Origin: Armatimonadota bacterium
Lineage (GTDB): Bacteria > Armatimonadota > UBA5829 > DTJY01
Direction: 5' to 3'
DNA length: 64,000 bases
Assembly: GCA_017993055.1 (NCBI GenBank)
Contig: JAGONM010000003.1
Span: 62,001-126,000, forward strand
Under the pieces are notes generated by a model, which saw only the letters and a program-made list of their open reading frames with translations, did no database searches and had not been told where the DNA came from. Both the position numbers and the translations under genes were made by a program. Shown here in pieces: positions 1-64,000 of this stretch; position 1 is the first letter of the stretch; every line of letters begins with the position of its first letter.

Positions 1-384
1 GCCGTCGCTCATGACGATGGCCTGAGTCGGGCAGGCCTCGACACACAGTTGGCAGAACATGCACTGGCCGATCTTCGCGGTCCATCCGTCAACGACGCGC
101 TTCTTGTCTTCGCCCTGATGCGTCGGGACGTCAATCACCTGGGTCGGGCAGACCTTCACACACGCTTGGCAGCCGATGCACTTGTCCTCCCCCGTCTTCG
201 GGTCAACCGGCAGGGTGATCAGGCCGCGGTAGCCCTGGGGAAGATCCCACTTGACCTCGGGATACTGAAGCGTAACCTTCCGCCGGAAGAGGTTGATGAA
301 CGTGACGATATGGCCGGCCACGATGCTGTAGATCGTGTACCAGGCCTCACCAACGTATTCAACCAGCTTCTTTCTCTTGCTCAT
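1..384 (-). CDS. nuoI: NADH-quinone oxidoreductase subunit I (partial, 3' end outside window)
   Basis: This is the 8Fe ferredoxin subunit of respiratory complex I, which passes electrons through two [4Fe-4S] clusters toward quinone at the membrane arm junction. The first 128 residues are present. Both cluster motifs are complete: C69-x2-C72-x2-C75-x3-C79 and C108-x2-C111-x2-C114-x3-C118. The segment near residues 17-33 is hydrophobic, as in the family. The gene follows nuoH on the same strand with an 81-base gap, which is unusually wide for nuo genes and is filled by a palindromic repeat. The ATG at 384 lies inside one arm of that repeat, and no good Shine-Dalgarno is visible. The C-terminus lies beyond base 1. 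Confidence 0.93.
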   Translation of the reverse strand, partial: MSKRKKLVEYVGEAWYTIYSIVAGHIVTFINLFRRKVTLQYPEVKWDLPQGYRGLITLPVDPKTGEDKCIGCQACVKVCPTQVIDVPTHQGEDKKRVVDGWTAKIGQCMFCQLCVEACPTQAIVMSDG

Positions 385-460
385 ACTCGTACTCTTAGTC
401 GTAATCGTACTCGGCTCTCCGCTCGTACCTGGGAGTACGATTGGGATTCGGGTACGAGTA
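376..460. repeat. Palindromic REP-like element between nuoH and nuoI
   Basis: The left arm (384-412) and right arm (433-460) are inverted repeats. Their outer 9 bases (TACTCGTAC) and inner 10 bases (AATCGTACTC) match perfectly, and a looser middle separates them. The loop is about 20 bases. Bases 376-413, which include the nuoI start codon, recur at 61179-61216 with 34 of 38 identities, again over a start codon. The size, inverted arms and position resemble REP-type repeats, but no transposase of that class is in the window. Confidence 0.75.
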
Positions 461-465
461 CGGAA

Positions 466-1515
466 CTACGAAAGCAGGACAACCGCGCCGGTCCAGACTA
501 TGTTCAGCAGCGCGATCGGGATGAGTACTTTCCATCCGAAGCTCATCATCTGATCAACCCGGACTCTGGGCAGGGTTGATCGAATCCACATCAGAACAAA
601 GACGAGAATCACGGCCTTCGCGAAGAACCACACTATCGGCGGGATGAATCCCAGCGCCGGATGAATCGGCAGCCATCCGCCGAGGAACAGCGTCGTCCCG
701 ATGGCCGCTATCGTGAAGGTACTGGCGAACTCGGCCAGGAAGAAGAACGCGAACTTCATGCCGCTGTATTCGGCGTTGAACCCTGCGACTAACTCCGATT
801 CCGCTTCCATGATATCGAATGGCACGAGGTTCGCTTCGGCTAGTGATGCTGTCATGTACACCGCGAATCCCACGATCTGTGTCACCAGGAACCACTTCGG
901 GAAGATGCCGAAGAACGTGCCCGACTGCGCGCCGATGATCCCCTGCATGCTCAGCGTTCCCGCGAGCATCACCGGCGGCACCATCGCCAACACTAGAGGA
1001 ACCTCGTAACTCACAGCCTGTGCCGCCGCACGATAGGCTCCAAGTAGCGACCACTTGTTGTTCGACGCCCATCCGGCCATGATAATCCCGAGGATAGGGA
1101 TCGTCGTCACCGCCGCAATGTAGAGGATGCCGATGTTCAAGTCCTGTGCGATCCATCCGCCGCCCTTGCCGAACGGGATCACGATGTATACCATATAGGC
1201 CGGGACGAAGACCACTATCGGCGCGATTACGAAGACCCACTTGTCCACGTTCGCCGGTATGATATCCTGCTTGGTGAGCAGTTTGAGGGCGTCGGCGATC
1301 GTCTGCGCGAGGCCATAGGGCCCGACGCGGTTCGGGCCGATACGAGACTGTATCCATCCCATGATCTTCCGAAGGCCGTAGATGAGGTACAGAACGGTGA
1401 ATAGGATGAAGGCGAGAATGACGAGAGACGCGACGAACATCACAGCCAATGGCACGAGGCTCTGCGGTATGTGAAGCCGTGCAAAGACGCTCTCGATGAT
1501 GCTTGTCAGGGTCAT
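466..1515 (-). CDS. nuoH: NADH-quinone oxidoreductase subunit H
   Basis: This 349-residue integral membrane subunit of complex I forms much of the quinone chamber and contacts NuoI. The N-terminal helix is followed by the family signature region GWIQSRIGPNRVGPYG near residues 50-65, and by the conserved acidic loop FDIMEAESELVAGFNAEYSG. About eight hydrophobic segments are visible and the length is typical. The ATG at 1515 lies two bases after the tyrS stop codon, so nuoH appears to be translated from the tyrS transcript. A longer reading of the same frame runs antisense-like through tyrS and is not credible. Confidence 0.95.
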   Translation of the reverse strand: MTLTSIIESVFARLHIPQSLVPLAVMFVASLVILAFILFTVLYLIYGLRKIMGWIQSRIGPNRVGPYGLAQTIADALKLLTKQDIIPANVDKWVFVIAPIVVFVPAYMVYIVIPFGKGGGWIAQDLNIGILYIAAVTTIPILGIIMAGWASNNKWSLLGAYRAAAQAVSYEVPLVLAMVPPVMLAGTLSMQGIIGAQSGTFFGIFPKWFLVTQIVGFAVYMTASLAEANLVPFDIMEAESELVAGFNAEYSGMKFAFFFLAEFASTFTIAAIGTTLFLGGWLPIHPALGFIPPIVWFFAKAVILVFVLMWIRSTLPRVRVDQMMSFGWKVLIPIALLNIVWTGAVVLLS

Positions 1516-1517
1516 GC

Positions 1518-2762
1518 TCAACCCCCAACTCCCAACTTTCCAAACTTCAGCTTGCCGACCTTCAGAATACGGCCGTCCCGGACCTCGATCTCCGCGGCCG
1601 GATCGCCGATCTTCTCGCCGTCGAGAGTCACCGCGCCCTGCTGGACGAGTCGCCTCGCCTCGCTGTTCGTCGGCGCGAACCCTGCGACGATCAGCAGCTT
1701 GACGATCCAAACCTTGCCGTCCTTGATAGCGTCCTGCGGCACTTCGATCTCCGGGATGTCCGTCGGGACCTCCCGCTCGCTGAAGACGCGCTCGAACTCC
1801 GCCTGCGCCTGGGATGCCGCATCCGAGTCGTGGTAGATCGTCACGATCTCCCTGCCAAGCCGCTTCTTCACGTCCATCGGATGGAGCGTCCCCGCCCTGA
1901 GTCCCTCTTCGATCGCCTTGATCTCCTCCATCGGCACGTCCGTCACCAGCGTGAAGTACTCGATCATCACCGAGTCCGGGATGGACATGAGCTTCCCGAA
2001 CATCTCGTTCGGCTCTTCGGTCACGCCCACGTAGTTCCCGAGCGACTTGCTCATCTTCTGCACGCCGTCGAGGCCGGGAAGGATCGGCATGAATATCGCA
2101 ACCTGCGGCTCCTGGCCGAACTCGCGCTGAAGATCGCGCCCCTGCAGGATGTTGAACTTCTGATCGAGGCCGCCGAGTTCTACGTCTGACTCGAGTGCTA
2201 CCGAGTCGTATGCCTGCGCGACTGGATAGAGCAGCTCGTGCACGCCGACCGGCCGTCCGTCCGCGAGCCGCGTCTCGAAGTCGTCGCGCTCGAGCATCCG
2301 GGCCACCGTAACCTTTGAGCTTATCCCGATGATGTCGGCGAATGAGAGCGGGCCGAGCCACTCGCTGTTGAACCGGACGCTGGTCTTCTCCGGGGCGAGG
2401 ATCATGCAATACTGGTCGGCGTAGGTCTTCGCGTTGACGGCGATCTCCTCCGCCGTCAGGACCGGACGAGTCGCCGAGCGGCCTGAGGGGTCTCCGATCA
2501 GTGCGGTGAAGTCGCCTATCAGGACTGTTACTTCATGACCGAGGTCCTGGAACTGCCGCAGCTTGCGGAGCACGACCGTATGCCCGATGTGTATGTCCGG
2601 TGCGGTCGGATCGAGCCCGAGCTTGAGCCTTAGAGGCTTGCCGGTCTTCTGAGACTTCTGCAGCTTGGCCTTGAGTTCATCCTCGGGCACTATTTCCAGA
2701 GTCCCGCGCTTGATGATCTCGATCTGCTGTTCGATTGAGAGTTGAGAAGCCACTTGTGACAC
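1518..2762 (-). CDS. tyrS: Tyrosyl-tRNA synthetase
   Basis: This class I synthetase charges tRNA-Tyr in the cytoplasm. The 414 residues carry the HIGH motif at 58-61 and KMSKS at 236-240, and end with an S4-type RNA-binding domain (about 345-405, with NSEARRLVQQGAVTLDGEKI). The length and motif spelling fit the TyrZ-like longer subclass rather than E. coli TyrS. The start is a GTG with AGAGG just upstream. The predicted transcript start leaves a leader of only about 35 bases, too short for a T-box. It heads an operon with nuoH and nuoI, which is an uncommon partnership. Confidence 0.95.
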   Translation of the reverse strand: MSQVASQLSIEQQIEIIKRGTLEIVPEDELKAKLQKSQKTGKPLRLKLGLDPTAPDIHIGHTVVLRKLRQFQDLGHEVTVLIGDFTALIGDPSGRSATRPVLTAEEIAVNAKTYADQYCMILAPEKTSVRFNSEWLGPLSFADIIGISSKVTVARMLERDDFETRLADGRPVGVHELLYPVAQAYDSVALESDVELGGLDQKFNILQGRDLQREFGQEPQVAIFMPILPGLDGVQKMSKSLGNYVGVTEEPNEMFGKLMSIPDSVMIEYFTLVTDVPMEEIKAIEEGLRAGTLHPMDVKKRLGREIVTIYHDSDAASQAQAEFERVFSEREVPTDIPEIEVPQDAIKDGKVWIVKLLIVAGFAPTNSEARRLVQQGAVTLDGEKIGDPAAEIEVRDGRILKVGKLKFGKLGVGG

Positions 2763-2803
2763 GCCTCTGAAAACCTAGGGTTGGAGTCGGCAAACCGGGA
2801 AGA

Positions 2804-2832
2804 ATGGTATCACACGCCCTGTTCTGTGTCAA
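2804..2832 (-). promoter_or_regulatory. Sigma70-type promoter of tyrS-nuoH-nuoI
   Basis: Reading the minus strand, TTGACA (2832-2827) is followed after 17 bases by TACCAT (2809-2804). The -35 is perfect and the -10 has two mismatches. It lies in the divergent gap with the nth promoter. Confidence 0.6.
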
Positions 2833-2847
2833 CGTTCTCGGATTCCG

Positions 2848-2876
2848 TTGCGGGTTGCCCCCGCGTATGATATAAT
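2848..2876 (+). promoter_or_regulatory. Sigma70-type promoter of the nth operon
   Basis: TTGCGG (2848-2853), a 17-base spacer and a perfect TATAAT (2871-2876) lie just upstream of nth. The expected leader is about 17 bases and contains GAGG ahead of the ATG. Confidence 0.6.
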
Positions 2877-2899
2877 CGGGCCATCGGGGTCTGCGAGGT

Positions 2900-3565
2900 A
2901 TGGACCGGATCGCACGGATATGCGCCTTGCTCGAAGTAGAGTACGGGCGGCCTGATGCCAAACCGAGGTATGGGCCGCTCGATGAGTTTGTGCTGACCAT
3001 TCTGTCGCAGAACACGTCGGCCGCGAACTACACGCGGGCTTTCAATGCCTTGCGCAAGCGTTTCCCCGACTGGGATGCTGTCAGGACTGCCGACGTCTCC
3101 GCGATCGAGGAAGCTATCCGCCCCGGCGGCCTGGCGAAGATCAAGGCGCCGCGAATACGTCAGGCGCTGAACGATATACTGGAGCGCACCGGCGGCCTGA
3201 GTCTGGACTTCCTTGCAGAAATGCCCGATCAGGAGGCGCGGGATTTCCTGATGCAGTTCGACGGCGTGGGCATCAAGACCGCCTCATGCGTGCTGATGTT
3301 CTCGCTTGGGCGCCCCGTACTTCCCGTGGACACGCATGTCCACCGGCTGGCGAAGCGGCTCGGCCTGATCGGTGCGGGTGTCTCCGCCGAGGCAGCGCAT
3401 CACGTCCTGCAGGCGGTGGTCTCGGGCGAACTGGTCTACTCGTTTCACGTGAACCTCGTGACCCACGGTCGGCGAGTCTGCAAGGCTCAGAACCCGGACT
3501 GTAATCCGTGCGTGCTGCTGGAGCTTTGCGGTTTCGGCCAGTCGCGACTCGCTGGAGGAGGATAG
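2900..3565 (+). CDS. nth: Endonuclease III-family DNA glycosylase
   Basis: This is a HhH-GPD glycosylase/AP lyase of base excision repair that removes oxidised pyrimidines. In 221 residues it has a helix-hairpin-helix (FDGVGIKTASCVL, with the catalytic lysine in GIKT) and the downstream catalytic aspartate in PVDTHVHR. The C-terminal [4Fe-4S] ligand set is C-x6-C-x2-C-x5-C (CKAQNPDCNPCVLLELC). All key residues are present, so activity is expected. The stop codon abuts the next gene's ATG (one base apart), which implies cotranslation with the thioesterase. Confidence 0.9.
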   Translation: MDRIARICALLEVEYGRPDAKPRYGPLDEFVLTILSQNTSAANYTRAFNALRKRFPDWDAVRTADVSAIEEAIRPGGLAKIKAPRIRQALNDILERTGGLSLDFLAEMPDQEARDFLMQFDGVGIKTASCVLMFSLGRPVLPVDTHVHRLAKRLGLIGAGVSAEAAHHVLQAVVSGELVYSFHVNLVTHGRRVCKAQNPDCNPCVLLELCGFGQSRLAGGG

Positions 3566-3967
3566 ATGGAGCTTGCCGACGATCGGATGTGCTTTGTCTG
3601 CGGGCAGAGGAACCCCGTCGGCCTGAAGCTGACCTTTGAGTTCGACGGCGATCGATACGTCACCAGTTTCACTCCGAAGCCGGAGCATCAAGGTTATAGT
3701 GGCGTTACTCATGGTGGAATCATCAGCACCGTGCTCGACGAGGTCATGGCGCGCCTGCTCTGTGCAAAGGGGTATCAGGCCCCCACGGCGGAGTTGACGG
3801 TGCGTTTGAAGCGGCCGGCTCGGACCGGGCAGGAGTTGACGTTCGTTGGATGGATCGTTGGCCAGAGGGGCCGCGTGATTGACTGCGCCGCTGAGGCGCG
3901 TGACGCTTCCGGCGAACTCGTCGCCGAGGCTACTGCGCGAATGATGAAGGTGCGACATGAGCGATAG
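3566..3967 (+). CDS. PaaI/YbgC-like hotdog-fold thioesterase
   Basis: The 133-residue protein has the hotdog fold pattern: a VTHGGIISTVLDEVMARL helix segment followed by an alternating beta-strand C-terminus. Family members hydrolyse acyl-CoA thioesters in the cytoplasm, and the substrate cannot be read here. An N-terminal extension with CFVCGQRNPVGL is typical of the subset annotated as PaaI-like with a short Cys pair. It begins immediately after nth and overlaps the DUF2007 gene by 11 bases, so the three genes form a translationally coupled set. Confidence 0.75.
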   Translation: MELADDRMCFVCGQRNPVGLKLTFEFDGDRYVTSFTPKPEHQGYSGVTHGGIISTVLDEVMARLLCAKGYQAPTAELTVRLKRPARTGQELTFVGWIVGQRGRVIDCAAEARDASGELVAEATARMMKVRHER

Positions 3968-4208
3968 AGACCTGGAATCTCGGGAAGGTTTCGAGGCCGT
4001 ATACGATGCGAAGAACGAGGTCTCCGCGAACATAGTGAAATCCGCCTTGGAGGATCAGGGCGTTCCAGCGGTCGTACGCCCGCTACATACGTCGTGGTTC
4101 GATGGCATGATGGTTCCGGCGGAGGGTCTGTGGGGCCAGGTTCTCGTTCCGGCAACCGATACCGAGCGGGCCGAGGCGATCCTCGCGGAGTATGGAGAAG
4201 TGGAGTAA
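3957..4208 (+). CDS. DUF2007-type small protein
   Basis: An 83-residue protein. The core EVSANIVKSALEDQGVPAVVRP followed by VLVPATDTERAEAILAEYGE matches the DUF2007 pattern, a small alpha/beta fold described as a putative signal-transducing domain with no assigned biochemistry. It overlaps the thioesterase gene by 11 bases and its end overlaps a possible early start of the next gene. No membrane segment or metal-binding motif is present. Confidence 0.7.
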   Translation: MSDRDLESREGFEAVYDAKNEVSANIVKSALEDQGVPAVVRPLHTSWFDGMMVPAEGLWGQVLVPATDTERAEAILAEYGEVE

Positions 4209-4245
4209 GGGCGGTACGCCACCCACTATCGGGAGGGCATTTCGG

Positions 4246-5088
4246 GTGTTCAGGATCGTCAACAAGCAGAAGCTCGGAGAAGTCACAACTCTCCTGGAGA
4301 TCGAAGCCCCCTTGATCGCGGCTAAGGCGCAGGCGGGGCAGTTTCTCATCCTGCGGACACATGACAAGAGCGAGCGAATCCCGCTCACGCTCTCGGACTG
4401 GAATGCCTCGCGAGGGACGGTCACTGTCATATTCCAGCATATGGGCAGGTCAACGAACGAGCTGGCGATCCTCGATGTTGGGGATTACATCCGTGACGTT
4501 GTCGGCCCGCTCGGCACGCCGTCGCATATCGAGAACTTCGGGACCGTCGTCTGCGTCGGCGGCGGTATCGGAGTCGCGGAGTTGAGGCCGATCGCCCGTG
4601 CGCTCAAGCAGGCAGGAAACACCGTCATCTCGATCATCGGTGCCCGGTGCAGGGAACTAGTCATCCTGGAGGACGACATGCGGGCATCGAGCGACGAACT
4701 TCACGTCACGACGGATGACGGCTCGTACGGCCGAAAGGGATACGTGAGCGAAATCCTCACGGAGATCATCGCGGGCGGTCGAGAGATCAACCTCGTGTAT
4801 GCTATCGGTCCGGTCCCGATGATGAAGGTTGTCGCGGCGATGACGAAGCCCGCCGGTCTTAAGACCGTTGTCAGTCTGGACAGCATCATGGTGGACGGCA
4901 CGGGGATGTGCGGCGCGTGCAGGGTTACCGTAGGCGGTCGGACGAGGTTCACCTGCGTGGACGGGCCGGACTTCGACGCGCATGAGGTGGACTGGGACGA
5001 ACTCGTCGCCCGAAAGAGGATGTATCTCGACGAGGAAAAGAGAGCCGTCGAGAGTCACGAGCATCACGCGGGAGGTTGTTGTCACTGA
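4246..5088 (+). CDS. Ferredoxin-NADP reductase-like alpha subunit (NfnA/SudB type)
   Basis: This FAD- and NAD(P)-binding protein of the dihydroorotate dehydrogenase electron-transfer family resembles NfnA or the sulfide dehydrogenase beta subunit. The FAD-binding barrel comes first (residues 1-95), then a Rossmann segment with VCVGGGIGVAELRPIARAL, then a [2Fe-2S] ligand region with GTGMCGACRVTVGG and a later Cys in FTCVDGP. I chose the GTG at 4246 because GGGAGG lies about nine bases upstream and because the family starts at this point; an ATG at 4192 would add 18 unconserved residues. The C-terminus ends in a His/Cys-rich tail (HEHHAGGCCH). It is coupled to the next gene by a one-base overlap. 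Confidence 0.8.
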   Translation: MFRIVNKQKLGEVTTLLEIEAPLIAAKAQAGQFLILRTHDKSERIPLTLSDWNASRGTVTVIFQHMGRSTNELAILDVGDYIRDVVGPLGTPSHIENFGTVVCVGGGIGVAELRPIARALKQAGNTVISIIGARCRELVILEDDMRASSDELHVTTDDGSYGRKGYVSEILTEIIAGGREINLVYAIGPVPMMKVVAAMTKPAGLKTVVSLDSIMVDGTGMCGACRVTVGGRTRFTCVDGPDFDAHEVDWDELVARKRMYLDEEKRAVESHEHHAGGCCH

Positions 5089-6512
5089 TGCCGAAACAGA
5101 TCGCCTCGCGTGAGGATATGCCGCGTCAGTCGCCGGAGGAGCGAGCGCGGAACTTTGATGAGGTTGCGCTCGGATACGATGAAGATCAGGCGATCAGGGA
5201 GTCGAAACGATGCCTCCAGTGCAAGAACAGGCCCTGCGTCGCTGGGTGCCCCGTCGGTATTGACATTCCCGGGGTCATACGACTTGTCTCGGAGGGCAAG
5301 TTCGCCGAGGCCGCAGTGCTGCTGAAGAGAACGAATGCGCTCCCCGCGATCTGCGGCCGAGTCTGCCCGCAGGAGGAGCAGTGCGAAGAGGTGTGTCTGC
5401 TCGGGAAGCTGGGTGAACCCGTTGCTATCGGCCGGATCGAGCGTTTCGTCGCGGATTGGGAGGCATCGCATCAGGAGCAGATGGGCCTCTGTGAGGTTTC
5501 GCTGGAGCCGCCGCCCGACCTCCACCTGGCGAGAGTGGCCGTCATCGGTGCGGGGCCGGCGGGGCTGACAGCCGCCGGTGAACTCGCGTGTCTCGGTTAC
5601 GATGTTACGCTCTTCGAAGCCCTGCACGAGCCTGGTGGCGTCCTGACGTACGGCATCCCGAACTTCCGGCTTCCCCGTGACATACTGCGGCGTGAGGTCG
5701 AGTACGTGGAGTCCCTGGGTGTCGAACTGAAGACCAACGTCGTCATCGGCAGGACGCTGACAGTGCAGGACCTCTTCGATATGGGCTACGGCGCGATCTT
5801 CATCGGCACGGGCGCGGGTCTTCCGCAGTTCCTGAACATCCCGGGCGAGAACCTGAACGGCGTCTACTCCGCTAACGAGTTTCTGACGCGTGTGAACCTC
5901 ATGCAGGCCCGGAGCTTCCCCGAGTATGTGACTCCCGTCAAGATCGGGAAGAAGGTCGCTGTCTTCGGTGCGGGCAATGTGGCCATGGATGCCGCCCGCT
6001 GTTCGCTCAGGCTCGGCGCTGACAGGGTTTCCGTCGTCTACCGACGGTCTCGAGCCGAGATGCCTGCACGAGAGGAGGAGATCGAGAACGCGAAGGAAGA
6101 GGGGGTGGCCTTCGAACTGCTCACCGCGCCGGTAAGGTTTTTAGGCGACGAGCAGGGTTGGCTTCGCGCCGTCGAGTGCATTCGGATAGAGTTGGGCGAG
6201 CCGGACGACACGGGGCGCAGAAGGCCCGTTCCAGTCGAAGGCTCGGAGTTTACCATCGAGGTGGACACGGCCATCATCGCCATCGGGCAGAGCCCAAATC
6301 CGATGGTTCGACATAGCACTCCTGATCTCCGGACTACGAAATGGGGCGGAATCGTGACCGATGAGGAGACCGGCGCGACCTCCATCCCCGGGGTCTACGC
6401 CGGCGGGGACGCGGTCACCGGCGCGGCGACGGTAATCACGGCGATGGGTGCCGGCAAGAAGGCCGCCCACGCGATAGACAAGTACATCCGTTCAATCGGC
6501 CATCAGCACTAA
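5088..6512 (+). CDS. gltA: NADPH-dependent glutamate synthase small-subunit-like flavoprotein (NfnB/SudA type)
   Basis: The 474-residue iron-sulfur flavoprotein has an N-terminal ferredoxin-like domain with cysteine sets around CLQCKNRPCVAGCPVGIDIP and ICGRVCPQEEQCEEVC. An FAD-binding GAGPAGL and an NADPH-binding GAGNVAMDAAR follow. The C-terminal TSIPGVYAGGDAVTGAATVI is the second FAD motif. Paired with the upstream NfnA-like gene, the likely role is NADH-dependent ferredoxin:NADP oxidoreduction (electron bifurcation) or sulfide/polysulfide oxidoreduction. No large GOGAT subunit is adjacent, so glutamate synthesis is less likely. The ATG at 5088 overlaps the preceding stop as TGATG. Confidence 0.85.
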   Translation: MPKQIASREDMPRQSPEERARNFDEVALGYDEDQAIRESKRCLQCKNRPCVAGCPVGIDIPGVIRLVSEGKFAEAAVLLKRTNALPAICGRVCPQEEQCEEVCLLGKLGEPVAIGRIERFVADWEASHQEQMGLCEVSLEPPPDLHLARVAVIGAGPAGLTAAGELACLGYDVTLFEALHEPGGVLTYGIPNFRLPRDILRREVEYVESLGVELKTNVVIGRTLTVQDLFDMGYGAIFIGTGAGLPQFLNIPGENLNGVYSANEFLTRVNLMQARSFPEYVTPVKIGKKVAVFGAGNVAMDAARCSLRLGADRVSVVYRRSRAEMPAREEEIENAKEEGVAFELLTAPVRFLGDEQGWLRAVECIRIELGEPDDTGRRRPVPVEGSEFTIEVDTAIIAIGQSPNPMVRHSTPDLRTTKWGGIVTDEETGATSIPGVYAGGDAVTGAATVITAMGAGKKAAHAIDKYIRSIGHQH

Positions 6513-6531
6513 CCACAAGGAGGCGGACACT

Positions 6532-7623
6532 ATGCCCAGGCTTTTCGGAAAGTCCTATACGAGGGATGAGTTGCTCAAGAGAGTGGGGGACTTGTCTCAG
6601 ATCGGTGGGGTCCGCGTTCACGAGCGTGCGGACGGTTTCGAGCGCGGCGTCCGAACCGCCGACTTCCGCACCGGCACCGGCCTGAACTTCTCGGTACTTA
6701 TCGACAGGGGTCTCGATATCTCCTCTGCCGAGTTCTGCGGGCAGTCGCTTGCTTGGCGATCATCTACCTCTGATGTTGCTCCCCAGTACTTTGAGGAGCC
6801 GGGACTCCGCTGGCTGCGGAGTTTCTACGGCGGCCTGGTAGTGACTTGCGGGCTTACATACGCCGGCGCTCCGACGGTTGACCAGGGCAGGGAACTCGGC
6901 CTCCACGGGCGTATATCGAACACGCCGGCGACCAACGTCTATGCCGATGGCGAGTGGCAGGGCGACGATTACGTCATGTGGGTCAGGGGCAGGATGCGCG
7001 AAACAGTCGTCTTTGGCGAGAATATCGAACTGGATCGCAAGATCACGGCCAGACTCGGCGAGTCGAAGATCTGGATTCACGACAAGGTGACGAACATGGG
7101 CTACCAGGAGATGGAGCACATGATCCTCTATCACATCAACCTCGGCTTCCCGGTGATTGACGAGGGCAGCCGGCTGATCGGCCCGATCAAAGACTCCCAG
7201 CCGCGCGATGCCGAGGCCGAGATAGACAGGGAGAAGTACGCCGAGTTCCCCGCGCCGACCGTCGGCTTCAAGGAGAAGTGCTACTACCTCGACATGATCC
7301 CTGATGCGAAGGGGGATGTGTCGGCGGGTATCGTCAATCCCGGCTTCAACGGCGGGCAGGGCTTCGGGGTCTACGTGAAGTATCCGAAGAGGGAACTCCC
7401 CGAGTTCACCGAGTGGAAGATGAACGATGCGGGTACATACGTCGTCGGCATGGAGCCCGCCAACTGCCGCGTCGAGGGCCGAGCGAAAGAGAGAGCGCGT
7501 GGCGCCCTCCAGTTCCTCAAACCGGGCGAGATTCGCGAGTACCACCTCGAGATCGGACTTCTGAACTCGCCAGACGATATCAGGGAGTTTGAGGCGCGGG
7601 CGAGAGCGGCTCTTGGCGTTTGA
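6532..7623 (+). CDS. DUF4432 family protein (galactose-mutarotase-like fold)
   Basis: The 363-residue soluble protein matches the DUF4432 pattern: TADFRTGTGLNFSVLIDRGLDISSAEFCG near the start, YGGLVVTCGLTYAG and GLHGRISNTPA in the middle, and a C-terminal GREYHLEIG-like strand. The fold is related to aldose 1-epimerases, so sugar binding is expected, but the reaction is unknown to me. It follows the NfnB-like gene by 19 bases with a strong AAGGAGG site. Its stop codon lies inside the -35 box of the menaquinone operon promoter. Confidence 0.75.
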   Translation: MPRLFGKSYTRDELLKRVGDLSQIGGVRVHERADGFERGVRTADFRTGTGLNFSVLIDRGLDISSAEFCGQSLAWRSSTSDVAPQYFEEPGLRWLRSFYGGLVVTCGLTYAGAPTVDQGRELGLHGRISNTPATNVYADGEWQGDDYVMWVRGRMRETVVFGENIELDRKITARLGESKIWIHDKVTNMGYQEMEHMILYHINLGFPVIDEGSRLIGPIKDSQPRDAEAEIDREKYAEFPAPTVGFKEKCYYLDMIPDAKGDVSAGIVNPGFNGGQGFGVYVKYPKRELPEFTEWKMNDAGTYVVGMEPANCRVEGRAKERARGALQFLKPGEIREYHLEIGLLNSPDDIREFEARARAALGV

Positions 7624-7649
7624 CACCGATCCGGGCGCGGTGCTAGACT
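7620..7649 (+). promoter_or_regulatory. Promoter of the menaquinone (mqn) operon
   Basis: TTGACA (7620-7625), an 18-base spacer and TAGACT (7644-7649) lie between the DUF4432 gene and the ubiD-like gene. The predicted leader is about 30 bases. Confidence 0.6.
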
Positions 7650-7685
7650 GACTCACGCATCCCCGCTGAGGACTGGCACCGCGTC

Positions 7686-9128
7686 ATGGCATACAAGGAC
7701 CTGCACGACTTCATAGCCCACCTGGACAAGGCCGGACAGCTCAAGCGCATCGGCAGCGAGCTTAGTCCGGTTCTCGAGATTCCCGAAGTCGCCGACCGAG
7801 TGATGAGAGACGGCGGGCCGGCGCTCCTCTTCGAGCATCCCACGGGATACGACATCCCGCTGCTCATCAACTCCATGGGATCCACGGGGCGTATGGCGAT
7901 GGCTCTCGGAGTCGAGTCGGTCGAGCAGATCGCTCGCGAGATCGAGGACCTGTTGCGCCTCGATGTTCCCGATACACTTATGGGCAAGATCGCGATGCTC
8001 CCGAAGTACGGCAAGCTCGCGGGATACATGCCGAAGACGGTCAAGTCCGCCAGGTGCCAGGAGATCGTCAAGACGGACGATGCCTCTCTGGACGAACTCC
8101 CGATCCTCCACTGCTGGCCGGGGGATGGAGGCCGCTTCGTCACCCTCCCGATGGTCTTCACCAGGGACCCGCACACCCGCGTGCGAAACGTCGGCATGTA
8201 TCGGATGCACGTCTACGATGAGAAGACCACCGGCATGCACTGGCATCCCCACAAGGTCGGCGCCCGGCACTATGCGGAGTACGAGCGGCTCGGGCGGCGC
8301 ATGGAAGTTGCGGTTGGGCTCGGCGGCGATCCGGCGATCATCTACGCGGCGACAGCGCCTCTCCCCGAGGATTTCGACGAGATGATCTTCGCGGGATTCC
8401 TGCGGAAGTCGGCTGTCGAGATGGTCAGGTGCAAGACGATTGACATCGAGGTCCCCGCGGATGCGGAGATCGTCATCGAGGGCCATGTTGACCCGGGTGA
8501 GCGGCGGGTGGAAGGCCCGTTCGGCGACCACACCGGCTACTACTCGCTCGCCGACCAGTTCCCGGTCTTCCACGTCACCTGCATAACGCGCAGGAAGGAT
8601 GCGATCTATCCGGCGACCATCGTTGGCAGGCCGCCCAAGGAAGATTGCTTCATGGCGAAGGCGACCGAACGCATCTTCCTTCCACTCCTTCGCTTGCAGC
8701 TTCCTGAGATCGTGGATATCAACCTCCCGATCGAAGGCGTGTTCCACAACCTCGCCGTCGTGAGTATTGCGAAGCGCTATCCCGGCCACGCACGGAAGGT
8801 CATGCACGCTCTCTGGGGCATGGGGCAGATGGCGTTCACAAAGATGATCATAGTCGTGGACGAGCGTGTGGACGTCCAGGATATGAGCGAGGTTCTCTGG
8901 CGGCTGGGCAACAATGTGAACCCGAAGCGGGACATAGAGTTCGTCCAGGGTCCGCTGGATATCCTCGATCACGCTTCGTCGGAACTCGGCTACGGAAACA
9001 AGATGGGATTCGACGCGACTAAGAAGCTCCCAAGCGAGGGACATTCCCGTGAATGGCCCGATGAGATCGTGATGAGCCCTGACGTTGTCAGGAAGATTGA
9101 TTCCGTCTGGGATGAGTTGGGCCTCTAG
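7686..9128 (+). CDS. mqnL: UbiD-family decarboxylase of the futalosine menaquinone pathway
   Basis: This prenylated-FMN-dependent decarboxylase has 480 residues and the family features. These include an N-terminal MAYKDLHDFIAHLDKAGQLKRI, a core with NVGMYRMHVYDEKTTGMHWHPHK, the active-site stretch VEGPFGDHTGYYS, and a C-terminal DATKKLPSEG. In this operon it should remove the carboxylate of the prenylated 1,4-dihydroxy-6-naphthoate. The directly following ubiX-like gene would make its cofactor. It is the first gene behind the operon promoter. UbiD enzymes act on many aromatic acids, so the substrate assignment rests on the neighbours. Confidence 0.85.
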   Translation: MAYKDLHDFIAHLDKAGQLKRIGSELSPVLEIPEVADRVMRDGGPALLFEHPTGYDIPLLINSMGSTGRMAMALGVESVEQIAREIEDLLRLDVPDTLMGKIAMLPKYGKLAGYMPKTVKSARCQEIVKTDDASLDELPILHCWPGDGGRFVTLPMVFTRDPHTRVRNVGMYRMHVYDEKTTGMHWHPHKVGARHYAEYERLGRRMEVAVGLGGDPAIIYAATAPLPEDFDEMIFAGFLRKSAVEMVRCKTIDIEVPADAEIVIEGHVDPGERRVEGPFGDHTGYYSLADQFPVFHVTCITRRKDAIYPATIVGRPPKEDCFMAKATERIFLPLLRLQLPEIVDINLPIEGVFHNLAVVSIAKRYPGHARKVMHALWGMGQMAFTKMIIVVDERVDVQDMSEVLWRLGNNVNPKRDIEFVQGPLDILDHASSELGYGNKMGFDATKKLPSEGHSREWPDEIVMSPDVVRKIDSVWDELGL

Positions 9129-9132
9129 AAGT

Positions 9133-9723
9133 ATGAGAGTGGAACGCACCCTTGTAGTCGCGATAACCGGAGCGAGCGGAAGTGTCTACGGAGTCCGCTT
9201 TCTCGAGAGCATTCTCCGTCACTACGACCGCATCTACACGATCGTGTCGGACAACGCGAGGACCGTCATCAGGACGGAAGTTGGTCTCTATGCGGACGCC
9301 GATGAGTCCCTCGGCACGTTGTCAGAGAAGATCACGCTCTGCTCGCCGAACGACCTGACCGCGCCGCCGGCCAGCGGGTCGGTCGCGTCCGAAGGCATGG
9401 TCATCATCCCGTGCTCCATGGGTACCGCGGGTCGGATCGCGTCAGGCGTATCGAGCGACCTTATCACACGATCCGCCGACGTCTGCCTGAAGGAGAATCG
9501 CAAGCTGATCATGGTCGTTCGCGAGACGCCGTTCAACCTCATCCATCTCCGCAATCTCACGCGGCTCGCGGAAGCGGGGGCGATCATCCTGCCCGCATCG
9601 CCTGCCTTCTATTCGCATCCGAAGACGGTTGATGACATGGTGGAGTTCGTCGTAGCACGAGTGATCCAGCAGTTGGGTTTCGTGCACCCCTCGGCGCCAG
9701 AGTGGCATGGAATCGAGGAGTAG
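9133..9723 (+). CDS. mqnM: UbiX-family flavin prenyltransferase
   Basis: This enzyme makes prenylated FMN for UbiD-type decarboxylases. The 196 residues contain the flavin-binding VVAITGASGSVYGVRFLE at the N-terminus, the VIIPCSMGTAGRIASGVSSDLITRSADV segment, and the conserved RETPFNLIHLRNLTRLAEAGAIILPASPAFY. The ATG at 9133 follows the ubiD stop by four bases, and an in-frame upstream start would overlap ubiD. It overlaps the ubiA-like gene by 17 bases. Confidence 0.9.
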   Translation: MRVERTLVVAITGASGSVYGVRFLESILRHYDRIYTIVSDNARTVIRTEVGLYADADESLGTLSEKITLCSPNDLTAPPASGSVASEGMVIIPCSMGTAGRIASGVSSDLITRSADVCLKENRKLIMVVRETPFNLIHLRNLTRLAEAGAIILPASPAFYSHPKTVDDMVEFVVARVIQQLGFVHPSAPEWHGIEE

Positions 9724-10591
9724 CGCCGTGTTGGCGAAAGTGCGCACGATCCTCGAGATGATCAAGTTCGAGCACACGATCTTCGCGCTCCCATTTGCGC
9801 TCACCAGCGCGTTCCTCGCTGCGAACGGAATGCCGTCGCTTTGGGCGATGCTCTGGATCCTCGTCGCGATGGTCGGCGCCAGAAGCTCCGCGATGGCATT
9901 CAACCGCATCGCCGATCTTCACTACGACAGGCTGAATGCGCGAACCGCCGGGCGCGCTCTTCCGATCGGTGCGGTCAGGCTGGCCGAGGTTTGGTGGTTC
10001 ACCCTCGGCTCGGCAGCCGTCTTCGTGCTGGCGTCGTGGATGCTGAATCCACTGGCCTTCGCGCTCTCGCCGGTTGCGCTGTTGATCGTTCTGGGCTACT
10101 CCTACACTAAGCGTTTCACGTCGCTCTCGCATCTGGTGCTTGGCCTTGCGCTCGGGATTGCCCCCGTCGGCGCCTGGATCGCGGTGACGGGACGGCTCGA
10201 CTTCGCGCCGATGGTGCTATCGGCGGCGGTGATGTTCTGGACCGCCGGCTTCGACATCATCTACTCGCTCCAGGACCTGGAGTTCGACCGTAAACAGGGG
10301 CTCTTCTCAATCCCGAAGGCGCTCGGACCGGCTGCAGGGCTCCTCGTTTCGCGGGGATTTCACCTGGCGGCAGTGCTTCTGCTGACATGGTTCGGGATGA
10401 TACTTGAACTCGGGACCTTGTACTGGGTCGGGACGGCCCTCGTTGCCGGGTTGCTGGCCTACGAGCAGGGCCTCGTCAGGCCGGACGATTACAGCAGAGT
10501 GAACGTCGCATTCTTCAGCACGAACGGATTAGTAAGCATAGGCTTTCTTATCTTTGCTTTGGTTGATCTGTTGGTCAGAAGGGCTGCTTGA
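9707..10591 (+). CDS. mqnP: UbiA-like prenyltransferase of the futalosine pathway
   Basis: A 294-residue membrane prenyltransferase with about nine hydrophobic segments. The first Asp-rich motif, NRIADLHYDRLNARTAGR (N-x3-D-x3-D), and the second, DIIYSLQDLEFDRKQGLFSIP, are both present and bind the Mg-pyrophosphate of the polyprenyl donor. In this setting the acceptor should be 1,4-dihydroxy-6-naphthoate. The start may be the ATG at 9707 or the GTG at 9728. The stop overlaps the mqnE ATG (ATGA). Confidence 0.88.
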   Translation: MESRSSAVLAKVRTILEMIKFEHTIFALPFALTSAFLAANGMPSLWAMLWILVAMVGARSSAMAFNRIADLHYDRLNARTAGRALPIGAVRLAEVWWFTLGSAAVFVLASWMLNPLAFALSPVALLIVLGYSYTKRFTSLSHLVLGLALGIAPVGAWIAVTGRLDFAPMVLSAAVMFWTAGFDIIYSLQDLEFDRKQGLFSIPKALGPAAGLLVSRGFHLAAVLLLTWFGMILELGTLYWVGTALVAGLLAYEQGLVRPDDYSRVNVAFFSTNGLVSIGFLIFALVDLLVRRAA

Positions 10592-11685
10592 TGAGAGAAC
10601 TGGCGCTGAAGTCCGATATCGGCGACATAGTCGAGAAGGTGGAGCGGGCGGTTCGCCTTGACTTCGAGGATGGCGTGCGGCTCTTCGCGTCCGACGACCT
10701 GTTGGCGATCGGCTGGGCGGCCAACTTCGTCCGCCGGCGAATGAACGGCGACCGGACCTACTACATCGTCAACCGGCATATCAACTACAGCAACCTCTGC
10801 AAGAACCACTGCCGGTTCTGCGCGTTCCGGAAGAACGAGGGCGAGCAGGGTGCATACACGATGAGCCTCGAAGAGGTGATCTGTCGGGCGGACGAAGTCC
10901 GGCAGGAGATTGATTACACCGAACTGCACATCGTCGGGAGTCTGCACCCTGATCTGCCGTTCAGCTACTACGTGGAGATGCTCTCTGCACTCAGGCGCTT
11001 GATGCCGGCCGTCCACATTCAGGCGTTCACGGCGGTCGAGATCGATCACCTGGCAAAGATCGCCGGCCTCAGCATCAGGGACACGCTGATCCGGCTTCGC
11101 GACGCGGGCCTCGGATCACTTCCCGGAGGAGGGGCTGAGGTCTTCGCTCCCAGAATCCGGAAGAACCTGTGTGCCGAGAAGCTCTCATCAGACGGCTGGC
11201 TCGATGTGATGCGCACCGCCCACCAACTCGGCATCCGCTCGAACGCCACGATGCTCTACGGACACATAGAGACCCCTGAGGAGCGCATAGACCACATGCT
11301 CCGTCTGAGGGATCTGCAGGACGAGACCGGCGGATTCCTAGCGTTCATCCCGCTCGCGTTCCACCCCCAGGGCACGGACATCTCGAACTTCGGGAAGCGC
11401 TCGGGGATCGACGACTTGAAGATGATCGCCGTTTCTCGGCTGATGCTCGACAACTTCGACCACATAAAGGTTTTCTGGATCATGCTCGGCCTCAAGCTGG
11501 CACAGGTCGCCCTCCATTTCGGCGCGGATGACTTCGACGGCACGGTTGTCGAGGAGAAGATCACCCACTCCGCCGGGGCGGAGACCCCCCAGGGCCTCTC
11601 CGTTCCCGAGATACTCCGGCTGATCTCCGAGACAGGCACGATCCCCGTCGAGCGCGATACTCTCTACAACGAGGTAGAGAGATGA
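10591..11685 (+). CDS. mqnE: Aminofutalosine synthase (radical SAM)
   Basis: The 364-residue radical SAM enzyme joins 3-enolpyruvyl-benzoate to the adenosyl part of SAM to give 6-amino-6-deoxyfutalosine. The cluster motif C-x3-C-x2-C (CKNHCRFCAF) is followed by the MqnE-type segment ELHIVGSLHPDLPFSYYVEML. A C-terminal half shared with MqnC contains SLPGGGAEVF and FIPLAFHPQGT. The upstream and downstream overlaps (ATGA at both ends) show tight coupling with mqnP and mqnA. It is distinguished from its paralogue mqnC by the HPDLPFSYY segment. Confidence 0.9.
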   Translation: MRELALKSDIGDIVEKVERAVRLDFEDGVRLFASDDLLAIGWAANFVRRRMNGDRTYYIVNRHINYSNLCKNHCRFCAFRKNEGEQGAYTMSLEEVICRADEVRQEIDYTELHIVGSLHPDLPFSYYVEMLSALRRLMPAVHIQAFTAVEIDHLAKIAGLSIRDTLIRLRDAGLGSLPGGGAEVFAPRIRKNLCAEKLSSDGWLDVMRTAHQLGIRSNATMLYGHIETPEERIDHMLRLRDLQDETGGFLAFIPLAFHPQGTDISNFGKRSGIDDLKMIAVSRLMLDNFDHIKVFWIMLGLKLAQVALHFGADDFDGTVVEEKITHSAGAETPQGLSVPEILRLISETGTIPVERDTLYNEVER

Positions 11686-12485
11686 AGATCGGTGCAGTGC
11701 CATATTTGAACGGCAGGCCGTTAGTCCATGGCCTCGAACGCGAACCGCGAGTCGAGTTGATCACCGACGTCCCTTCGAGGTTGGCGCAGAAACTCCAGGA
11801 CAAGGAGATCGCGGCCGGACTTCTGTCGGTCTTCGCATGCTTCGAGAACCCGGGCCTGCAGATGGTACCCGGGATCTGCATCGGCTGCGACGGCCCGGCG
11901 GATAGCGTCCGGATCTTCCTCGGCAAGCCTGTCGATCAGTTGCGCACCGTCGCCCTCGATACCAGTTCGCTCTCGTCGGTCAATCTCGCGCGAATCATTC
12001 TTCGCGAGCGCTACGGGATCGTGCCGGATTTCGTGGATATGCGGCCGGACGTCGAGGAGATGCTCGACCTGTGCGACGCCGCGGTCACGATCGGCGACAT
12101 CACGATGACCTCGCCCCAGGACCGCTGGCCGATGCTCGATCTGGGCGAGGAATGGAAGTTGCTCACTGGCCTGCCGTTCGTCTTCGCGGTTTGGGCGGTG
12201 AATCCCGACATGGCATCTCCCGAGTTGGTCGACATTCTCACCGAGGCCAGGCAGCGGGGCATGGCATCGCTTGACGAGATCAGCGAGTCGGAGTCGAAGC
12301 GCCTCGACCTGCCGTCTGAGGTCTGTTACAGGTATCTCAGCGAGATCATGGACTACGATATGACCGAGCGGCACTACCAGGCGCTGGAGTTGTTCCGGCA
12401 GAAATCCTGCGCCATGGTGCCCGGCCTTCGCATGGGCCCGGTGTCGGTGTTCTGCGACTCGCAGAATGGAATCTACCTGAGATGA
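11682..12485 (+). CDS. mqnA: Chorismate dehydratase
   Basis: The 267-residue MqnA/MqnD-fold protein resembles a periplasmic-binding-type fold but has no signal peptide. It dehydrates chorismate to 3-enolpyruvyl-benzoate, the first step of the futalosine pathway. The N-terminal IGAVPYLNGRPLVHGL and the SSLSSVNLARIILRERYG segment are typical of MqnA and differ from MqnD. It overlaps mqnE and mqnC by four bases at each end. Confidence 0.9.
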   Translation: MKIGAVPYLNGRPLVHGLEREPRVELITDVPSRLAQKLQDKEIAAGLLSVFACFENPGLQMVPGICIGCDGPADSVRIFLGKPVDQLRTVALDTSSLSSVNLARIILRERYGIVPDFVDMRPDVEEMLDLCDAAVTIGDITMTSPQDRWPMLDLGEEWKLLTGLPFVFAVWAVNPDMASPELVDILTEARQRGMASLDEISESESKRLDLPSEVCYRYLSEIMDYDMTERHYQALELFRQKSCAMVPGLRMGPVSVFCDSQNGIYLR

Positions 12486-13552
12486 CGGACTGGGTCGCCA
12501 TCCTTGAGGGAGTCCTGGCGGGTCAGCGACTGGGCGGATCAGACGCCCTGACGCTCTTCGAGTCGGGCCAACTCCTCGAACTGGGGTTCGCCGCCGATGC
12601 CGTCTGCCTCCGGATGCATCCCGAGCCGTACCGGACCTACGTCGTAGACCGGAACATCAACTACACGAACATCTGCACCTCCAAGTGCCGATTCTGCGCC
12701 TTCTGGCGGGATGCCGAGTCGTCAGAGGCGTACCTGCTCTCAGACGAGGAGATCCACCGAAAGATACAAGAGGCGGTCGAACTCGGCGCGACCCAGATTC
12801 TGATGCAAGGCGGCCTGCATCCTGACCTGAGAATTGAGTGGTACGAGCGGTTGGTTAGTGGCATCAAAGAGCGCTTCGACATAGACCTGCACTCGTTCTC
12901 CCCACCGGAGATCGTCAACATCGCCAAGGTTTCGGGTCTCACGATAGAGGAAGTCATCGGTCGGCTTAGGGGTGCGGGGCTCGACTCGCTTCCGGGTGGC
13001 GGGGCGGAGATTCTCTCCAACTCCATCCGGAGAGCGGTGAGCCCCGGGAAGTGCTCCCCCGACCAGTGGATCGGCGTCATGGAGACCGCTCATACCCTCG
13101 GGATGCGTACTACGGCCACCATGATGTTCGGCCACGCGGAAACCTACCCTGACCGCGTCGAGCATCTGTCGCGGATCAGGACCCTCCAGGACCGTACCGG
13201 CGGGTTCACGGCATTCATTCCCTGGACCTTCCAGCCGTCGAACACCGATATCGGCGGTGAGCAGGTCGGGGCGTACGAGTACCTGCGTACCCTGGCAATA
13301 TCCAGGCTCTTCCTCGACAACGTTGCCAACCTGCAGGCATCGTGGGTCACGCAGGGGGCGAAGATCGGCCAGATATCGCTGAAGTTCGGGGCGAACGATC
13401 TCGGCAGCACGATGATCGAGGAGAACGTCGTTGCGGCGGCCGGTATCCGGTTCCGCATGAGTGAGCATGAGTTGCGTGAGGCGATATCCGGGGCTGGGTA
13501 CACGCCGCGCAAGAGGAATACATACTACGATCTGGTGGAAGCCAATGAGTGA
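12482..13552 (+). CDS. mqnC: Cyclic dehypoxanthinyl futalosine synthase (radical SAM)
   Basis: This radical SAM enzyme cyclises dehypoxanthine futalosine. In 356 residues it has C-x3-C-x2-C (CTSKCRFCAF), then AYLLSDEEIHRKIQEAVELGATQILMQGGLHPDL, which is diagnostic of MqnC over MqnE. SLPGGGAEILS, TATMMFGHAET and FIPWTFQPSNT follow. The start overlaps mqnA (ATGA) and the end overlaps the phosphorylase gene, so it sits centrally in the coupled operon. Confidence 0.92.
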   Translation: MTDWVAILEGVLAGQRLGGSDALTLFESGQLLELGFAADAVCLRMHPEPYRTYVVDRNINYTNICTSKCRFCAFWRDAESSEAYLLSDEEIHRKIQEAVELGATQILMQGGLHPDLRIEWYERLVSGIKERFDIDLHSFSPPEIVNIAKVSGLTIEEVIGRLRGAGLDSLPGGGAEILSNSIRRAVSPGKCSPDQWIGVMETAHTLGMRTTATMMFGHAETYPDRVEHLSRIRTLQDRTGGFTAFIPWTFQPSNTDIGGEQVGAYEYLRTLAISRLFLDNVANLQASWVTQGAKIGQISLKFGANDLGSTMIEENVVAAAGIRFRMSEHELREAISGAGYTPRKRNTYYDLVEANE

Positions 13553-14426
13553 CGCAATCGCAGTCATAGGCGGGAGCGGCGCGTACACGCTCCTGCAGAA
13601 CGGAAGCTTTGCCGGGGAGCGAGTCGGACCGATCTCGACGCCGTTCGGCGACTCGCAGCCGATCCACCGGTTTGCCGCGGCCGACGCCGAGTTCCTCTTC
13701 CTCTCGCGCCACGGTGATAAGGGCTACCATATCGCGGCGCCGTCTGTGAATTATCGCGCGAACATCTGGGCGCTCAAGGATCTGGGGACTGCGCGTATCA
13801 TCTCCTGGTCGGGACCCGGCGCGATAGACGATTCCTTGACTATCGGTCAGTACGTGCTGCCGGACGATCTGCTCGACGAGACGAAGCGCCGGACGTACAC
13901 GTTCTTCGAGGGTCTCGGGATCGGTTTCGTCCGCCAGAATCCCGTCTTCTGCCCGGAGCTTCTAGTCAACGCATCCACAGTGCTCTCCGACCTCGATGCC
14001 GAGCACCGAGATACCGCGACCTACGTCTGCACCGAGGGTCCGCGCCTGGAAACGCCCGCCGAGATCCGCAAGTATAAGGCGTTTGGCGGCGATCTGGTCG
14101 GCATGACGCTCGTCCCGGAGGTCTTCCTCGCCAAGGAACTGGAGATGTGCTATATGTCGATCTGCTACGTGACGAACTACGCCGAGGGCATCAAGCCTAG
14201 CCGGTTCGTCCCCGGCGTGCTCTTCGAGGGGCTGATCAGCGATGAGCAGAGGCGGATCGTCGATGCGGCGGTCGGGCGATTCCCGGAGATCATCCGCGAA
14301 CTGGTGAGCAGGCTCTCCAGCAGGGAGCGGACCTGTGCCTGCGGCCGCCTCATGGAGCGCTACCGCCGCCGTGGCGACATAGGCGAGGACTGGCATACCT
14401 GGGTCGAACGCCGTTCTACCCCTTGA
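13545..14426 (+). CDS. MTAP/PNP-family nucleoside phosphorylase, likely acting on (amino)futalosine
   Basis: The 293-residue protein has the purine-nucleoside phosphorylase family II layout: AVIGGSGAY at the start, phosphate-binding FLSRHGDKGYHIAAPSVNYRANIWALKDLG, TYTFFEGLG, and the substrate-proximal CTEGPRLETPAEI and VGMTLVPEVFLAKELEMCY. The usual family stretch ending in AVGSL is replaced by SWSGPGAIDD, so the substrate may differ from methylthioadenosine. It is the last gene of the mqn operon and overlaps mqnC. I infer that it removes the base from (amino)futalosine in place of MqnB or MTAN. An MTA-salvage role remains possible. The C-terminus carries a CAC pair. Confidence 0.78.
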   Translation: MSDAIAVIGGSGAYTLLQNGSFAGERVGPISTPFGDSQPIHRFAAADAEFLFLSRHGDKGYHIAAPSVNYRANIWALKDLGTARIISWSGPGAIDDSLTIGQYVLPDDLLDETKRRTYTFFEGLGIGFVRQNPVFCPELLVNASTVLSDLDAEHRDTATYVCTEGPRLETPAEIRKYKAFGGDLVGMTLVPEVFLAKELEMCYMSICYVTNYAEGIKPSRFVPGVLFEGLISDEQRRIVDAAVGRFPEIIRELVSRLSSRERTCACGRLMERYRRRGDIGEDWHTWVERRSTP

Positions 14427-15294
14427 TCCCGCTGAGTTTGATGCCTTCGACGAAGTAGCGCTGGTTGAATATGAAGAGCAGCAGAACCGGGATCAGGGCG
14501 ATGACCGAGCCGGCCATGAGCTGCGTGTAGTTCGTCGCGTGCTGCCCGACGAAATACCTCAGGCCGATCGGGAGGGTTCGCGGTGCCTCGGTGACGGTCA
14601 CGATGAGCGGCCACATGTAACTCCCCCAGAAGCCCATAAAGGTGAAGGTCGTCAGGGTCGCGAGCGCCGGCTTGGAGAGTGGGAGCGTCACCCGCGTGAA
14701 GATGCCGACGTACCCCGAGCCGTCGATCTTCGCTGCGTCCTCGAGTTCGCCGGGGAGCCCCATGAAGAACTGGCGGAGCATGAAGGTTCCATAGGCGCTG
14801 AAGAGTCCGGGTATGATGAGCGCCTGGTACGTGTTGATCCAGCCCAGGTTCTTCATTATGACGAACACGGGGATCATCGTCACCGAGCCGGGGATCATCA
14901 TCGTCGCCAGGTAGGCGAAGAAGAGCTTGTCGCGGCCGGGGAAATGGAGCCGGGCGAAGGCGAACGCCGCCATCGCGCTCGTAAGTACCTGACCGAAAGT
15001 GCCGATCACCGCCACGAAGATGCTCGACAGGTAGAGTCGGGGGAAGTTTATCTCCCTCCAGGCGTCGGGGTAGTTGCCCCACCACGCGCGGATCGGCTGG
15101 CCGCCTAACACCGTGTCCTTCCAGACCATGTGCTCCGGGAAGAGGTTGATCCCGCCGCCCGGCGCGAACACCTCGTTCGGCTGCTTGATGGACGTGCTTA
15201 TCATCCAGAGAAACGGCACGAGCATGCTGATCGCGCCGACGCTCAGGATGGTGTAGAGGCCTGCCTTCATCAGAGGGTTCATTAGCCTATTCAT
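14416..15294 (-). CDS. Sugar ABC transporter permease, MalG type
   Basis: The 292-residue inner-membrane permease has six hydrophobic segments. Its cytoplasmic EAA loop reads AAKIDGSGYVGIFTRVTLPLSKPALATL, which couples to an ATPase. The family imports mono- or oligosaccharides in the CUT1 class. It overlaps the MalF-type gene by eight bases and its end overlaps the convergent phosphorylase gene by 11 bases. No ATPase gene is adjacent, so a shared MsmK-like ATPase encoded elsewhere is needed. Confidence 0.88.
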   Translation of the reverse strand: MNRLMNPLMKAGLYTILSVGAISMLVPFLWMISTSIKQPNEVFAPGGGINLFPEHMVWKDTVLGGQPIRAWWGNYPDAWREINFPRLYLSSIFVAVIGTFGQVLTSAMAAFAFARLHFPGRDKLFFAYLATMMIPGSVTMIPVFVIMKNLGWINTYQALIIPGLFSAYGTFMLRQFFMGLPGELEDAAKIDGSGYVGIFTRVTLPLSKPALATLTTFTFMGFWGSYMWPLIVTVTEAPRTLPIGLRYFVGQHATNYTQLMAGSVIALIPVLLLFIFNQRYFVEGIKLSGIKG

Positions 15295-16453
15295 ACGTGA
15301 CCACCCTTCCGCCGATTCGCCAGGTCAGCATCGTCATCAGCAGTATCACGGCGAAGAGGAACCAGGCGATCGCGGAGGCGTACCCCATGTTGAACTTCTC
15401 GAACGCCGTCTGGTAGAGGTAGTACTCGACCGTCGTCGTGCTTCCGGCCGGTCCGCCGCCGGTCATCACATTCGCGACCATGAATCCGCCCTGGAATCCG
15501 CCGATCACGCTCATCACGAGGATGAAGAACGTCGTCGGGCTGATCATCGGCCAGGTCACCGCCCAGAACTTCTGCCACGGACCCGCGCCGTCGATCTCGG
15601 CGGCCTCGTAGTACGATGTCGGGACGCCCTGGAGCGCGGCGAGGTAGAGGATCATGTTGTAGCCGCCGAGTCCGCCCCAGAGTCCCATCAGGATCAGCGA
15701 GGGTTTCGCCCACTGGACCGTTCCGAGCCAGTCCGGCGGAGTCCCGAAGAAGAAGCTGATGATCGAGTAGACCTGCCGCCCATAGACTCCCATTCCGATG
15801 AAGATCGCCGCTCCCGCGCAGACAATCAGTCCGCGGAAGAGCCATTCCGGCCACGTGAGCCTCAGCTTCTCTGAGAGCCAGTGGACGAGGGACAGAACGA
15901 GCCCGACCACTCCCAGCGCGATGATCCCGAAGAAGACGGCGGTGAATATCGTGAATCCCAGTGCGAAGAGCTTGTTTCCGTAGATCGATTCGCCCACCAG
16001 CCGGATCGACTTGTTGATCAGGCCGATGTCCGCATTGTAGAGGTACTTCCAGAGGATCAGGAGCGCGACGCCTGAGCAGACCGCCGGCAGGAAGTAGAGC
16101 GTTCGGAAGATCACGATGCCCTTGATCTTCTGGTTCATGATGAGGGCTGTGATCAGGCTCGCGGCCATCCCGACCGGTATTCCCGCCATGAGGTAGACCG
16201 TATTGTAGACGTACTGCCAGAAGAACGGGTCGTTCGATGTCAGTTGCCCTCCCTCGCGGTGGAATCCCAGCAGACTGACGAAGTTCTCGAGGCCCACCCA
16301 GGTCGGCGCCTTGAATATGTTCCAGTGGGTGAACGCCATGACGAGCGAGACAACCACCGGGATGCTGGTGAACACCAGAAAGCCGATGAAGTTGGGCAGC
16401 AGGAATCCATATGCCGCCAGTGCCTCGCGCCTCTTGTATGTCATGCGTCCCAT
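15287..16453 (-). CDS. Sugar ABC transporter permease, MalF type, with extra membrane insert
   Basis: The 388-residue partner permease has an EAA loop, YYEAAEIDGAGPWQKFWAVTWPMISPTTF, and the TGGGPAGSTTTVEYYLYQTAF segment common in CUT1 permeases. It is some 80-90 residues longer than the usual 290-310. The extra part lies at about residues 157-245 and contains two further hydrophobic stretches (FALGFTIFTAVFFGIIALG and WLFRGLIVCAGAAIFIGMG). The insert splits the normal helix order. The gene sits between the binding-protein and MalG-type genes. Confidence 0.85.
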   Translation of the reverse strand: MGRMTYKRREALAAYGFLLPNFIGFLVFTSIPVVVSLVMAFTHWNIFKAPTWVGLENFVSLLGFHREGGQLTSNDPFFWQYVYNTVYLMAGIPVGMAASLITALIMNQKIKGIVIFRTLYFLPAVCSGVALLILWKYLYNADIGLINKSIRLVGESIYGNKLFALGFTIFTAVFFGIIALGVVGLVLSLVHWLSEKLRLTWPEWLFRGLIVCAGAAIFIGMGVYGRQVYSIISFFFGTPPDWLGTVQWAKPSLILMGLWGGLGGYNMILYLAALQGVPTSYYEAAEIDGAGPWQKFWAVTWPMISPTTFFILVMSVIGGFQGGFMVANVMTGGGPAGSTTTVEYYLYQTAFEKFNMGYASAIAWFLFAVILLMTMLTWRIGGRVVTYE

Positions 16454-16484
16454 AGGTCAAATCCGTCCCATCGGTCCCGTTGCT

Positions 16485-17846
16485 CTAGTCCAGGAAATTC
16501 GGGTTCGCCAGGTTGCGCCGGATCACCGCATTGATCCTCCTGGCTATTCTGTCGCACGCCTGGTCGGGGCTCTGCGATCCCAGCCACATCTTGTCGAACT
16601 CGACCGACATGATCGCGGCCGAATCGAGCGCATTGATGTATGGCGAGAACTCCTGCACCCTGGCGTACTTCATCTCCTCGATGTGCAGCTTGTTGTTCTT
16701 CTCGCTTGGGTAAGCGGGATTGTATGAGAAAGCCTTTTCGATCTCCCTGTCCTGGAGCGTTGGGATGCCGTCACCGTAGTTCGCCACGAGAAGCTGATTG
16801 TCCATGCTGAGGAGGTGCTTGATGAACGTGAGCGCCTCGTGCTTGTGCCGGCACGTCTTCGGGATCGAGTAGCACTTGCTCGCCAGCAGGGTCACGCGGT
16901 TCGGGCCGTGAGGAACGCTCACGACATCCCAGTCGAGGTCCTTCTGCTCCCGGTACTGGATCGCAAGCCAGCGCCCGGAGATCATCATCGCCACTCGTGA
17001 CTCGCGGAAGAGCAGGGCGTCGCTCCCCCATGCGCCCGTCGGAGCCATGCTTTGGGCCTCACTGGTGGTCGGAGTCACATGATACTTGAGCCGGAGGTCT
17101 GCCCAGAAGCGGATGCCTTTCTTGGCGGCCTCGGAGTCGATCGTGCAGGTCTTGAAGTCCGGGCTGTAGAGGTGTCCGTCGTGCATCCAGATGAAGAACC
17201 ACCAGTCGCTCGTGCCGACGTAGAGTCCCTTCTGGATGGGGAGCTTCCGCCCGTTCACTACTCTGTACTTAGTGAGCTTCTTGGCGACATCGAGGCATTC
17301 ATCCCAGGTCCATCCGGGCTCGGGGTAGGGGACGCCTGCCTCGCGGAACATCTTCCTGTTGTAGAAGAGCACGTATGGCCCGCAGTTCTCCGGGACGCCG
17401 ACTATCCTGTCGACGTAGTAGATGTACGGCTTCAGGCCGGGATAGAGCTTGTCCACCGGAAGTTGGTATCTCTCCACGTAAGGTCGGAGGTCGAGGAGCA
17501 CGTCGTTCTTGGCGAACAGGCGGATCGTCTGCGGGTCGTAGATCGCCATCACGTCCGGCGGGACGTCGCCGGCGAGCTGGGTGAGAAGCCGCTGGGCCTC
17601 AGCGCCGGGGTCGTTGATCACGCTGATATCCGGGTGCTTGGACTCGAAGAGCTTGATCTGTTCCTTGCGGATCGGGTTCGGATCGACGCACCAGCGGATA
17701 ACGGTCTTGCCGGGCACGCGCGGGTTCGTGGTGGCGACCAGGTATACACCGATTGCTGCGGTCAATGCGGCGCCGAGGATAACGGCGGCGTATGTCAGGA
17801 ATGGTGAGAGTCGCCCATCGTCCATGTTGCTCACATCATAGCCCAT
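16485..17846 (-). CDS. Sugar ABC transporter substrate-binding protein, membrane anchored
   Basis: An extracytoplasmic solute-binding protein of family 1 (453 residues from ATG 17846, or 446 from ATG 17825). The N-terminus has one hydrophobic helix (LTYAAVILGAALTAAIGVYLVA) without a lipobox cysteine, so it is probably tethered by that helix or cleaved by signal peptidase I. The mature part opens with TVIRWCVDPNPIRKEQIKLFESKHP and contains the family segments PPDVMAIYDPQTIRLFAKND and AMMISGRWLAIQY. It is first in the ABC operon. Neither start has a clear ribosome-binding site. Confidence 0.82.
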   Translation of the reverse strand: MGYDVSNMDDGRLSPFLTYAAVILGAALTAAIGVYLVATTNPRVPGKTVIRWCVDPNPIRKEQIKLFESKHPDISVINDPGAEAQRLLTQLAGDVPPDVMAIYDPQTIRLFAKNDVLLDLRPYVERYQLPVDKLYPGLKPYIYYVDRIVGVPENCGPYVLFYNRKMFREAGVPYPEPGWTWDECLDVAKKLTKYRVVNGRKLPIQKGLYVGTSDWWFFIWMHDGHLYSPDFKTCTIDSEAAKKGIRFWADLRLKYHVTPTTSEAQSMAPTGAWGSDALLFRESRVAMMISGRWLAIQYREQKDLDWDVVSVPHGPNRVTLLASKCYSIPKTCRHKHEALTFIKHLLSMDNQLLVANYGDGIPTLQDREIEKAFSYNPAYPSEKNNKLHIEEMKYARVQEFSPYINALDSAAIMSVEFDKMWLGSQSPDQACDRIARRINAVIRRNLANPNFLD

Positions 17847-17969
17847 CGGAGCGATCGTGCGCAAGGAATCCGTGCTCGTATACCTCGGATCGGTCGGCAG
17901 GAAACTCGCTTCAATGCGGACAACTAGTTTGGGGTGAGTGCTCATCAGTTCTAGGGTGGAGGTTGTGCT

Positions 17970-18344
17970 ATGGCCAGAGTGATCAGGATCACTGCCGGTG
18001 GGGTCGGGGTTGTGGCGGAGTTGAACGACAGTAAGACCGCCGATGCTATCTGGGCTGCGCTTCCGATCGAAGGGCGCGTAAACACATGGGGCGACGAGAT
18101 CTACTTCGGCATCCCCGTGAACGCGGGGTCGGAGGACGGTAGAGAGGTTGTCGAGATAGGCGATATTGCCTACTGGCCCCCGGGGAGCGCGTTTTGCATA
18201 TTCTTCGGTCCGACACCGGCCAGTCGCGGGTCGGAGTGCCGCGCGGCCAGCGAAGTGAACGTCGTCGGCAGAGTGCTCGGCGATGTGCAGGTCTTGAAGT
18301 CGGTTGGCTCGGGCGAACAGGTGTTGCTCGAGCGTAACGATTAG
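17970..18344 (+). CDS. Cyclophilin-like fold protein (TM1367/DUF369 type)
   Basis: A 124-residue cytoplasmic protein. The segment AIWAALPIEGRVNTWGDEIYFGIPV followed by VEIGDIAYWPPGSAFCIFFGPTPAS is characteristic of the small cyclophilin-like beta-barrel family typified by Thermotoga TM1367. Prolyl isomerase activity has not been established for this family. GGTGGAGG precedes the ATG. It stands alone between the divergent ABC operon and a secreted-protein gene. Confidence 0.75.
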   Translation: MARVIRITAGGVGVVAELNDSKTADAIWAALPIEGRVNTWGDEIYFGIPVNAGSEDGREVVEIGDIAYWPPGSAFCIFFGPTPASRGSECRAASEVNVVGRVLGDVQVLKSVGSGEQVLLERND

Positions 18345-18414
18345 TCGGCCTTTCACGTCGTAACCTGTGCCGGCTCTGCAAGACTCAGGAGCCGGGTTTG
18401 GGAGGAGTATCAAA

Positions 18415-19344
18415 ATGGCTCAGGTGATCAATCATCGAGCAGTGGTTTCGTCAATCGTTCTGGGCTTCGTGTTAGGCTTCGTCCCGGCAGTTTGCGCCGA
18501 CGATACTGGGGGTGTCGCGGCTGTTTCGAGTTCCGAACTGAAGCAACTGGGATCGGAGGTTGACGTTCTGCAGATGATCAGTGATCTGGGTCTTTCCAGA
18601 AGCCAGCTGGTCCAACTCGCGGCGAAGGTCGCGCAGGTCAACACGAAACGTCTCGAGTACTCGCGGAAGGAACAGCAGATACTGGAGAAGATCAAGACGC
18701 CTCTGGAGCAGATGAAGGACGCCCTGCTCAACGGTAAGCCCGTGCCCGCAACTCCGAAATCGCTAGCGGATGCCGGTCTCAGGGAACTCGAGTCATTGAG
18801 AAAGCAGGGTTGGGCCGACTACGATGGATATGTAGCCTCGGCGGTCAAGCTTCTGACTGCAAAGCAGGTCCGTGATGTCCGCAGAAGCCCCGAAGCCTTG
18901 AAGCGCGCCGGGGAGATGGTGGGAGACGTGAGGTTTGCGCCTCAGGACAAGTATCCGCAGATCAGGGAGAAGCTCGTCGCCGAACTGCTTGAGGTCAAGA
19001 AGCTCGACAGGATGGATGAGTGGTTCACGATCGGACAAGAGAAGCTCGCGGGATTGACCGGGGAATCTCGGGAAGAGGCGGTCAACGAACTGCAGAAGCT
19101 GAAGGACGAAGAGACGACGCGGATGAAGGCCGAGATTTCCGGACTACTGGACAGCATTCGGTCCGCGGACTCCAGGGTGCTGTCCGTGGGAGTGGACAAG
19201 CTGGCTTCCGCCCTTAGAGCGGATGTCGATGTGAACGCCGAGTTGACGACAATGATGTCGCGCATACTGGATGCCCCGACTGCGGAGGCATTGCTCACGG
19301 CGAGAGCGGAGAAGATGTCGGAGACTGCGGCTGAGGAAGAGTAA
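18415..19344 (+). CDS. Secreted coiled-coil protein of unknown function
   Basis: The protein has 309 residues. A signal peptide of about 30 residues (VVSSIVLGFVLGFVPAVCA) precedes a charged, largely helical mature region. Heptad-like stretches occur near residues 70-110 (LAAKVAQVNTKRLEYSRKEQQ) and 200-250. No catalytic motif or known domain is recognised. The start at 18415 is supported by GGAGGAG eight bases upstream. It may be periplasmic and structural, similar in character to Spy/CpxP-type helical proteins, but that comparison is only by composition. Confidence 0.7.
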   Translation: MAQVINHRAVVSSIVLGFVLGFVPAVCADDTGGVAAVSSSELKQLGSEVDVLQMISDLGLSRSQLVQLAAKVAQVNTKRLEYSRKEQQILEKIKTPLEQMKDALLNGKPVPATPKSLADAGLRELESLRKQGWADYDGYVASAVKLLTAKQVRDVRRSPEALKRAGEMVGDVRFAPQDKYPQIREKLVAELLEVKKLDRMDEWFTIGQEKLAGLTGESREEAVNELQKLKDEETTRMKAEISGLLDSIRSADSRVLSVGVDKLASALRADVDVNAELTTMMSRILDAPTAEALLTARAEKMSETAAEEE

Positions 19345-19406
19345 TCGTTGCGCGTTATAGTTATCGATTCTGAACCGAAGTGCTCCGAAGACGGGACTGC
19401 AAGAGA

Positions 19407-19435
19407 AGAACGCCTGCCGATCTGGCAGGCGTTCT
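19407..19435. terminator. Hairpin terminator between convergent genes
   Basis: A perfect 12-bp stem (AGAACGCCTGCC and its complement) closes a five-base loop. On the minus strand it is followed by a T-rich run (TTCTCTT), so it best serves the minus-strand gene ending at 19545, and it could also stop plus-strand transcripts from the gene ending at 19344. Confidence 0.65.
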
Positions 19436-19544
19436 CATCATTCGGCGGAGGGTACAAAACCTGTCCGGAGAAAAGTATACTCTTCTGCGACAAGCACCAT
19501 CAGGATGATGGCTTACAGGCAGTTCGACGTTTCTGCCGGTGCGC

Positions 19545-20189
19545 CTAGCTGGACTCGAGAATCAGGGCGATCTTGTCGACGTTGCTCTGAATCCAGTAGC
19601 CGTGCCATGCCTGCATGGTCTCCGTGTAGGGCCAGTCATCGGGCAGGCCGATGTCATAGAGCGACTGAGTGCCGGCATCCCACCACATCCCCACAGAGCT
19701 GAGCCAGTTGTTTGTGTATGCCGCATCCTGCAGGCTCACCGTCACGTTGCCGTCCACGACCTTCGCGTCGGCCCAGGTGAAGTCCCTGTTGAAGGGATTG
19801 CCTATCAGCGACCAACCCGCCTTCGGAAGGCTGATCCAGACATCCATCGAGTTGTTGTCGTCCAGGCCGGCGTACGAGATAGTCCCGGGCGAATCGGACT
19901 GAACCCAGTACCCGTCCGTCAGCAGCATGTTGCCGAACACTTCCGGGGTCCAGAGGTCATACTGATAGAGGCTCTGGGTAGCGGCATCCCAGCGAGTGAG
20001 CTTGCCGTCAATGTCAATGCCGTTCATCACAACCAGCGGGTCGGGATCAACCGGAATCCCCGGAAGCGCTATCAAGCTCCACCCGGAAACTACGGTGCCC
20101 GGAGGCGACGTGATGGTTGTGAGTGCTGCTGATGCGGGCAGCATCGCTGCCAGCGAGACCAACACCAGGCCGATAATCGTTCGCTTCAT
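19545..20189 (-). CDS. Secreted protein with two GWSLI...GYW repeats
   Basis: The protein has 214 residues. The signal peptide (1-21) ends at ASA. The mature chain is made of two repeats of about 90-100 residues. The first runs GWSLIALPG (36-44), WDAATQSLYQYDLW (67-80), GYWVQS (93-98). The second runs GWSLIGNPF (125-133), WDAGTQSLYDIGLP (170-183), GYWIQS (197-202). The aromatic-rich pattern suggests beta-sandwich or propeller-like blades on the cell surface. I recognise no function. AGGAGG lies upstream of the ATG, and a strong promoter with a leader of about 125 bases precedes it. Confidence 0.75.
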   Translation of the reverse strand: MKRTIIGLVLVSLAAMLPASAALTTITSPPGTVVSGWSLIALPGIPVDPDPLVVMNGIDIDGKLTRWDAATQSLYQYDLWTPEVFGNMLLTDGYWVQSDSPGTISYAGLDDNNSMDVWISLPKAGWSLIGNPFNRDFTWADAKVVDGNVTVSLQDAAYTNNWLSSVGMWWDAGTQSLYDIGLPDDWPYTETMQAWHGYWIQSNVDKIALILESS

Positions 20190-20320
20190 CTTGAATGTTC
20201 CTCCTGCCGATGAGTTGCTTGGCCGTGAACCCAAAGCGACGACACGCCGCATCATGCGCACCAAGGCCCAAAACGCGTTGTGTTTCGGCGCTCCGTGGAC
20301 TACAATTCGTCCTCTGTACC

Positions 20321-20354
20321 AATCTAACACCTTCAGGCTAACCTGTCAACAGGT
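20321..20354 (-). promoter_or_regulatory. Strong promoter with a palindrome over the -35 box
   Basis: On the minus strand, TTGACA (20349-20344), a 17-base spacer and TAGATT (20326-20321) face the secreted repeat protein. The -35 lies within the perfect palindrome ACCTGT-CA-ACAGGT (20341-20354), a possible operator. A second small inverted repeat, GGTA-AAAA-TACC (20352-20363), lies immediately upstream. Confidence 0.6.
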
Positions 20355-20384
20355 AAAAATACCTAATTTGTGCGTGGCGCAAGC

Positions 20385-23300
20385 TCAAGAGAGCTCTGCG
20401 TCGCGAGCAACGACGCGGTTCGCGTATTCCCGCGCCTGATGCATGAATGCCTCGATCCGAGTCTCGCTGGTCGCCTGCTCGACCCCATCGTAGACCATGT
20501 TGAGGAATGGGAACTCGCCCATTTCCTCGCGGACCCTCTTGAGAAGCGCGTTTGAGATTGTTCCGGGCATGCACGTGAACGGCATGACGGCCACGATCCC
20601 CGCCAAGCCCTTGTTGACGAAGTCCACCGCCTTGCCGACTGTCATGATCGCTTCGCCCTCGAAACTGCGGTGTACATAGGGGGCAGCCAGGTCGAGCACT
20701 TCGGCGCTTGACGGTTCGTAGCAATTCCTTAGGAAGCCGTCGAAGACGTGCGCGTAGTCGTGCTCATGCTTCTTCATGAAGAAATCCATCACATTGTTCT
20801 TGCCCCACAGCTTGAGGTCGCCCGCGAGTCTCGCTCGAAACGCACGGCGGACGTTTCGGTAGAGCAGCCATTCAAGAAGCGGCGCGGCCCAGACCTCTCC
20901 GCCGAGGTTTTCGATCCTGCGGACGATGTCCTGGTTGCTGTAGGCGTTTGCGCGGACATAGAACTCACCGACGTAGCCGATGATCGGCTTCTGTACGCTG
21001 CGGTCAACCTGCACCGTCTCGAACACGCTGCGGCATCTCCTCAGCGCGGTGACGAGGTCTGCATCCTCCGCGATTGCGTCCGAGACGATCTTGACGCATC
21101 TGCCGAAGGCCTCGTCGGTGGATCCGCTGATCATCTCGTAGGGTCTCGTCTCGCGGAGACATTTCTCCAGCATATCAACGGCGACGATGCCCTTCCATCC
21201 CTGCTCGAGCAGCTTGCGCCCGACGATGCCGATATCGTCGTAGAAACTCGATGCCTGGTTCGGCGCATAGATCGGTACGTCGGGATAGCCCAACTGGTCC
21301 AGCACCATCCGCTGGAGAGCGTTGTACTGGCCGAATCTGCACGGGCCGCCGGATCCGCCCATAAAGAAGGCGTACCTGTCGCGGTCGAAGTCGGGGCGCT
21401 TGACGAACTTGACCATGTCGCCTGTCGTTACGATGCAGGGAAAGCACTCCTTGCCTGTCGTGAACTGGCGCCCCCATTCGAGAGTTTCCTCGTCTTGAGG
21501 CGGAAGGACCTCGGAGTTCATTCCACAGGACTTGAACGCGGCCGCGAGTGCATAGGCGTGGGCGCTCATGTTGGGGATCATGACCGTCCTGTGCGTGCCG
21601 TGATCTATGTCTACCTTGCGGTAGACCCTGGCTCCGACGGCCTTCTCGCTTGCGTGCTCCAGGCTGTCCATAAACGCCTCGCAGCGTGTGATCATTCCCG
21701 CGTCGGCGCTGTGCTCGTCCACTTCTATCACGAGGCACGGCTTAGATCCCAGGCGCTCGCGAAAGAACTTGTGCACGAACGAGTCCGGACCGCATCCGAA
21801 GTTCGTCAGGTAAAGGGGAAACAGCCTGGGGTCGTCGGCGACCAACTCGCCCGCGCAGAGTATCTTCTGGCCGTAACGCCAGTACATATTCGTCCAGTCC
21901 TCAGGCAGGCGAACGGAGTCGAGCGGCAGGAAGTCCATCGGAATGCACCGCACGCCCATTTTGTTCAGCTTGCGAGGGATCTCCAGGTTCGAGCCGGCGT
22001 CACATGTGTTATACGCGCGCCCGATAACCACTATCGCTTTCTCATCCGATCCAAGATCGGCGAGAATCTCTTGCCCTCTCGCTTGAAGCCTCTGCTGGAA
22101 GCGTTCCAGATGTGCCTGCGCAGCCTCTACGGCGCGAGCCACCTCGCTCCGGGATCGTCCGAGCCTCTTGCCGACGTCTTCCAGCGCCTTTGCTCTGTGT
22201 TTGTGGTTTAGTTGGAGGTAGATGACAGGCTGAAGAACCTCAACCCCGAGGGCCCGGAAATCGATCGCCGACTTGATCGTGTAGACAAGGCTCTGAACGT
22301 ACGGACAGACGAAGCTGTCTGTCATCCGCTCGTCTGGCCTGGACATGTTGATCACGCTGGGCAGGAATACGTAGTCGATCTCCTTCTCGAGGATATTGAG
22401 TGTGTGGCCGAGCGCAACCTTCATCGGAAAGCACGTCTCCGCGACTGACCGCTCGGCCCCGTTGTGGATGATCGCTTTTGTTGTGGGGTCCGAGACTACG
22501 ATGTCGCATCCAAGTTCGCGGAAGAAGGCCTGCCAGAACGGATATAGTTCGTAGAACAACAGCGCTCTGGGGATGCCTATTCTCGGCGCGCCCGTCGGGA
22601 TCGGCTCGGACGGGACATACGGCGCTAGTAGCATATCCTCGCGCTCTGCATAGTGGTCCGGGAACAGTGACTTCTCCCCCGCCCGGCGGTCCACATCGAA
22701 CTTCTCGCATCTCGAGCCGTAGAAGAGTGGCTTCTCTCCTTCGACCGTTACGCGGTTGATCTCGCAGTGGTTCGCGCAGTCCCTGCACTCGAAAGAGGAT
22801 ACTTCGTAGTTCCTGTTGCTGAGGTCGAATCCCTTGAACGAGCTTCCTTCACCTCTGTCGGCCTCCATCGCTAGGCAGGCGCATCCGAGTGCCCCCGTCA
22901 CCTCATGATGTTTGGGGACGATGATCGGCTTGCCGGTGACCATCTCGAAGGCAGCGACCACGCCCTTGTTCGCGGCGACTCCACCCTGAAAGAATATCTT
23001 GTTTCCGACGGGTTTTGTTCCGACGACCCGGTTGAGGTAGTTGCGTACGATCGAATAGCTGAGTCCCGCGACTAGGTCTTCGGTGTTAGCGCCGTCCTGC
23101 TGGTTGCGCACCAGTTCCGTCTCCATGAAGACGGTGCATCTTTCCCCGAGGTTCACAGGAGCATCGGACTTCAGCGCAAGTTCTCCAAACTGCTGCTTGA
23201 TGCTGATTCCCAGCTTCTCTGCCTGTTCCTCCAGGAAGGATCCTGTCCCCGCCGCGCAGACCTTGTTCATCTCAAAATCGACGATGGCGCCGTTGTTCAG

Positions 23301-24593
23301 ACTGATGTACTTCGAGTCCTGGCCGCCGATCTCGAAGATCGTGTCCACCCCGGGGTCAACCTCGACCGCTCCGCGCGCCTGAGCCGTGATCTCGTTGCGA
23401 ACGACGTCCGCACCGATCAGGTCTGCGATCAGATACCTTCCCGAGCCGGTGGTGCATGCGCCCTTGATGTCCACCAGATTTCCTATCTCGTCGCCGACTT
23501 CCTTCAGCCCTTGGTTGACGGCCTCGATCGGTCTGCTGGCGGTCGGCAGGTACCGTTTCGAGAGAACCCGCTTGTCTGCGTCCATGACGACCACGTTGGT
23601 ACTTACGGAACCCACGTCCACTCCGAGATACGCCGCAACCTTCTGGCTCGGCGGCGCATCGCACGAATTGTCAGCAGGCAAGACCGACCTGTCAAGTCTG
23701 AGCGGCTTCTCCGAGGCCTGGTCCTGACTAGCCGGCTGACATCCTTCGCGGAGTTCCGATAGGCCTTCGAAACGTGCGGCGGGCATATCGCCTCGAAGGG
23801 CAACGAGCGCCGCGCCGATTGCGCCTGTACAGCCGAACTCCTTCGGGATGATCAAATCGCCGTCCTCTAGGCCCAGCACACTCTTCATCGCCCGCACAAT
23901 GCCGGGGTTTGCTGCGACTCCGCCCTGGAAGGCGACCGGGGTGTCTATCTGTTTCGCCGCGCCCACCGTGCTCTTGAAGTTCCTGGCCAGCGCGAAACAT
24001 AGTCCCGCTACGATGTCGTGCACGGGCGTGGCCTTCTGCTGCAGGTGGATCATGTCGCTCTTCGCGAAGACGGTGCACCGGCCCGCGACTCTGGGCGGGG
24101 TCTCGGACTTGAGTGCCAGTTCGCCGAACTCCTCAATGTCGAGGTTCATTCGGGTGGCCTGCTGGTCGAGGAAGGAGCCTGTGCCGGCGGCGCAGACCGT
24201 GTTCATCTGGAAGTCCGCGATCGAGGCGGGGCCGCCGTTCTCGCCCGGTTTGAGCGATATCAGCTTGGAGTCCTCGCCGCCGATCTCGATGACTGTGCGG
24301 ACATGGGGGTATAGATGCGCGGAGGCAGATGCCTGCGCGATCACCTCGTTGACGAATACGCCGTCCAGAGTTCCGGCGACCGGGCGTCCGCCGGTACCGG
24401 TTGCCGCACATCCAGCGATACGATCGCCGTACTGCAGCAGCAGTGAGTCCACCTCATCGGCGGTCACCTGCATCGGACGGCCCTTGTGTCTGACGTACCG
24501 GGTATGTAGTATCTCACCTTCCTGGGTGACAACGGCGAGGTTCACGCTTACCGAACCAACGTCGATACCAAGAACAAGGTCTTTCCCTGACAT
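20385..24593 (-). CDS. Tandem 2-hydroxyacyl-CoA dehydratase activase fused to a dehydratase-like domain
   Basis: A 1402-residue protein. Two BadF/BadG/BcrA/BcrD-type ASKHA ATPase domains come first (about 5-270 and 325-585). Each has a phosphate motif (LGIDVGSVSVNLAVV and LGVDVGSVSTNVVVM), a VCAAGTGSFL cysteine and a downstream RCTVF cysteine. A DUF2229 segment (IGIPRALLFYELYPFWQAFF) and a HgdB-like iron-sulfur region with several Cys motifs fill the rest. Family activases are homodimers that hold one [4Fe-4S] cluster between two Cys pairs; here one chain supplies all four cysteines. It probably performs ATP-driven low-potential reduction of its own C-terminal cluster. The substrate is unknown. 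The start ATG has GAGGAA upstream. Confidence 0.85.
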   Translation of the reverse strand: MSGKDLVLGIDVGSVSVNLAVVTQEGEILHTRYVRHKGRPMQVTADEVDSLLLQYGDRIAGCAATGTGGRPVAGTLDGVFVNEVIAQASASAHLYPHVRTVIEIGGEDSKLISLKPGENGGPASIADFQMNTVCAAGTGSFLDQQATRMNLDIEEFGELALKSETPPRVAGRCTVFAKSDMIHLQQKATPVHDIVAGLCFALARNFKSTVGAAKQIDTPVAFQGGVAANPGIVRAMKSVLGLEDGDLIIPKEFGCTGAIGAALVALRGDMPAARFEGLSELREGCQPASQDQASEKPLRLDRSVLPADNSCDAPPSQKVAAYLGVDVGSVSTNVVVMDADKRVLSKRYLPTASRPIEAVNQGLKEVGDEIGNLVDIKGACTTGSGRYLIADLIGADVVRNEITAQARGAVEVDPGVDTIFEIGGQDSKYISLNNGAIVDFEMNKVCAAGTGSFLEEQAEKLGISIKQQFGELALKSDAPVNLGERCTVFMETELVRNQQDGANTEDLVAGLSYSIVRNYLNRVVGTKPVGNKIFFQGGVAANKGVVAAFEMVTGKPIIVPKHHEVTGALGCACLAMEADRGEGSSFKGFDLSNRNYEVSSFECRDCANHCEINRVTVEGEKPLFYGSRCEKFDVDRRAGEKSLFPDHYAEREDMLLAPYVPSEPIPTGAPRIGIPRALLFYELYPFWQAFFRELGCDIVVSDPTTKAIIHNGAERSVAETCFPMKVALGHTLNILEKEIDYVFLPSVINMSRPDERMTDSFVCPYVQSLVYTIKSAIDFRALGVEVLQPVIYLQLNHKHRAKALEDVGKRLGRSRSEVARAVEAAQAHLERFQQRLQARGQEILADLGSDEKAIVVIGRAYNTCDAGSNLEIPRKLNKMGVRCIPMDFLPLDSVRLPEDWTNMYWRYGQKILCAGELVADDPRLFPLYLTNFGCGPDSFVHKFFRERLGSKPCLVIEVDEHSADAGMITRCEAFMDSLEHASEKAVGARVYRKVDIDHGTHRTVMIPNMSAHAYALAAAFKSCGMNSEVLPPQDEETLEWGRQFTTGKECFPCIVTTGDMVKFVKRPDFDRDRYAFFMGGSGGPCRFGQYNALQRMVLDQLGYPDVPIYAPNQASSFYDDIGIVGRKLLEQGWKGIVAVDMLEKCLRETRPYEMISGSTDEAFGRCVKIVSDAIAEDADLVTALRRCRSVFETVQVDRSVQKPIIGYVGEFYVRANAYSNQDIVRRIENLGGEVWAAPLLEWLLYRNVRRAFRARLAGDLKLWGKNNVMDFFMKKHEHDYAHVFDGFLRNCYEPSSAEVLDLAAPYVHRSFEGEAIMTVGKAVDFVNKGLAGIVAVMPFTCMPGTISNALLKRVREEMGEFPFLNMVYDGVEQATSETRIEAFMHQAREYANRVVARDAELS

Positions 24594-24942
24594 GCTGCTA
24601 TTCCTCGTCTCGAATCTGCATACCCCCGGCATGTCGGACCGTCGCGATCAGAAGACCGGGATCACAACTGCGATGGAGATACTCCTGTCTTCTATTCTTG
24701 CATATCTGAGGCCACTCCTGCAACCCTCTTGAGATGCGAAATCGTCCGCGGTGGCTGAAGTTTCGGCGGCCCTTGACGGTCTAAGATCTGGAAGGCAGCA
24801 GATGTGGAGCGCGAGGGCGGCGCGGCCGCTTGAGCGCCGGTCAGTCGGCGCCCTCGTGCCTCCACGGAATCCACGCAGGATGATCCTCCACTTTCCCCTA
24901 ACAATCTCCTGGCAGACAACACGCGCTGGAGGTGTGAGAGAT
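24594..24942. other. Divergent intergenic region of 349 bases
   Basis: I see no credible gene here. The region holds the ribosome-binding site of the minus-strand activase (GAGGAA) and of the plus-strand glycohydrolase (GGAGGTG at 24928-24934). It also has a GC-rich hairpin closed by GAGGGCG (24813-24819) and CGCCCTC (24849-24855). No convincing -35/-10 pair was found on either strand. Confidence 0.5.
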
Positions 24943-26238
24943 ATGGCGTATTTCCCTGGGCTTGACCGGGAGTTCGGCAGTTTCAGATCGTGGATGGACC
25001 TGCGCAAGGAACAGGGCCTCGACGTTTCCGATATCGAGAAAGAGGTCGTCGCGTACCTGAGGTCCCTGCGTCGCGGGCTCGAATCGAAGGACCCGCCTTT
25101 CGGCACAAAGTACCTCGAGCCGGTCGCGTACAAGAGCATCCTGAAGGCGCGTCCGAAGGGCCCCAGGTCGCTGAAGTTCGATCTGACGGATGAGCAACTC
25201 TACGACAAGATGCTCGGCGCATGGCTCGGCCGAGGCGCGGGATGCGTGCTCGGCATACCGGTCGAGGGCTGGAGCCGGACAAAGATACAAGAATGGGCTG
25301 GAATACTTGAACAACCTTATCCGTTAGCTGAATACTGGAGGGATACGCCGAGGCGTGGGAACCACTATTCCGAGCCGATCATAAACTTCCTCAAGGGACG
25401 GATTGATCACATCGGCCCGGACGATGACATCACCTACACGGTGCTCGGACTCCTGATACTCGAGGAGTACGGCCTTGGCTTCACCTCCCGGCACGTCGGC
25501 GAGGCGTGGGTCAAGCTCCTTCCGATGGCCTGCACCGCCGAGCACGTGGCGTTGGAGAACCTCAAGAAGGGCCTCAAGCCGCCGAAGACCGCGCTGAAGG
25601 ACAATCCGTATATGGAGTGGATCGGCGCCGACATCCGGAGCGATCCGTGGGGCTATGCCGCTCCCGGACTGCCGGAGGTCGCCGCCGACTTCGCATATCG
25701 AGATGCGAGCGTCAGTCACATCATGAACGGCACGTACGGCGAGATGTTCTTCTCCGCCGCCATCGCCGCCGCGTTCGTCGTCAACGATCCGATCGAGTGC
25801 CTGCGGATCGGCCTCACGGAGATCCCGGCGAAGTGCAGGCTGACGGAGACCGTCAAGGAGACCCTGAAGTGGTGCAGGCAGGACGCTGATTGGGGCGCAA
25901 CAGAGACCCGGATCGCGAAGAAGTACGACGGAATGAGTATGGCACACACGCTCAACAATGCCGCCCTTACCGTGGCCGGACTATGGTACGGCGAAGGCGA
26001 CCTTCAGAAGACGATCTCCTTTACTGTCATGGGTGGGGTTGACACCGACTGTACCGGCGCGACGGCCGGCTCGATCGTCGGCGCGATCCTCGGGGCGAGG
26101 AAGCTCCCGAAGAAGTGGGTAGGACCGTTCGGCGATGGTCTCAGCACCTACATCCGCGGTCATGAGAAGCAGAGCATCTCGGATCTGGCCAGAAGATGCT
26201 GTGCGGTCGCTAAGCAGGTTCGGAGCAAGTTCGCGTAG
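24943..26238 (+). CDS. ADP-ribosylglycohydrolase family protein
   Basis: A 431-residue protein of the ARH/DraG fold, which hydrolyses ADP-ribose linkages or related N- and O-glycosides using two Mg ions. The first metal motif is IGPDDDITYTVLGLLILEEYG (about 161-181), and the second is GGVDTDCTGATAGSIVGAILG near residue 365, both intact. The N-terminal 85 residues before DKMLGAWLGRGAGCVLGIPVEG are an extension of unknown role. The ATG at 24943 is chosen for its GGAGGTG site. The protein could be a sugar-related hydrolase rather than a regulator, because many ARH members in carbohydrate-degrading bacteria have no known target. Confidence 0.8.
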   Translation: MAYFPGLDREFGSFRSWMDLRKEQGLDVSDIEKEVVAYLRSLRRGLESKDPPFGTKYLEPVAYKSILKARPKGPRSLKFDLTDEQLYDKMLGAWLGRGAGCVLGIPVEGWSRTKIQEWAGILEQPYPLAEYWRDTPRRGNHYSEPIINFLKGRIDHIGPDDDITYTVLGLLILEEYGLGFTSRHVGEAWVKLLPMACTAEHVALENLKKGLKPPKTALKDNPYMEWIGADIRSDPWGYAAPGLPEVAADFAYRDASVSHIMNGTYGEMFFSAAIAAAFVVNDPIECLRIGLTEIPAKCRLTETVKETLKWCRQDADWGATETRIAKKYDGMSMAHTLNNAALTVAGLWYGEGDLQKTISFTVMGGVDTDCTGATAGSIVGAILGARKLPKKWVGPFGDGLSTYIRGHEKQSISDLARRCCAVAKQVRSKFA

Positions 26239-26251
26239 ACGGAGGAGAGAT

Positions 26252-26701
26252 ATGTCAGCAGAGAGAGCATCACGGATTGCGGTGGATCACTTCAGCAAGG
26301 GGTTCAACTGCGCAGAGTCGGCACTGCTGGGACTGACTGAGGCGCTGGGTATCGAGTCGGAGTGCGTGCCGAGGATCGCCACGCCGTTTGGCGGAGGCAT
26401 GGGCCGGTACGGCGAGGTCTGCGGGGCGATCACCGGTGCGCTGATGGCGATCGGGCTCAAACTCGGTCGTCAAGGCGGCGATGACACGGCCGCGAGGGAC
26501 AGGGTCTATCCCAAAGTCGTACGCCTCATGCGGGCCTGCGAGATCGAGTTCGGTGCCGTCGAGTGCCGGGTTCTAACCGGATGCGATATGCTCACCGCCG
26601 AGGGGCGGGAACGCTTCCAGCGGGAGAAGATGCACACCGACTTGTGCGCGAAGCTCGTCGTCTTCGCAGCCGAAGAGGCCTACCGGATCAGCACGGAATA
26701 G
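26252..26701 (+). CDS. C_GCAxxG_C_C family redox-type protein
   Basis: A 149-residue protein with the conserved cysteine layout of this family. FNCAESALLGL is followed by GGGMGRYGEVCGAITGALMAIGL, then two later cysteines (RACEIEF and VECRVLTGCD) and a C-terminal LCAKLV. The family is frequent in anaerobes and is presumed to bind a metal or act in redox reactions, without a firm biochemical role. GGAGGAG precedes the ATG, 13 bases after the glycohydrolase stop. Confidence 0.82.
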   Translation: MSAERASRIAVDHFSKGFNCAESALLGLTEALGIESECVPRIATPFGGGMGRYGEVCGAITGALMAIGLKLGRQGGDDTAARDRVYPKVVRLMRACEIEFGAVECRVLTGCDMLTAEGRERFQREKMHTDLCAKLVVFAAEEAYRISTE

Positions 26702-26704
26702 CAG

Positions 26705-28057
26705 ATGACCTACGAAGAAGCGCTCGCATACATGGACTGGCTGACGCAGCTCGGCTGGCAGCCGGGTCTGGAGCGGTTCGCCGAGTTCTGCAAGCGGCTC
26801 GGCAATCCCCAGGACGGGTTCCGTTCGATCCACGTCGCTGGTACCAATGGTAAGGGCTCGACGACCGCCATGATCGCGGGTATCCTCCGGCATGCCGGTT
26901 ACAGGACCGGCATGTACGTCTCGCCCTACGTCTACGACATCCGCGAGCGTGTGCAGATCAACGACCGCATGATCCCTGAGGAGGACTTCACCCGACTGGT
27001 CGAGTTCATGATCCCCTATGCCGAGGAGCTTGGCGGCACGGAGTTCGGGCATCCGACCGAGTTCGAGGTCAAGACCGCCCTCGGATTCCTCTACTTCGCC
27101 GAGCAGAACGTTGATTTCGCCGTGCTGGAGGTCGGGCTCGGCGGCCGTCTCGATGCCACCAACATCGTTACTCCCGTCGTCAGCGTCATCACCAGCATCG
27201 GTCTCGACCACACGGATCGGCTCGGCACCACGATCCCCGAGATCGCCTTTGAGAAAGCCGGGATCGTGAAGCAACGTGGGCACCTGGTCACCGCTGTCAC
27301 CGATCCCGCCGCGTTTGGCGTCATTCGGAGTATCTGCCTCGATCGGGACTCGGTTCTATGGCAGGTTGCTCCGTATGACGGCTCGGAAGGCCGCTTCGCC
27401 GTCCGCCCCATTAGGCCGGAAGACACCACGTCAGATGCCGCTGCGCTTCCGGCGGAACGGATGCCGTTGCTGGCCGTCGATGGAGTCTATCGAAGGTACG
27501 AGGGACTGGAGGTTGGGATGCGCGGCACGTTCCAGTACGCCAATGCCGCCACCGCCGCCGGTGTGGTCGAGGCGCTGACGGAGCACGGTGTGGAGGTGCC
27601 GGAGGAGGCTGTTCGCGCAGGACTTCGGGACGCCTGGATGCCCGGCCGAATGCAGGTCATTCGCTCCAATCCGTATGTCGTCCTCGACGGCGCGCACAAC
27701 CGATCGGCCGCGTCGGCCCTTGCCGCCGCCATCGAAGTCGAGTTCGATTACGATCGCCTGATCCTTGTGATGGGGATGGTCACGGGCCATTCCATCGCCG
27801 AAGTAGTCGCCGTCCTGGCTCCGATGGCCGACGTACTTATCGCGACCGCCGCATCCAATCCCCGCTCGATGCCCGCCGAATCAATCGCAGAGGCCGCCGA
27901 AGGCCTCGTGCCTGAGATCGAGACCGTCGAACCGGTTGCGGATGCGTTCGTCCGCGCCACTGAACTCGCCTCCCCGGGCGACCTTGTCGTGGTCACCGGG
28001 TCGTTCTACGTGATTGGAGAGGTGCCTCGCTTGCCGAATTATGAGTCTAAAACGTGA
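26705..28057 (+). CDS. folC: Folylpolyglutamate synthase / dihydrofolate synthase
   Basis: This 450-residue Mur-ligase-fold enzyme adds glutamates to folates and may also make dihydrofolate. The P-loop region is VAGTNGKGSTTAMIAGIL (about 44-61). YVSPYVYDIRERVQIND follows, then the FAVLEVGLGGRLDATN segment and the C-terminal domain with VLDGAHNRSAASAL. All family motifs are present. The ATG lies three bases after the preceding stop without a clear ribosome site, consistent with coupling. It is the last gene of the run starting at 24943. FolE2 is encoded about 12 kb downstream. Confidence 0.93.
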   Translation: MTYEEALAYMDWLTQLGWQPGLERFAEFCKRLGNPQDGFRSIHVAGTNGKGSTTAMIAGILRHAGYRTGMYVSPYVYDIRERVQINDRMIPEEDFTRLVEFMIPYAEELGGTEFGHPTEFEVKTALGFLYFAEQNVDFAVLEVGLGGRLDATNIVTPVVSVITSIGLDHTDRLGTTIPEIAFEKAGIVKQRGHLVTAVTDPAAFGVIRSICLDRDSVLWQVAPYDGSEGRFAVRPIRPEDTTSDAAALPAERMPLLAVDGVYRRYEGLEVGMRGTFQYANAATAAGVVEALTEHGVEVPEEAVRAGLRDAWMPGRMQVIRSNPYVVLDGAHNRSAASALAAAIEVEFDYDRLILVMGMVTGHSIAEVVAVLAPMADVLIATAASNPRSMPAESIAEAAEGLVPEIETVEPVADAFVRATELASPGDLVVVTGSFYVIGEVPRLPNYESKT

Positions 28058-28099
28058 ACGCAAGCAGTCTAATACACGAAGAATGTGTTGGAAAAGCGT

Positions 28100-28127
28100 T
28101 TGAACGCATAGGTTCGATGGGTATAGA
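28100..28127 (+). promoter_or_regulatory. Probable promoter of the anti-sigma-type gene
   Basis: TTGAAC (28100-28105), a 16-base spacer and TATAGA (28122-28127). The -35 overlaps a 12-base palindrome (GCGTT-TG-AACGC). Confidence 0.45.
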
Positions 28128-28338
28128 GAGTGTGTAAGCATCCGGTCATGAATCGCTGATCTGAGTCGTAACCCCCCTCTGTCCGCCTCCCGATTGCCGT
28201 CGGGTTCTCGCCGATCCGTTTGAAGGCCGAGTGGCTCCGAGGTTAGTGGCGAGCGAGAGTCCCCCCACATATTGCCGGTCTCTAGTGCAACCCTTCACGT
28301 CGAGGGATGCAGGACGGGTGATCGGAGGTGTGCCCAAC
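28128..28338 (+). other. Long untranslated leader of the anti-sigma-type gene
   Basis: If the promoter at 28100-28127 is used, about 200 bases precede the start codon. The stretch is C-rich and can form a stem from TCTCGCC with GGCGAG around 28210-28260. I do not recognise a known riboswitch class, and no small gene is evident. Confidence 0.35.
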
Positions 28339-28845
28339 ATGCATACAGAAGAGCTTACGAGTGAGAACGTACTCTGCACGCCGGCCGGGTGCTGGATGTT
28401 CCAGGTGGAGACGGCCGCGCGTCGGACTAGCGCGGGATCAAACCTCGATGTGGGACTGGCGCTTACTGTGCGCAGTGATCCGAAGTATCTGTCGCTGATT
28501 CGCGGCGTCACCGCCGACGTCTGCGAAAGCCTGGGAATAAGCCTCGATACCGCCTACGGGGTCAAACTCGCGGTTGGAGAGGCAGTATCAAATGCTATGG
28601 AGCACGGGTCGCCGAACGGCAAGGCCGACTCCGTCCAGATCGTTTTCGCCAAGAGCGAAAACAGTCTGAGAGTGGACGTGATTGATGCCGGCCCGGGCAT
28701 CTGTTTCCCGGTGAACATGCGTAGGTGCAGGCGCCGCAACAGAGGATTCGGTCTCAGTCTGATGCGGAGCCTGATGGACACGGTTGACTTTGTCAGAGTG
28801 GAACGGGGTACCCATCTCGCGATGACGAAGCGGCTCAGAAGCTGA
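28339..28845 (+). CDS. Anti-sigma regulatory factor-type serine kinase (RsbW/SpoIIAB-like)
   Basis: A 168-residue protein with a HATPase_c_2 domain. The N box is VKLAVGEAVSNAMEHGSP, the G1 box is VDVIDAGPGICFP, and the G2-like region is RRRNRGFGLSLMRSLMD. The first 38 residues are an extension of unknown role. Family members bind sigma factors or phosphorylate anti-anti-sigma proteins. No sigma factor, STAS or PP2C gene is adjacent. The ATG at 28339 has CGGAGGTG upstream. It forms a single-gene unit with its own promoter and terminator. Confidence 0.8.
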   Translation: MHTEELTSENVLCTPAGCWMFQVETAARRTSAGSNLDVGLALTVRSDPKYLSLIRGVTADVCESLGISLDTAYGVKLAVGEAVSNAMEHGSPNGKADSVQIVFAKSENSLRVDVIDAGPGICFPVNMRRCRRRNRGFGLSLMRSLMDTVDFVRVERGTHLAMTKRLRS

Positions 28846-28880
28846 CACGCGCGGTCGCGCCGCCTGTGACAGTTGCTGCG

Positions 28881-28912
28881 GGCAGAGGGTCTTGCGATCC
28901 TCTGCCTGTTTT
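28881..28912 (+). terminator. Rho-independent terminator after the anti-sigma-type gene
   Basis: GGCAGAGG (28881-28888) pairs with CCTCTGCC (28899-28906) and TGTTTT follows. Confidence 0.7.
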
Positions 28913-28922
28913 GGCCCATGTG

Positions 28923-28951
28923 TTGTCTGGGAACGCCGCGGCCTGTATAAT
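28923..28951 (+). promoter_or_regulatory. Promoter of the aldo/keto reductase operon
   Basis: TTGTCT (28923-28928), a 17-base spacer and a perfect TATAAT (28946-28951). The expected leader is about 45 bases. Confidence 0.6.
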
Positions 28952-29003
28952 GATGGCGTTGTCACCCGGCGGCAGGCCGGGCCAGTTAGAGGGGTTTGTA
29001 ATC

Positions 29004-30098
29004 TTGCAGCGGAGAACTCTGGGCCGAACCGGCAAAGACCTATCTATCTTGAGCCTCGGATGTATGCGTCTTCCCGAGGACGATGAGCAAGCGGCGTCGG
29101 TTGTCAGCCGCGCGATTGATCTCGGCGTCAACTACCTGGAAACTTCTGAGTGGTACTGTGAGAGCCGCAGTGAGATCAAGGTCGGCATCGGCGTCCGAGG
29201 CCGGCGAGACCAGGTATACATCTCCAGCAAGAGCAAAGTGAACCCGGAGACCACGCAGGACGACACACTGAGGGCGTTCGAACGTTCGCTGAAGAGGCTT
29301 GGTGTAGACCGCGTCGATTTCTACCAGGTTTGGGACTACAAGGCGGCGGAGTTCGACGCAGTTACGAAGAAGGGTGGGGCGCTCGATCTGCTGGAGAGGC
29401 TCAAGAGCGATGGGCTCATAGGACACATCGGCTTCACCTCGCACGAGACGAACGAGGAACTGGTCCGAATGATTGACACGGGCCGCTTCGAGAGCTGCAC
29501 ACTCAGCTATCACATGCTGAACCGTACTGTCGAGCCGGTCATTGAGTTCGCGCGCGAGCGTGGGCTGGGCGTCGTCTGCATGACTCCGCTCGCCGGGGGG
29601 CTCCTGGCGACTCCGTCCGATGTTCTGCGCGAGCTGCTTCCCGGTCAGTACTCGAGCATGGCCGCGTCTGCCCTCGCCTTCGTGCTGTCAACCCCTGGGA
29701 TCACGACCGCTCCGTCCGGGATGACTTCGGTCGCAGAGGTGGAAGCGAACGTGGCGGCGATTAAGAGTTTCGCGCCGATGAGCCATGAGGAGCGGGCGGC
29801 TGCGGTCAGGGCGCTCGAGGAGTATTCGGTCCTCGGCCAGCGGTTCTGCACCGGCTGCGGCTACTGCCAGCCCTGCCCGAGCGGGGTCAGGATTCCAAGG
29901 CTCTTCGGTATGCGCAACTACTACCAGGTGTTTGGACTGGAGGAGTGGGCGAGGCAGAGGGCTCTGAAAATTCCGCCGGACAAGGGCCCCTGGGCGTGCA
30001 CGGAATGCGGCGAATGCGAGCCGAAGTGCCCGCACGGCATACCTATCGTCCAGCAGTTGAAGGAAGTGGCAGCCCTCATTGAGGAGTTGAGGCGTTGA
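29004..30098 (+). CDS. Aldo/keto reductase with C-terminal double [4Fe-4S] domain
   Basis: The 364-residue protein has an AKR barrel (LGRTGKDLSILSLGCMRL at the start, catalytic Tyr in NYLETSEWYCES, then DFYQVWDY). A ferredoxin-like tail carries CTGCGYCQPCPSGVRIP and CTECGECEPKCPHGIPI. This AKR subgroup is common in anaerobes and probably takes or gives electrons through the clusters, with an unknown carbonyl substrate. I chose the TTG at 29004, preceded by AGAGGGG, because the conserved part begins there; an upstream in-frame ATG at 28866 would cover the promoter. Its stop overlaps the DUF1638 start. Confidence 0.85.
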   Translation: MQRRTLGRTGKDLSILSLGCMRLPEDDEQAASVVSRAIDLGVNYLETSEWYCESRSEIKVGIGVRGRRDQVYISSKSKVNPETTQDDTLRAFERSLKRLGVDRVDFYQVWDYKAAEFDAVTKKGGALDLLERLKSDGLIGHIGFTSHETNEELVRMIDTGRFESCTLSYHMLNRTVEPVIEFARERGLGVVCMTPLAGGLLATPSDVLRELLPGQYSSMAASALAFVLSTPGITTAPSGMTSVAEVEANVAAIKSFAPMSHEERAAAVRALEEYSVLGQRFCTGCGYCQPCPSGVRIPRLFGMRNYYQVFGLEEWARQRALKIPPDKGPWACTECGECEPKCPHGIPIVQQLKEVAALIEELRR

Positions 30099-30829
30099 GG
30101 CTTTGTGCACTGGTCTGTGAGATTCTTGCCCGCGAGGCCGCCCACGCCGCCGCGCATTCGCGGCACATCGTGCACCTGGAGTTCATGCACTCCGGCCTGC
30201 ACGACGAGCCGGACAAGCTCCGGAGTTCTGTTCAGGAGCGCATTGACGCCGCTTCCAGCGGCGGTTTTGACTACATCGTTCTCGGCTACGGCCTCTGCAG
30301 CCGCGGGACAGCCGATCTGGTCGCCCGCGATATTCCGATTGTCATCCCCCGTGTTCACGACTGCATCACTCTTTTCCTGGGCAGCCGCGAGCGTTACGAC
30401 CGGCAGTTCGGTGACCATCCGGGGACATACTACTATAGTTCGGGATGGATCGAGCACAAGAACGGCGACTTGGCTCAGGGCACGCTGAAGTCAACGCACG
30501 AGGTTCGGGCCGAGGAACGCTACCAGGAGTATCTCGAGAAGTTCGGCGAGGACAACGCGAAGTACCTGATCGAGCAGGAGGGGCTCTGGCTCGCCCACTA
30601 TGATCGTGCCGCGCTGATTGACACCGGCCTTGGCGATATTAGCGTGTACCGGCGTTTCACCCGTGCTGTCGCGGAGAGGAATTGCTGGGACTACGAGGAG
30701 ATTCCGGGCGACAGGCGGTTGGTGGACGCGCTTCTCGCAGGCGACTGGGATGAGTCGGAGTTCTTGATAGTCCGCCCCGGGCAGCGTACCTGCGAGCAGG
30801 TCAACGATGGTATAATCGCCGCGGAGTGA
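30095..30829 (+). CDS. DUF1638 family protein
   Basis: A 244-residue soluble protein. DYIVLGYGLCSRGTADL and PRVHDCITLFLGSRERY are the recognisable DUF1638 signatures, with Cys and His residues that could bind metal. The family is found mainly in anaerobes, often near corrinoid or methyl-transfer genes, and its biochemistry is unknown to me. The TTG start overlaps the aldo/keto reductase stop by four bases, so the two are cotranslated. Confidence 0.75.
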   Translation: MRLCALVCEILAREAAHAAAHSRHIVHLEFMHSGLHDEPDKLRSSVQERIDAASSGGFDYIVLGYGLCSRGTADLVARDIPIVIPRVHDCITLFLGSRERYDRQFGDHPGTYYYSSGWIEHKNGDLAQGTLKSTHEVRAEERYQEYLEKFGEDNAKYLIEQEGLWLAHYDRAALIDTGLGDISVYRRFTRAVAERNCWDYEEIPGDRRLVDALLAGDWDESEFLIVRPGQRTCEQVNDGIIAAE

Positions 30830-30833
30830 CAGG

Positions 30834-30862
30834 TTGACTTCGCTCCAGCCCTGTGATACAGT
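30834..30862 (+). promoter_or_regulatory. Promoter of the LysM protein gene
   Basis: TTGACT (30834-30839), a 17-base spacer and TACAGT (30857-30862), followed by a leader of about 50 bases. Confidence 0.55.
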
Positions 30863-30919
30863 CTAGCGCGGAAGTCACGATGACCGTGTAAGGATGCACA
30901 TCAGCGAGGGGACACTCAC

Positions 30920-32401
30920 ATGCGATACGGGTTCATCTCTGCGACTTTTCTACTCATGGTGGTGACGGCCGGTGTTTCGCTGGCCGCGCCAGCCCCTATT
31001 GTGACGATCGAATCTCCAAGAAATGGCGAGATCATCGCCGGCGGCGACATTGAGATATCGGTCGTATTCTCCTCTCCCGCCGCGCAGCCGGTCACCAGGG
31101 TTGAGGTTAGTCTCGATGGCAGGCGCATTACGGAGCGGTCATTCGATACACCTCTGGCGTCGGGCCGGTGCGGCTTCCTGTGGGACACGCTTCGCACGGA
31201 GGACGGCCAGCACAGGCTCGATGTTCAGGCATATGCGGGGAAGCAGTTCGTGGGCATGGCCACTTCGGTAGTCCGCGTGTCAAACACCGCTCCGGCGCCG
31301 GATGATGAAACGGTGGCGGCGCCTGTCCCGCTCGATCTCCTGGCTCCTGAGGTGACGATCCAGAGCCCGCGAGAGGGCGCCACGGTTACCGGCAAGGTAC
31401 CCGTCATTATTCAGGCCCGCGACGACAGCGGGAAGAGCCCATACGTGTCGGTCTTCGTGGACAAGTCGCTCAAGGCGGTCACGAACCACGAGCCCTTCAA
31501 GTACACCTGGGATACTGCCAGGACCGAGGACGGTCCGCACGAGATTCACGTTTCGGCGATGGACGACTCTGAGAACCGGATGACTAGTGCTCCGGTTCGG
31601 GTGATCGTGCGGAACACGAGGACTGCAGCGAGCGCTGAGGCCCCGGTCTCTTCGGTGCTGGTGACCCCGAACAGCATCAGTTCTATTCTTCCGACTTCCG
31701 CTCCGCCCCCGACCGAGTCGGCGAGGGTGTCTGAGTCCGAGACTGAGCAACCCGCGTTCTCTCTGCCGCCGCCCGCCCCGTCCGTTTCAGGACGCGCCGA
31801 ACAGCCTGTCACGCTCCCCCTGGATTCGCCTGAGCCTGAGGTTGCCGTGCTCGTCTCGCGGCCGCTGGAGTTCACCGCGCTGCCCGCTCCTGTTTCCGCG
31901 AAGTCGGAGTATGCTTCCCCGCAGCCCAGGTTGGTTCATATCGCGTCCGCGAAGCTGGATGAGGCGAAGAAGCCGGTAACGACGCTGACGCATGTTCCTG
32001 AGCCGGCGGTGCAGGTGCATGAGGTGAGTGCCGGCGATGCGCTCTATTCCATCGCCCGGCGATACGGCACGACCGTGGATGCGATCGCGGAAGCGAACTC
32101 GATCAAGGATCCGAACCTCATCGGCATCGGCCGAAAACTCGTCATTCCAGGCAGGTCGGTGATGGTCTCTCTGAGATCAGCCTTCGATCGGCTTGGTGGG
32201 TTCCTCGGCTGGGACTCGAAGGATCGCTCGGTGTGGGGTTGGGCGCCCGGATGTGAGGTTCGGCTGAAAATCGGGAGTGCGCGTGCCCGGGTAAACGACC
32301 TCCAGGTTGTCATGGATCGTGCTGCAGCCCTGCAGGCCGGTCGCACGATGGTGTCTCAGTCGTTCGTCTCGGATGCGCTCGGCGTCAAGGTGGACAGATA
32401 G
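30920..32401 (+). CDS. Secreted Ig-like, LysM and stalk-domain protein
   Basis: The protein has 493 residues. A signal peptide (1-23) is followed by two Ig-like beta domains that share IESPRNGEII/IQSPREGATV starts and RTEDGxHxxxVxA ends (about 27-118 and 137-233). A Pro/Ser/Ala-rich linker of about 120 residues leads to one LysM domain (about 364-410, HEVSAGDALYSIARRYG). A copper amine oxidase N-terminal-like stalk domain ends the chain. LysM suggests attachment to peptidoglycan, so the protein is likely a cell-wall-bound surface factor. It is a single-gene unit with its own promoter and terminator. Confidence 0.82.
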   Translation: MRYGFISATFLLMVVTAGVSLAAPAPIVTIESPRNGEIIAGGDIEISVVFSSPAAQPVTRVEVSLDGRRITERSFDTPLASGRCGFLWDTLRTEDGQHRLDVQAYAGKQFVGMATSVVRVSNTAPAPDDETVAAPVPLDLLAPEVTIQSPREGATVTGKVPVIIQARDDSGKSPYVSVFVDKSLKAVTNHEPFKYTWDTARTEDGPHEIHVSAMDDSENRMTSAPVRVIVRNTRTAASAEAPVSSVLVTPNSISSILPTSAPPPTESARVSESETEQPAFSLPPPAPSVSGRAEQPVTLPLDSPEPEVAVLVSRPLEFTALPAPVSAKSEYASPQPRLVHIASAKLDEAKKPVTTLTHVPEPAVQVHEVSAGDALYSIARRYGTTVDAIAEANSIKDPNLIGIGRKLVIPGRSVMVSLRSAFDRLGGFLGWDSKDRSVWGWAPGCEVRLKIGSARARVNDLQVVMDRAAALQAGRTMVSQSFVSDALGVKVDR

Positions 32402-32408
32402 ACTGAGA

Positions 32409-32443
32409 AGGCCGGGTGCTCCTGCAGGGAAGCCCGGCCTTTC
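32409..32443 (+). terminator. Rho-independent terminator after the LysM gene
   Basis: AGGCCGGG (32409-32416) pairs with CCCGGCCT (32433-32440) and a short T run follows. Confidence 0.65.
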
Positions 32444-32472
32444 GCTCTGTCGCATCGTGGTACGAGAAGCGA

Positions 32473-32730
32473 CTACTCGGTTGTAGATTCAACGGTTTCC
32501 TTGATGCTCTCGGCTTTTGGTTTCATTGTCTCGTTCTCGGTTTTCTTCTCGGACTTCTTGTAGTCGTTGACGTGAAACCCTGAGCCCTTGAAGACTATGC
32601 CAACCGGGAACAGGAGCTTCTTGACCTCACCTCTGCACTCCGGGCACTCCTTGATTGGCTCGTCGGTGATCTTCTGGAGTACCTCGAACTCGTGCTCGCA
32701 CTGGGTGCACTTATATCCGTATGTAGGCAT
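32473..32730 (-). CDS. FmdB-family zinc ribbon protein
   Basis: An 85-residue protein starting MPTYGYKCTQCEHEFEVLQKI, with a second CxxC in ECPECRGEVKKLL. The four cysteines form a zinc ribbon typical of the FmdB/DUF2225-like regulatory family. GFHVNDYKKSEKK is the usual family continuation, and the tail is a charged Lys/Glu stretch. A role in transcription or protein binding is presumed from the family only. Confidence 0.85.
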   Translation of the reverse strand: MPTYGYKCTQCEHEFEVLQKITDEPIKECPECRGEVKKLLFPVGIVFKGSGFHVNDYKKSEKKTENETMKPKAESIKETVESTTE

Positions 32731-32773
32731 TCTACCGTCCTGATTGACTCCGATGATTCAGCTTGTTGTTAAG

Positions 32774-32803
32774 ATTATACCAGAAGGAGACCGACATGGG
32801 CAA
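32774..32803 (-). promoter_or_regulatory. Promoter of the FmdB-type gene
   Basis: On the minus strand, TTGCCC (32803-32798), an 18-base spacer and a perfect TATAAT (32779-32774). The -35 lies inside the first codons of the divergent enolase-superfamily gene, so the two transcripts may interfere. Confidence 0.5.
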
Positions 32804-33935
32804 TCCCCGCATTGCGGCGATCGATGCTTTTCCTCTCAGGCTTCCTTACCTGACTGAGTTCAAGATATCGCGAGGCTCCGTCGGCGGCCCAGCCGCCGGA
32901 GCACCGCACGTGTACGTCCGTGTTACTGCCGACACAGGCGACTTGGGCTGGGGTGAATCGCGTCCCAGCCCTAGATGGAGCTATGAGACCCAGGAGTCGG
33001 TCGTGACGACGATCAACAACTACCTCGCGCCGGTGCTCGTCGGTATGGATGCGAGCGATATCGAGGCGGTGCATGCGGCCATGGAGCGAGAGATTGCTCC
33101 CGGGATCACAGTCGGGCAGCCGGTGGCGAAGTCCGGGATAGACATGGCGCTCCATGACCTGAATGCCAAGTGGGTTGGAGTCCCTCTGCATTCCTTCCTC
33201 AAGCAGGGAGCAGCGTCAAGGGTCAGACTGAGCTATCTCGCGAGCGTCGATTCGCCGGGGATGGCGGAGAAGGTTACTGGAGAAGCACGAGCCGCTGGAT
33301 ACGAGGGTTTTAAGGTCAAGATAGGTATCCATCCGTCGCTCGATGTCGACATCCTTCGAGCAGTCAAGTCCGCTGCCGGCGGCGCGTATCTCTGGGCTGA
33401 CGCGAACCAGGCTTACACGGTCGAGGACGCCGTCGAACTGAGCCGCAAGATGGCTGAGATAGGTGTGGATGTCCTGGAGCAGCCCGTTGCCGCGAACGAC
33501 TTCCTCGGCCTTGCGGAGTTGGTGGATCGCTCGGCCGTCCCGATCGCGGTGGACGAAAGTGTCTTCTCCGTCGGCGACTTGGAGCAGCTCATCCGGCTGA
33601 AGGCGCTCGACGCTCTGGTTGTCAAGGTATCGAAGATGGCCGGGTTGACGGGGGCCAGTAGGTGCGTCGAGCGCGCGCTCGACGCCGGGAAATGGCTGCT
33701 CGGTAGTGGACTGACCGAGACGCGTCTCGGCCTTGCCGCGAGCGCTCACCTCTACGCAGCATACGGTGTCGAGATACCGGTGGACCTCAACGGCCCGCAG
33801 TTCTTGGCAGACGATCCGGTCGTCGGTGGCGTATCGCTGGATGGCGCGGTCGTTTGCCTAGCTGATACTTCCGGGATCGGGGTGGAGATTGATGAAGCGA
33901 GGTTGCAGGAGTTCGCTGCCGTGATGGGCAACTAG
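32796..33935 (+). CDS. Enolase-superfamily (MLE / mandelate racemase-like) enzyme
   Basis: The 379-residue protein has an N-terminal capping domain and a TIM barrel with the muconate-lactonising subgroup residues. These are the KVKIG lysine pair (about residues 168-170), metal ligands in WADANQ, LEQPV and VDES, and a second lysine in VVKVSKM. Known reactions of this subgroup include cycloisomerisation, o-succinylbenzoate synthesis and dipeptide epimerisation. The setting beside tldD, tldE and gamma-glutamyltransferase favours a dipeptide epimerase, but only as inference. AAGGAGA precedes the ATG at 32796. Confidence 0.82.
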   Translation: MGNPRIAAIDAFPLRLPYLTEFKISRGSVGGPAAGAPHVYVRVTADTGDLGWGESRPSPRWSYETQESVVTTINNYLAPVLVGMDASDIEAVHAAMEREIAPGITVGQPVAKSGIDMALHDLNAKWVGVPLHSFLKQGAASRVRLSYLASVDSPGMAEKVTGEARAAGYEGFKVKIGIHPSLDVDILRAVKSAAGGAYLWADANQAYTVEDAVELSRKMAEIGVDVLEQPVAANDFLGLAELVDRSAVPIAVDESVFSVGDLEQLIRLKALDALVVKVSKMAGLTGASRCVERALDAGKWLLGSGLTETRLGLAASAHLYAAYGVEIPVDLNGPQFLADDPVVGGVSLDGAVVCLADTSGIGVEIDEARLQEFAAVMGN

Positions 33936-33969
33936 CTCTAAGAACTTCCTGCGTCGGAGGGCTGTAATC

Positions 33970-35430
33970 TTGAGAGAACTGACAGACAAGGCGCTTGAGA
34001 GAGTCCTTTCACTGGGCGCAACTTACGGTGATATACGGGTCGTCGAGCAGCGGGCCGAAGCAATCGAGGTCAAGAACGGCAAGGTCGAGGGACTCAGTTC
34101 GGGATCGGACTACGGGTTCGGCATTCGGGTAATCGCGGACGGAGCATGGGGGTTCGCCGCCAGCTTGGAGTTCAATGCGGACGAGATAGACCGTGTCGCC
34201 GAGATGGCCGTTCGAATCGCGAAGGCTTCCGCGAGCCTCGCTCACGAGCCGGTGGAACTGGCCCCGGTCGAGCCCGCCGAGGGTAGGTTCTCCTCTTACA
34301 TGAAGCTCGATCCATTCGAGGTCCCGGTCGAAGAAAAGATCAACCTTCTGCTCGACGCAGACAAGATCATGCGGCAGACCCCGGATATCGGCATCTCCGA
34401 GGCCTCGATGAACCTCTGGCGGTTCGATACGGTCTTCGCGAGCACTGACGGCTCGTATATCGAGCAGCGGAAGACCGAGAGCGGCGCGGGGATCGCGGCC
34501 ACCGCGATCAAAGAGGGCGAGGTGCAGAGGCGGTCCTACCCCGGCTCGTTCGGCGGCGACTTCGCGACTGCCGGCTACGAGTTCATCGAGGCGATGGACC
34601 TGATCGCCGACGCCGAACGAGTCGCGGAGGAGGCTCGACAACTTCTCGATGCGCCTCAGTGCCCATCCGACGTGCGGACTCTCATCCTGGAGGGCTCGAT
34701 GCTCGCGCTCCAGGTCCACGAATCCTGCGGCCATCCGATCGAACTCGACCGAGTGTTCGGCACGGAGTCGGCGTATGCTGGGACGAGCTTCCTGACGCCC
34801 GAGAAGCTTGGGAACTTTAGATACGGGTCGGATCTGGTGAACATCACCGCCGATGCGACCTGTCCCGGCGGCCTCGGAAGCTTCTTCTACGACGACGAGG
34901 GTGTTCCCGCTCAATGCGTACAGATCATCGACGACGGCATCTTTGTCGGTTACCTGACTTCGCGGGAGACTGCCGCCAGGATCGGGCAGACAAGTGGCGG
35001 GGCGATGAGGGCCGATGGGTGGAACCGAATTCCACTCATCCGTATGACCAACATCAATCTCGAGCCGGGCGATTGGACCCTCGATGAGATGATCGCCGAC
35101 ACTCAGAAGGGTCTCTACGGAGCGATGGTCGGCTCGTGGAGTATAGACGATAAGCGCCTGAACTTCCAGTTCGCGACGGAGATCGCTTGGGATATCGAGG
35201 ACGGCTCACTCGGTCAGGTGTACAAGAATCCGACCTATACTGGTATAACTTACGACTTCTGGGGTGGCTGCGATGCGATCGGCAACGAGGACGAATGGCG
35301 GCTCTGGGGAGTACCGAACTGCGGCAAGGGACAGCCGGGCCAGACGGCGCACGTGGGGCACGGTGTGGCGCCGTCGAGGTTCCAGAACGTGCGTATCGGG
35401 GTCATGGAGCAGCCGGAGGAGGAGGATTGA
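33970..35430 (+). CDS. tldD: TldD metalloprotease subunit
   Basis: The 486-residue TldD/PmbA-family protein forms a heterodimeric zinc protease with TldE that cleaves unfolded peptides. The zinc motif HESCGH (in LQVHESCGHPIELDRVFG, about 252-269) is intact, and the C-terminal third carries family glycine-rich strands. The TTG start is preceded by GGAGG nine bases upstream. Its stop overlaps the tldE ATG as TGATG, as expected for an obligate pair. Confidence 0.92.
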   Translation: MRELTDKALERVLSLGATYGDIRVVEQRAEAIEVKNGKVEGLSSGSDYGFGIRVIADGAWGFAASLEFNADEIDRVAEMAVRIAKASASLAHEPVELAPVEPAEGRFSSYMKLDPFEVPVEEKINLLLDADKIMRQTPDIGISEASMNLWRFDTVFASTDGSYIEQRKTESGAGIAATAIKEGEVQRRSYPGSFGGDFATAGYEFIEAMDLIADAERVAEEARQLLDAPQCPSDVRTLILEGSMLALQVHESCGHPIELDRVFGTESAYAGTSFLTPEKLGNFRYGSDLVNITADATCPGGLGSFFYDDEGVPAQCVQIIDDGIFVGYLTSRETAARIGQTSGGAMRADGWNRIPLIRMTNINLEPGDWTLDEMIADTQKGLYGAMVGSWSIDDKRLNFQFATEIAWDIEDGSLGQVYKNPTYTGITYDFWGGCDAIGNEDEWRLWGVPNCGKGQPGQTAHVGHGVAPSRFQNVRIGVMEQPEEED

Positions 35431-36755
35431 TGCTTGGACGTGACAGAGCGTTGGAGATCGTACACAAGGCTGTTGCGCTGTCCAGTGCCGATCAGACGCA
35501 GGCGGTGTTCCAAGTCGGTGAGTCGAGCCTGACCCGATTCGCCAACTCGAGCATCCATCAGAATGTTTCCGAACGGAATGGCGGGCTGTCTGTCAAGGCG
35601 GCGCTCGGTAAGCGTATCGGGTTTGCTACCACGAACAAGCTTGATGACCACTCGATCCGCGAGACGGTGGACAAGGCAGTGATCTTCGCACGGCACTCCG
35701 GAGAGAACCCGGATTTCGTCTCGCTGCCCAAGCCGGGGACGCTCTCGCTGGTCGAGAGCTTCGACGAGCGCACGGCAGGCTGCTCGCCGGAGGAGCGCGC
35801 GTCGGCGGTCGGCAGCCTGATCGGCGAGGCGAGAAAGCGTGACAGCTCGGCAGCCGGCTCGCTGAAGACTGAGTACGCGGAGGTCGCGATTGCCAGTTCC
35901 CTCGGCATCGAGGCATACAGGGCCGATACTGTGGCCAGTGTGAACACAGTGATGACCGCCGATGACGGATTCGGTTACGCCGACCGGGTGGCCAGGCGCA
36001 TCGGCGATTTCGACCCTGTCGAGGTGGGCGCAGAGGCCGCTGAGAGAAGTGTTCAGTCCAGACATCCCGAATTGATCGAGCCGGGCGAATACGACGTCGT
36101 GTTGCTCCCGTATGCGACCGTCGAGTTTCTCGAGTTTCTGTCCTACCTCGGTTTCGGCGCGCTTGCCGTCCAGGAGGGCCGGAGCTTCATGAACGGCAAG
36201 TTCGGGGAGAAAGTCGTCGGTGAGAACATCACCATCTGGGACGACGGTCTCGATGCTCGCGGCATCCCGACTGGATTCGACCCGGAAGGGGTGCCGAAGC
36301 AGCGCGTGGACCTGATCGTCAACGGCGTGGCGAATGCCGTCGTCTACGACTCCTATACCGCAGGCAAGGAGGGAAAGGCATCCACGGGCCATTCCTCCGG
36401 AGGTATCGGAACGTACGGTCCGATGGCGACGAATATGTTCATGCAGGCCGGGGATTCGTCGGTGGAGGATATGGTCGCGGCGACCAGGCGCGGGGTGCTC
36501 GTCACCCGTTTCCACTACACGAACGTGATTCACCCGACGCAGGTGCTCATCACTGGCATGACCCGTGATGGGACGTTCCTCATCGAGAACGGCACGATCA
36601 CGAAGCCTCTGAAGAACATGCGCTTCACCGATAGCGTGCTCCGCGTTCTGTCGAATGTGGATATGATCTCGAAAGACACCATGCGCCAGTCGTGGGCGGT
36701 CGTGCCCGCAATTCGAGCGACGGGATTCCGCTTCAGCGGTGCGACCGAGTTCTAG
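35430..36755 (+). CDS. tldE: TldE/PmbA metalloprotease subunit
   Basis: This 441-residue partner of TldD lacks the zinc HExxxH motif, as normal for the TldE/PmbA subunit. Family segments include SSLTRFANSSIHQNVSERNGGLSVKAALGKRIGFATTN and a C-terminal LITGMTRDGTFLIENGTITKPLKNMRF. The start overlaps tldD and GGAGGAGG precedes it. The pair could process antibiotics, modified peptides or damaged proteins. No modified-peptide precursor is visible nearby. Confidence 0.92.
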   Translation: MLGRDRALEIVHKAVALSSADQTQAVFQVGESSLTRFANSSIHQNVSERNGGLSVKAALGKRIGFATTNKLDDHSIRETVDKAVIFARHSGENPDFVSLPKPGTLSLVESFDERTAGCSPEERASAVGSLIGEARKRDSSAAGSLKTEYAEVAIASSLGIEAYRADTVASVNTVMTADDGFGYADRVARRIGDFDPVEVGAEAAERSVQSRHPELIEPGEYDVVLLPYATVEFLEFLSYLGFGALAVQEGRSFMNGKFGEKVVGENITIWDDGLDARGIPTGFDPEGVPKQRVDLIVNGVANAVVYDSYTAGKEGKASTGHSSGGIGTYGPMATNMFMQAGDSSVEDMVAATRRGVLVTRFHYTNVIHPTQVLITGMTRDGTFLIENGTITKPLKNMRFTDSVLRVLSNVDMISKDTMRQSWAVVPAIRATGFRFSGATEF

Positions 36756-36819
36756 TTCAGTGTGAGGTTGCTTGTCGTTCTTCGCTGCGCTCGCGCCTAC
36801 AGGGTTTCTGGAGACCGCG

Positions 36820-37164
36820 ATGCCCGACTACATCTACCGTACCATCGAAGAAGCTCCGAGCGTCCCCTGTCCATGCGGTACGAGCACCCGCATCATCACT
36901 CGGGCGGATACTCCTACCGCCAACGTCCATGTCACGAGCATCCGGGATTCGGCCAGGCATTACCATAGAGAAGCTACGGAGATATACTACATCCTCGACG
37001 GCACGGGATCGATGGAACTGGGTACGGACTCCGTGGAACTGAAGCCCGGAGTTACCATCATGATACCTCCTGGCGTCGTTCACAGGGCGTACGGTGATGT
37101 CAGATGCCTTGTCGTCGGCGTCCCTGCATGGACGCATGACGACGAGTTCTTCTGCGAAGAGTAA
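36820..37164 (+). CDS. Single-domain cupin protein
   Basis: The 114-residue small beta-barrel has cupin motif 1 around HYHREATEIYYILDGTGSME and motif 2 around PGVTIMIPPGVVHRAYG. The metal-binding His and Glu residues are present. The protein opens with a CPCG motif (PSVPCPCGTSTRI) that is an odd addition. The ATG at 36820 has a CTGGAGA site. The substrate is not inferable. It follows tldE by 64 bases and may share its transcript. Confidence 0.8.
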   Translation: MPDYIYRTIEEAPSVPCPCGTSTRIITRADTPTANVHVTSIRDSARHYHREATEIYYILDGTGSMELGTDSVELKPGVTIMIPPGVVHRAYGDVRCLVVGVPAWTHDDEFFCEE

Positions 37165-37185
37165 GCGGCGTCTCACGCCGAAGCC

Positions 37186-37215
37186 TTGACCGTTCTACTG
37201 CCGGCGGTGTATCCT
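37186..37215 (+). promoter_or_regulatory. Probable promoter of the PHP-domain gene
   Basis: TTGACC (37186-37191), an 18-base spacer and TATCCT (37210-37215) lie between the cupin and PHP genes. A small GGCGT/ACGCC hairpin lies just upstream and could end the previous transcript. Confidence 0.45.
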
Positions 37216-37257
37216 GAATCCGCGAATCATGAACCGTTCTGAGAGAGGCAACCCACC

Positions 37258-38628
37258 TTGACCTATACTTCGTATGTCCAGCAACGGCTCGAACATCTCC
37301 TCAACAGCTTCGACTCGATTGAACGGCGTGACGCCTTGGCGGAGCTGGTGCGTCGGTTGAAGCTCGGTCAGATGCCGATACCTCCGCCGAAGGAGGAGGT
37401 AAATCTGCACTTTCACACCTTCTTCTCGTTCAACGCAAACGGCTGGTCGCCGGGCCGCATCGCGTGGGAGAGCGTCAAGTACGGGCTCGAGGTGTCCGGA
37501 ATCGTGGATTTCGATGTGCTCGACGGTATGGACGAGTTCTTGGAGGCCGGAGAGTTGCTCGGATTGAAGACCGTTGCAGGGCTTGAGTCGCGCGTCTTCG
37601 TGAGCGAACTCGCTGACAAGGTGATGTCGTCGCCGAACGAGCCGGGCATCGCGTACTTCATGGCCGGAGGATGCTTCAAGCGCCCGCCTGCCGGAAGCGA
37701 GGCTTCACGCACCCTGCAGTCGATGGCCGAGACTGCTCGCGAGCGCAACCTCGCCCTGGTCGGACGAGTGAATGCGTACCTCGATCCCGTCGTGCTCGAT
37801 TACGAGTCGGACGCCATCCCGCTGACCCCGTCCGGCAACGCGACCGAGCGACATCTCCTTCAGGCCTATGATTCGAAGGCCCGCGAGGTCTTCGGATGCT
37901 GCACGCCCGAACTCACGGAGTTCTGGGCCGAGAAGCTTGGTGCTCCCGAGGAGCAGATCACGGCTCTGCTCGGGGACACGCCGAAGTTCCATGAGAAGAT
38001 ACGCTCGAAGCTGATGAAGTTTGGTGGTGTGGGTTACGTACCCCCCACGAGTGGCAGTTTCCCGTGCGTCGAGGACGCGATCAAGATGATGCGCGGCATG
38101 GATGCGCTACCCATGATCACTTGGCTCGACGGCACGAACGCCGGCGAAGAGGGCACGGACGCCTTCCTGGAGCTTCTGATCTCGAAGGGCTGCGTCTCGC
38201 TCAACATCATCCCCGACCGCAACTGGAACATCAAGAACCCGGATGAGAAGGCGCTCAAGACCCGCAAGCTGAGGGAGGTCGTGGAAGGTGCTCGCAAGTT
38301 CCATCTGCCGATATCCGTCGGCACGGAGATGAACAAGGCCGGCCTGCCCTTTGTGGATGCCTTCGACTCCGACGAGTTGGCGCCCTACCGCAGGGATTTC
38401 GTCGATGGCGCGAGGTGTCTCTACGGGCATACGGTCCTTGCGCGTTATGCCGATTTCGGATACTTCAGCGACAAGGCACAGGCGGCATTCGAAGACGACC
38501 GGGCGGCAAGGAACTCATTCTATGCGAAGGTCGGCCGCGAGTTCATTCCACCTGCGTTGGCCCGGGGGAGTCTCAGCCGGCTCTCGGAGCCCGGTGAGAT
38601 TCTCTCTGTTTTCGGCGTGCTGGAATAG
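37258..38628 (+). CDS. PHP-domain metal-dependent hydrolase-like protein
   Basis: A 456-residue protein. After a helical N-terminal 48 residues, VNLHFHTFFSFNANGWSP carries the PHP metal motif (His51, His53). A VSGIVDFDVLDG segment follows, then GLKTVAGLESRVF with a candidate metal Glu near 104. The C-terminal half has PISVGTEMNKAGLPFVD. PHP members are phosphoesterases or nucleases. The length and the mid-region are unlike histidinol phosphatase or polymerase PHP domains, so this is an uncharacterised subgroup. TTG start with GAGAGG upstream. Confidence 0.75.
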   Translation: MTYTSYVQQRLEHLLNSFDSIERRDALAELVRRLKLGQMPIPPPKEEVNLHFHTFFSFNANGWSPGRIAWESVKYGLEVSGIVDFDVLDGMDEFLEAGELLGLKTVAGLESRVFVSELADKVMSSPNEPGIAYFMAGGCFKRPPAGSEASRTLQSMAETARERNLALVGRVNAYLDPVVLDYESDAIPLTPSGNATERHLLQAYDSKAREVFGCCTPELTEFWAEKLGAPEEQITALLGDTPKFHEKIRSKLMKFGGVGYVPPTSGSFPCVEDAIKMMRGMDALPMITWLDGTNAGEEGTDAFLELLISKGCVSLNIIPDRNWNIKNPDEKALKTRKLREVVEGARKFHLPISVGTEMNKAGLPFVDAFDSDELAPYRRDFVDGARCLYGHTVLARYADFGYFSDKAQAAFEDDRAARNSFYAKVGREFIPPALARGSLSRLSEPGEILSVFGVLE

Positions 38629-38678
38629 ACGGCCTTTCTCCACCACCGAGCACTTGGATTCACGAGTAGGAGCCAATC

Positions 38679-40442
38679 ATGCCGTTCACTACCCGGCCGG
38701 TTATCCGGGGCACACACGGAGTCATCGCGACGGGGCACTACCTGGCGACGGAGGCCGGGGTGCATATCCTGCGGTCCGGTGGCAATGCGATTGACGCCGG
38801 CGTTGCAGCGGGCTTCTGCGAGCACGTGCTGGAGCCGCATCAGAACGGAGCGGGCGGCGAGGCTCCGATACTGATCTACTCCGCCGACCGCAAGAAGGCG
38901 TTCTCGATCAATGGGCACGGCACCGCTCCCCGGCGCGCGACCATCGGATGGTTCCGCGAGCAGGGCATAGACCTCATCCCAGGTAATGGCTTCCTCCCGG
39001 CGACCGTACCGGCAGCTTTTGACGCCTGGATCACTGCCCTGCGCGAGTTCGGAACGATGTCGCTGGCCGAGGTTCTCGCACCAGCTCACGATCTCGCGGA
39101 GAACGGCTTTCCGATGTACAATCACCTGCGGGAGATCCTCGTCGCCAAGGAGGAGGCGTTCATCAAGGAGTGGCCGACCTCCGCCGAGACTTTCATGCCC
39201 GGCGGGCGTGTCTCCGAGATCGGCGAGATCTTCCGTCGACCTCTTCTCGCGGGGACGTTCAGGAAGCTTATGGCCGCGGAGAAGCACGGCGGTCGGAGCG
39301 GGCGTGAGAGTGGACTCCAAGCGGCCCGGGACCTCTACTACAAGGGCGAGATCGCGGAAAGGATCGCGGAGTTTGTCGCGAATACCGAGATTATGGACGC
39401 GACCGGCAAGTCGCACCGGGGTCTCCTGGAGTACGACGACATCGCGGGCTACTCGGCCAGGATCGAGACGCCGGAGGTCGTTAGCTACCGGGGGATCGAC
39501 GTGCTCAAATGCGGGCCGTGGTGTCAGGGTCCGGTGATGCTTCAGCAACTCGCACTGCTCGAAGGGTTCGATCTCAAGGCGTCCGGGCACAACTCGGCGG
39601 ACTATATTCATACGCTCGTAGAGTGCGCCAAGCTCGCCTTTTCTGACAGAGAGGCCTACTATGGCGACCCCGAGTTCGACGACGTGCCGATGGGAGTCTT
39701 GCTCTCGAAGGAGTATGCCGCCGACCGGCGCGCCTTGGTAGATTCAGCGCTGGCATCGGATGACTTCCGACCAGGCGACCTAGGGCGCGGACTACTGCCC
39801 TACGATCCCGCAACGGCCCTGTCCCATAGGTCTCGTCAGTCTCAATCGTCCCATACGGAGGCCCACGACACCACACACCTCGACGTCATCGACTCTCAGG
39901 GCAACATGATGTCCGCCACGCCTAGCGGCGGATGGCTCCAGTCGTCGCCTGTCGTCCCTGGAGTCGGATTCCCGCTCGGCACGCGCGGCCAGATGTTCTT
40001 CCTCGACGAACGCCGCCCGAACGCGCTCCAACCGGGGAAGCGCCCGAGGACCACGCTGACGCCCTCGCTCGCGATGAAGGACGGGAAACCCTTCATGGCG
40101 CTCGGCACGCCCGGTGGGGACATGCAGGATCAATGGACTCTCCAGTTCTTCCTGAACGTCGTGGATTTCGGAATGGACCTGCAGGAGGCCGTGGACGCGC
40201 CGACCTTCCACACCAGCCATTTCCCGAGCAGTTTCTATCCGCGGACGATGTTTCCGAAGCGTGTGGTCGTCGAGGAGCGCATTCCGGAGAACATCCGGGA
40301 GGACCTGATGCGGCGCGGGCACGACCTTGTCGTGAACGGGCCGTGGAGTCACGGCCGCGTTCTTGGAATACGGACTATGGATGGCCTGATAGAAGGCGTC
40401 GCATCGCCCAGGCTCGAGACCGGTTACGCCGGCGGATGGTAG
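38679..40442 (+). CDS. Gamma-glutamyltransferase-like Ntn hydrolase
   Basis: The 587-residue GGT-family protein normally self-cleaves before a threonine to form the active enzyme. The candidate Thr lies in DTTHLDVIDSQGNM near residue 400, and the small-subunit part continues with TPSGGWLQSSP and the GGT-typical TLTPSLAMKDGKPFMALGTPGGD. No signal peptide is present, which points to a cytoplasmic member of the family (YwrD-like) rather than the periplasmic glutathione enzyme. AGGAG precedes the ATG. FolE2 follows after 13 bases. Confidence 0.85.
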   Translation: MPFTTRPVIRGTHGVIATGHYLATEAGVHILRSGGNAIDAGVAAGFCEHVLEPHQNGAGGEAPILIYSADRKKAFSINGHGTAPRRATIGWFREQGIDLIPGNGFLPATVPAAFDAWITALREFGTMSLAEVLAPAHDLAENGFPMYNHLREILVAKEEAFIKEWPTSAETFMPGGRVSEIGEIFRRPLLAGTFRKLMAAEKHGGRSGRESGLQAARDLYYKGEIAERIAEFVANTEIMDATGKSHRGLLEYDDIAGYSARIETPEVVSYRGIDVLKCGPWCQGPVMLQQLALLEGFDLKASGHNSADYIHTLVECAKLAFSDREAYYGDPEFDDVPMGVLLSKEYAADRRALVDSALASDDFRPGDLGRGLLPYDPATALSHRSRQSQSSHTEAHDTTHLDVIDSQGNMMSATPSGGWLQSSPVVPGVGFPLGTRGQMFFLDERRPNALQPGKRPRTTLTPSLAMKDGKPFMALGTPGGDMQDQWTLQFFLNVVDFGMDLQEAVDAPTFHTSHFPSSFYPRTMFPKRVVVEERIPENIREDLMRRGHDLVVNGPWSHGRVLGIRTMDGLIEGVASPRLETGYAGGW

Positions 40443-40455
40443 CGGGGAAGAGACA

Positions 40456-41274
40456 ATGACAATGAAGCCGACACCAGGCGAACTGAAGGATACGCAGAGC
40501 TGCGAGGATCGAAGACACGTGCCTCTGCAGCGTGTGGGGGTCAAGGGGGTCGAGATTCCGTTTCAGATCAAGGCTCTCCGCGATGGGCATCAGACGGTAC
40601 TTGCGGGAGTCACCCTGACCGCCGATCTTCCGCACTACTTGAAAGGCACGCACATGAGCCGCTTCATCCAGGTACTGGAGGAGTGGCGTAACAGGCCCGT
40701 ATCAGGCCCTGAGTTGAAGGCCATCCTCCAGCAGGCGAAGACCGTCCTCAAGGCCGAGATGGCTCATGCCGACCTGCGCTTCAAGTACTTCATAGAGAAA
40801 CGTGCTCCCGTGTCGAAAATGAAGAGCATCCTAGGGTATCAGAGCTGCTTCTCCGGCAGCCTCAAGGAAGACGACTTCGATTTCCGCCTCGGTGTCGAAG
40901 TTCCAGTTCAGACCGTCTGCCCCTGCAGCAAAGAGATCTCCGAGTGCGGGGCACACAACCAGCGCGCGAACATCCGAGCTAGTGTCCGATTCGTGCATGG
41001 TCGGTTTGTCTGGATCGAGGAACTCGTTCGTCTGCTCGAGGATCAGGGCAGCGCACAGGTATATCCGTTTCTGAAGCGTGCGGATGAGAAGTACGTCACC
41101 GAGCGGGCGTTCTCAAATCCCAGATTCGTCGAGGACGTCGTCCGTGACTGCGTCTTGGCCCTGCGAAAGGACGAGCGCATCCGTTGGTTCGAGGTTGAGT
41201 GCGAATCCGAGGAGTCAATCCACCAACACAATGCGTTTGCGTACCATCAGGAGACCTCTGACAGCGCTCGTTGA
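40456..41274 (+). CDS. folE2: GTP cyclohydrolase FolE2 (type IB)
   Basis: The 272-residue enzyme makes dihydroneopterin triphosphate from GTP for folate or queuosine precursors and can use metals other than zinc. The family motifs are the VKGVEIPFQI start, GTHMSRF, the metal Cys in VQTVCPCSKEISECGAHNQRA, and the C-terminal IHQHNAFA. It is downstream of the GGT-like gene. Two ATGs six bases apart are possible, with GGGGAAGAG upstream. Zur-type control known for some folE2 genes is not visible here. Confidence 0.92.
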   Translation: MTMKPTPGELKDTQSCEDRRHVPLQRVGVKGVEIPFQIKALRDGHQTVLAGVTLTADLPHYLKGTHMSRFIQVLEEWRNRPVSGPELKAILQQAKTVLKAEMAHADLRFKYFIEKRAPVSKMKSILGYQSCFSGSLKEDDFDFRLGVEVPVQTVCPCSKEISECGAHNQRANIRASVRFVHGRFVWIEELVRLLEDQGSAQVYPFLKRADEKYVTERAFSNPRFVEDVVRDCVLALRKDERIRWFEVECESEESIHQHNAFAYHQETSDSAR

Positions 41275-41330
41275 CAGGCGATCGGGTGGGTGCGGTGCTG
41301 GTCCCACCGGTGACTTCTTGGCTGCCGTCT

Positions 41331-42326
41331 CTAGGCAATAAACTCCATCATCTCTGCCGTGACGAGGCGTTCGGGCCTCTCGCCGGAAAAAAACAGCTCG
41401 AGGTTGCGCACGGCCGCCTCGCCCTGACGACGGACCATCTCTGGCGTGCCTCCGGATATATGCGGCGTGAATACGACGTTCTGCAGCGAGTACATCTCGT
41501 GGCCTTGCGGCAGCGGCTCGGGGTCGGTGACGTCAAGCGCCGCCGAGAACCGTCCGGTCCTCAATTCTTCGAGCAGCGCCTCATGATTGACGATCGCCCC
41601 TCGTGCGGTGTTGATGAACACGGCACCCTCCCTGATCGCCTGCAGATGCTCCCGCGTGATCATCCCTCGCGTAGATTCGTTCGATGGCGCGTGCAGGCTG
41701 ATCACGTCGCACTCCGCCATCAGCCATTCGAGCGAGACCCTCTTAGCACCGAGCGCGTCTGCGCCATCGTCCGATATGTAGGGGTCGGCGATAAATAACT
41801 CCACATCCCACGGCTTGATGTAACGGATCACCTCCCGCCCGATAAGGCTCGCGCCGATGATGCCGACCTTCTTGCCGTTCAGCTCCCGAGCGGGTGCGAC
41901 TCCCTCAGGCCGAAACCACTGCTTCTCCCGGATACTGACCGCCCAGTTGACGGCGTTGCGCAGCATTATCTCCATCATCGCGACGGTCATCGCGGCGACG
42001 GAGATCGCCATCGCCGGCTGAGAGGTGCATACTGAGATCCCTCGTTCGAAGACTGCTGGGGTGAGGATTCCGTGCGGCGATCCCGCGGCGTGTGAGATCA
42101 CCTTCAACCGATCGGCGCGCTCCACGACCTCTGGAGTGAATCTCGGCGAGCCCCAACTCGTGAGAGCCGCATCATGCCCGGGAACGAGGTCGGCAAGTTC
42201 GTCGGTCGAGTAGTTGTGCTCCTCAGGATTGAGTGTCAGATCGCCGAGCGCTTCCAGTCGCTGCTGGGCTTCAGAAGAGAACAGCCGCCCGCGTAGTGAG
42301 GGTATAGGGAGCACGAGAATCTTCAT
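41331..42326 (-). CDS. D-isomer-specific 2-hydroxyacid dehydrogenase
   Basis: The 331-residue NAD-dependent dehydrogenase is related to phosphoglycerate and hydroxypyruvate/glyoxylate reductases. The nucleotide motif is GKKVGIIGASLIGREVIRYI. The catalytic Arg lies in NTARGAIVNHEAL, the Glu in VTDPEPLP and the His in FTPHISGG. There is no C-terminal ACT domain, so serine biosynthesis is not certain. It has its own promoter with a leader of about 80 bases, and GGAGGTGA precedes the ATG. It is convergent with folE2 and divergent from the PmoA-type gene, which suggests a carbohydrate-acid role. Confidence 0.88.
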   Translation of the reverse strand: MKILVLPIPSLRGRLFSSEAQQRLEALGDLTLNPEEHNYSTDELADLVPGHDAALTSWGSPRFTPEVVERADRLKVISHAAGSPHGILTPAVFERGISVCTSQPAMAISVAAMTVAMMEIMLRNAVNWAVSIREKQWFRPEGVAPARELNGKKVGIIGASLIGREVIRYIKPWDVELFIADPYISDDGADALGAKRVSLEWLMAECDVISLHAPSNESTRGMITREHLQAIREGAVFINTARGAIVNHEALLEELRTGRFSAALDVTDPEPLPQGHEMYSLQNVVFTPHISGGTPEMVRRQGEAAVRNLELFFSGERPERLVTAEMMEFIA

Positions 42327-42412
42327 TGCGTCACCTCCGGTTCAGTCCAAAGACCAAGGCTCAGACTGGCGGGACTGGTGACCTCGTGCTTTGAACCTCC
42401 AAGTGCGTGTCT

Positions 42413-42442
42413 AGCTTAGCCTAGCTCGGGCGGGTGTGTCAA
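42413..42442 (-). promoter_or_regulatory. Promoter of the 2-hydroxyacid dehydrogenase gene
   Basis: On the minus strand, TTGACA (42442-42437), an 18-base spacer and TAAGCT (42418-42413). Confidence 0.5.
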
Positions 42443-42531
42443 TGGGCTCGGTGCAGGAATCGAAACGGGCTCAGGTGAACAGGTTGGCATAGAGGCGGCC
42501 CGCCGGCGATGAAGGCCTTGGGAGGTTTCAC

Positions 42532-43665
42532 GTGATTGAGAAGCGAGTGATAGTGACTTCAGCTAGGCACGGCTGCGAGAGCACCCCGATATCGGTGGAG
42601 ATGCCGGGGTTGAAGCACGGGGCGGCCGTGGGCCTGATCGGACCAAACGGCACGTGCATCCACGCGCAGGTGGATGGCGACCGCATAGTCTGGATCTGCG
42701 AGCCGATGTCCGAAGGCGAATCCCGGAAGTACAGGTTCGCGGAGAAGTGCGAGACCCGGGCCGAATCAGCGGTCGAACTGATCGATCGAAAGAACTCCGT
42801 CGAGTTCCGTATCTCCGGGGCCTTGTTTACCGTTTATGAGTATGGCGAGCAGTACGCCCGGCCGTTCCTACATCCGATCGTCGGCCCGGGGGGTAATGGA
42901 GTTACCCGCGGCTACCCGATGATTAGGGATGTACCCGGTGAGACCAGCGATCACGCGCATCACCGATCCCTATGGATCGCGCATGGAGATGTGAACGGTT
43001 GCGACAACTGGTCAGAGATGGAGGGTCATGGAGTCCAGCGCCATCGGGAGTTCCTCGAGAAGGTGGGCGGGCCGGTCTTTGCCCGTCTGCGGACGGTCAA
43101 CGACTGGCTCGACGCCCGGGGGTGCAAGGTGCTCGAGGAGCAGAGATCTTTCACGGTCTATAACCTTCCGGGCGCCTCTCGCGTCATAGATATGACGGTC
43201 GAGTTTCGGGCAACGGAAGGTGATACGGTTTTTGGAGACACGAAAGAGGGGGGCATCTGCTCAATCCGCGTCGCGACCTCGATGGATGGCAACAAGGGCG
43301 GGTTGATCACCAACTCGTTCGGTGCCGTCACTGAGGCGGAGACTTGGGGCAGGAGGGCGCACTGGTGCGACTATTCCGGGCCGGTATCGGGGCGAACCGT
43401 TGGCATAGCGGTATTTGATCACCCGGCGAACTTCCGCCACCCGACCTACTGGCACGTTCGGGACTACGGCTTGATGACCGCGAATCCATTCGCGCTCTCG
43501 GAGTACAGAGGCGACAGGGCTTGGGACGGCAGTCACATGATCAGGGCGGGGGGATGTCTCGCTTTCTCCTATCGTATACACGTGCACGATGGTGATGTCG
43601 CGGCTGGCAAGGTGTCCGACAGCTATCACTCGTACATCAATCCCCCTTCGGTCGAGGTTGAGTAG
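42532..43665 (+). CDS. PmoA/DUF6807 family protein
   Basis: A 377-residue protein with the DUF6807 core: YARPFLHPIVGPGGNGVTRGYPM, then SDHAHHRSLWIAHGDVNG with clustered histidines, and a C-terminal HMIRAGGCLAFSYRIHVHDGD. The database name methane oxygenase PmoA is a known misnomer. These proteins are common in sugar-degrading Planctomycetota-like genomes and lie near glycosidases and oxidoreductases. No signal peptide. The GTG at 42532 has GGGAGG upstream. The GH36-like gene follows 86 bases later. Confidence 0.8.
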   Translation: MIEKRVIVTSARHGCESTPISVEMPGLKHGAAVGLIGPNGTCIHAQVDGDRIVWICEPMSEGESRKYRFAEKCETRAESAVELIDRKNSVEFRISGALFTVYEYGEQYARPFLHPIVGPGGNGVTRGYPMIRDVPGETSDHAHHRSLWIAHGDVNGCDNWSEMEGHGVQRHREFLEKVGGPVFARLRTVNDWLDARGCKVLEEQRSFTVYNLPGASRVIDMTVEFRATEGDTVFGDTKEGGICSIRVATSMDGNKGGLITNSFGAVTEAETWGRRAHWCDYSGPVSGRTVGIAVFDHPANFRHPTYWHVRDYGLMTANPFALSEYRGDRAWDGSHMIRAGGCLAFSYRIHVHDGDVAAGKVSDSYHSYINPPSVEVE

Positions 43666-43751
43666 GTGAACTCGATAGGTCAGGCCGCAGAGGCTGGAGC
43701 CTTGGGCGCACCTTCTGGAACTTCCGATCGTCGGTCTCAACAGAGGTTTCA

Positions 43752-46259
43752 TTGAGCGAATCCATCCGAATAGCCAGCACCGAATCGCCCGGAGCATACC
43801 GCGTGGTCCGCAGACAGTCATGTCGCACGCTCGAAATGGGCGATCTGGAGGGCAATGCAAGTATTGCGCCCGGGGAAGGCCCGGAGTTCGTGCTGCGTTT
43901 CGGCACACCCGGCGATGTGAAGCCTTCGTTGGAGGTGGCATCGTTCGACTGCGAACTGATCAGCGATGAGGATGACAACCGCCTCGCGGTCCTGCGGTTC
44001 GAATGCTCTGACCCGCGAATGGAAGTCCGCGTGCACTTCAGCGCAGGTCCGGGTTGCAGGTTGCGCAAGTGGCTGACGATTCGGAATACCGGTGATGCCC
44101 CGTTCGTCCTATTCGATGTCGTGCTGGAGAGGTTTCCGCTGTCTGGTAAGGGGTGTGCTTGGGGCGGGGGTCGTGGCTGGCCGGTCTTCGTTGGCGGCTT
44201 GGGATACTTCGCCGTCGAGCATCCGGAAGCCGAGAACCGCGTCTCTCACGGTGAGTGCATCCTTGAGTACTACCCTGCAGCTACCATCCTTCCAGGCGAC
44301 TCCTATGAGACTGAGCGCGCCATTCTGGAGTTCGCCGCGAGCGATCCGGAGGAAGCCCTTCGGCAATACACGGATGAGTTGCGGATACGTAAGCCGGACC
44401 ACTTGCTCACATACTACTGCACGCGTGGAGCGCACGAATGCGAGGGCCCGAGCGAGCTTTCGGTGGTGGAGCAGTTGAACGAAGTTGCCGCTCTCAAGTC
44501 CGATTGGCACATTCCGTTTGAGTACTTCATACTTGACTACGGGTACTGGTCAGAAGACGAGAATCCCGTCGAAACGGGGCGCTATGAGTTGGACACCGAG
44601 GCGAAGTTCCCCGGCCCCAGCTTTGACGGCATCGTGTCACGGCTGAGTGCGGAGAAGATCGGCCTCGGAATGTGGTTCGGGCTGGGATGTCCCTCAAGGG
44701 ATGGGTTTGCGGAGGACCTTGCGAGGTCCATCCTGGATCTGAACTCGAAGTACGGCCTCAAGCTCGTCAAGACCGACTACGCCGTCTGGTCCTGCGAGAA
44801 TTCGTCTCACGGGCACTTGTGCGGCAGATACGCACGGTATCAGGCCGCGCAGACGATGAAACGGGTCTTTGCCCAGATCAAGTCCGCTAGTCCGGAGATG
44901 GTAATCTACGCGACGAGCTTCTCGAGGTCGCCTTGGTGGCTCGAATACGCGGATTACGTCGTCGCCGGGAAGGAAGATCCCTCGGACATCCCAGCGCCGA
45001 CCATCCGCGACAGCCAGATACTCCATACGGATTTGGATCATCGCTTCTTCGAACTGGACGCAGGTACGTACGTCAACTTCTCTGACGCCAACTTCTGGTG
45101 CGGCAAGCAGTCGTGGCGCAAGAGCGCCGTGATGTCTGCCGCAAGAAGCAACCAACTCTTCCTGGCTGGAGACCTCACGATCCTCGATGACGACGACAAG
45201 CTCTTCCTGCAGCGGCTGGTGCAGCATCACGATGCGTACGCGCAGGCGTTCGGGCATTCGCGTCGCATTCTCGGCACTGCCGCGGAGCAGCAGATATACG
45301 GCTATTCGAATGTCAAAGACGGCAAGGGCCTGGTCGCGATCTTCAATCCGTCCTGGACAGCGGACAGCTTGGATCTGCACGCGCTGGACGTGGGCTGCAA
45401 TCCAGAGGTGCGAAACATGTGCATCGAGTTGTTCCCGAGCACCCAGGCCGGCAGTATGCTCGAGTGGGCTGGATGCAAGCTTCGGTTCGATCCCTGGGAA
45501 CTGAAGATGATCGAAGTGGCTCCGTCAGAAGAGCACTACGCGCTGTTCGAATCCCGACTGGATCACGCGGGGAAGTACCGCATGCCGATCACGCCGGTCT
45601 CGCTGCCCTCGGATGTCCCGTCTCGGGCGGTCATGGAAGCCGCAAGGATATGCTATCAGACAGGTGTCGGGTTCAGATATCGCGCTGTACTTCCCAGGGA
45701 ATGGGAGGGATACCCCATCCTCCTCGATCTGCGCGGTCTTCGAGGGGAACTGTACATCGGCAACGAACCCACCGGTCTCCACGGTGGCGGGTACGCCGTC
45801 TACTATCCCGGGACTCGCGACTACTCTCGGCTCGGCTTCGGTCGGCAGGGACGCTACTTCATTGCTCTGGACGACCCCGGTGTCGTGTCGCAGCCCGAGC
45901 CGGTCATCCGGCCGCTCGCGTATTCCAGCAGCAGCACTTGCCGGGAGGACTGGCCTCACCCCAGGGTATCGGGCATGGTGCTGGTCATCAGGTATCTGAA
46001 GACCGGCAAACCCGTGCGACCCTCGATGGATCCCGGGCTGGCACAGTGTTCTGTCTGGCTGGACGGGGTCTGGATGGACACGTGGCGCGTGCCTCCGCTC
46101 GTACCCCGCATCCGATCCGGCTATTCCTGGGCCGTATACGCCCTCGATCTTGAAGGCGACTGGGAGTGCGCGAGGGTGCTGATCCCGCATCTCCTCGATG
46201 CCGACTACGAGATCGAGTTCTTCCTGACCGACCGCATCCCGGATATCGCCGGGCAGTGA
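43752..46259 (+). CDS. GH36-like alpha-galactosidase/alpha-glycosidase
   Basis: An 835-residue cytoplasmic protein, with no signal peptide. An N-terminal beta-sandwich (1-220) is followed by a TIM barrel. The barrel has WHIPFEYFILDYGYWSEDE, LGMWFGLGCPS, and LKLVKTDYAVW where Asp342 is the expected nucleophile of clan GH-D. A C-terminal beta region contains FDPWELKMIEV. A further 180 residues after about 620 form an additional domain. The substrate may be an alpha-galactoside or another alpha-sugar. The TTG start has AGAGGT upstream. It is probably cotranscribed with the DUF6807 gene. Confidence 0.78.
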   Translation: MSESIRIASTESPGAYRVVRRQSCRTLEMGDLEGNASIAPGEGPEFVLRFGTPGDVKPSLEVASFDCELISDEDDNRLAVLRFECSDPRMEVRVHFSAGPGCRLRKWLTIRNTGDAPFVLFDVVLERFPLSGKGCAWGGGRGWPVFVGGLGYFAVEHPEAENRVSHGECILEYYPAATILPGDSYETERAILEFAASDPEEALRQYTDELRIRKPDHLLTYYCTRGAHECEGPSELSVVEQLNEVAALKSDWHIPFEYFILDYGYWSEDENPVETGRYELDTEAKFPGPSFDGIVSRLSAEKIGLGMWFGLGCPSRDGFAEDLARSILDLNSKYGLKLVKTDYAVWSCENSSHGHLCGRYARYQAAQTMKRVFAQIKSASPEMVIYATSFSRSPWWLEYADYVVAGKEDPSDIPAPTIRDSQILHTDLDHRFFELDAGTYVNFSDANFWCGKQSWRKSAVMSAARSNQLFLAGDLTILDDDDKLFLQRLVQHHDAYAQAFGHSRRILGTAAEQQIYGYSNVKDGKGLVAIFNPSWTADSLDLHALDVGCNPEVRNMCIELFPSTQAGSMLEWAGCKLRFDPWELKMIEVAPSEEHYALFESRLDHAGKYRMPITPVSLPSDVPSRAVMEAARICYQTGVGFRYRAVLPREWEGYPILLDLRGLRGELYIGNEPTGLHGGGYAVYYPGTRDYSRLGFGRQGRYFIALDDPGVVSQPEPVIRPLAYSSSSTCREDWPHPRVSGMVLVIRYLKTGKPVRPSMDPGLAQCSVWLDGVWMDTWRVPPLVPRIRSGYSWAVYALDLEGDWECARVLIPHLLDADYEIEFFLTDRIPDIAGQ

Positions 46260-46323
46260 GTTGTGCATCCGGGGCTTCTCCGAGGACGTTTCCGCAGTGT
46301 GCATCCTGTCACGCATTGACTCC

Positions 46324-46376
46324 TTGACATGGAATATATTGTGTGGTAGACTGGACCGTACCACTACAACTTGTGG
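46324..46376 (+). promoter_or_regulatory. nrdRJ promoter with two NrdR boxes
   Basis: TTGACA (46324-46329), a 17-base spacer and TAGACT (46347-46352). Box 1 (46329-46344, ATGGAATATATTGTGT) matches the NrdR-box consensus ACACWATATATWGTGT at 13 of 16 positions and fills the spacer. Box 2 (46361-46376, CCACTACAACTTGTGG) matches at 11 of 16. The boxes start 32 bases apart, about three helical turns, which is the known arrangement for NrdR repression. Confidence 0.7.
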
Positions 46377-46396
46377 TGCATTGTCGAGATTAGATC

Positions 46397-46855
46397 ATGA
46401 AATGCCCCTACTGCGGTCACAATGATGACAAGGTTCTGGACTCCCGCTCGGTGCGTGACGGGGAGGGGATAAGGCGTCGTCGGGAGTGCCTCGAGTGCGC
46501 CCGAAGGTTCACCACCTATGAGGAGATCGAGGAGATGCGTCTGATGGTGGCAAAGAGGGACCTTCGCAGAGAGCCGTTCGATCGTTCAAAGATTCTTAGA
46601 GGAATGCTCACAGCCTGCGAGAAACGTCCTGTCAGTTTGGCGCAGTTGGAGCAGGCCGTGGAGGAGATCGAGCGCGCTCTGAACAATCGGGGCGAGCGCG
46701 AAGTCAGTTCGACAGACATCGGCGAGATGGTCATCAGTAAGCTTCACGATTTGGACAAGGTCGCTTACATCAGATTCGCATCTGTCTACCGTCAGTTCGA
46801 GGATGTTACCCAGTTCAAGGAACTGGTCGAAGTTCTCGATACCGACACCGCCTAG
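46397..46855 (+). CDS. nrdR: Transcriptional repressor NrdR
   Basis: The 152-residue repressor of ribonucleotide reductase genes senses ATP/dATP through an ATP-cone. The zinc ribbon uses Cys3, Cys6, Cys31 and Cys34 (CPYC and CLEC), and the ATP-cone covers about residues 49-139 with [20 protein letters not shown]. It lies 58 bases upstream of nrdJ on the same strand and below a promoter with tandem NrdR boxes, so autoregulation together with nrdJ is expected. Confidence 0.96.
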
Positions 46856-46913
46856 AGGTTTCTCGCTGGCAAGATGCCGGCTCATTCTTGTTGCCATGGA
46901 GGATTTCACGGAG

Positions 46914-49139
46914 ATGCTGACACAAAACGCGCTCACCGTCCTGGAGAAGCGATACCTGCAGAAGGACGAGAGGGGGAACTGCGTCGAGACGCCTGAGGGG
47001 ATGTTCCACAGGGTAGCCTGCGCCATCGCCGAGGCCGAACGCGGATACGGCAGGTCGGATTCCGAAGTGAAAGAGGTGGAGGAGCAGTTCTACCGCATGA
47101 TGTCTGGACTCGAGTTCCTGCCGAACAGCCCGACGCTCATGAACGCCGGAAGGGAACTCGGACAGCTCGCGGCTTGCTTTGTTCTGCCGATCGAAGACTC
47201 TATGGACAGCATTTTCGAGACGATCAAGCACACAGCTCTGATCCATAAGAGCGGGGGCGGCACGGGGTTCTCGTTCTCCAGACTCAGGCCCAGCGAGGAC
47301 GTGGTTCAGAGCACGAATGGGGTCTCCAGTGGGCCGATATCCTTTATGGAGGTCTTCAACTCCGCCACCGAGGCGATCAAGCAGGGAGGGACTCGCAGGG
47401 GCGCGAACATGGGTTGCCTGCGCATTGACCATCCGAACATCATTGACTTCATAACTTGCAAGAAGGACAACAATCGTCTTACCAACTTCAACATTTCCGT
47501 GCTGATCACCGAGGAGTTCATGCAGGCTGTCGAGAAGGGCGAGGACTACGACCTGATTAACCCGCGTACACGGGAGGTCGTGAAGTCGCTAGGCGCGCGG
47601 CGGGTCTTTGATACCATCGTCAATATGGCCTGGCGCAACGGCGAGCCGGGGATCATCTTCATTGATCGGATAAACCGAGACAATCCCACGCCGCATCTGG
47701 GCGAGATCGAGTGCACCAACCCGTGTGGGGAGCAGCCTCTCCTGCCCTACGAGGCGTGCAACCTCGGCTCCATCAACCTGGCCGCGATGGTTGCCGACGA
47801 GGGCGAGCCGAAGGTGGACTACATGAAGCTCGGCAGGACCGTTCGGACGGCGGTAAGGTTCCTTGACGATGTCATAGACATCAGCCGGTATCCTCTGCCG
47901 CAGATAGACGCGATGGTCCGGGGCAACAGGAAGATCGGTCTCGGCGTGATGGGCTTTGCGGACATGCTGATCAAACTCGGCACTCCGTATGATTCCGAGC
48001 AGGCGACAAACCTCGCCGAAGAGGTGATGTCGTTCATCCAGAACGAATCGCGTCAGATGTCGTGCGAACTTGCTGCCGAGCGCGGGACCTTCCCGAACTG
48101 GGAGGGCAGCGTCTATGATGTGCCCGAAGGCCTCAAGATGAGAAACGCGACTGTTACCACGATCGCGCCGACGGGGACGCTCTCGATCATCGCCGGCTGT
48201 TCCAGCGGTGTCGAGCCGCTGTTCGCGGTCTCGTACATCCGCACTGTGCTCGACGGTACGGAGATGATCGAAGCCAATCCCATGTTCAGGCAGATGGCCG
48301 AGGAGCGCGGGCTCTACAGCGAGGCGTTGATGAAGGAGATCGCCCGACACGGGTCGGTCCGCGGCCTCGATTCCGTTCCAGGCGACATGCAGAGGGCCTT
48401 TGTCACCGCTCACGATATCGCGCCGGTATGGCACATCAAGATGCAGGCGGCCTTCCAGAAGTACGTGGACAACGCGGTTTCGAAGACCGTCAACTTCCCG
48501 AACTCGGCGACGACTGAGGATGTTTCCGAGGTCTACAAGCTTGCGTTTCGGTTAGGCTGCAAGGGGGTCACGGTCTATCGCGACGGAAGCCGGGACGAGC
48601 AGGTCCTGAGTGTTGGCAGGAAGGATAGGGACGCCGCCCAGCAGGATGCTCCTGGAGTCCTCGCTCCGCGGCCTCGGCCGGTAAGGACCTACGGCGTCAC
48701 GGAGAAAGTGAAAACCGGATGCGGAAGCCTCTATGTCACGATTAACGAGGACGAGGACGGACTCTGCGAGGTCTTCGCGCGGATGGGTAAGTCAGGCGGC
48801 TGCGCTTCGTCCCAGTTAGATGCCGTGTCCAGGGTTATCTCGACCGCCCTTCGCGCGGGTGTGAAGCCGGAGGCGGTGATCAAGCAGCTTCGCGGTAACG
48901 TCTGCCCGTCCCCCGGTTGGGACAACGGCGGACGTGTGCTGTCATGCCCGGATGCTATCGGCATCGCGCTTGAGCACTATGTCCAGTTCAAGCAGACCGG
49001 TACGGCCGAGACGACGGTCTCGAAGTGGTCCAGCACTCTGGATAACCTTGTCGGCGCGTGTCCTGACTGCGGAAGCAGCGTCGAGCACGAAGGTGGCTGC
49101 ATTGTCTGCCGCTTCTGCGGTTTCTCGAAGTGCGGCTAG
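46914..49139 (+). CDS. nrdJ: Adenosylcobalamin-dependent ribonucleotide reductase
   Basis: The 741-residue class II reductase makes deoxynucleotides with a B12 radical, without oxygen. The active-site region is [22 protein letters not shown] (thiyl cysteine, Glu, Asn), with a substrate-loop [10 protein letters not shown] and a C-terminal TSCPD domain ([21 protein letters not shown]). The tail [26 protein letters not shown] holds the shuttle cysteines. I chose the ATG at 46914 because GGAGG lies ten bases upstream; the ATG at 46896 lacks a site and would add six residues. There is no N-terminal ATP-cone, so allosteric activity control may rest on NrdR. No cobalamin riboswitch is seen. Confidence 0.93.
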
Positions 49140-49241
49140 TACAGTCCGCGGATTGCAGTGGAATCTCAATGACGATCCCGGTGTGACTGGCGATTTTCAG
49201 CGGAATTGACCGCATGGAGTGCCGGGGTCGAGAAATGCCGA

Positions 49242-49278
49242 TCGCCTGGGCAGACGCCGTAGGTGCGTGCCCAGGCGA
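49242..49278 (+). terminator. Long hairpin between nrdJ and the AICAR transformylase gene
   Basis: A perfect 11-bp stem (TCGCCTGGGCA with its complement) encloses a 15-base loop that can itself pair. The following TATCATTTG is only weakly T-rich, so it could be a terminator or a leader structure. Confidence 0.45.
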
Positions 49279-49335
49279 TATCATTTGCGGCCGCGCGCGA
49301 ACATCGAACGTTGAACCGATACAAGGAGGCATGAC

Positions 49336-50511
49336 ATGACAGAGCGAAGTATCCCGTTGCGGTACGGGCTGAATCCGCATCAGAAGCCGGCCAAGGTCGT
49401 GCTGTTTGACCACAGCCCGCAGATCGAGGTTCTGAGCGGGGCGCCGGGCTACATCAATATGCTCGATGCTCTCAACGGCTGGCAACTCGTGAAAGAGCTT
49501 CGAGAGGCGATAGGACTTCCGGCGGCGGCATCGTTCAAGCACGTCAGTCCGGCAGGGGCGGCGGTCGGAATCCCGCTTAGCGATGTCCTGACGAAAGCGT
49601 ACTTCGTGGAAGACATGGAGCTTTCACCTCTCGCAACGGCCTATGCGCGTGCTCGTGGGGCGGACCGCGTCTCGTCGTTCGGCGATTTCGTCTCGCTGAG
49701 TGACACATGCGACCTCTCGACTGCCCGATTGATCGCCCGCGAGGTCTCCGACGGGGTGATCGCTCCGGAATACGATACCGATGCGCTGGCGCTTCTCAAG
49801 GCGAAGCGCAAGGGCAAGTACTTGGTCATTCGGATTGATCCTGAATACCGCCGGCGCGAGATGGAGTCACGCGAGGTTCTCGGCGTCGCCCTGCAGCAGC
49901 ACGCGAACGACGTCCGTATAGGCCCCGAACTCTTCGGCAGGGTCGTGACCGCAGAGAGGGACTTGCCCGACGGCGCTATCAGGGATATGATGATCGCTCT
50001 GATCACGCTCAAGTACACGCAGTCGAACTCAGCCTGCTTCGCGCAAGACGGTCAGGCGATCGGCAACGGGGCCGGCCAGCAGTCGCGCGTCCACTGCACG
50101 CGTCTCGCTGGCGGGAAGGCCGATCTGTGGTGGCTGAGGCAGCATCCACGAGTCCTCGATCTGCAGTTCCGCGAGGGGATGAACCGCGCCGAGAAGAACA
50201 ACGCGATCGACCTCTTTCTGCTGGAGGACATCACCCCGCCGGAGGAGGCTCAGATGATGGAGAACCTGATTGGCAGCCCGAAGAGGCTTACGAAGGGCGA
50301 AAAGCGCAAGTGGCTCGACAAGCTCGCGGGAGTTTCGCTCGGCTCGGACGCATACTTTCCGTTCAGGGACAGCATTGACCGGGCCGGCAGGACAGGCGTG
50401 AAGTACATCGCGGAACCTGGCGGATCACAGCGGGATGAGGAGATCATCGCCGCCGCCGACGGGTACGGTATGGTGATGGCCTTCACCGGGCTCAGGCTCT
50501 TCCACCATTGA
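49336..50511 (+). CDS. Stand-alone AICAR transformylase (PurH transformylase domain)
   Basis: This enzyme formylates AICAR with 10-formyl-tetrahydrofolate, the penultimate purine step. The 391 residues cover only the transformylase part of PurH. The LRYGLNPHQKPA start, catalytic FKHVSPAGAA (Lys-His), SNSACFAQDGQAIGNGAGQQSRVHCTRLAG and KYIAEPGGSQRDEEI are all present. The N-terminal IMP cyclohydrolase (MGS) domain is absent, so that step must be encoded elsewhere. AAGGAGG precedes the ATG. Confidence 0.9.
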   Translation: MTERSIPLRYGLNPHQKPAKVVLFDHSPQIEVLSGAPGYINMLDALNGWQLVKELREAIGLPAAASFKHVSPAGAAVGIPLSDVLTKAYFVEDMELSPLATAYARARGADRVSSFGDFVSLSDTCDLSTARLIAREVSDGVIAPEYDTDALALLKAKRKGKYLVIRIDPEYRRREMESREVLGVALQQHANDVRIGPELFGRVVTAERDLPDGAIRDMMIALITLKYTQSNSACFAQDGQAIGNGAGQQSRVHCTRLAGGKADLWWLRQHPRVLDLQFREGMNRAEKNNAIDLFLLEDITPPEEAQMMENLIGSPKRLTKGEKRKWLDKLAGVSLGSDAYFPFRDSIDRAGRTGVKYIAEPGGSQRDEEIIAAADGYGMVMAFTGLRLFHH

Positions 50512-50537
50512 ACCGGAAGCGTTTATGACGGTATAAT
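50508..50537 (+). promoter_or_regulatory. Promoter of the EamA pair, placed for a leaderless transcript
   Basis: TTGAAC (50508-50513), an 18-base spacer and a perfect TATAAT (50532-50537). The expected transcription start is about 50544, the first base of the GTG start codon. Confidence 0.55.
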
Positions 50538-50543
50538 GCCGCG

Positions 50544-50969
50544 GTGGGATACGTCTACTCGATCGTCGCCGCGTTCGCCTTCGCGATGCTCGGCATCACA
50601 TACAAGCTCTCCGAACGCCGCAGGTGCGACCACGCGCAGGTTAACTTCTTCCTGTTGCTGTCGGCGGCGCTTATTGTGCTCGTCTGGACAGCCGCCGCGG
50701 GGATCAGAACGTTCCCCGTGAGCGCGGTCTGGCTGGGGGTGGTGGACGGCGTCTTCATCTATGCTAGCATCTTCGTCTTCCGGAAGGCGGTCGTTCTCGG
50801 CAGGATCTCGACCTCGTGGACGATCATCAATCTCGGCCTTGTGATCCCGGTGCTTGCCTCGGTGTTCCTGTGGCATGAGATTCCGTACGCAAGGCACTAT
50901 GCCGGATTCGTCTTGACGATAGTCGCAGTCGCGCTCCTCGGGATCGACGCCGGGAGGTCGGGGGAATGA
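50544..50969 (+). CDS. Half-size EamA/DMT-type membrane transporter, first subunit
   Basis: A 141-residue protein with four hydrophobic segments (starting near residues 4, 36, 64 and 118) and EamA-like features such as the GRISTSWTIINLGLVIPVLASVFLWHEIP segment. Full DMT exporters have ten helices in two EamA repeats; this is a single short repeat. The GTG start has no Shine-Dalgarno and the stop overlaps the next ATG (ATGA). The substrate is unknown. Confidence 0.75.
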   Translation: MGYVYSIVAAFAFAMLGITYKLSERRRCDHAQVNFFLLLSAALIVLVWTAAAGIRTFPVSAVWLGVVDGVFIYASIFVFRKAVVLGRISTSWTIINLGLVIPVLASVFLWHEIPYARHYAGFVLTIVAVALLGIDAGRSGE

Positions 50970-51379
50970 TCTACCGACGGCTCATATCCGCGGCGTTCGT
51001 CTTCAACGGGCTGACGATGGTATGCACCCAGGCGGTGGGCAAGGTCGGCCTGCGCGAGTTCATTCCGATCGTGCTCTTCTTTGTCTATGCGGTTGCCGGC
51101 CTGATGGCGCTGGTACACATGTACCAGGAGCGCAAGCCTATCGAGGCGAAGAGTGTTGTGATCGGCGCGCTCGGGGGGATCGGTACGGCGGTCGGACTGA
51201 GTGCGAACATGGCGGCGGCGGCTGTGCTGCCGGGCTACATAGCGTTTCCGATCATCAATGGGGGCACGCTGCTGATGGTCGCGCTGGTCGGGAAGGTCGT
51301 GTTCAGGGAGCGAATCGGTCCCTATGGAATCGCCGGGATCATCGCCGGTGCGTGTGCGATTGGGTTGCTTAGCGCCTAG
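50966..51379 (+). CDS. Half-size EamA/DMT-type membrane transporter, second subunit
   Basis: The 137-residue protein has four hydrophobic segments. GTAVGLSANMAAAAVLPGYIAFPIINGGTLLMVALVGKVVFRERIGPYGIAG is an EamA-type second half, with the VFRERI loop typical of the repeat end. The four-base overlap with the preceding half and the related architecture suggest a heterodimeric small multidrug or metabolite transporter of the EmrE/EamA superfamily. Confidence 0.75.
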   Translation: MIYRRLISAAFVFNGLTMVCTQAVGKVGLREFIPIVLFFVYAVAGLMALVHMYQERKPIEAKSVVIGALGGIGTAVGLSANMAAAAVLPGYIAFPIINGGTLLMVALVGKVVFRERIGPYGIAGIIAGACAIGLLSA

Positions 51380-51389
51380 GAGGTCAGAT

Positions 51390-52445
51390 GTGTTCCGAGC
51401 CATGATACCTATGCTCTGCATCGCAGTGATGCCGGCGTGTTTCGCCGAGGGACAGGCTCCAAAGCCTGCGTGCTTCACGGTGTCGGACACCGACGGGCTG
51501 CTGGCGGCGATCTCCAGGATTCCGCCTGAGGGGGATGCGACGATCACTCTGCTGCCGGGGACGTATACGATCAAGGACACGATCCTGATCAAGCAGAAGA
51601 GCCGGGTCTGCCTGATCGGGAGTGGCTGGAATACGAAGATCGTCAAGCAGGGCGACGGAGACGCGATCGTCTTCGAGGGCTCGTGCTGGATGTGCTGGGT
51701 GCGCAACCTCGACATCACGGGTGACAGCAAGGCCTCCAAGGGCTCAGGGATCGTCTTCCGCAGGGGCGAGTGGTCGGGCATCAACATGATTGACTACTGC
51801 CACATCGACATGTTCCCCGAAAGCGGCATCCGTTTCGAGGGCGATGTGAGAACGCCGTTTTCCTCGAACAGTGTGAGCAACTGCTGGCTGACCAACAATC
51901 TCGGTGATCAGCTCTACAGCCGCGCGAACAACGATTTCTACATCACCGGCAACCAGTTCGGCCGGGGCGGTGAACGGACGCCCCGCACGGGATGCCTGCT
52001 CGATCACTCGTCGGCGGGGAGCTACACTCTCAACTACCACTGGGGGAACACGGTGGCCCTCCGCATGGTCGGAGTGAACTTCAACCGCGTCGAGAACAAT
52101 CGCTTCGAGCAGAGCTACGAGAGCGGCATAGTGGTCGGTGATCCCAAAGGCGGTGACCCGAGCCAGCTCAACATCATCACCGGCAACACGATCCATACGA
52201 ACTCCGAGCACAACAGCGGCAAGTTCCCGGCGGTGATCGCGTACGATGCGGTTGACACGACCTTCTGCCAGAACCAGATCTTCAGTTGGGACTCGAACTC
52301 GGTCAGGCACACGGTCGGCCTGGTGCTCGACAAGGGTTGCCGTAACTGGGTCGTGAAGGACAACATCTTCCGCCACCACAGTGAGAAGGCGCTCCGATAC
52401 GACACGAAGGCCGGCCACGTGGTGAAGGACAATATGGGATCATAG
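51390..52445 (+). CDS. Secreted right-handed parallel beta-helix protein
   Basis: The 351-residue protein has a signal peptide (MIPMLCIAVMPACFA) and a long beta-helix of Pbh1-type coils rich in N/G turns, for example NSVSNCWLTNNLGDQLYS, FNRVENNRFEQSYESGIVVG and NIITGNTIHTNS. The opening LLAAISRIPPEGDATITLLPGTYTIKDTI is the usual cap of such helices in pectate lyase-like enzymes. No catalytic Asp cluster can be assigned. GTG start at 51390 with AGGAGGT; the ATG at 51402 is an alternative. It may bind or cleave polysaccharide. Confidence 0.78.
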   Translation: MFRAMIPMLCIAVMPACFAEGQAPKPACFTVSDTDGLLAAISRIPPEGDATITLLPGTYTIKDTILIKQKSRVCLIGSGWNTKIVKQGDGDAIVFEGSCWMCWVRNLDITGDSKASKGSGIVFRRGEWSGINMIDYCHIDMFPESGIRFEGDVRTPFSSNSVSNCWLTNNLGDQLYSRANNDFYITGNQFGRGGERTPRTGCLLDHSSAGSYTLNYHWGNTVALRMVGVNFNRVENNRFEQSYESGIVVGDPKGGDPSQLNIITGNTIHTNSEHNSGKFPAVIAYDAVDTTFCQNQIFSWDSNSVRHTVGLVLDKGCRNWVVKDNIFRHHSEKALRYDTKAGHVVKDNMGS

Positions 52446-52453
52446 GCCGTGAG

Positions 52454-53536
52454 ATGAGAACCGGTACTGCCAGTCTGCCGCTGCACGGAGGACAGGCGCC
52501 GTCGTGGCTCTTCCAGCGCATGACGAGGCTCGGGCGCGAGATCGTCTCCCTCACGGTCATGGAGTTCGGCACGGAGGCGGTCCTCCGCAAGCTCTCCGAC
52601 CCGTATTGGTTCCAGGCGCTGGGATGCGTTCTCGGCTTCGACTGGCACAGTTCCGGTGTGACCACCACCGTATGCGGCGCGATCAAGGAGGGGATCAAGG
52701 GGATGGAGGGCGACCTCGGCCTCTTCGTCGCCGGCGGAAAGGGCAAGGTGTCCCGCAAGACGCCCGACGAGATACGCATCCACGCCGAGAAGCACTCCAT
52801 CGCCGTCGAGCCGGACAAGCTCGTCTATGCGAGCAGGATGTCCGCCAAGGTTGACAACACAGCAGTTCAGGACGGCTATCAGCTCTATCACCACGTCTTT
52901 CTCTTCGACAAGAACGGCAAGTGGGCGGTCATCCAGCAGGGGATGAACGATACTAACGGATGGGCTCGGCGGTATCATTGGCTCTCGACCGGCGTGGAGG
53001 ATTTCGTGAACGAGCCCCATGCGGCGGTGTGTTCCGACAATCGGGGGCAACTCATGCTGAACATGGTCGCGGGCGAGGCGGCTGAGTCGCGCCGGACGAC
53101 TGCCCTCCTCGCGTCTGAGAAGCCGGAGAAGCTCGGGCACGAGATCGAGCGGATGCAGGCGTTGAGCATGCCGAAGCATCACGAGGTCCTGATCGCCGAT
53201 CTCAACCCGAAGTCGCTCAGTCGCATCCTGCTCAAGGCATATGAAGTCAAGCCCCAGAGCTTCAAGGAGCTTCTCGAGATTCAGGGAGTCGGCGCGAAGT
53301 CTGTCCGTGCGCTGGCGATGATCGCGGATCTGGTGTATGGTGTCCCGGCCTCGACCCGCGACCCGGCGAAGTATAGTTTCGCGCATGGGGGTAAGGATGG
53401 CTTCCCGTATCCGGTGGACAAGCCGAACTACGACCGCTCGATCTCGGTCGTCAAGCAGGCTGTCGAGCGCGCGAAGGTCGGCGACCGGGAGAAGCTGGAC
53501 GCCCTCCAGAGACTGAGCAGGTTCTACGAGCTCTGA
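52454..53536 (+). CDS. DUF763 family protein
   Basis: A 360-residue protein that begins MRTGTASLPLHGGQAPSWLFQRM, the DUF763 signature, with FDWHSSGVTTTVCGA and GWARRYHWLS later. Near residue 275 LLEIQGVGAKSVRALAMIADLVYG is a helix-hairpin-helix-like stretch, suggesting contact with DNA. The family is widespread in archaea and thermophiles without an assigned function. Twenty bases downstream lies a radical SAM gene of the photolyase-like class. A start without a clear ribosome site sits nine bases after the beta-helix gene. Confidence 0.8.
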   Translation: MRTGTASLPLHGGQAPSWLFQRMTRLGREIVSLTVMEFGTEAVLRKLSDPYWFQALGCVLGFDWHSSGVTTTVCGAIKEGIKGMEGDLGLFVAGGKGKVSRKTPDEIRIHAEKHSIAVEPDKLVYASRMSAKVDNTAVQDGYQLYHHVFLFDKNGKWAVIQQGMNDTNGWARRYHWLSTGVEDFVNEPHAAVCSDNRGQLMLNMVAGEAAESRRTTALLASEKPEKLGHEIERMQALSMPKHHEVLIADLNPKSLSRILLKAYEVKPQSFKELLEIQGVGAKSVRALAMIADLVYGVPASTRDPAKYSFAHGGKDGFPYPVDKPNYDRSISVVKQAVERAKVGDREKLDALQRLSRFYEL

Positions 53537-53556
53537 TTTCCTGCTACAATGTCCGC

Positions 53557-54381
53557 ATGGCTGTCATCAACGAAGTCCACGCGAAAACCATCCTAGGCAA
53601 GTCGGGCATCTCGGATTACTGCGTCAACTGCTACACGGGATGCCTGCACAACTGCATCTATTGCTACGCCCGGTTCATGAAGCGTTTCAGTGGCCATGAA
53701 GAGCCGTGGGGCACGTTCGTCGACGCCAAGGTCAATGCGCCCGAGGTCCTGCGGAAGGAAGTCCAGCGCAAGCGGCCCGCGAAGGTGTTCATGAGCTCGG
53801 TCTGCGACGCCTATCAGCCGGCGGAGAAGCGATTCGGCCTCACGCGTCAGTGTCTCGGGATACTGGTGGACGCGGGTTTCCACGTCGGCATTCTGACGAA
53901 GAGCAAGCTGGTAACGCGCGACTTCGATATCCTCGCGGGCTACGACCGGTGCGATGTCTCCTGCACGCTCACCACAATGGACGAGCGGCTCAGGTATCGC
54001 ATCGAGCCGGGCGCATCGCCGACCCGCGAGCGGATCGCGGCCCTGGAGGAGGCGTGTTCGCGCGGGATCAAGTCGGGTGCGTTCCTCGGGCCGTTCATGC
54101 CGGGGCTCTCCGACACCGATGAGGCGCTCGACGCGTTGGTCTCGGCAATCGCGCATCTCCCGCTCGACCACATCTTTGCCGACAAGCTGAACCCGAAGCC
54201 GGGGGTCTGGAACTCGGTCGTCCCATTTCTCAAGCGCCATCACCCCGAACTACTCGATCTCTACCGCGCGCTCTTCTACGACGCGGACGAGTACAAGGCC
54301 TACTGCCAGGATTTGGGCCGCCGTCTGAGGAAGATAGCAGATGAGCACCACGTCTCCGACAAGCTGAGCCCGGTCTTCTGA
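53557..54381 (+). CDS. SPL-family radical SAM protein (Rv2578c type)
   Basis: The 274-residue protein has the radical SAM cluster motif C-x3-C-x2-C in YTGCLHNCIYCYARFMKRF and a Rv2578c/SplB-like core (FMSSVCDAYQPAEKRFGLTRQCLGIL). Family members repair DNA lesions or modify other substrates; a function here is not proven. The ATG has no Shine-Dalgarno, and a TACAAT (53545-53550) seven bases upstream would put a transcription start on the ATG. It otherwise follows DUF763 by 20 bases. Confidence 0.85.
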   Translation: MAVINEVHAKTILGKSGISDYCVNCYTGCLHNCIYCYARFMKRFSGHEEPWGTFVDAKVNAPEVLRKEVQRKRPAKVFMSSVCDAYQPAEKRFGLTRQCLGILVDAGFHVGILTKSKLVTRDFDILAGYDRCDVSCTLTTMDERLRYRIEPGASPTRERIAALEEACSRGIKSGAFLGPFMPGLSDTDEALDALVSAIAHLPLDHIFADKLNPKPGVWNSVVPFLKRHHPELLDLYRALFYDADEYKAYCQDLGRRLRKIADEHHVSDKLSPVF

Positions 54382-54432
54382 GGTGCAGCTTCCGGATCGA
54401 ACAAGTGTCTACACTTCTGGAGAGGCAGGATA

Positions 54433-55380
54433 ATGCGGCAATTCATGAAGGACCATCCCTGGCAGCTTGAGATCGTATCCGCGCTGGCCGTTGCGTCGGG
54501 GATCGGTGCCGTGCTCTTCTACTACCTGACACTTGCGGAACATCCTTTCGTGTGCGAGATGCAGTCGTCTGACAAGATGACCATGGGCGGGATCATCATC
54601 TCGCGGGTCGTCATGGCGACGTTCTTCTGGACTCTCGGACTACGTTTCAATCATGGGTGGGTTGCTCAGGAGCAGGCCAAGAGGTTCAACTGGCCGTCTC
54701 TCGTGTGGCCAGCCGGGGTTCTATTGGAGACCTGGATTGCGTTGCTTCTTGTATGTGTGACCTACGAAGCGACCAGTCCGGTGCCAAGGGTGGATATGCT
54801 GGAGAGGATGTTCTCGCTGCTTGCCGCGATGCTACTGATCGGTATTGGTCTGACCGCCGTACTCGAGTGGCGTCGTCCGTTCCTTCCTCATGAAGAGACC
54901 CCTGAATCCGCGCCTCCGGAGTCGGATACACCCGGCATCTACGTCGATAAGGAGGTGGACTGGTGGTGGGTCGGGTTTGCGTTGTTCCTTGCGGTGATGT
55001 GCACCCTTGCGGTCGTTGGTCAGGAAGGGTGGGGCTATGCTGTCGTAGGAATCGTCTGCATGGTGATCTTCGCTTCTTTCCTGTTTCGCAAGGTTGTTAT
55101 CAGTCCCGAGGGTGTTGCGTTCCACTGCGGCCCGGTGAGAAAGCGCTTCCCCCTAGATGATATCATCGAGTGCCGCCCCCTCCGCCAGGAATTGTTCACT
55201 TGGAAGCGCCTGAGGAAGACTCGCACGTTCTTTGTCACGACTGGCCGGTGTCTGGAACTGAAGTTGAGAAACGGCATGACATACCGGCTCGGCATGGTCC
55301 GCCCGGCGTATGCCTGCAGCCTCATTCAGCCCATGATTGGCAATGTCGGGTGTAGCGATACCGGTGGGGAGGTCAAATGA
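54433..55380 (+). CDS. Membrane protein with PH-like cytoplasmic tail
   Basis: A 315-residue protein with about six hydrophobic segments (near residues 13-31, 52-68, 92-112, 128-146, 178-194, 200-216). They are followed by a beta-rich tail: VVISPEGVAFHCGPVRKRFPLDDIIECRPLRQ, then LELKLRNGMTYRLGMVRP. The tail looks like the bacterial PH/YdbT-type fold. A loop with ETPESAPPESDTPG lies between helices 4 and 5. GGAGAGG precedes the ATG and the end overlaps the methyltransferase start (ATGA). No function is recognised. Confidence 0.65.
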   Translation: MRQFMKDHPWQLEIVSALAVASGIGAVLFYYLTLAEHPFVCEMQSSDKMTMGGIIISRVVMATFFWTLGLRFNHGWVAQEQAKRFNWPSLVWPAGVLLETWIALLLVCVTYEATSPVPRVDMLERMFSLLAAMLLIGIGLTAVLEWRRPFLPHEETPESAPPESDTPGIYVDKEVDWWWVGFALFLAVMCTLAVVGQEGWGYAVVGIVCMVIFASFLFRKVVISPEGVAFHCGPVRKRFPLDDIIECRPLRQELFTWKRLRKTRTFFVTTGRCLELKLRNGMTYRLGMVRPAYACSLIQPMIGNVGCSDTGGEVK

Positions 55381-56009
55381 CCGACTCACCCAAGAGAGAC
55401 TTCGATAAGCTCGCAGAGACCTACGATCAGCCGCATGCCGTGAAGAGGGCGCAGGCCGTCGCGAAGGCGATCCGGCGTCAGGTCCCGCTAGACCTGAAGA
55501 TGGATGTCATGGACCTCGGCGCCGGAACGGGATTGGTTGCGCTGGCGCTCTGGCCGTTCGTCCACAGCATCAGGGCGGTCGACAGCTCCGAGGGAATGCT
55601 GTCAGTCCTCAGGCAGAAGGTCAAGATGCAGGGCATCTCGAACGTCAAGACCCTCTGCTGCGATTTCGAGTCCGAGCCCCTGCCTGATGCCAAGTGGGAT
55701 CTCATCTACAGCGTCATGACATTTCATCACATCGCCGACGTGGAAGCGCTCCTGCGCACCCTGCGAGGGATGCTCAAGCCCGGCGGAATCCTGGCCGTCG
55801 CCGATCTCGATACGGAGGATGGCGACTTCCACGCGGACAACACCGGGATCCGCCACTTCGGCTTCGACAGGCAGCACATGAGGCGGCTCTTTACGGATAG
55901 GGGTTTCAGCGGAGTGGAAGTATCCACCGCGCACAGGACTACCAAAGAGGTTGCGAGTGGTGAGACCAAGCGGTTCGCAGTGTTCCTCATCACGGGCAGT
56001 CGAGAGTGA
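55377..56009 (+). CDS. Class I SAM-dependent methyltransferase
   Basis: The 210-residue protein has motif I VMDLGAGTGLVALAL (about 43-57), acidic-loop AVDSSEGML, and the YSVMTFHHIADVEALLRTLRGMLKPGGILAVADL motif typical of UbiE/MenG-like enzymes. The substrate is not given by the sequence. Menaquinone methylation is conceivable because a futalosine operon is in the window, but they are 40 kb apart. It overlaps the membrane-protein gene by four bases. Confidence 0.82.
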   Translation: MTDSPKRDFDKLAETYDQPHAVKRAQAVAKAIRRQVPLDLKMDVMDLGAGTGLVALALWPFVHSIRAVDSSEGMLSVLRQKVKMQGISNVKTLCCDFESEPLPDAKWDLIYSVMTFHHIADVEALLRTLRGMLKPGGILAVADLDTEDGDFHADNTGIRHFGFDRQHMRRLFTDRGFSGVEVSTAHRTTKEVASGETKRFAVFLITGSRE

Positions 56010-56088
56010 CAATAGCACCTCGGGCAGGTCTCGCGCCACGATCTGCGGAACATGTCGGCAGCGTTCATATCCGCAGAGGTATCACCGT

Positions 56089-58227
56089 ATGTTCTCCTGG
56101 CATGGACTCGCGCTCGTCATCGGACTCGGCGCATTGATGCTCGCGTCGAATGCCGGCGCCTCCGACTTAAGACCCCGGGTTCTACTGAACTCCCAGGAGT
56201 TGGTCCGCCTACGTGAGGAGGTCAAGAAGGACGGCTGGAAGAAGGACCTCTATCACACCACTCCGAATCCCTATGCGCTCAGCCTCGGGCAGGGCATCAA
56301 GGCCGACGCCGACTTGTGGCTAGACCGCGAGATCGTCATCCCCGGGCGGAGCGGCCATTTCCACAACTTCTTCTGTGACGACGGCAACCAGCTCGAAGTC
56401 CCCTCGGACATGAAAGAGCATCCCGAGGGCTACAAATGCCCCGTCTGCGGCAAGGTCTACCAGGGCGAGCGATACGACGGCGGCATCCGATGGTGGGAGC
56501 ACAACATGCTCTCCCGAGGCGCCTTCGCCCTCGCGCTGACCTACGCCATCGAGGGTGACGCACGATATGCGGAGAAGGCGGTCGAGATCCTGTCGAAGTA
56601 TGCCGACGCCTACCCCGGACCGCACACGTCGGCGGTCGAGGGCGGCATCATGTATCAATCGCTCTGCGAGTCGGTCTGGTCTATCCCTCTTGCCTGGGCC
56701 TACGACCTCACCTACGACCCCTCGGCGATGACTCCCGAACTGCGGGAGAAGATCGAGGGCAAGCTCTTCCGTCCGGTCGCAGCGGGACTGAAGGCGATGG
56801 GCATCGGCGGCAACTGGGGATCGTGGCATCTCTCGGCGACCGGCGTGATCGGATATGCGATCGGCGACCAGGAGCTGATTGATTACGCGGTGACGAGCTT
56901 CAAGTCGCAGATTGCCAATCAACTCGGCGACGACGGACTCTGGCCGGAGTCGGTGCACACATACCACTTCTATCCGCTCGGCGCGTTCCTCTACCTCGCG
57001 GAGGCGGCATGGCAGAGCGGGACCGACCTATTCCACTGGGAGGCCAAGCCGGGCAAGAGCCTCAAGGCGATGTTCACATCGCCGCTCGGATACATGTATC
57101 CCGACACGCGCCTGCCCGCGATCAACGACGGCTGGTTCAACTCGTTCCTCCCGCTCGATCAGTATGAGCTGGCCTACCTCCGGACCGGCGATCCGGAGAT
57201 CGGCTGGGCGCTCCGGGAGGGCTATTTGGCGCAGAACGCGAAGCGCGCCGGGTTGTGGGCATTCCTGAAGGGCGACGGATTCGAGTGCGAGTGCCCGAAG
57301 CCGGAACTCCGCTCGACTAACTTCCCCGTCCTTGGCATCGCGACGCTTCGCTCGGACGACAAGAGCATGCTGACCTTCGACTACGGCCCCTACCTCGGCC
57401 ACGGCCAGCCTGACAAGATGGGGATCACGCTCTGGGCGAACGGGAAGCTGTGGGTCGCGGACTACGGGACGTGTGGATACGGCTCACCTGCGCTGGCGTG
57501 GTACAGGTCCACGGCGGGCCACAACACGGTGATCGTCGATGGGAAGAACCAGGCCGGCACGAAGGAACGGAAGCTGAACTGCTTCGAGGGGGACGAGTTA
57601 TTCGAGGTGGCTGAAGCCGAGACCGAGGAGGCGTATCCCGGCGTGGTTCACGGGCGCACCGTCATCCGTGTGGGCGGGTACTACGTAATGCTCGACCGCC
57701 TCACCAGCGACTCTGAACATACCTATGACTGGCTCCTCCGCTCCGAGGGCGACCTGCGCATGGGGCTCATCCCATCCGATACGTCCGACGCGCCGGAATA
57801 CGCCTTCGTGGACTCGGTCAGGACACACTCGGCGGACGGCAAGTGGCAGGCCAGATGGGACCTCGGCGGGCAGGGGCTCGGGCTCTTCATGCTCGACCAG
57901 GGGACGTACACCGTCGCCTCCGCGAAGTGTCCCGCCGAGACGACGAACCACAGGGTCCCGCTGATCATCTCGCGGAAGACGGGGAAGTCGGCTGAGTTTA
58001 CCTCGGTGCTCTACCCGTACGATGGGAAGCTCTATGTGGTCTGCGACGTGGAGCACGGGCTCGTGAAGGTGATACACGACGGGTTGACCGACTGGATCTA
58101 CGTCGGCCAGGCGGAGCAGGGGAGTCCGCTCACGACGGACGGCCGGTTCGCGCTCGTCCGCGTCAAGGACGGCCAACCGCTCCTCACCCGTGTCGTCGGC
58201 GGGAAGACAGTGGAGTGGAAGCCGTAG
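56089..58227 (+). CDS. Secreted heparinase II/III-like polysaccharide lyase
   Basis: A 712-residue protein. The signal peptide (1-24) ends at GAS. An alpha/alpha toroid of about 360 residues carries the HNFFCDDGNQL loop, CPVCGKVY (a possible zinc knuckle) and GGNWGSWHLSATG. A beta-sandwich part opens with MLTFDYGPYLGHGQPDKMGITLWANGKLWVADYGTCGYGSP, then WYRSTAGHNTVIVDGKNQ, as in the heparinase II/III C-terminal region. It likely degrades uronic-acid-containing glycans outside the cytoplasm. The ATG at 56089 has AGAGGT upstream. Confidence 0.82.
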   Translation: MFSWHGLALVIGLGALMLASNAGASDLRPRVLLNSQELVRLREEVKKDGWKKDLYHTTPNPYALSLGQGIKADADLWLDREIVIPGRSGHFHNFFCDDGNQLEVPSDMKEHPEGYKCPVCGKVYQGERYDGGIRWWEHNMLSRGAFALALTYAIEGDARYAEKAVEILSKYADAYPGPHTSAVEGGIMYQSLCESVWSIPLAWAYDLTYDPSAMTPELREKIEGKLFRPVAAGLKAMGIGGNWGSWHLSATGVIGYAIGDQELIDYAVTSFKSQIANQLGDDGLWPESVHTYHFYPLGAFLYLAEAAWQSGTDLFHWEAKPGKSLKAMFTSPLGYMYPDTRLPAINDGWFNSFLPLDQYELAYLRTGDPEIGWALREGYLAQNAKRAGLWAFLKGDGFECECPKPELRSTNFPVLGIATLRSDDKSMLTFDYGPYLGHGQPDKMGITLWANGKLWVADYGTCGYGSPALAWYRSTAGHNTVIVDGKNQAGTKERKLNCFEGDELFEVAEAETEEAYPGVVHGRTVIRVGGYYVMLDRLTSDSEHTYDWLLRSEGDLRMGLIPSDTSDAPEYAFVDSVRTHSADGKWQARWDLGGQGLGLFMLDQGTYTVASAKCPAETTNHRVPLIISRKTGKSAEFTSVLYPYDGKLYVVCDVEHGLVKVIHDGLTDWIYVGQAEQGSPLTTDGRFALVRVKDGQPLLTRVVGGKTVEWKP

Positions 58228-58277
58228 CCTCATGTCGCACGCGTATGCCGAGTGCTCGGAATCCCCAGATGCCGCGC

Positions 58278-59396
58278 CTACTCCTGGATGATCTCCACAT
58301 TCGCTCGGGGGACAGTCACCGTCCGGCCGTCGTCGAGCTTGGCCTCGAGGGTGCGGACCTTCGCACCGGACTCGATGACGATCAACTCCTGGGGGAGCGC
58401 GGTCACGTGCCCGAGGATGCCGAAGTAGGGCTCGCGGATGACGCGGAGTCTTGTGCCGATGTCGAGGGTCTGCTCGGCGTCGGCAGGCGCATTCTCGGCC
58501 TCGGAGGTCGCTGGGACTATGATCTCGGGGCGGATGACGCCCGCGCGAATCTGGGTCGCGCCGTTGATCGAGGCCTGCCGTCCTTCCAGCGACTTCAGGA
58601 GGTCGAACGTCCGGTGCGCCATCGTCATCACGCCGAACCCCTCTGTGACGATGAGCGTCGTCGGGATGTTCTCCTGGCCGGTGATCGCCACCCCGATGTC
58701 GTAGCCGAGGAAGTCGATCAGATCAAGGTCAATGATCCCGCCGGTCACCACGCCCGCGACTCCGATGCTCGACGCCTTCTTCAGTCCTGCGCCGGTGATA
58801 TTCGCGCCGGTCACGACGATCTTGCCCGCCATTTGCTCGGTGATCTGATCGGCGTCGACGATCCGATCGGGGCTCTCGACGATGACCTGGATCTCGCCGA
58901 TCTTCTCACCGCCGACCCCGAAGATGCCCTGGATCAGCGCGCCGGTGGCCTCTATGACCACGCCCTCCTCGGGGATCGTCTCGACGATCTGACCTGGGAT
59001 GTAGGCAGTCACCTCCACGGGCATCGGCTTGTGCCGCACCCCGACGTGACCCGAGACCGGAGATATCAGTTCGACGGTCCCCGAGATCGGGGACTTCAGG
59101 TCGTTCTTCATGAGGCCGAAGAATGACCTGCTCTCCGCTATCACTTGGCCGGCCTCGACGTAGTCTCCCTCGTTGATCCTCAACACCTTGGCCACGTCGC
59201 CCGGTTCGAGGCCCAGGAACTCCGCGACGCGAAGCGTCTGCATGATCCCCGGCAGCTCGGTCCGCGCTACGACGGCATCGGGTTGGACTGTCTCGCCGAT
59301 CTGTGCAACGACTTCCCCTTTGAGAGGCAGTCGTCTTGTCTTCCGGATGGTTGTCCGCGAACTGACCTTCAGCCCCGGCGTATACGCTGTCGCCAT
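58278..59396 (-). CDS. Barrel-sandwich hybrid protein paired with GlmL, unknown function
   Basis: The 372-residue protein has an N-terminal beta-rich region resembling a biotinyl/lipoyl-type barrel-sandwich (GDYVEAGQVIAESRSFFG, LKSPISGTVELISPVSGHVGV), but without a lysine at the hairpin where a lipoyl or biotin would attach, as in RnfC. The middle has a Gly/Ile-rich alpha/beta region (TGANITGAGLKKASSIGVAGVVTGG). A C-terminal SH3/KOW-like domain ends with TRLRVIREPYFGILGHVTALP. No known function. It follows glmL by six bases, so the two genes form a pair. Confidence 0.65.
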   Translation of the reverse strand: MATAYTPGLKVSSRTTIRKTRRLPLKGEVVAQIGETVQPDAVVARTELPGIMQTLRVAEFLGLEPGDVAKVLRINEGDYVEAGQVIAESRSFFGLMKNDLKSPISGTVELISPVSGHVGVRHKPMPVEVTAYIPGQIVETIPEEGVVIEATGALIQGIFGVGGEKIGEIQVIVESPDRIVDADQITEQMAGKIVVTGANITGAGLKKASSIGVAGVVTGGIIDLDLIDFLGYDIGVAITGQENIPTTLIVTEGFGVMTMAHRTFDLLKSLEGRQASINGATQIRAGVIRPEIIVPATSEAENAPADAEQTLDIGTRLRVIREPYFGILGHVTALPQELIVIESGAKVRTLEAKLDDGRTVTVPRANVEIIQE

Positions 59397-59402
59397 TTCC
59401 TG

Positions 59403-61187
59403 CTACTCCATCATCGGTAGCCCGAAGGCACCGTACCAGTCACTGAGCTTCCTGACCCTCTCCTTCGGATCGGACGGAAGCTGTAGTGGTCGTCCGCGGG
59501 CATCAACGATCAGGCCGACGACTCCGCCCTCGACCTCGAACTTGTGCGGCTTTCCGCGCCCGATCCCGAGATCGCACGATCGGTTGGGCAGAACCTCGAT
59601 CTCCCTTTTCTCACCCACTCCAAGCGGGAAGACACGGATCGTCCCCGCAGGGATCTCGATGTCCGAGCCGTCCATGCGGATCGTGCAGCCCGGACCACCT
59701 TCTTTACACGCACCGACCGGCGCGATCGCCGTCCCGAGCTTGATCAGGCAGTCGCGCTCGAAGACCTGGAGCGCCGCGTCTGGCATGTGCTCAGAAAGAA
59801 CACCCAACTGAGGCATCATGAAGATCGAGTCCACCGCCAGCATCGTCACTCCCTCGGGCTGGTACGCGTCGAGCATCATCAAGGCGCTCTGCTCTCTCAT
59901 CGGCGCGTGGCTCAGCACACCCCCACTGCCGACGATCATGTTCAGGCCCATCAGGTCAACGAGCGTCTTGCCCGTCGCCTCCTGGCTGAGCGCCTGGTCA
60001 ATGAGCCTGTCCTGCTGGACTCCCTTCAGCTCGCGGGCAAGCGACTTGTGGTGCTCGAATGCGAGCCTGAGCGCCTCGCGGGCGACCGCATGCTCGATGT
60101 AGAGGTCCTTCAGAGTCTGAGGGATCGTTGTGGGGCGGATCATCTTGTTTCGAAGCTGGTTGCGAACGTACCCCTCTTCGGCTTCAAAAGGTATCCAGCG
60201 TACGATGTTGTCAATCTTCGCCTCTGCCAGGACGTTGCAGATCGAGTAGCTCATACCCAGGTTTGCGCTCACCGTGCGGGTGAAGACTCCTCCAAAGACG
60301 GAGAAGACGTCGGTAGTCGCGCCGCCGATGTCAACCGCCAGCACGTTGATCTTCTCGAGATCGGCTATCGTCTGGATGATCTTGCCGACGGCGTTTGGGG
60401 TGGACATGATGCCTGCGCTCGTCCACGTCATCAGCTTGCCGTACCCGGGTGCCTGCTGCATGACGTGTTGGAGGAACAACTCGTGTATCGCCTCGCGAGC
60501 CGGGCCGAGGTTCTCGCGGTCGAGCGCCGGACGAAGGTTGTCAACGATCTTCAGGTCAACCTTGGCGCTGATTATGTCGCCGACCGCGTCCGCAGCCTCT
60601 CTGTTGCCGGCGTAGATGACCGGCAGCTTCAGGCCGACGCCGAGCCTCGGCCGTGGATCGGCCGATAGAAGCATCTCGCCGATCTCGACGAGGTGGGTCA
60701 CTGTCCCGCCGTCCGTGCCGCCCGACATCAGGATCATGTCGGGGCGAAGCTCACGGATGCGCTGGACCTTCTCGTATTCCTTGCGGCCGTCGTCAACCGC
60801 CACGACGTCTATAATGATGGCCCCCGCTCCCAGGGCCGCCCGTTCGGCGCTCTCCGCGCTCATCGTCTTCACGACGCCCGCGACGGTCATCTGAAGTCCG
60901 CCTCCCGCGCTGGACGTCGAGAGATAGATATCTACGCCGGAGTTGCCTTCCGGGGAGGTATTGACGCCGCATCCGTCCGGCTTCAGGATAGGACGGCCTG
61001 CGAGTTCCTCGACCTCCCGGGTGGCATTGACCACGCCGACCGTGACGTCGTCGAAAGGCGCCTCTACCGTCGTGGGAGCCTCGCCGCGCACGACCAGGCG
61101 GTACTCCTCGCCCTGCTTCTCGATGAGAATAGCCTTGGTGGTGGTGCTTCCGCAGTCGGTAGCCAGTACGGATCGTATCTTGCTCAT
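59403..61187 (-). CDS. glmL: GlmL/MutL-family ASKHA ATPase
   Basis: The 594-residue protein belongs to the glutamate-mutase-associated MutL/GlmL family. Phosphate 1 motif VLATDCGSTTTKAILIE (5-21) and phosphate 2 motif LAVDIGGATTDVFSVFGG are intact, with the ISAKVDLKIVDNLRPAL segment between. Family members are thought to protect or reactivate B12-dependent mutases, yet no GlmS, GlmE or other mutase gene lies nearby. The start ATG at 61187 overlaps a copy of the nuoI repeat. The next gene downstream is the barrel-sandwich partner. Confidence 0.88.
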   Translation of the reverse strand: MSKIRSVLATDCGSTTTKAILIEKQGEEYRLVVRGEAPTTVEAPFDDVTVGVVNATREVEELAGRPILKPDGCGVNTSPEGNSGVDIYLSTSSAGGGLQMTVAGVVKTMSAESAERAALGAGAIIIDVVAVDDGRKEYEKVQRIRELRPDMILMSGGTDGGTVTHLVEIGEMLLSADPRPRLGVGLKLPVIYAGNREAADAVGDIISAKVDLKIVDNLRPALDRENLGPAREAIHELFLQHVMQQAPGYGKLMTWTSAGIMSTPNAVGKIIQTIADLEKINVLAVDIGGATTDVFSVFGGVFTRTVSANLGMSYSICNVLAEAKIDNIVRWIPFEAEEGYVRNQLRNKMIRPTTIPQTLKDLYIEHAVAREALRLAFEHHKSLARELKGVQQDRLIDQALSQEATGKTLVDLMGLNMIVGSGGVLSHAPMREQSALMMLDAYQPEGVTMLAVDSIFMMPQLGVLSEHMPDAALQVFERDCLIKLGTAIAPVGACKEGGPGCTIRMDGSDIEIPAGTIRVFPLGVGEKREIEVLPNRSCDLGIGRGKPHKFEVEGGVVGLIVDARGRPLQLPSDPKERVRKLSDWYGAFGLPMME

Positions 61188-61216
61188 ACTCGTACTCCTG
61201 ATCGCAATCGTACTCG
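61179..61216. repeat. Second copy of the start-codon repeat, at glmL
   Basis: The 38 bases match 376-413 at 34 positions, with the first 19 identical. The ATG of glmL and its next two codons lie inside it, as at nuoI. The right palindromic arm seen at the nuoI copy is largely missing here. Confidence 0.75.
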
Positions 61217-61302
61217 AGTGGAGTACCCAAAGAATTGAACGCCCGGATAGTGCGAGGGTAGCCCCCCGGTCGCCGACCGCGAACCTGTCCCCGCATCGGG
61301 CC

Positions 61303-61331
61303 ATTCTACCACAAGGGGAGAGTGCGTGCAA
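61303..61331 (-). promoter_or_regulatory. Promoter of glmL
   Basis: On the minus strand, TTGCAC (61331-61326), a 17-base spacer and TAGAAT (61308-61303). The leader of about 110 bases ends in the repeat. Confidence 0.55.
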
Positions 61332-61337
61332 AGCAGT

Positions 61338-62126
61338 TCACGGAGCGATATTGAGCACGCTGAGCAGACAATACGCCGCGAAAACGAAGCCGACCGCCGA
61401 GCCCCAGAAGCAAATCTGTAGAGACAGTTCGTGCGATTCCGCGATCTGCTTCTCAGTCCTTCGGCTGATCATGAATACCCTGTGCTTCGGGTTGATGTAT
61501 CCCTCGTCCGGACGGTGGATCATCACCTCGGGGTTCGTGCCGTCCTGAGCGCAGGATGCCTGCCCCAGCACGTAGACATAACCGGTGGGTGCCAGGATCG
61601 TCTCAGTGATACGGTACCGCCCCGTGTGCGACCAGCCGACGCCCTCGAACCAAGGCTCGCGCTCGCAGGTGACAAGCTGATAGGGCTTCTCGGTCTCGAT
61701 GTTGGCTTCCATAGGATTGACCAGGACGTAGCCGGTCCCGTCATTGACCTTGAAGAGAGCGAAGATAGTCCGGTCGTACGCCTTTACCCAGACGTTTCTC
61801 GTGGGGACGCCCTGCCTCGTCCTCTCCACCCTGGTCTCTTCGCGCTCGACGATTGTGCGGCACCAGCAGCAGGGGAATGTAGAGGCCGGAGCGGTCACTG
61901 GGTTCTCGCAGGTGATCTCACCCTGAATCTCGACGATCGCGCGGAAACCTCCGCTGCACATCCTGCGGAGCTCGCGCGCTTCGTAGGTGTCGACCGCCCA
62001 CATCTCGTCCAGTAGCCTCTTGGAGCGCAGATAGTGCCAGAGGAGGACCGAAGATAAAGCCAGTGCGACCGCGCCGGCGATCAGGGTGGCCTGGGTGTCG
62101 CTCAAGCTGAACGGTAAGCCGATCAT
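61338..62126 (-). CDS. GIDE-domain membrane protein (MUL1-like)
   Basis: The 262-residue protein has an N-terminal helix (TLIAGAVALALSSVLLWHYL) and a C-terminal helix (LQICFWGSAVGFVFAAYCLL) flanking a soluble beta domain. It carries VEIQGEITCENPVTAPASTFPCCWCRTIVEREET and the GTGYVLVNPMEANIETEK segment. This is the GIDE domain otherwise known from the mitochondrial E3 ligase MUL1. No RING domain is present, so ubiquitin ligase activity is not expected. The ATG (or a GTG three bases before it) lacks a Shine-Dalgarno and sits at a predicted transcription start. Confidence 0.72.
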   Translation of the reverse strand: MIGLPFSLSDTQATLIAGAVALALSSVLLWHYLRSKRLLDEMWAVDTYEARELRRMCSGGFRAIVEIQGEITCENPVTAPASTFPCCWCRTIVEREETRVERTRQGVPTRNVWVKAYDRTIFALFKVNDGTGYVLVNPMEANIETEKPYQLVTCEREPWFEGVGWSHTGRYRITETILAPTGYVYVLGQASCAQDGTNPEVMIHRPDEGYINPKHRVFMISRRTEKQIAESHELSLQICFWGSAVGFVFAAYCLLSVLNIAP

Positions 62127-62133
62127 CACGCGT

Positions 62134-62163
62134 ATTGTGCACTATATGACTGGGGATAGTCAA
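62134..62163 (-). promoter_or_regulatory. Promoter of the GIDE gene, placed for a leaderless transcript
   Basis: On the minus strand, TTGACT (62163-62158), an 18-base spacer and CACAAT (62139-62134). Seven bases separate the -10 from the ATG. Confidence 0.45.
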
Positions 62164-62175
62164 GTTGTCAGACGC

Positions 62176-62207
62176 AAAAAAAGGGAGACCGTCCGGTCTC
62201 CCTTTTT
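62176..62207. terminator. Strong bidirectional terminator
   Basis: Seven A, a GGGAGACCG stem with its complement around a two-base loop, and five T. It ends the minus-strand RRM gene 20 bases after its stop and could stop plus-strand transcripts. Confidence 0.85.
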
Positions 62208-62226
62208 GTCTGTGTATGGCAGGAAA

Positions 62227-62577
62227 CTACCAGCGACCGCCGCCGCCACCGCCGTAGCCGCCGCCGCCGCCGTAGCCGCCGCCACCGCGACCGCCGCGAC
62301 CGCCGCCGCCACCGCCGTAACCGCCGCGACCGCCGCCACCGCCGCTCTCGCGCGGGCGAGCCTCGTTCACGGTCAACGTGCGACCCATGAACTCCTTGCC
62401 GGTGGTCGCGTCAATGGCCTCCTGAGCGTTCTCCTCAGGAATGTCCACGAAACCGAATCCGCGGCCCTGCACTATTCGTGCCTCCGCGACCGGTCCCCAC
62501 GCGTCGAAAAGCTCCTTGAGCTCCTCCTCGGTGGTGCTGTATGACAGATTGCCGACGTACAGTGACTTATTCGCCAA
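62227..62577 (-). CDS. Glycine-rich RNA-binding protein with one RRM
   Basis: A 116-residue protein. The RRM has RNP2 LYVGNL (6-11) and RNP1 GRGFGFVD (about 39-46). The loop between strands 2 and 3 is about ten residues shorter than in the usual bacterial and plant forms (ARIVQGRGFGFV). The last third is a tail of GGYGGGG repeats (62230-62345 in DNA, low-complexity CCG/CCA tracts). Such proteins resemble cyanobacterial Rbp cold-induced RNA chaperones. TTG start with AGGAG seven bases upstream. A perfect small hairpin (62592-62607) lies in the leader. Confidence 0.88.
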   Translation of the reverse strand: MANKSLYVGNLSYSTTEEELKELFDAWGPVAEARIVQGRGFGFVDIPEENAQEAIDATTGKEFMGRTLTVNEARPRESGGGGGRGGYGGGGGGRGGRGGGGYGGGGGYGGGGGGRW

Positions 62578-62718
62578 CTTGTACTCCTCTCCGGGATCTG
62601 AATCCCGACGTTTTCTAGCAGGGCGCGTTGCCACAGGGCATTCTCGCGAGCGAACTTATCCTCAGAGAAGAGCATCGCAGGAAGCACACACGGGGGCCCT
62701 CGCCTCTTGCCAGACTGC

Positions 62719-62747
62719 ATTATACCCGGTATCTCCCAAATATGCAA
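62719..62747 (-). promoter_or_regulatory. Strong promoter of the RRM gene with long leader
   Basis: On the minus strand, TTGCAT (62747-62742), a 17-base spacer and a perfect TATAAT (62724-62719). The transcript should carry about 135 bases of leader, including the CGGGAT-CTGA-ATCCCG hairpin at 62592-62607, just upstream of the ribosome site. Confidence 0.65.
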
Positions 62748-62863
62748 CAAAAAAATCGCCATACCATCGGCGGCCCGCAGGAATCCTTGTGGTCTTGGCC
62801 GAACAAAAGAGAGAGAACGTGGAACAAACTGCGCTATTAACGACCTCGGAGGTGTACACGCAG

Positions 62864-62968
62864 ATGCGGTTGAGGAACAGAGATCTGATGAAATCCTGGA
62901 AACGCAAGAAGGAAGCCTACAAGGATCGTAAGCGCGCGGAACTGGCTGGGGCGGATAAGAAGAAGTAG
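62864..62968 (+). CDS. Possible 34-residue strongly basic protein
   Basis: The short open frame starts at an ATG with GGAGG 11 bases upstream and encodes about 15 Lys or Arg residues in 34, with SWKRKKEAYKDRKRAE in the middle and a KKK end. A strong terminator follows 24 bases after the stop, which supports a real short transcript. The high charge suggests RNA or ribosome binding. I do not recognise the family, and no clear promoter was found, so this is tentative. Confidence 0.4.
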   Translation: MRLRNRDLMKSWKRKKEAYKDRKRAELAGADKKK

Positions 62969-62991
62969 CTCCTCAATAGGCGATGCTGAAT

Positions 62992-63030
62992 GGGCCTGGC
63001 GCATCGGGTTTGGAGGCGCCAGGCCCTTTT
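62992..63030 (+). terminator. Strong rho-independent terminator
   Basis: An 11-bp perfect stem (GGGCCTGGCGC, 62992-63002, with 63016-63026) is followed by TTTT. The T run exists only on the plus strand, so it terminates a rightward transcript upstream of the convergent glnA gene. Confidence 0.85.
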
Positions 63031-63040
63031 GTCACCTGCG

Positions 63041-64000
63041 CTAGAGCACCGGCAAGTACCTGCCCAGTTCGTATCCGGTGACTTGGATCCGGAAGTCATC
63101 CCATTCCCACTTCTTGACCTCTATGAAACGCTCGAACGCGTGGTCGCCGAGCGTCTCGCGGACCAGTTCGCTTCCCTCAGTGCAGGCGATCGCTTCACCG
63201 AGGCTGGAAGGCAGGCTCTCGATGCCGAGGTCTTTCCTCTCTGAGTCGCTCAGGTGGTACAGGTTCTTCTCCATCGGCTCGGGCAACTCGTACTTCTCCT
63301 CGATGCCTCTCAACCCGGCCTTCAGCATTACTGCGAAAGCGAGGTATGGGTTGCACGCGGGGTCCGGGCATCTCAGTTCGGCGCGGGTCGCGTTCTCCTT
63401 GCCGGGCTTGTAATGCGGGACGCGTACCAGAGCCGAGCGGTTTCTCTGCGACCACGCTATGTACACCGGCGCCTCGTATCCGGGGACCAGCCGCTTGTAG
63501 CTGTTGACCCACTGGGCCAGGATGGACGACATCTCCTTCGAGTGCTTCAGCATGCCTGCGATGTAGTACTTCGCCGTGTCCGACAGGCTGTAGGGATCGC
63601 TCGCATTGAAGAAGGCATTATGGCCGTTCTTGAAAAGTGACTGATGAGTGTGCATGCCGCTGCCGTTCTGCCCGAAGATCGGCTTAGGCATGAAAGTCGC
63701 GTAGACGCCGTTCTTCTGCGCGATCTCCTTCACGACGAGCCGGTAGGTCATGGCATTGTCGGCCATGGTCAGAGCATCCGCGTAGCGCAGGTCAATCTCG
63801 TGCTGACTCGGTGCAACCTCATGGTGGCTGTACTCCACGGTGATGCCCATCTCCTGAAGCGTCAAGATCGTCTCCCGGCGCAAGCTTGTGGCGACATCCA
63901 GGGGCGTCAGATCGAAGTAGCCGCCGTGATCCAGAATCTCGGTAGATTCGGAGTTCTTGAGGTAGAAGTACTCCAACTCAGGGCCCACAAACATCTTGAA
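63041..64000 (-). CDS. glnA: Glutamine synthetase (C-terminal part; 5' end outside window)
   Basis: The 319 C-terminal residues of a type I glutamine synthetase, which condenses glutamate and ammonia. Visible motifs are the metal-site VGPELEYFYL, VEYSHHEVAPSQHEIDLRYADAL, the NGSGMHTHQSLF ATP/metal site, and VPHYKPGKENATRAELRCPDPACNPYLAFAVML with the NR-type catalytic Arg. The adenylylation-site Tyr stretch of the I-beta type is absent, so it is probably an I-alpha enzyme without GlnE control. The N-terminal part is cut by the window edge. Confidence 0.93.
   Translation of the reverse strand, partial: FKMFVGPELEYFYLKNSESTEILDHGGYFDLTPLDVATSLRRETILTLQEMGITVEYSHHEVAPSQHEIDLRYADALTMADNAMTYRLVVKEIAQKNGVYATFMPKPIFGQNGSGMHTHQSLFKNGHNAFFNASDPYSLSDTAKYYIAGMLKHSKEMSSILAQWVNSYKRLVPGYEAPVYIAWSQRNRSALVRVPHYKPGKENATRAELRCPDPACNPYLAFAVMLKAGLRGIEEKYELPEPMEKNLYHLSDSERKDLGIESLPSSLGEAIACTEGSELVRETLGDHAFERFIEVKKWEWDDFRIQVTGYELGRYLPVL

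Follow-up and report, generated by a model that had tools for sequence, protein, structure and literature searches.

A candidate futalosine phosphorylase, MqnZ, in the menaquinone operon of an Armatimonadota genome without recognizable MqnB and MqnD

A phosphorylase gene at the end of the menaquinone operon of an Armatimonadota bacterium probably encodes a futalosine phosphorylase that replaces MqnB, and whose C1-phosphate product would bypass MqnD; the simplest such bypass would be an MtnA-type isomerase followed by a retro-aldol cleavage. We give this explanation as a whole somewhat better than even chances. Its gene family, here referred to as MqnZ, forms a clade of its own, keeps the phosphate site of the trimeric nucleoside phosphorylases, carries clade-specific residues at the base and 5′-substituent sites, and is found in genomes from which MqnB and MqnD are both largely missing.

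Operon context and phylogeny of MqnZ

The menaquinone operon occupies positions 7686-14426 on the forward strand of the window, the whole 64,000-nucleotide stretch of DNA that was analyzed, and its seven genes, all on that strand, are separated by anything from +2 bases down to overlaps. The first three encode a UbiD-family menaquinone decarboxylase of the MqnL type (7686..9128; TIGR03701, 645 bits, cut-off 495.9), a UbiX-family flavin prenyltransferase of the MqnM type (9130..9723; TIGR00421, 197 bits, cut-off 108.9) and a UbiA-family prenyltransferase of the MqnP type (9707..10591; TIGR01475, 311 bits, cut-off 180.8), the last scoring below cut-off with the MqnP models. The mqnE, mqnA and mqnC genes of the futalosine pathway are all present, namely aminofutalosine synthase MqnE (10588..11685; TIGR03700, 509 bits, cut-off 434.55), chorismate dehydratase MqnA (11682..12485; PF02621, 180 bits), which falls in the MqnA and not the MqnD clade, and cyclic dehypoxanthinyl futalosine synthase MqnC (12482..13552; TIGR03699, 494 bits, cut-off 428.1). 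The operon closes with the proposed futalosine phosphorylase of the MqnZ type (13545..14426; PF01048, 114 bits), an ATG-initiated open reading frame of 293 amino acids that overlaps mqnC by 8 bases. The reading frame, the overlap and the profile scores bear out an earlier note on this DNA, which had described a compact mqn operon ending in a phosphorylase that overlaps mqnC.

Against the MTAP equivalog model TIGR01694 the protein scores 205 bits, below the cut-off of 274.85, and against the MTIP model NF006599 it scores 163 bits, below the cut-off of 223. Judged by these scores it is a trimeric-MTAP-type (PF01048) phosphorylase, yet no MTAP; we assign it to none of the families MTAP, MTIP and MqnB and treat it as a variant of the futalosine pathway. 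A phylogeny of the protein against MTAP-type relatives, which the earlier note had suggested, places it in a separate, monophyletic clade, set off by a branch with SH-aLRT 100, with members in Armatimonadota, Planctomycetota (anammox bacteria included), Nitrospinota, Nitrospirota, Aquificota and others. Of 201 Armatimonadota genomes, 29 contain a clade protein at E<=2e-92, and a thirtieth has a short match at 1.7e-49, with ordinary MTAPs beginning at 2e-47 in the same search; the MqnZ-bearing genomes spread over nine families. Within this phylum mqnC lies within 1.5 kb of mqnZ at 18 of 30 loci, and 26 of the 30 genomes carry mqnA. The best loci of a wider scan (at least 80) come from Planctomycetota, including Kuenenia, Scalindua and other Brocadiales, and from Nitrospinota, Nitrospirota, Desulfurobacteriaceae, Armatimonadota, Poribacteria, Spirochaetales and others. 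A plasmid collection held no close relatives, the best match listed having 39.6% identity.

Joint absence of MqnB and MqnD

The window genome (G000) is 3.72 Mb in size and 99.6% complete. A PF01048 search of it returned three real matches, all of the MTAP type: MqnZ itself, a true MTAP on contig C1 (TIGR01694, 297 bits, above the cut-off of 274.85) that adjoins an MtnA gene, and an MTIP/PNP-like paralogue on contig C21 that falls below every cut-off. Neither MqnB nor MTAN was found in this search, and the futalosine hydrolase model TIGR03664 had no match at E<=1e-5; MqnB and MTAN presumably act on the same glycosidic bond as MqnZ. The phosphorylase thus stands where one of these hydrolases is expected, as the earlier note had put it, with no mqnB or mtn found elsewhere in the genome. 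Strong TIGR03664 matches (E<1e-20) were likewise seen in none of 30 MqnZ-bearing genomes. Since PF02621 has a single match in the genome, mqnA, mqnD is also absent, both from the operon and from the genome, and the need for a new downstream logic, raised in the earlier note on other grounds, is made concrete. With MqnD missing too, the question is no longer which enzyme took the place of a hydrolase but how the route itself has changed. Three points are not in the earlier note: the loss of MqnD and, described below, a base site of the hypoxanthine type and a partner deaminase.

The absence of MqnD is a general property of MqnZ-bearing genomes. Among Armatimonadota genomes with PF02621, two or more matches occur in 1 of 26 with MqnZ and in 94 of 119 without (Fisher p 3e-13, relatedness uncorrected), and the lone exception (G088) is apparently one gene split, with its mqnA running off a contig end. 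This phylum set was judged by PF02621 score: the MqnD controls, chosen from the top of the list, lie well above 200 bits, and the best match of an MqnZ-bearing genome has about 190, although some MqnD genes of the phylum (families f17 and f25) also score only about 190 bits, so that score alone cannot exclude an MqnD in place of a missing mqnA. In 50 MqnZ-bearing genomes among the matches listed, mostly from other phyla, PF02621 has one match in 40, two in three and none in seven. In a 54-row PF02621 tree, which took in part of the single copies and in which a branch of 4.0 changes per site parts MqnA from MqnD, a real MqnD was found only in G206 and G249; the third pair (G215) represents two adjacent parts of one gene. 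Counting the 26 genomes of the phylum and 43 among the matches listed, MqnD accompanies mqnA in 2 of 69 MqnZ-bearing genomes. This loss fits the counts cited from Zhi et al. (2014), in which MqnD is less frequent than MqnA, in Firmicutes (16/24) and in Aquificae (7/9).

By published description and gene context, the gene resembles the mqnZ of Ravcheev and Thiele (PMC4746308), which belongs to PF01048 and adjoins mqnC/mqnE in Firmicutes that lack mqnD; the window gene, too, adjoins mqnE, mqnA and mqnC in a genome without mqnD. In 2016 these authors proposed their mqnZ as a substitute for mqnD, offering no mechanism. Family, operon context and mqnD absence would all agree with MqnZ performing the MqnD reaction itself, but its active site is of the MTAP type, with phosphate and base residues kept, and the missing MqnB would need yet another replacement. 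Moreover, the MqnD step is a C-C cleavage, and we consider such a takeover improbable. Compared with the 2016 proposal, our analysis adds the loss of mqnB, the base-site and 5′-pocket residues, the deaminase partner and a spread beyond Firmicutes.

Active-site residues and the likely substrate

Residues were counted over 97 full-length clade members and 10 MTAP-like relatives or paralogues. The phosphate site is retained throughout: R55 and H56 (codons at 13707..13712, forward strand), which we take to be R60 and H61 of human MTAP, are present in 97/97 members, T188 in 95/97 and S11 in 92/97, and the window gene has the phosphate-binding Arg, His and Thr of MTAP/PNP-type phosphorylases (trimeric nucleoside phosphorylase I). 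This conservation argues against a futalosine hydrolase built on an MTAP scaffold, an activity that the earlier note had allowed for and that would make MqnZ a plain MqnB substitute. Such an enzyme would fill a glycosidic-bond step that is otherwise unfilled, but it would not free the cell of MqnD, and we think it very unlikely. A predicted structure of the window protein (pLDDT 84, pTM 0.86) agrees with the assignment to the family, all 50 of the best PDB matches listed in a fold search being MTAP or MTIP, with E from 1.8e-21.

Around this conserved core, several sites are particular to the clade. The motif SWSGPGAIDD (13803..13832, forward strand; residues 87-94 are SWSGPGAI) replaces [TSN]-A-V-G-S-L, with W88 in 97/97 members, S89 in 86/97 (Thr in 10), G90 in 94/97 and P91 in 94/97. 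W88 and P91 each occur in 0/10 relatives, which makes the W-S-G-P core a mark of the clade, and these clade-invariant substitutions support the suggestion of the earlier note that the motif may signal altered specificity. A second site, F128-V-R130-Q (13926..13937, forward strand), would line the 5′-substituent pocket; R130 is found in 97/97 members versus 0/10 relatives, and F128 in 91/97, where all 10 relatives have His. In SmMTAP, this His (H131) is described as reaching the active site from the neighboring subunit (PMC5147791). F128 occupies the position of that neighbor-subunit His in MTAP, with the invariant R130 two residues further, and R130 may bind the benzoate carboxylate of futalosine. 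An invariant Arg and Trp at the site where MTAP accommodates a small 5′-group would be suited to a carboxyphenyl ketone.

At the base site, N211-Y-A-E214 (14175..14186, forward strand), N211 is conserved in 94/97 members, A213 in 95/97 and E214 in 97/97, the latter in 0/10 outside the clade; the three N211 exceptions are genomes of family f22 without mqnA. N211 and A213 stand in place of the Asp pair of MTAP, presumably D220 and D222 of the human enzyme, which recognizes the 6-amino group of adenine. MqnZ therefore shares with MTAP (TIGR01694) the fold and the phosphate residues, but differs in the replaced Asp pair and in the 5′-pocket, where His has given way to Phe plus an invariant Arg. 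The same base-site residues are found in the C21 paralogue, and they come close to those of MTIP. MTIP acts on a small 5′-methylthio group. The Pseudomonas aeruginosa enzyme (PDB 3ozb), crystallized with hypoxanthine, has Asn-Pro-Ala in the stretch aligned to the base site, and shares with MqnZ the trimeric-MTAP fold and the base-site Asn, but lacks W88, R130 and the C-terminal tail of the MqnZ clade. The stretch 14334..14402 (forward strand) encodes C264-x-C266, with both cysteines in 97/97 members, and that clade-specific tail, MERYRRRGDIGEDWHTW, with W283 in 75/97 (18 gaps) and W286 in 78/97 (19 gaps); the tail is missing in 10/10 relatives.

Gene neighborhoods add to this picture. An amidohydrolase resembling aminofutalosine deaminase is encoded in 27 of 81 mqnZ regions among the matches listed, directly downstream in 23. 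It is closest to TRZ/ATZ and aminofutalosine deaminase models (NF006269, 151 bits, cut-off 320) and reaches 137 bits with the 5′-deoxyadenosine deaminase model, also below cut-off. MTIP, too, is described as preceded by a deaminase in its own pathway (PMC6302742). Taken together, the Asn of the base site and the deaminase partner point to futalosine rather than aminofutalosine as the putative substrate. The deaminase profile speaks against this: it matches 37 of 44 MqnZ-bearing genomes and equally 22 of 24 MqnD-bearing controls, and at E<=1e-30 it has no match in the window genome or in three members of its family (G101, G125, G034), all with MqnZ; either another deaminase serves there, or MqnZ of this family takes the amino form. 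A further recurring operon partner was ruled out, as among 71 neighbor proteins scanned no Pfam family appeared in more than two members.

The deaminase also bears on a reading in which MqnZ has no part in making dehypoxanthine futalosine (DHFL). MqnC is a radical SAM enzyme that releases 5′-deoxyadenosine, and this by-product, or MTA, could be deaminated and the resulting 5′-substituted inosine split by MqnZ. The nearly equal scores of the amidohydrolase with the two deaminase models would agree with such salvage, and promiscuous MtiP of M. jannaschii is described as doing such chemistry (PMC6302742). It would leave the anticorrelation with MqnD and the absence of MqnB unexplained, however, and a methyl group would not need a buried, invariant Arg and Trp. 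Separate MTAP and MTIP-like enzymes in the window genome, and the presence of mqnA in most MqnZ genomes of the phylum, also speak against it, and we regard salvage as a rather unlikely explanation. Phosphorolysis of a futalosine-type nucleoside by MqnZ is the part of our explanation that we hold with most confidence and consider likely.

A possible route around MqnD and its meaning

If MqnB alone were lost, a substitute hydrolase would suffice. With MqnB and MqnD both gone and MqnC and the MqnL, MqnM and MqnP homologues kept, the altered intermediate should lie between the MqnB and MqnD steps. Using phosphate, MqnZ would cleave the hypoxanthine nucleoside into hypoxanthine and 1-phosphorylated dehypoxanthine futalosine; MqnC could close the ring ahead of this step or following it. 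MqnD opens the sugar via a free anomeric center; a phosphate at C1 would block this center, change the downstream steps and leave MqnD unused and then lost, so that phosphorolysis would account for its disuse. We judge a product branch that bypasses MqnD to be slightly favored.

What follows is more tentative. An MtnA-type isomerase would convert the aldose-1-phosphate to the ketose-1-phosphate, and a retro-aldol cut of the C3′-C4′ bond would yield dihydroxyacetone phosphate (DHAP) together with 1,4-dihydroxy-6-naphthoate. The latter would be processed in the usual way by the operon's homologues of MqnP, MqnL and MqnM; because these genes remain, it is presumably still the intermediate. The precedent is the DHAP shunt (MtnP or MtnN+MtnK, MtnA, Ald2), described as taking 5-substituted ribose-1-phosphates through the MtnA isomerase and an aldolase to DHAP (PMC10986504). 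Phosphorylated 5-substituted ribose, isomerase and retro-aldol cleavage to DHAP would be common to both; unlike the shunt, the proposed substrate is a (cyclized) futalosine sugar, the carbonyl product is a quinol precursor, and no Ald2 partner was found. We see the pairing of an MtnA-type isomerase with a retro-aldol step as possible, at less than even chances.

The MtnA of the window genome (C1:28779-29648) scores 440 bits with TIGR00512 (cut-off 279), and an MtnA-type gene is present in 71 of 76 MqnZ-bearing genomes among the matches listed and in 19 of the 19 high-quality ones. G249, with its real MqnD, is among the five MqnZ-bearing genomes without such a gene. As a discriminating partner MtnA was rejected, being found in 27/30 genomes with and 134/171 without MqnZ (p 0.21). 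A class II aldolase of the Ald2 type (PF00596) was likewise rejected as a universal partner, since it is present in 37/54 genomes and missing in 17/54, most anammox bacteria included; the retro-aldol step would then fall to another aldolase or be nearly spontaneous. The window genome holds two PF00596 genes, one read as AraD beside a kinase and the other on contig C20. In Desulfurobacteriaceae (G213, G224), a PF00596 gene lying some 3 kb away from mqnA was set aside, its surroundings reading as tyrA-, lysA- and signaling-like and not as mqn. Across the neighborhoods examined, an isomerase or aldolase linked to mqnZ was seen only in a single spirochaete (L147), which has no PF02621. There, an MqnZ with the key residues lies in a same-strand run with genes read as an ECF-type transporter and with a gene for a divergent isomerase of the MtnA type (PRK05720, 290 bits, cut-off 271; TIGR00512, 214 bits, cut-off 279), one case that speaks for the proposed route. 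Lacking mqnA but equipped with MqnZ, an importer and an MtnA paralogue, this spirochaete could have a salvage version that imports a futalosine-like compound. A comparison of 30 MqnCs from MqnZ-bearing genomes with five canonical ones (three from streptomycetes, one from Paenibacillus with MqnB/MqnD status unchecked, one from an MqnD-bearing Armatimonadota genome) revealed no gained basic residue and no clear mark of a phosphate; the only differences are D56 (30/30 versus 0/5) and P142 (29/30 versus 0/5).

An ordinary MqnC substrate could also result if phosphorolysis were followed by dephosphorylation, with a phosphatase such as SurE acting on DHFL-1-phosphate from MqnZ, MqnC working on ordinary DHFL and an unrecognized enzyme replacing MqnD. 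A gene for a SurE-type 5′/3′-nucleotidase lies directly 3′ of mqnZ in 10 of 30 regions of the phylum, and a HAD-type hydrolase is encoded upstream at one Brocadiaceae locus (L125), both in support. The SurE gene is limited, however, to one family (10 of the 11 MqnZ-bearing genomes of f2), where the same gene order also holds unrelated genes, and dephosphorylation would leave the joint loss of MqnD and MqnB unexplained. We consider this route unlikely, if the most plausible of the alternatives, and retain phosphorolysis with a bypass of MqnD as the preferred reading.

Part of what the earlier note had made of this gene, namely an altered specificity, the absence of mqnB/mtn and a changed downstream logic, is supported by this analysis, but its hydrolase alternative is not. 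A literature search found no report of futalosine phosphorylase activity, and promiscuous MtiP has been speculated to be able to serve futalosine (PMC6302742). What this analysis contributes is the finding that mqnB is lost as well, the residues that argue for phosphorolysis of futalosine, the partner deaminase and the occurrence across several phyla.

Descriptions of the futalosine route treat MqnB and MqnD as fixed steps. Our data raise the possibility, as yet a tentative one, that six or more phyla, among them Planctomycetota (with the anammox bacteria) and the phylum of Nitrospina, have a second futalosine pathway, where phosphorolysis and DHAP-shunt chemistry replace MqnB and MqnD. The compound cyclized by MqnC would carry the phosphate or would still be a nucleoside, and isomerization by an MtnA-type enzyme with a retro-aldol step would lead to 1,4-dihydroxy-6-naphthoate, with the three spare ribose carbons returned as DHAP. 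Such a pathway would link quinone synthesis to methionine salvage and the DHAP shunt, a kinship so far suggested mainly, in the literature cited, from the likeness of first steps (PMC6302742). MqnZ itself is an enzyme with a decidable substrate, futalosine, to be split in a phosphate-dependent manner or not. As MqnB and MqnD are lost in bacteria important to the global nitrogen cycle, such as anammox bacteria and marine nitrite oxidizers, their menaquinone pathway will look broken to annotation pipelines.

Genes ahead of the operon and a riboswitch in the window

A DUF4432 gene (6532-7623, + strand; PF14486, 349 bits) lies ahead of the menaquinone operon, with mqnL starting 62 bases past it. 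The order of NfnB-type gene, DUF4432 gene and mqnL is common to the window and to G034, an MqnZ-positive genome of the same family (locus L041, 66% identity). We take DUF4432 to belong to the sugar-mutarotase-like superfamily, and this sugar-handling protein at the operon's head could either belong to the pathway variant or be unconnected with it. Elsewhere in the window, a ZMP/ZTP riboswitch (49173-49258, + strand; RF01750, 57 bits) directly precedes an AICAR transformylase-type gene (49336-50511, + strand; PF01808, 192 bits), the target expected for that riboswitch.

Futalosine genes in other settings

At three loci of family f8 (L287, L291 and L303, in G003, G018 and G054 respectively), mqnA is adjoined by deaminase and class II aldolase (PF00596) genes. 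Each of these genomes retains at least two PF02621 genes, and none has MqnB among the matches listed. The Streptomyces sp. NBC_00304 plasmid (L327) bears an mqnE, mqnA and mqnC set with a futalosine hydrolase, adjoined by macrolide glycosyltransferases; the set resembles the PM100117-type naphthoquinone biosynthesis cluster.

mqnZ and mqnZ-like genes in genomes without mqnA

In family f22, the mqnZ-like genes of L034, L035 and L037 replace the base-site residue N211 with Arg, and their genomes are without mqnA; these genes appear to be decaying or repurposed. The mqnZ of a Spirochaetales locus (L147, 5258-10864) retains the clade's key residues, and its genome lacks PF02621. Genes apparently encoding an ECF-type transporter and a divergent MtnA-type isomerase lie on the same strand as this mqnZ. 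Together they may serve to salvage a compound similar to futalosine.
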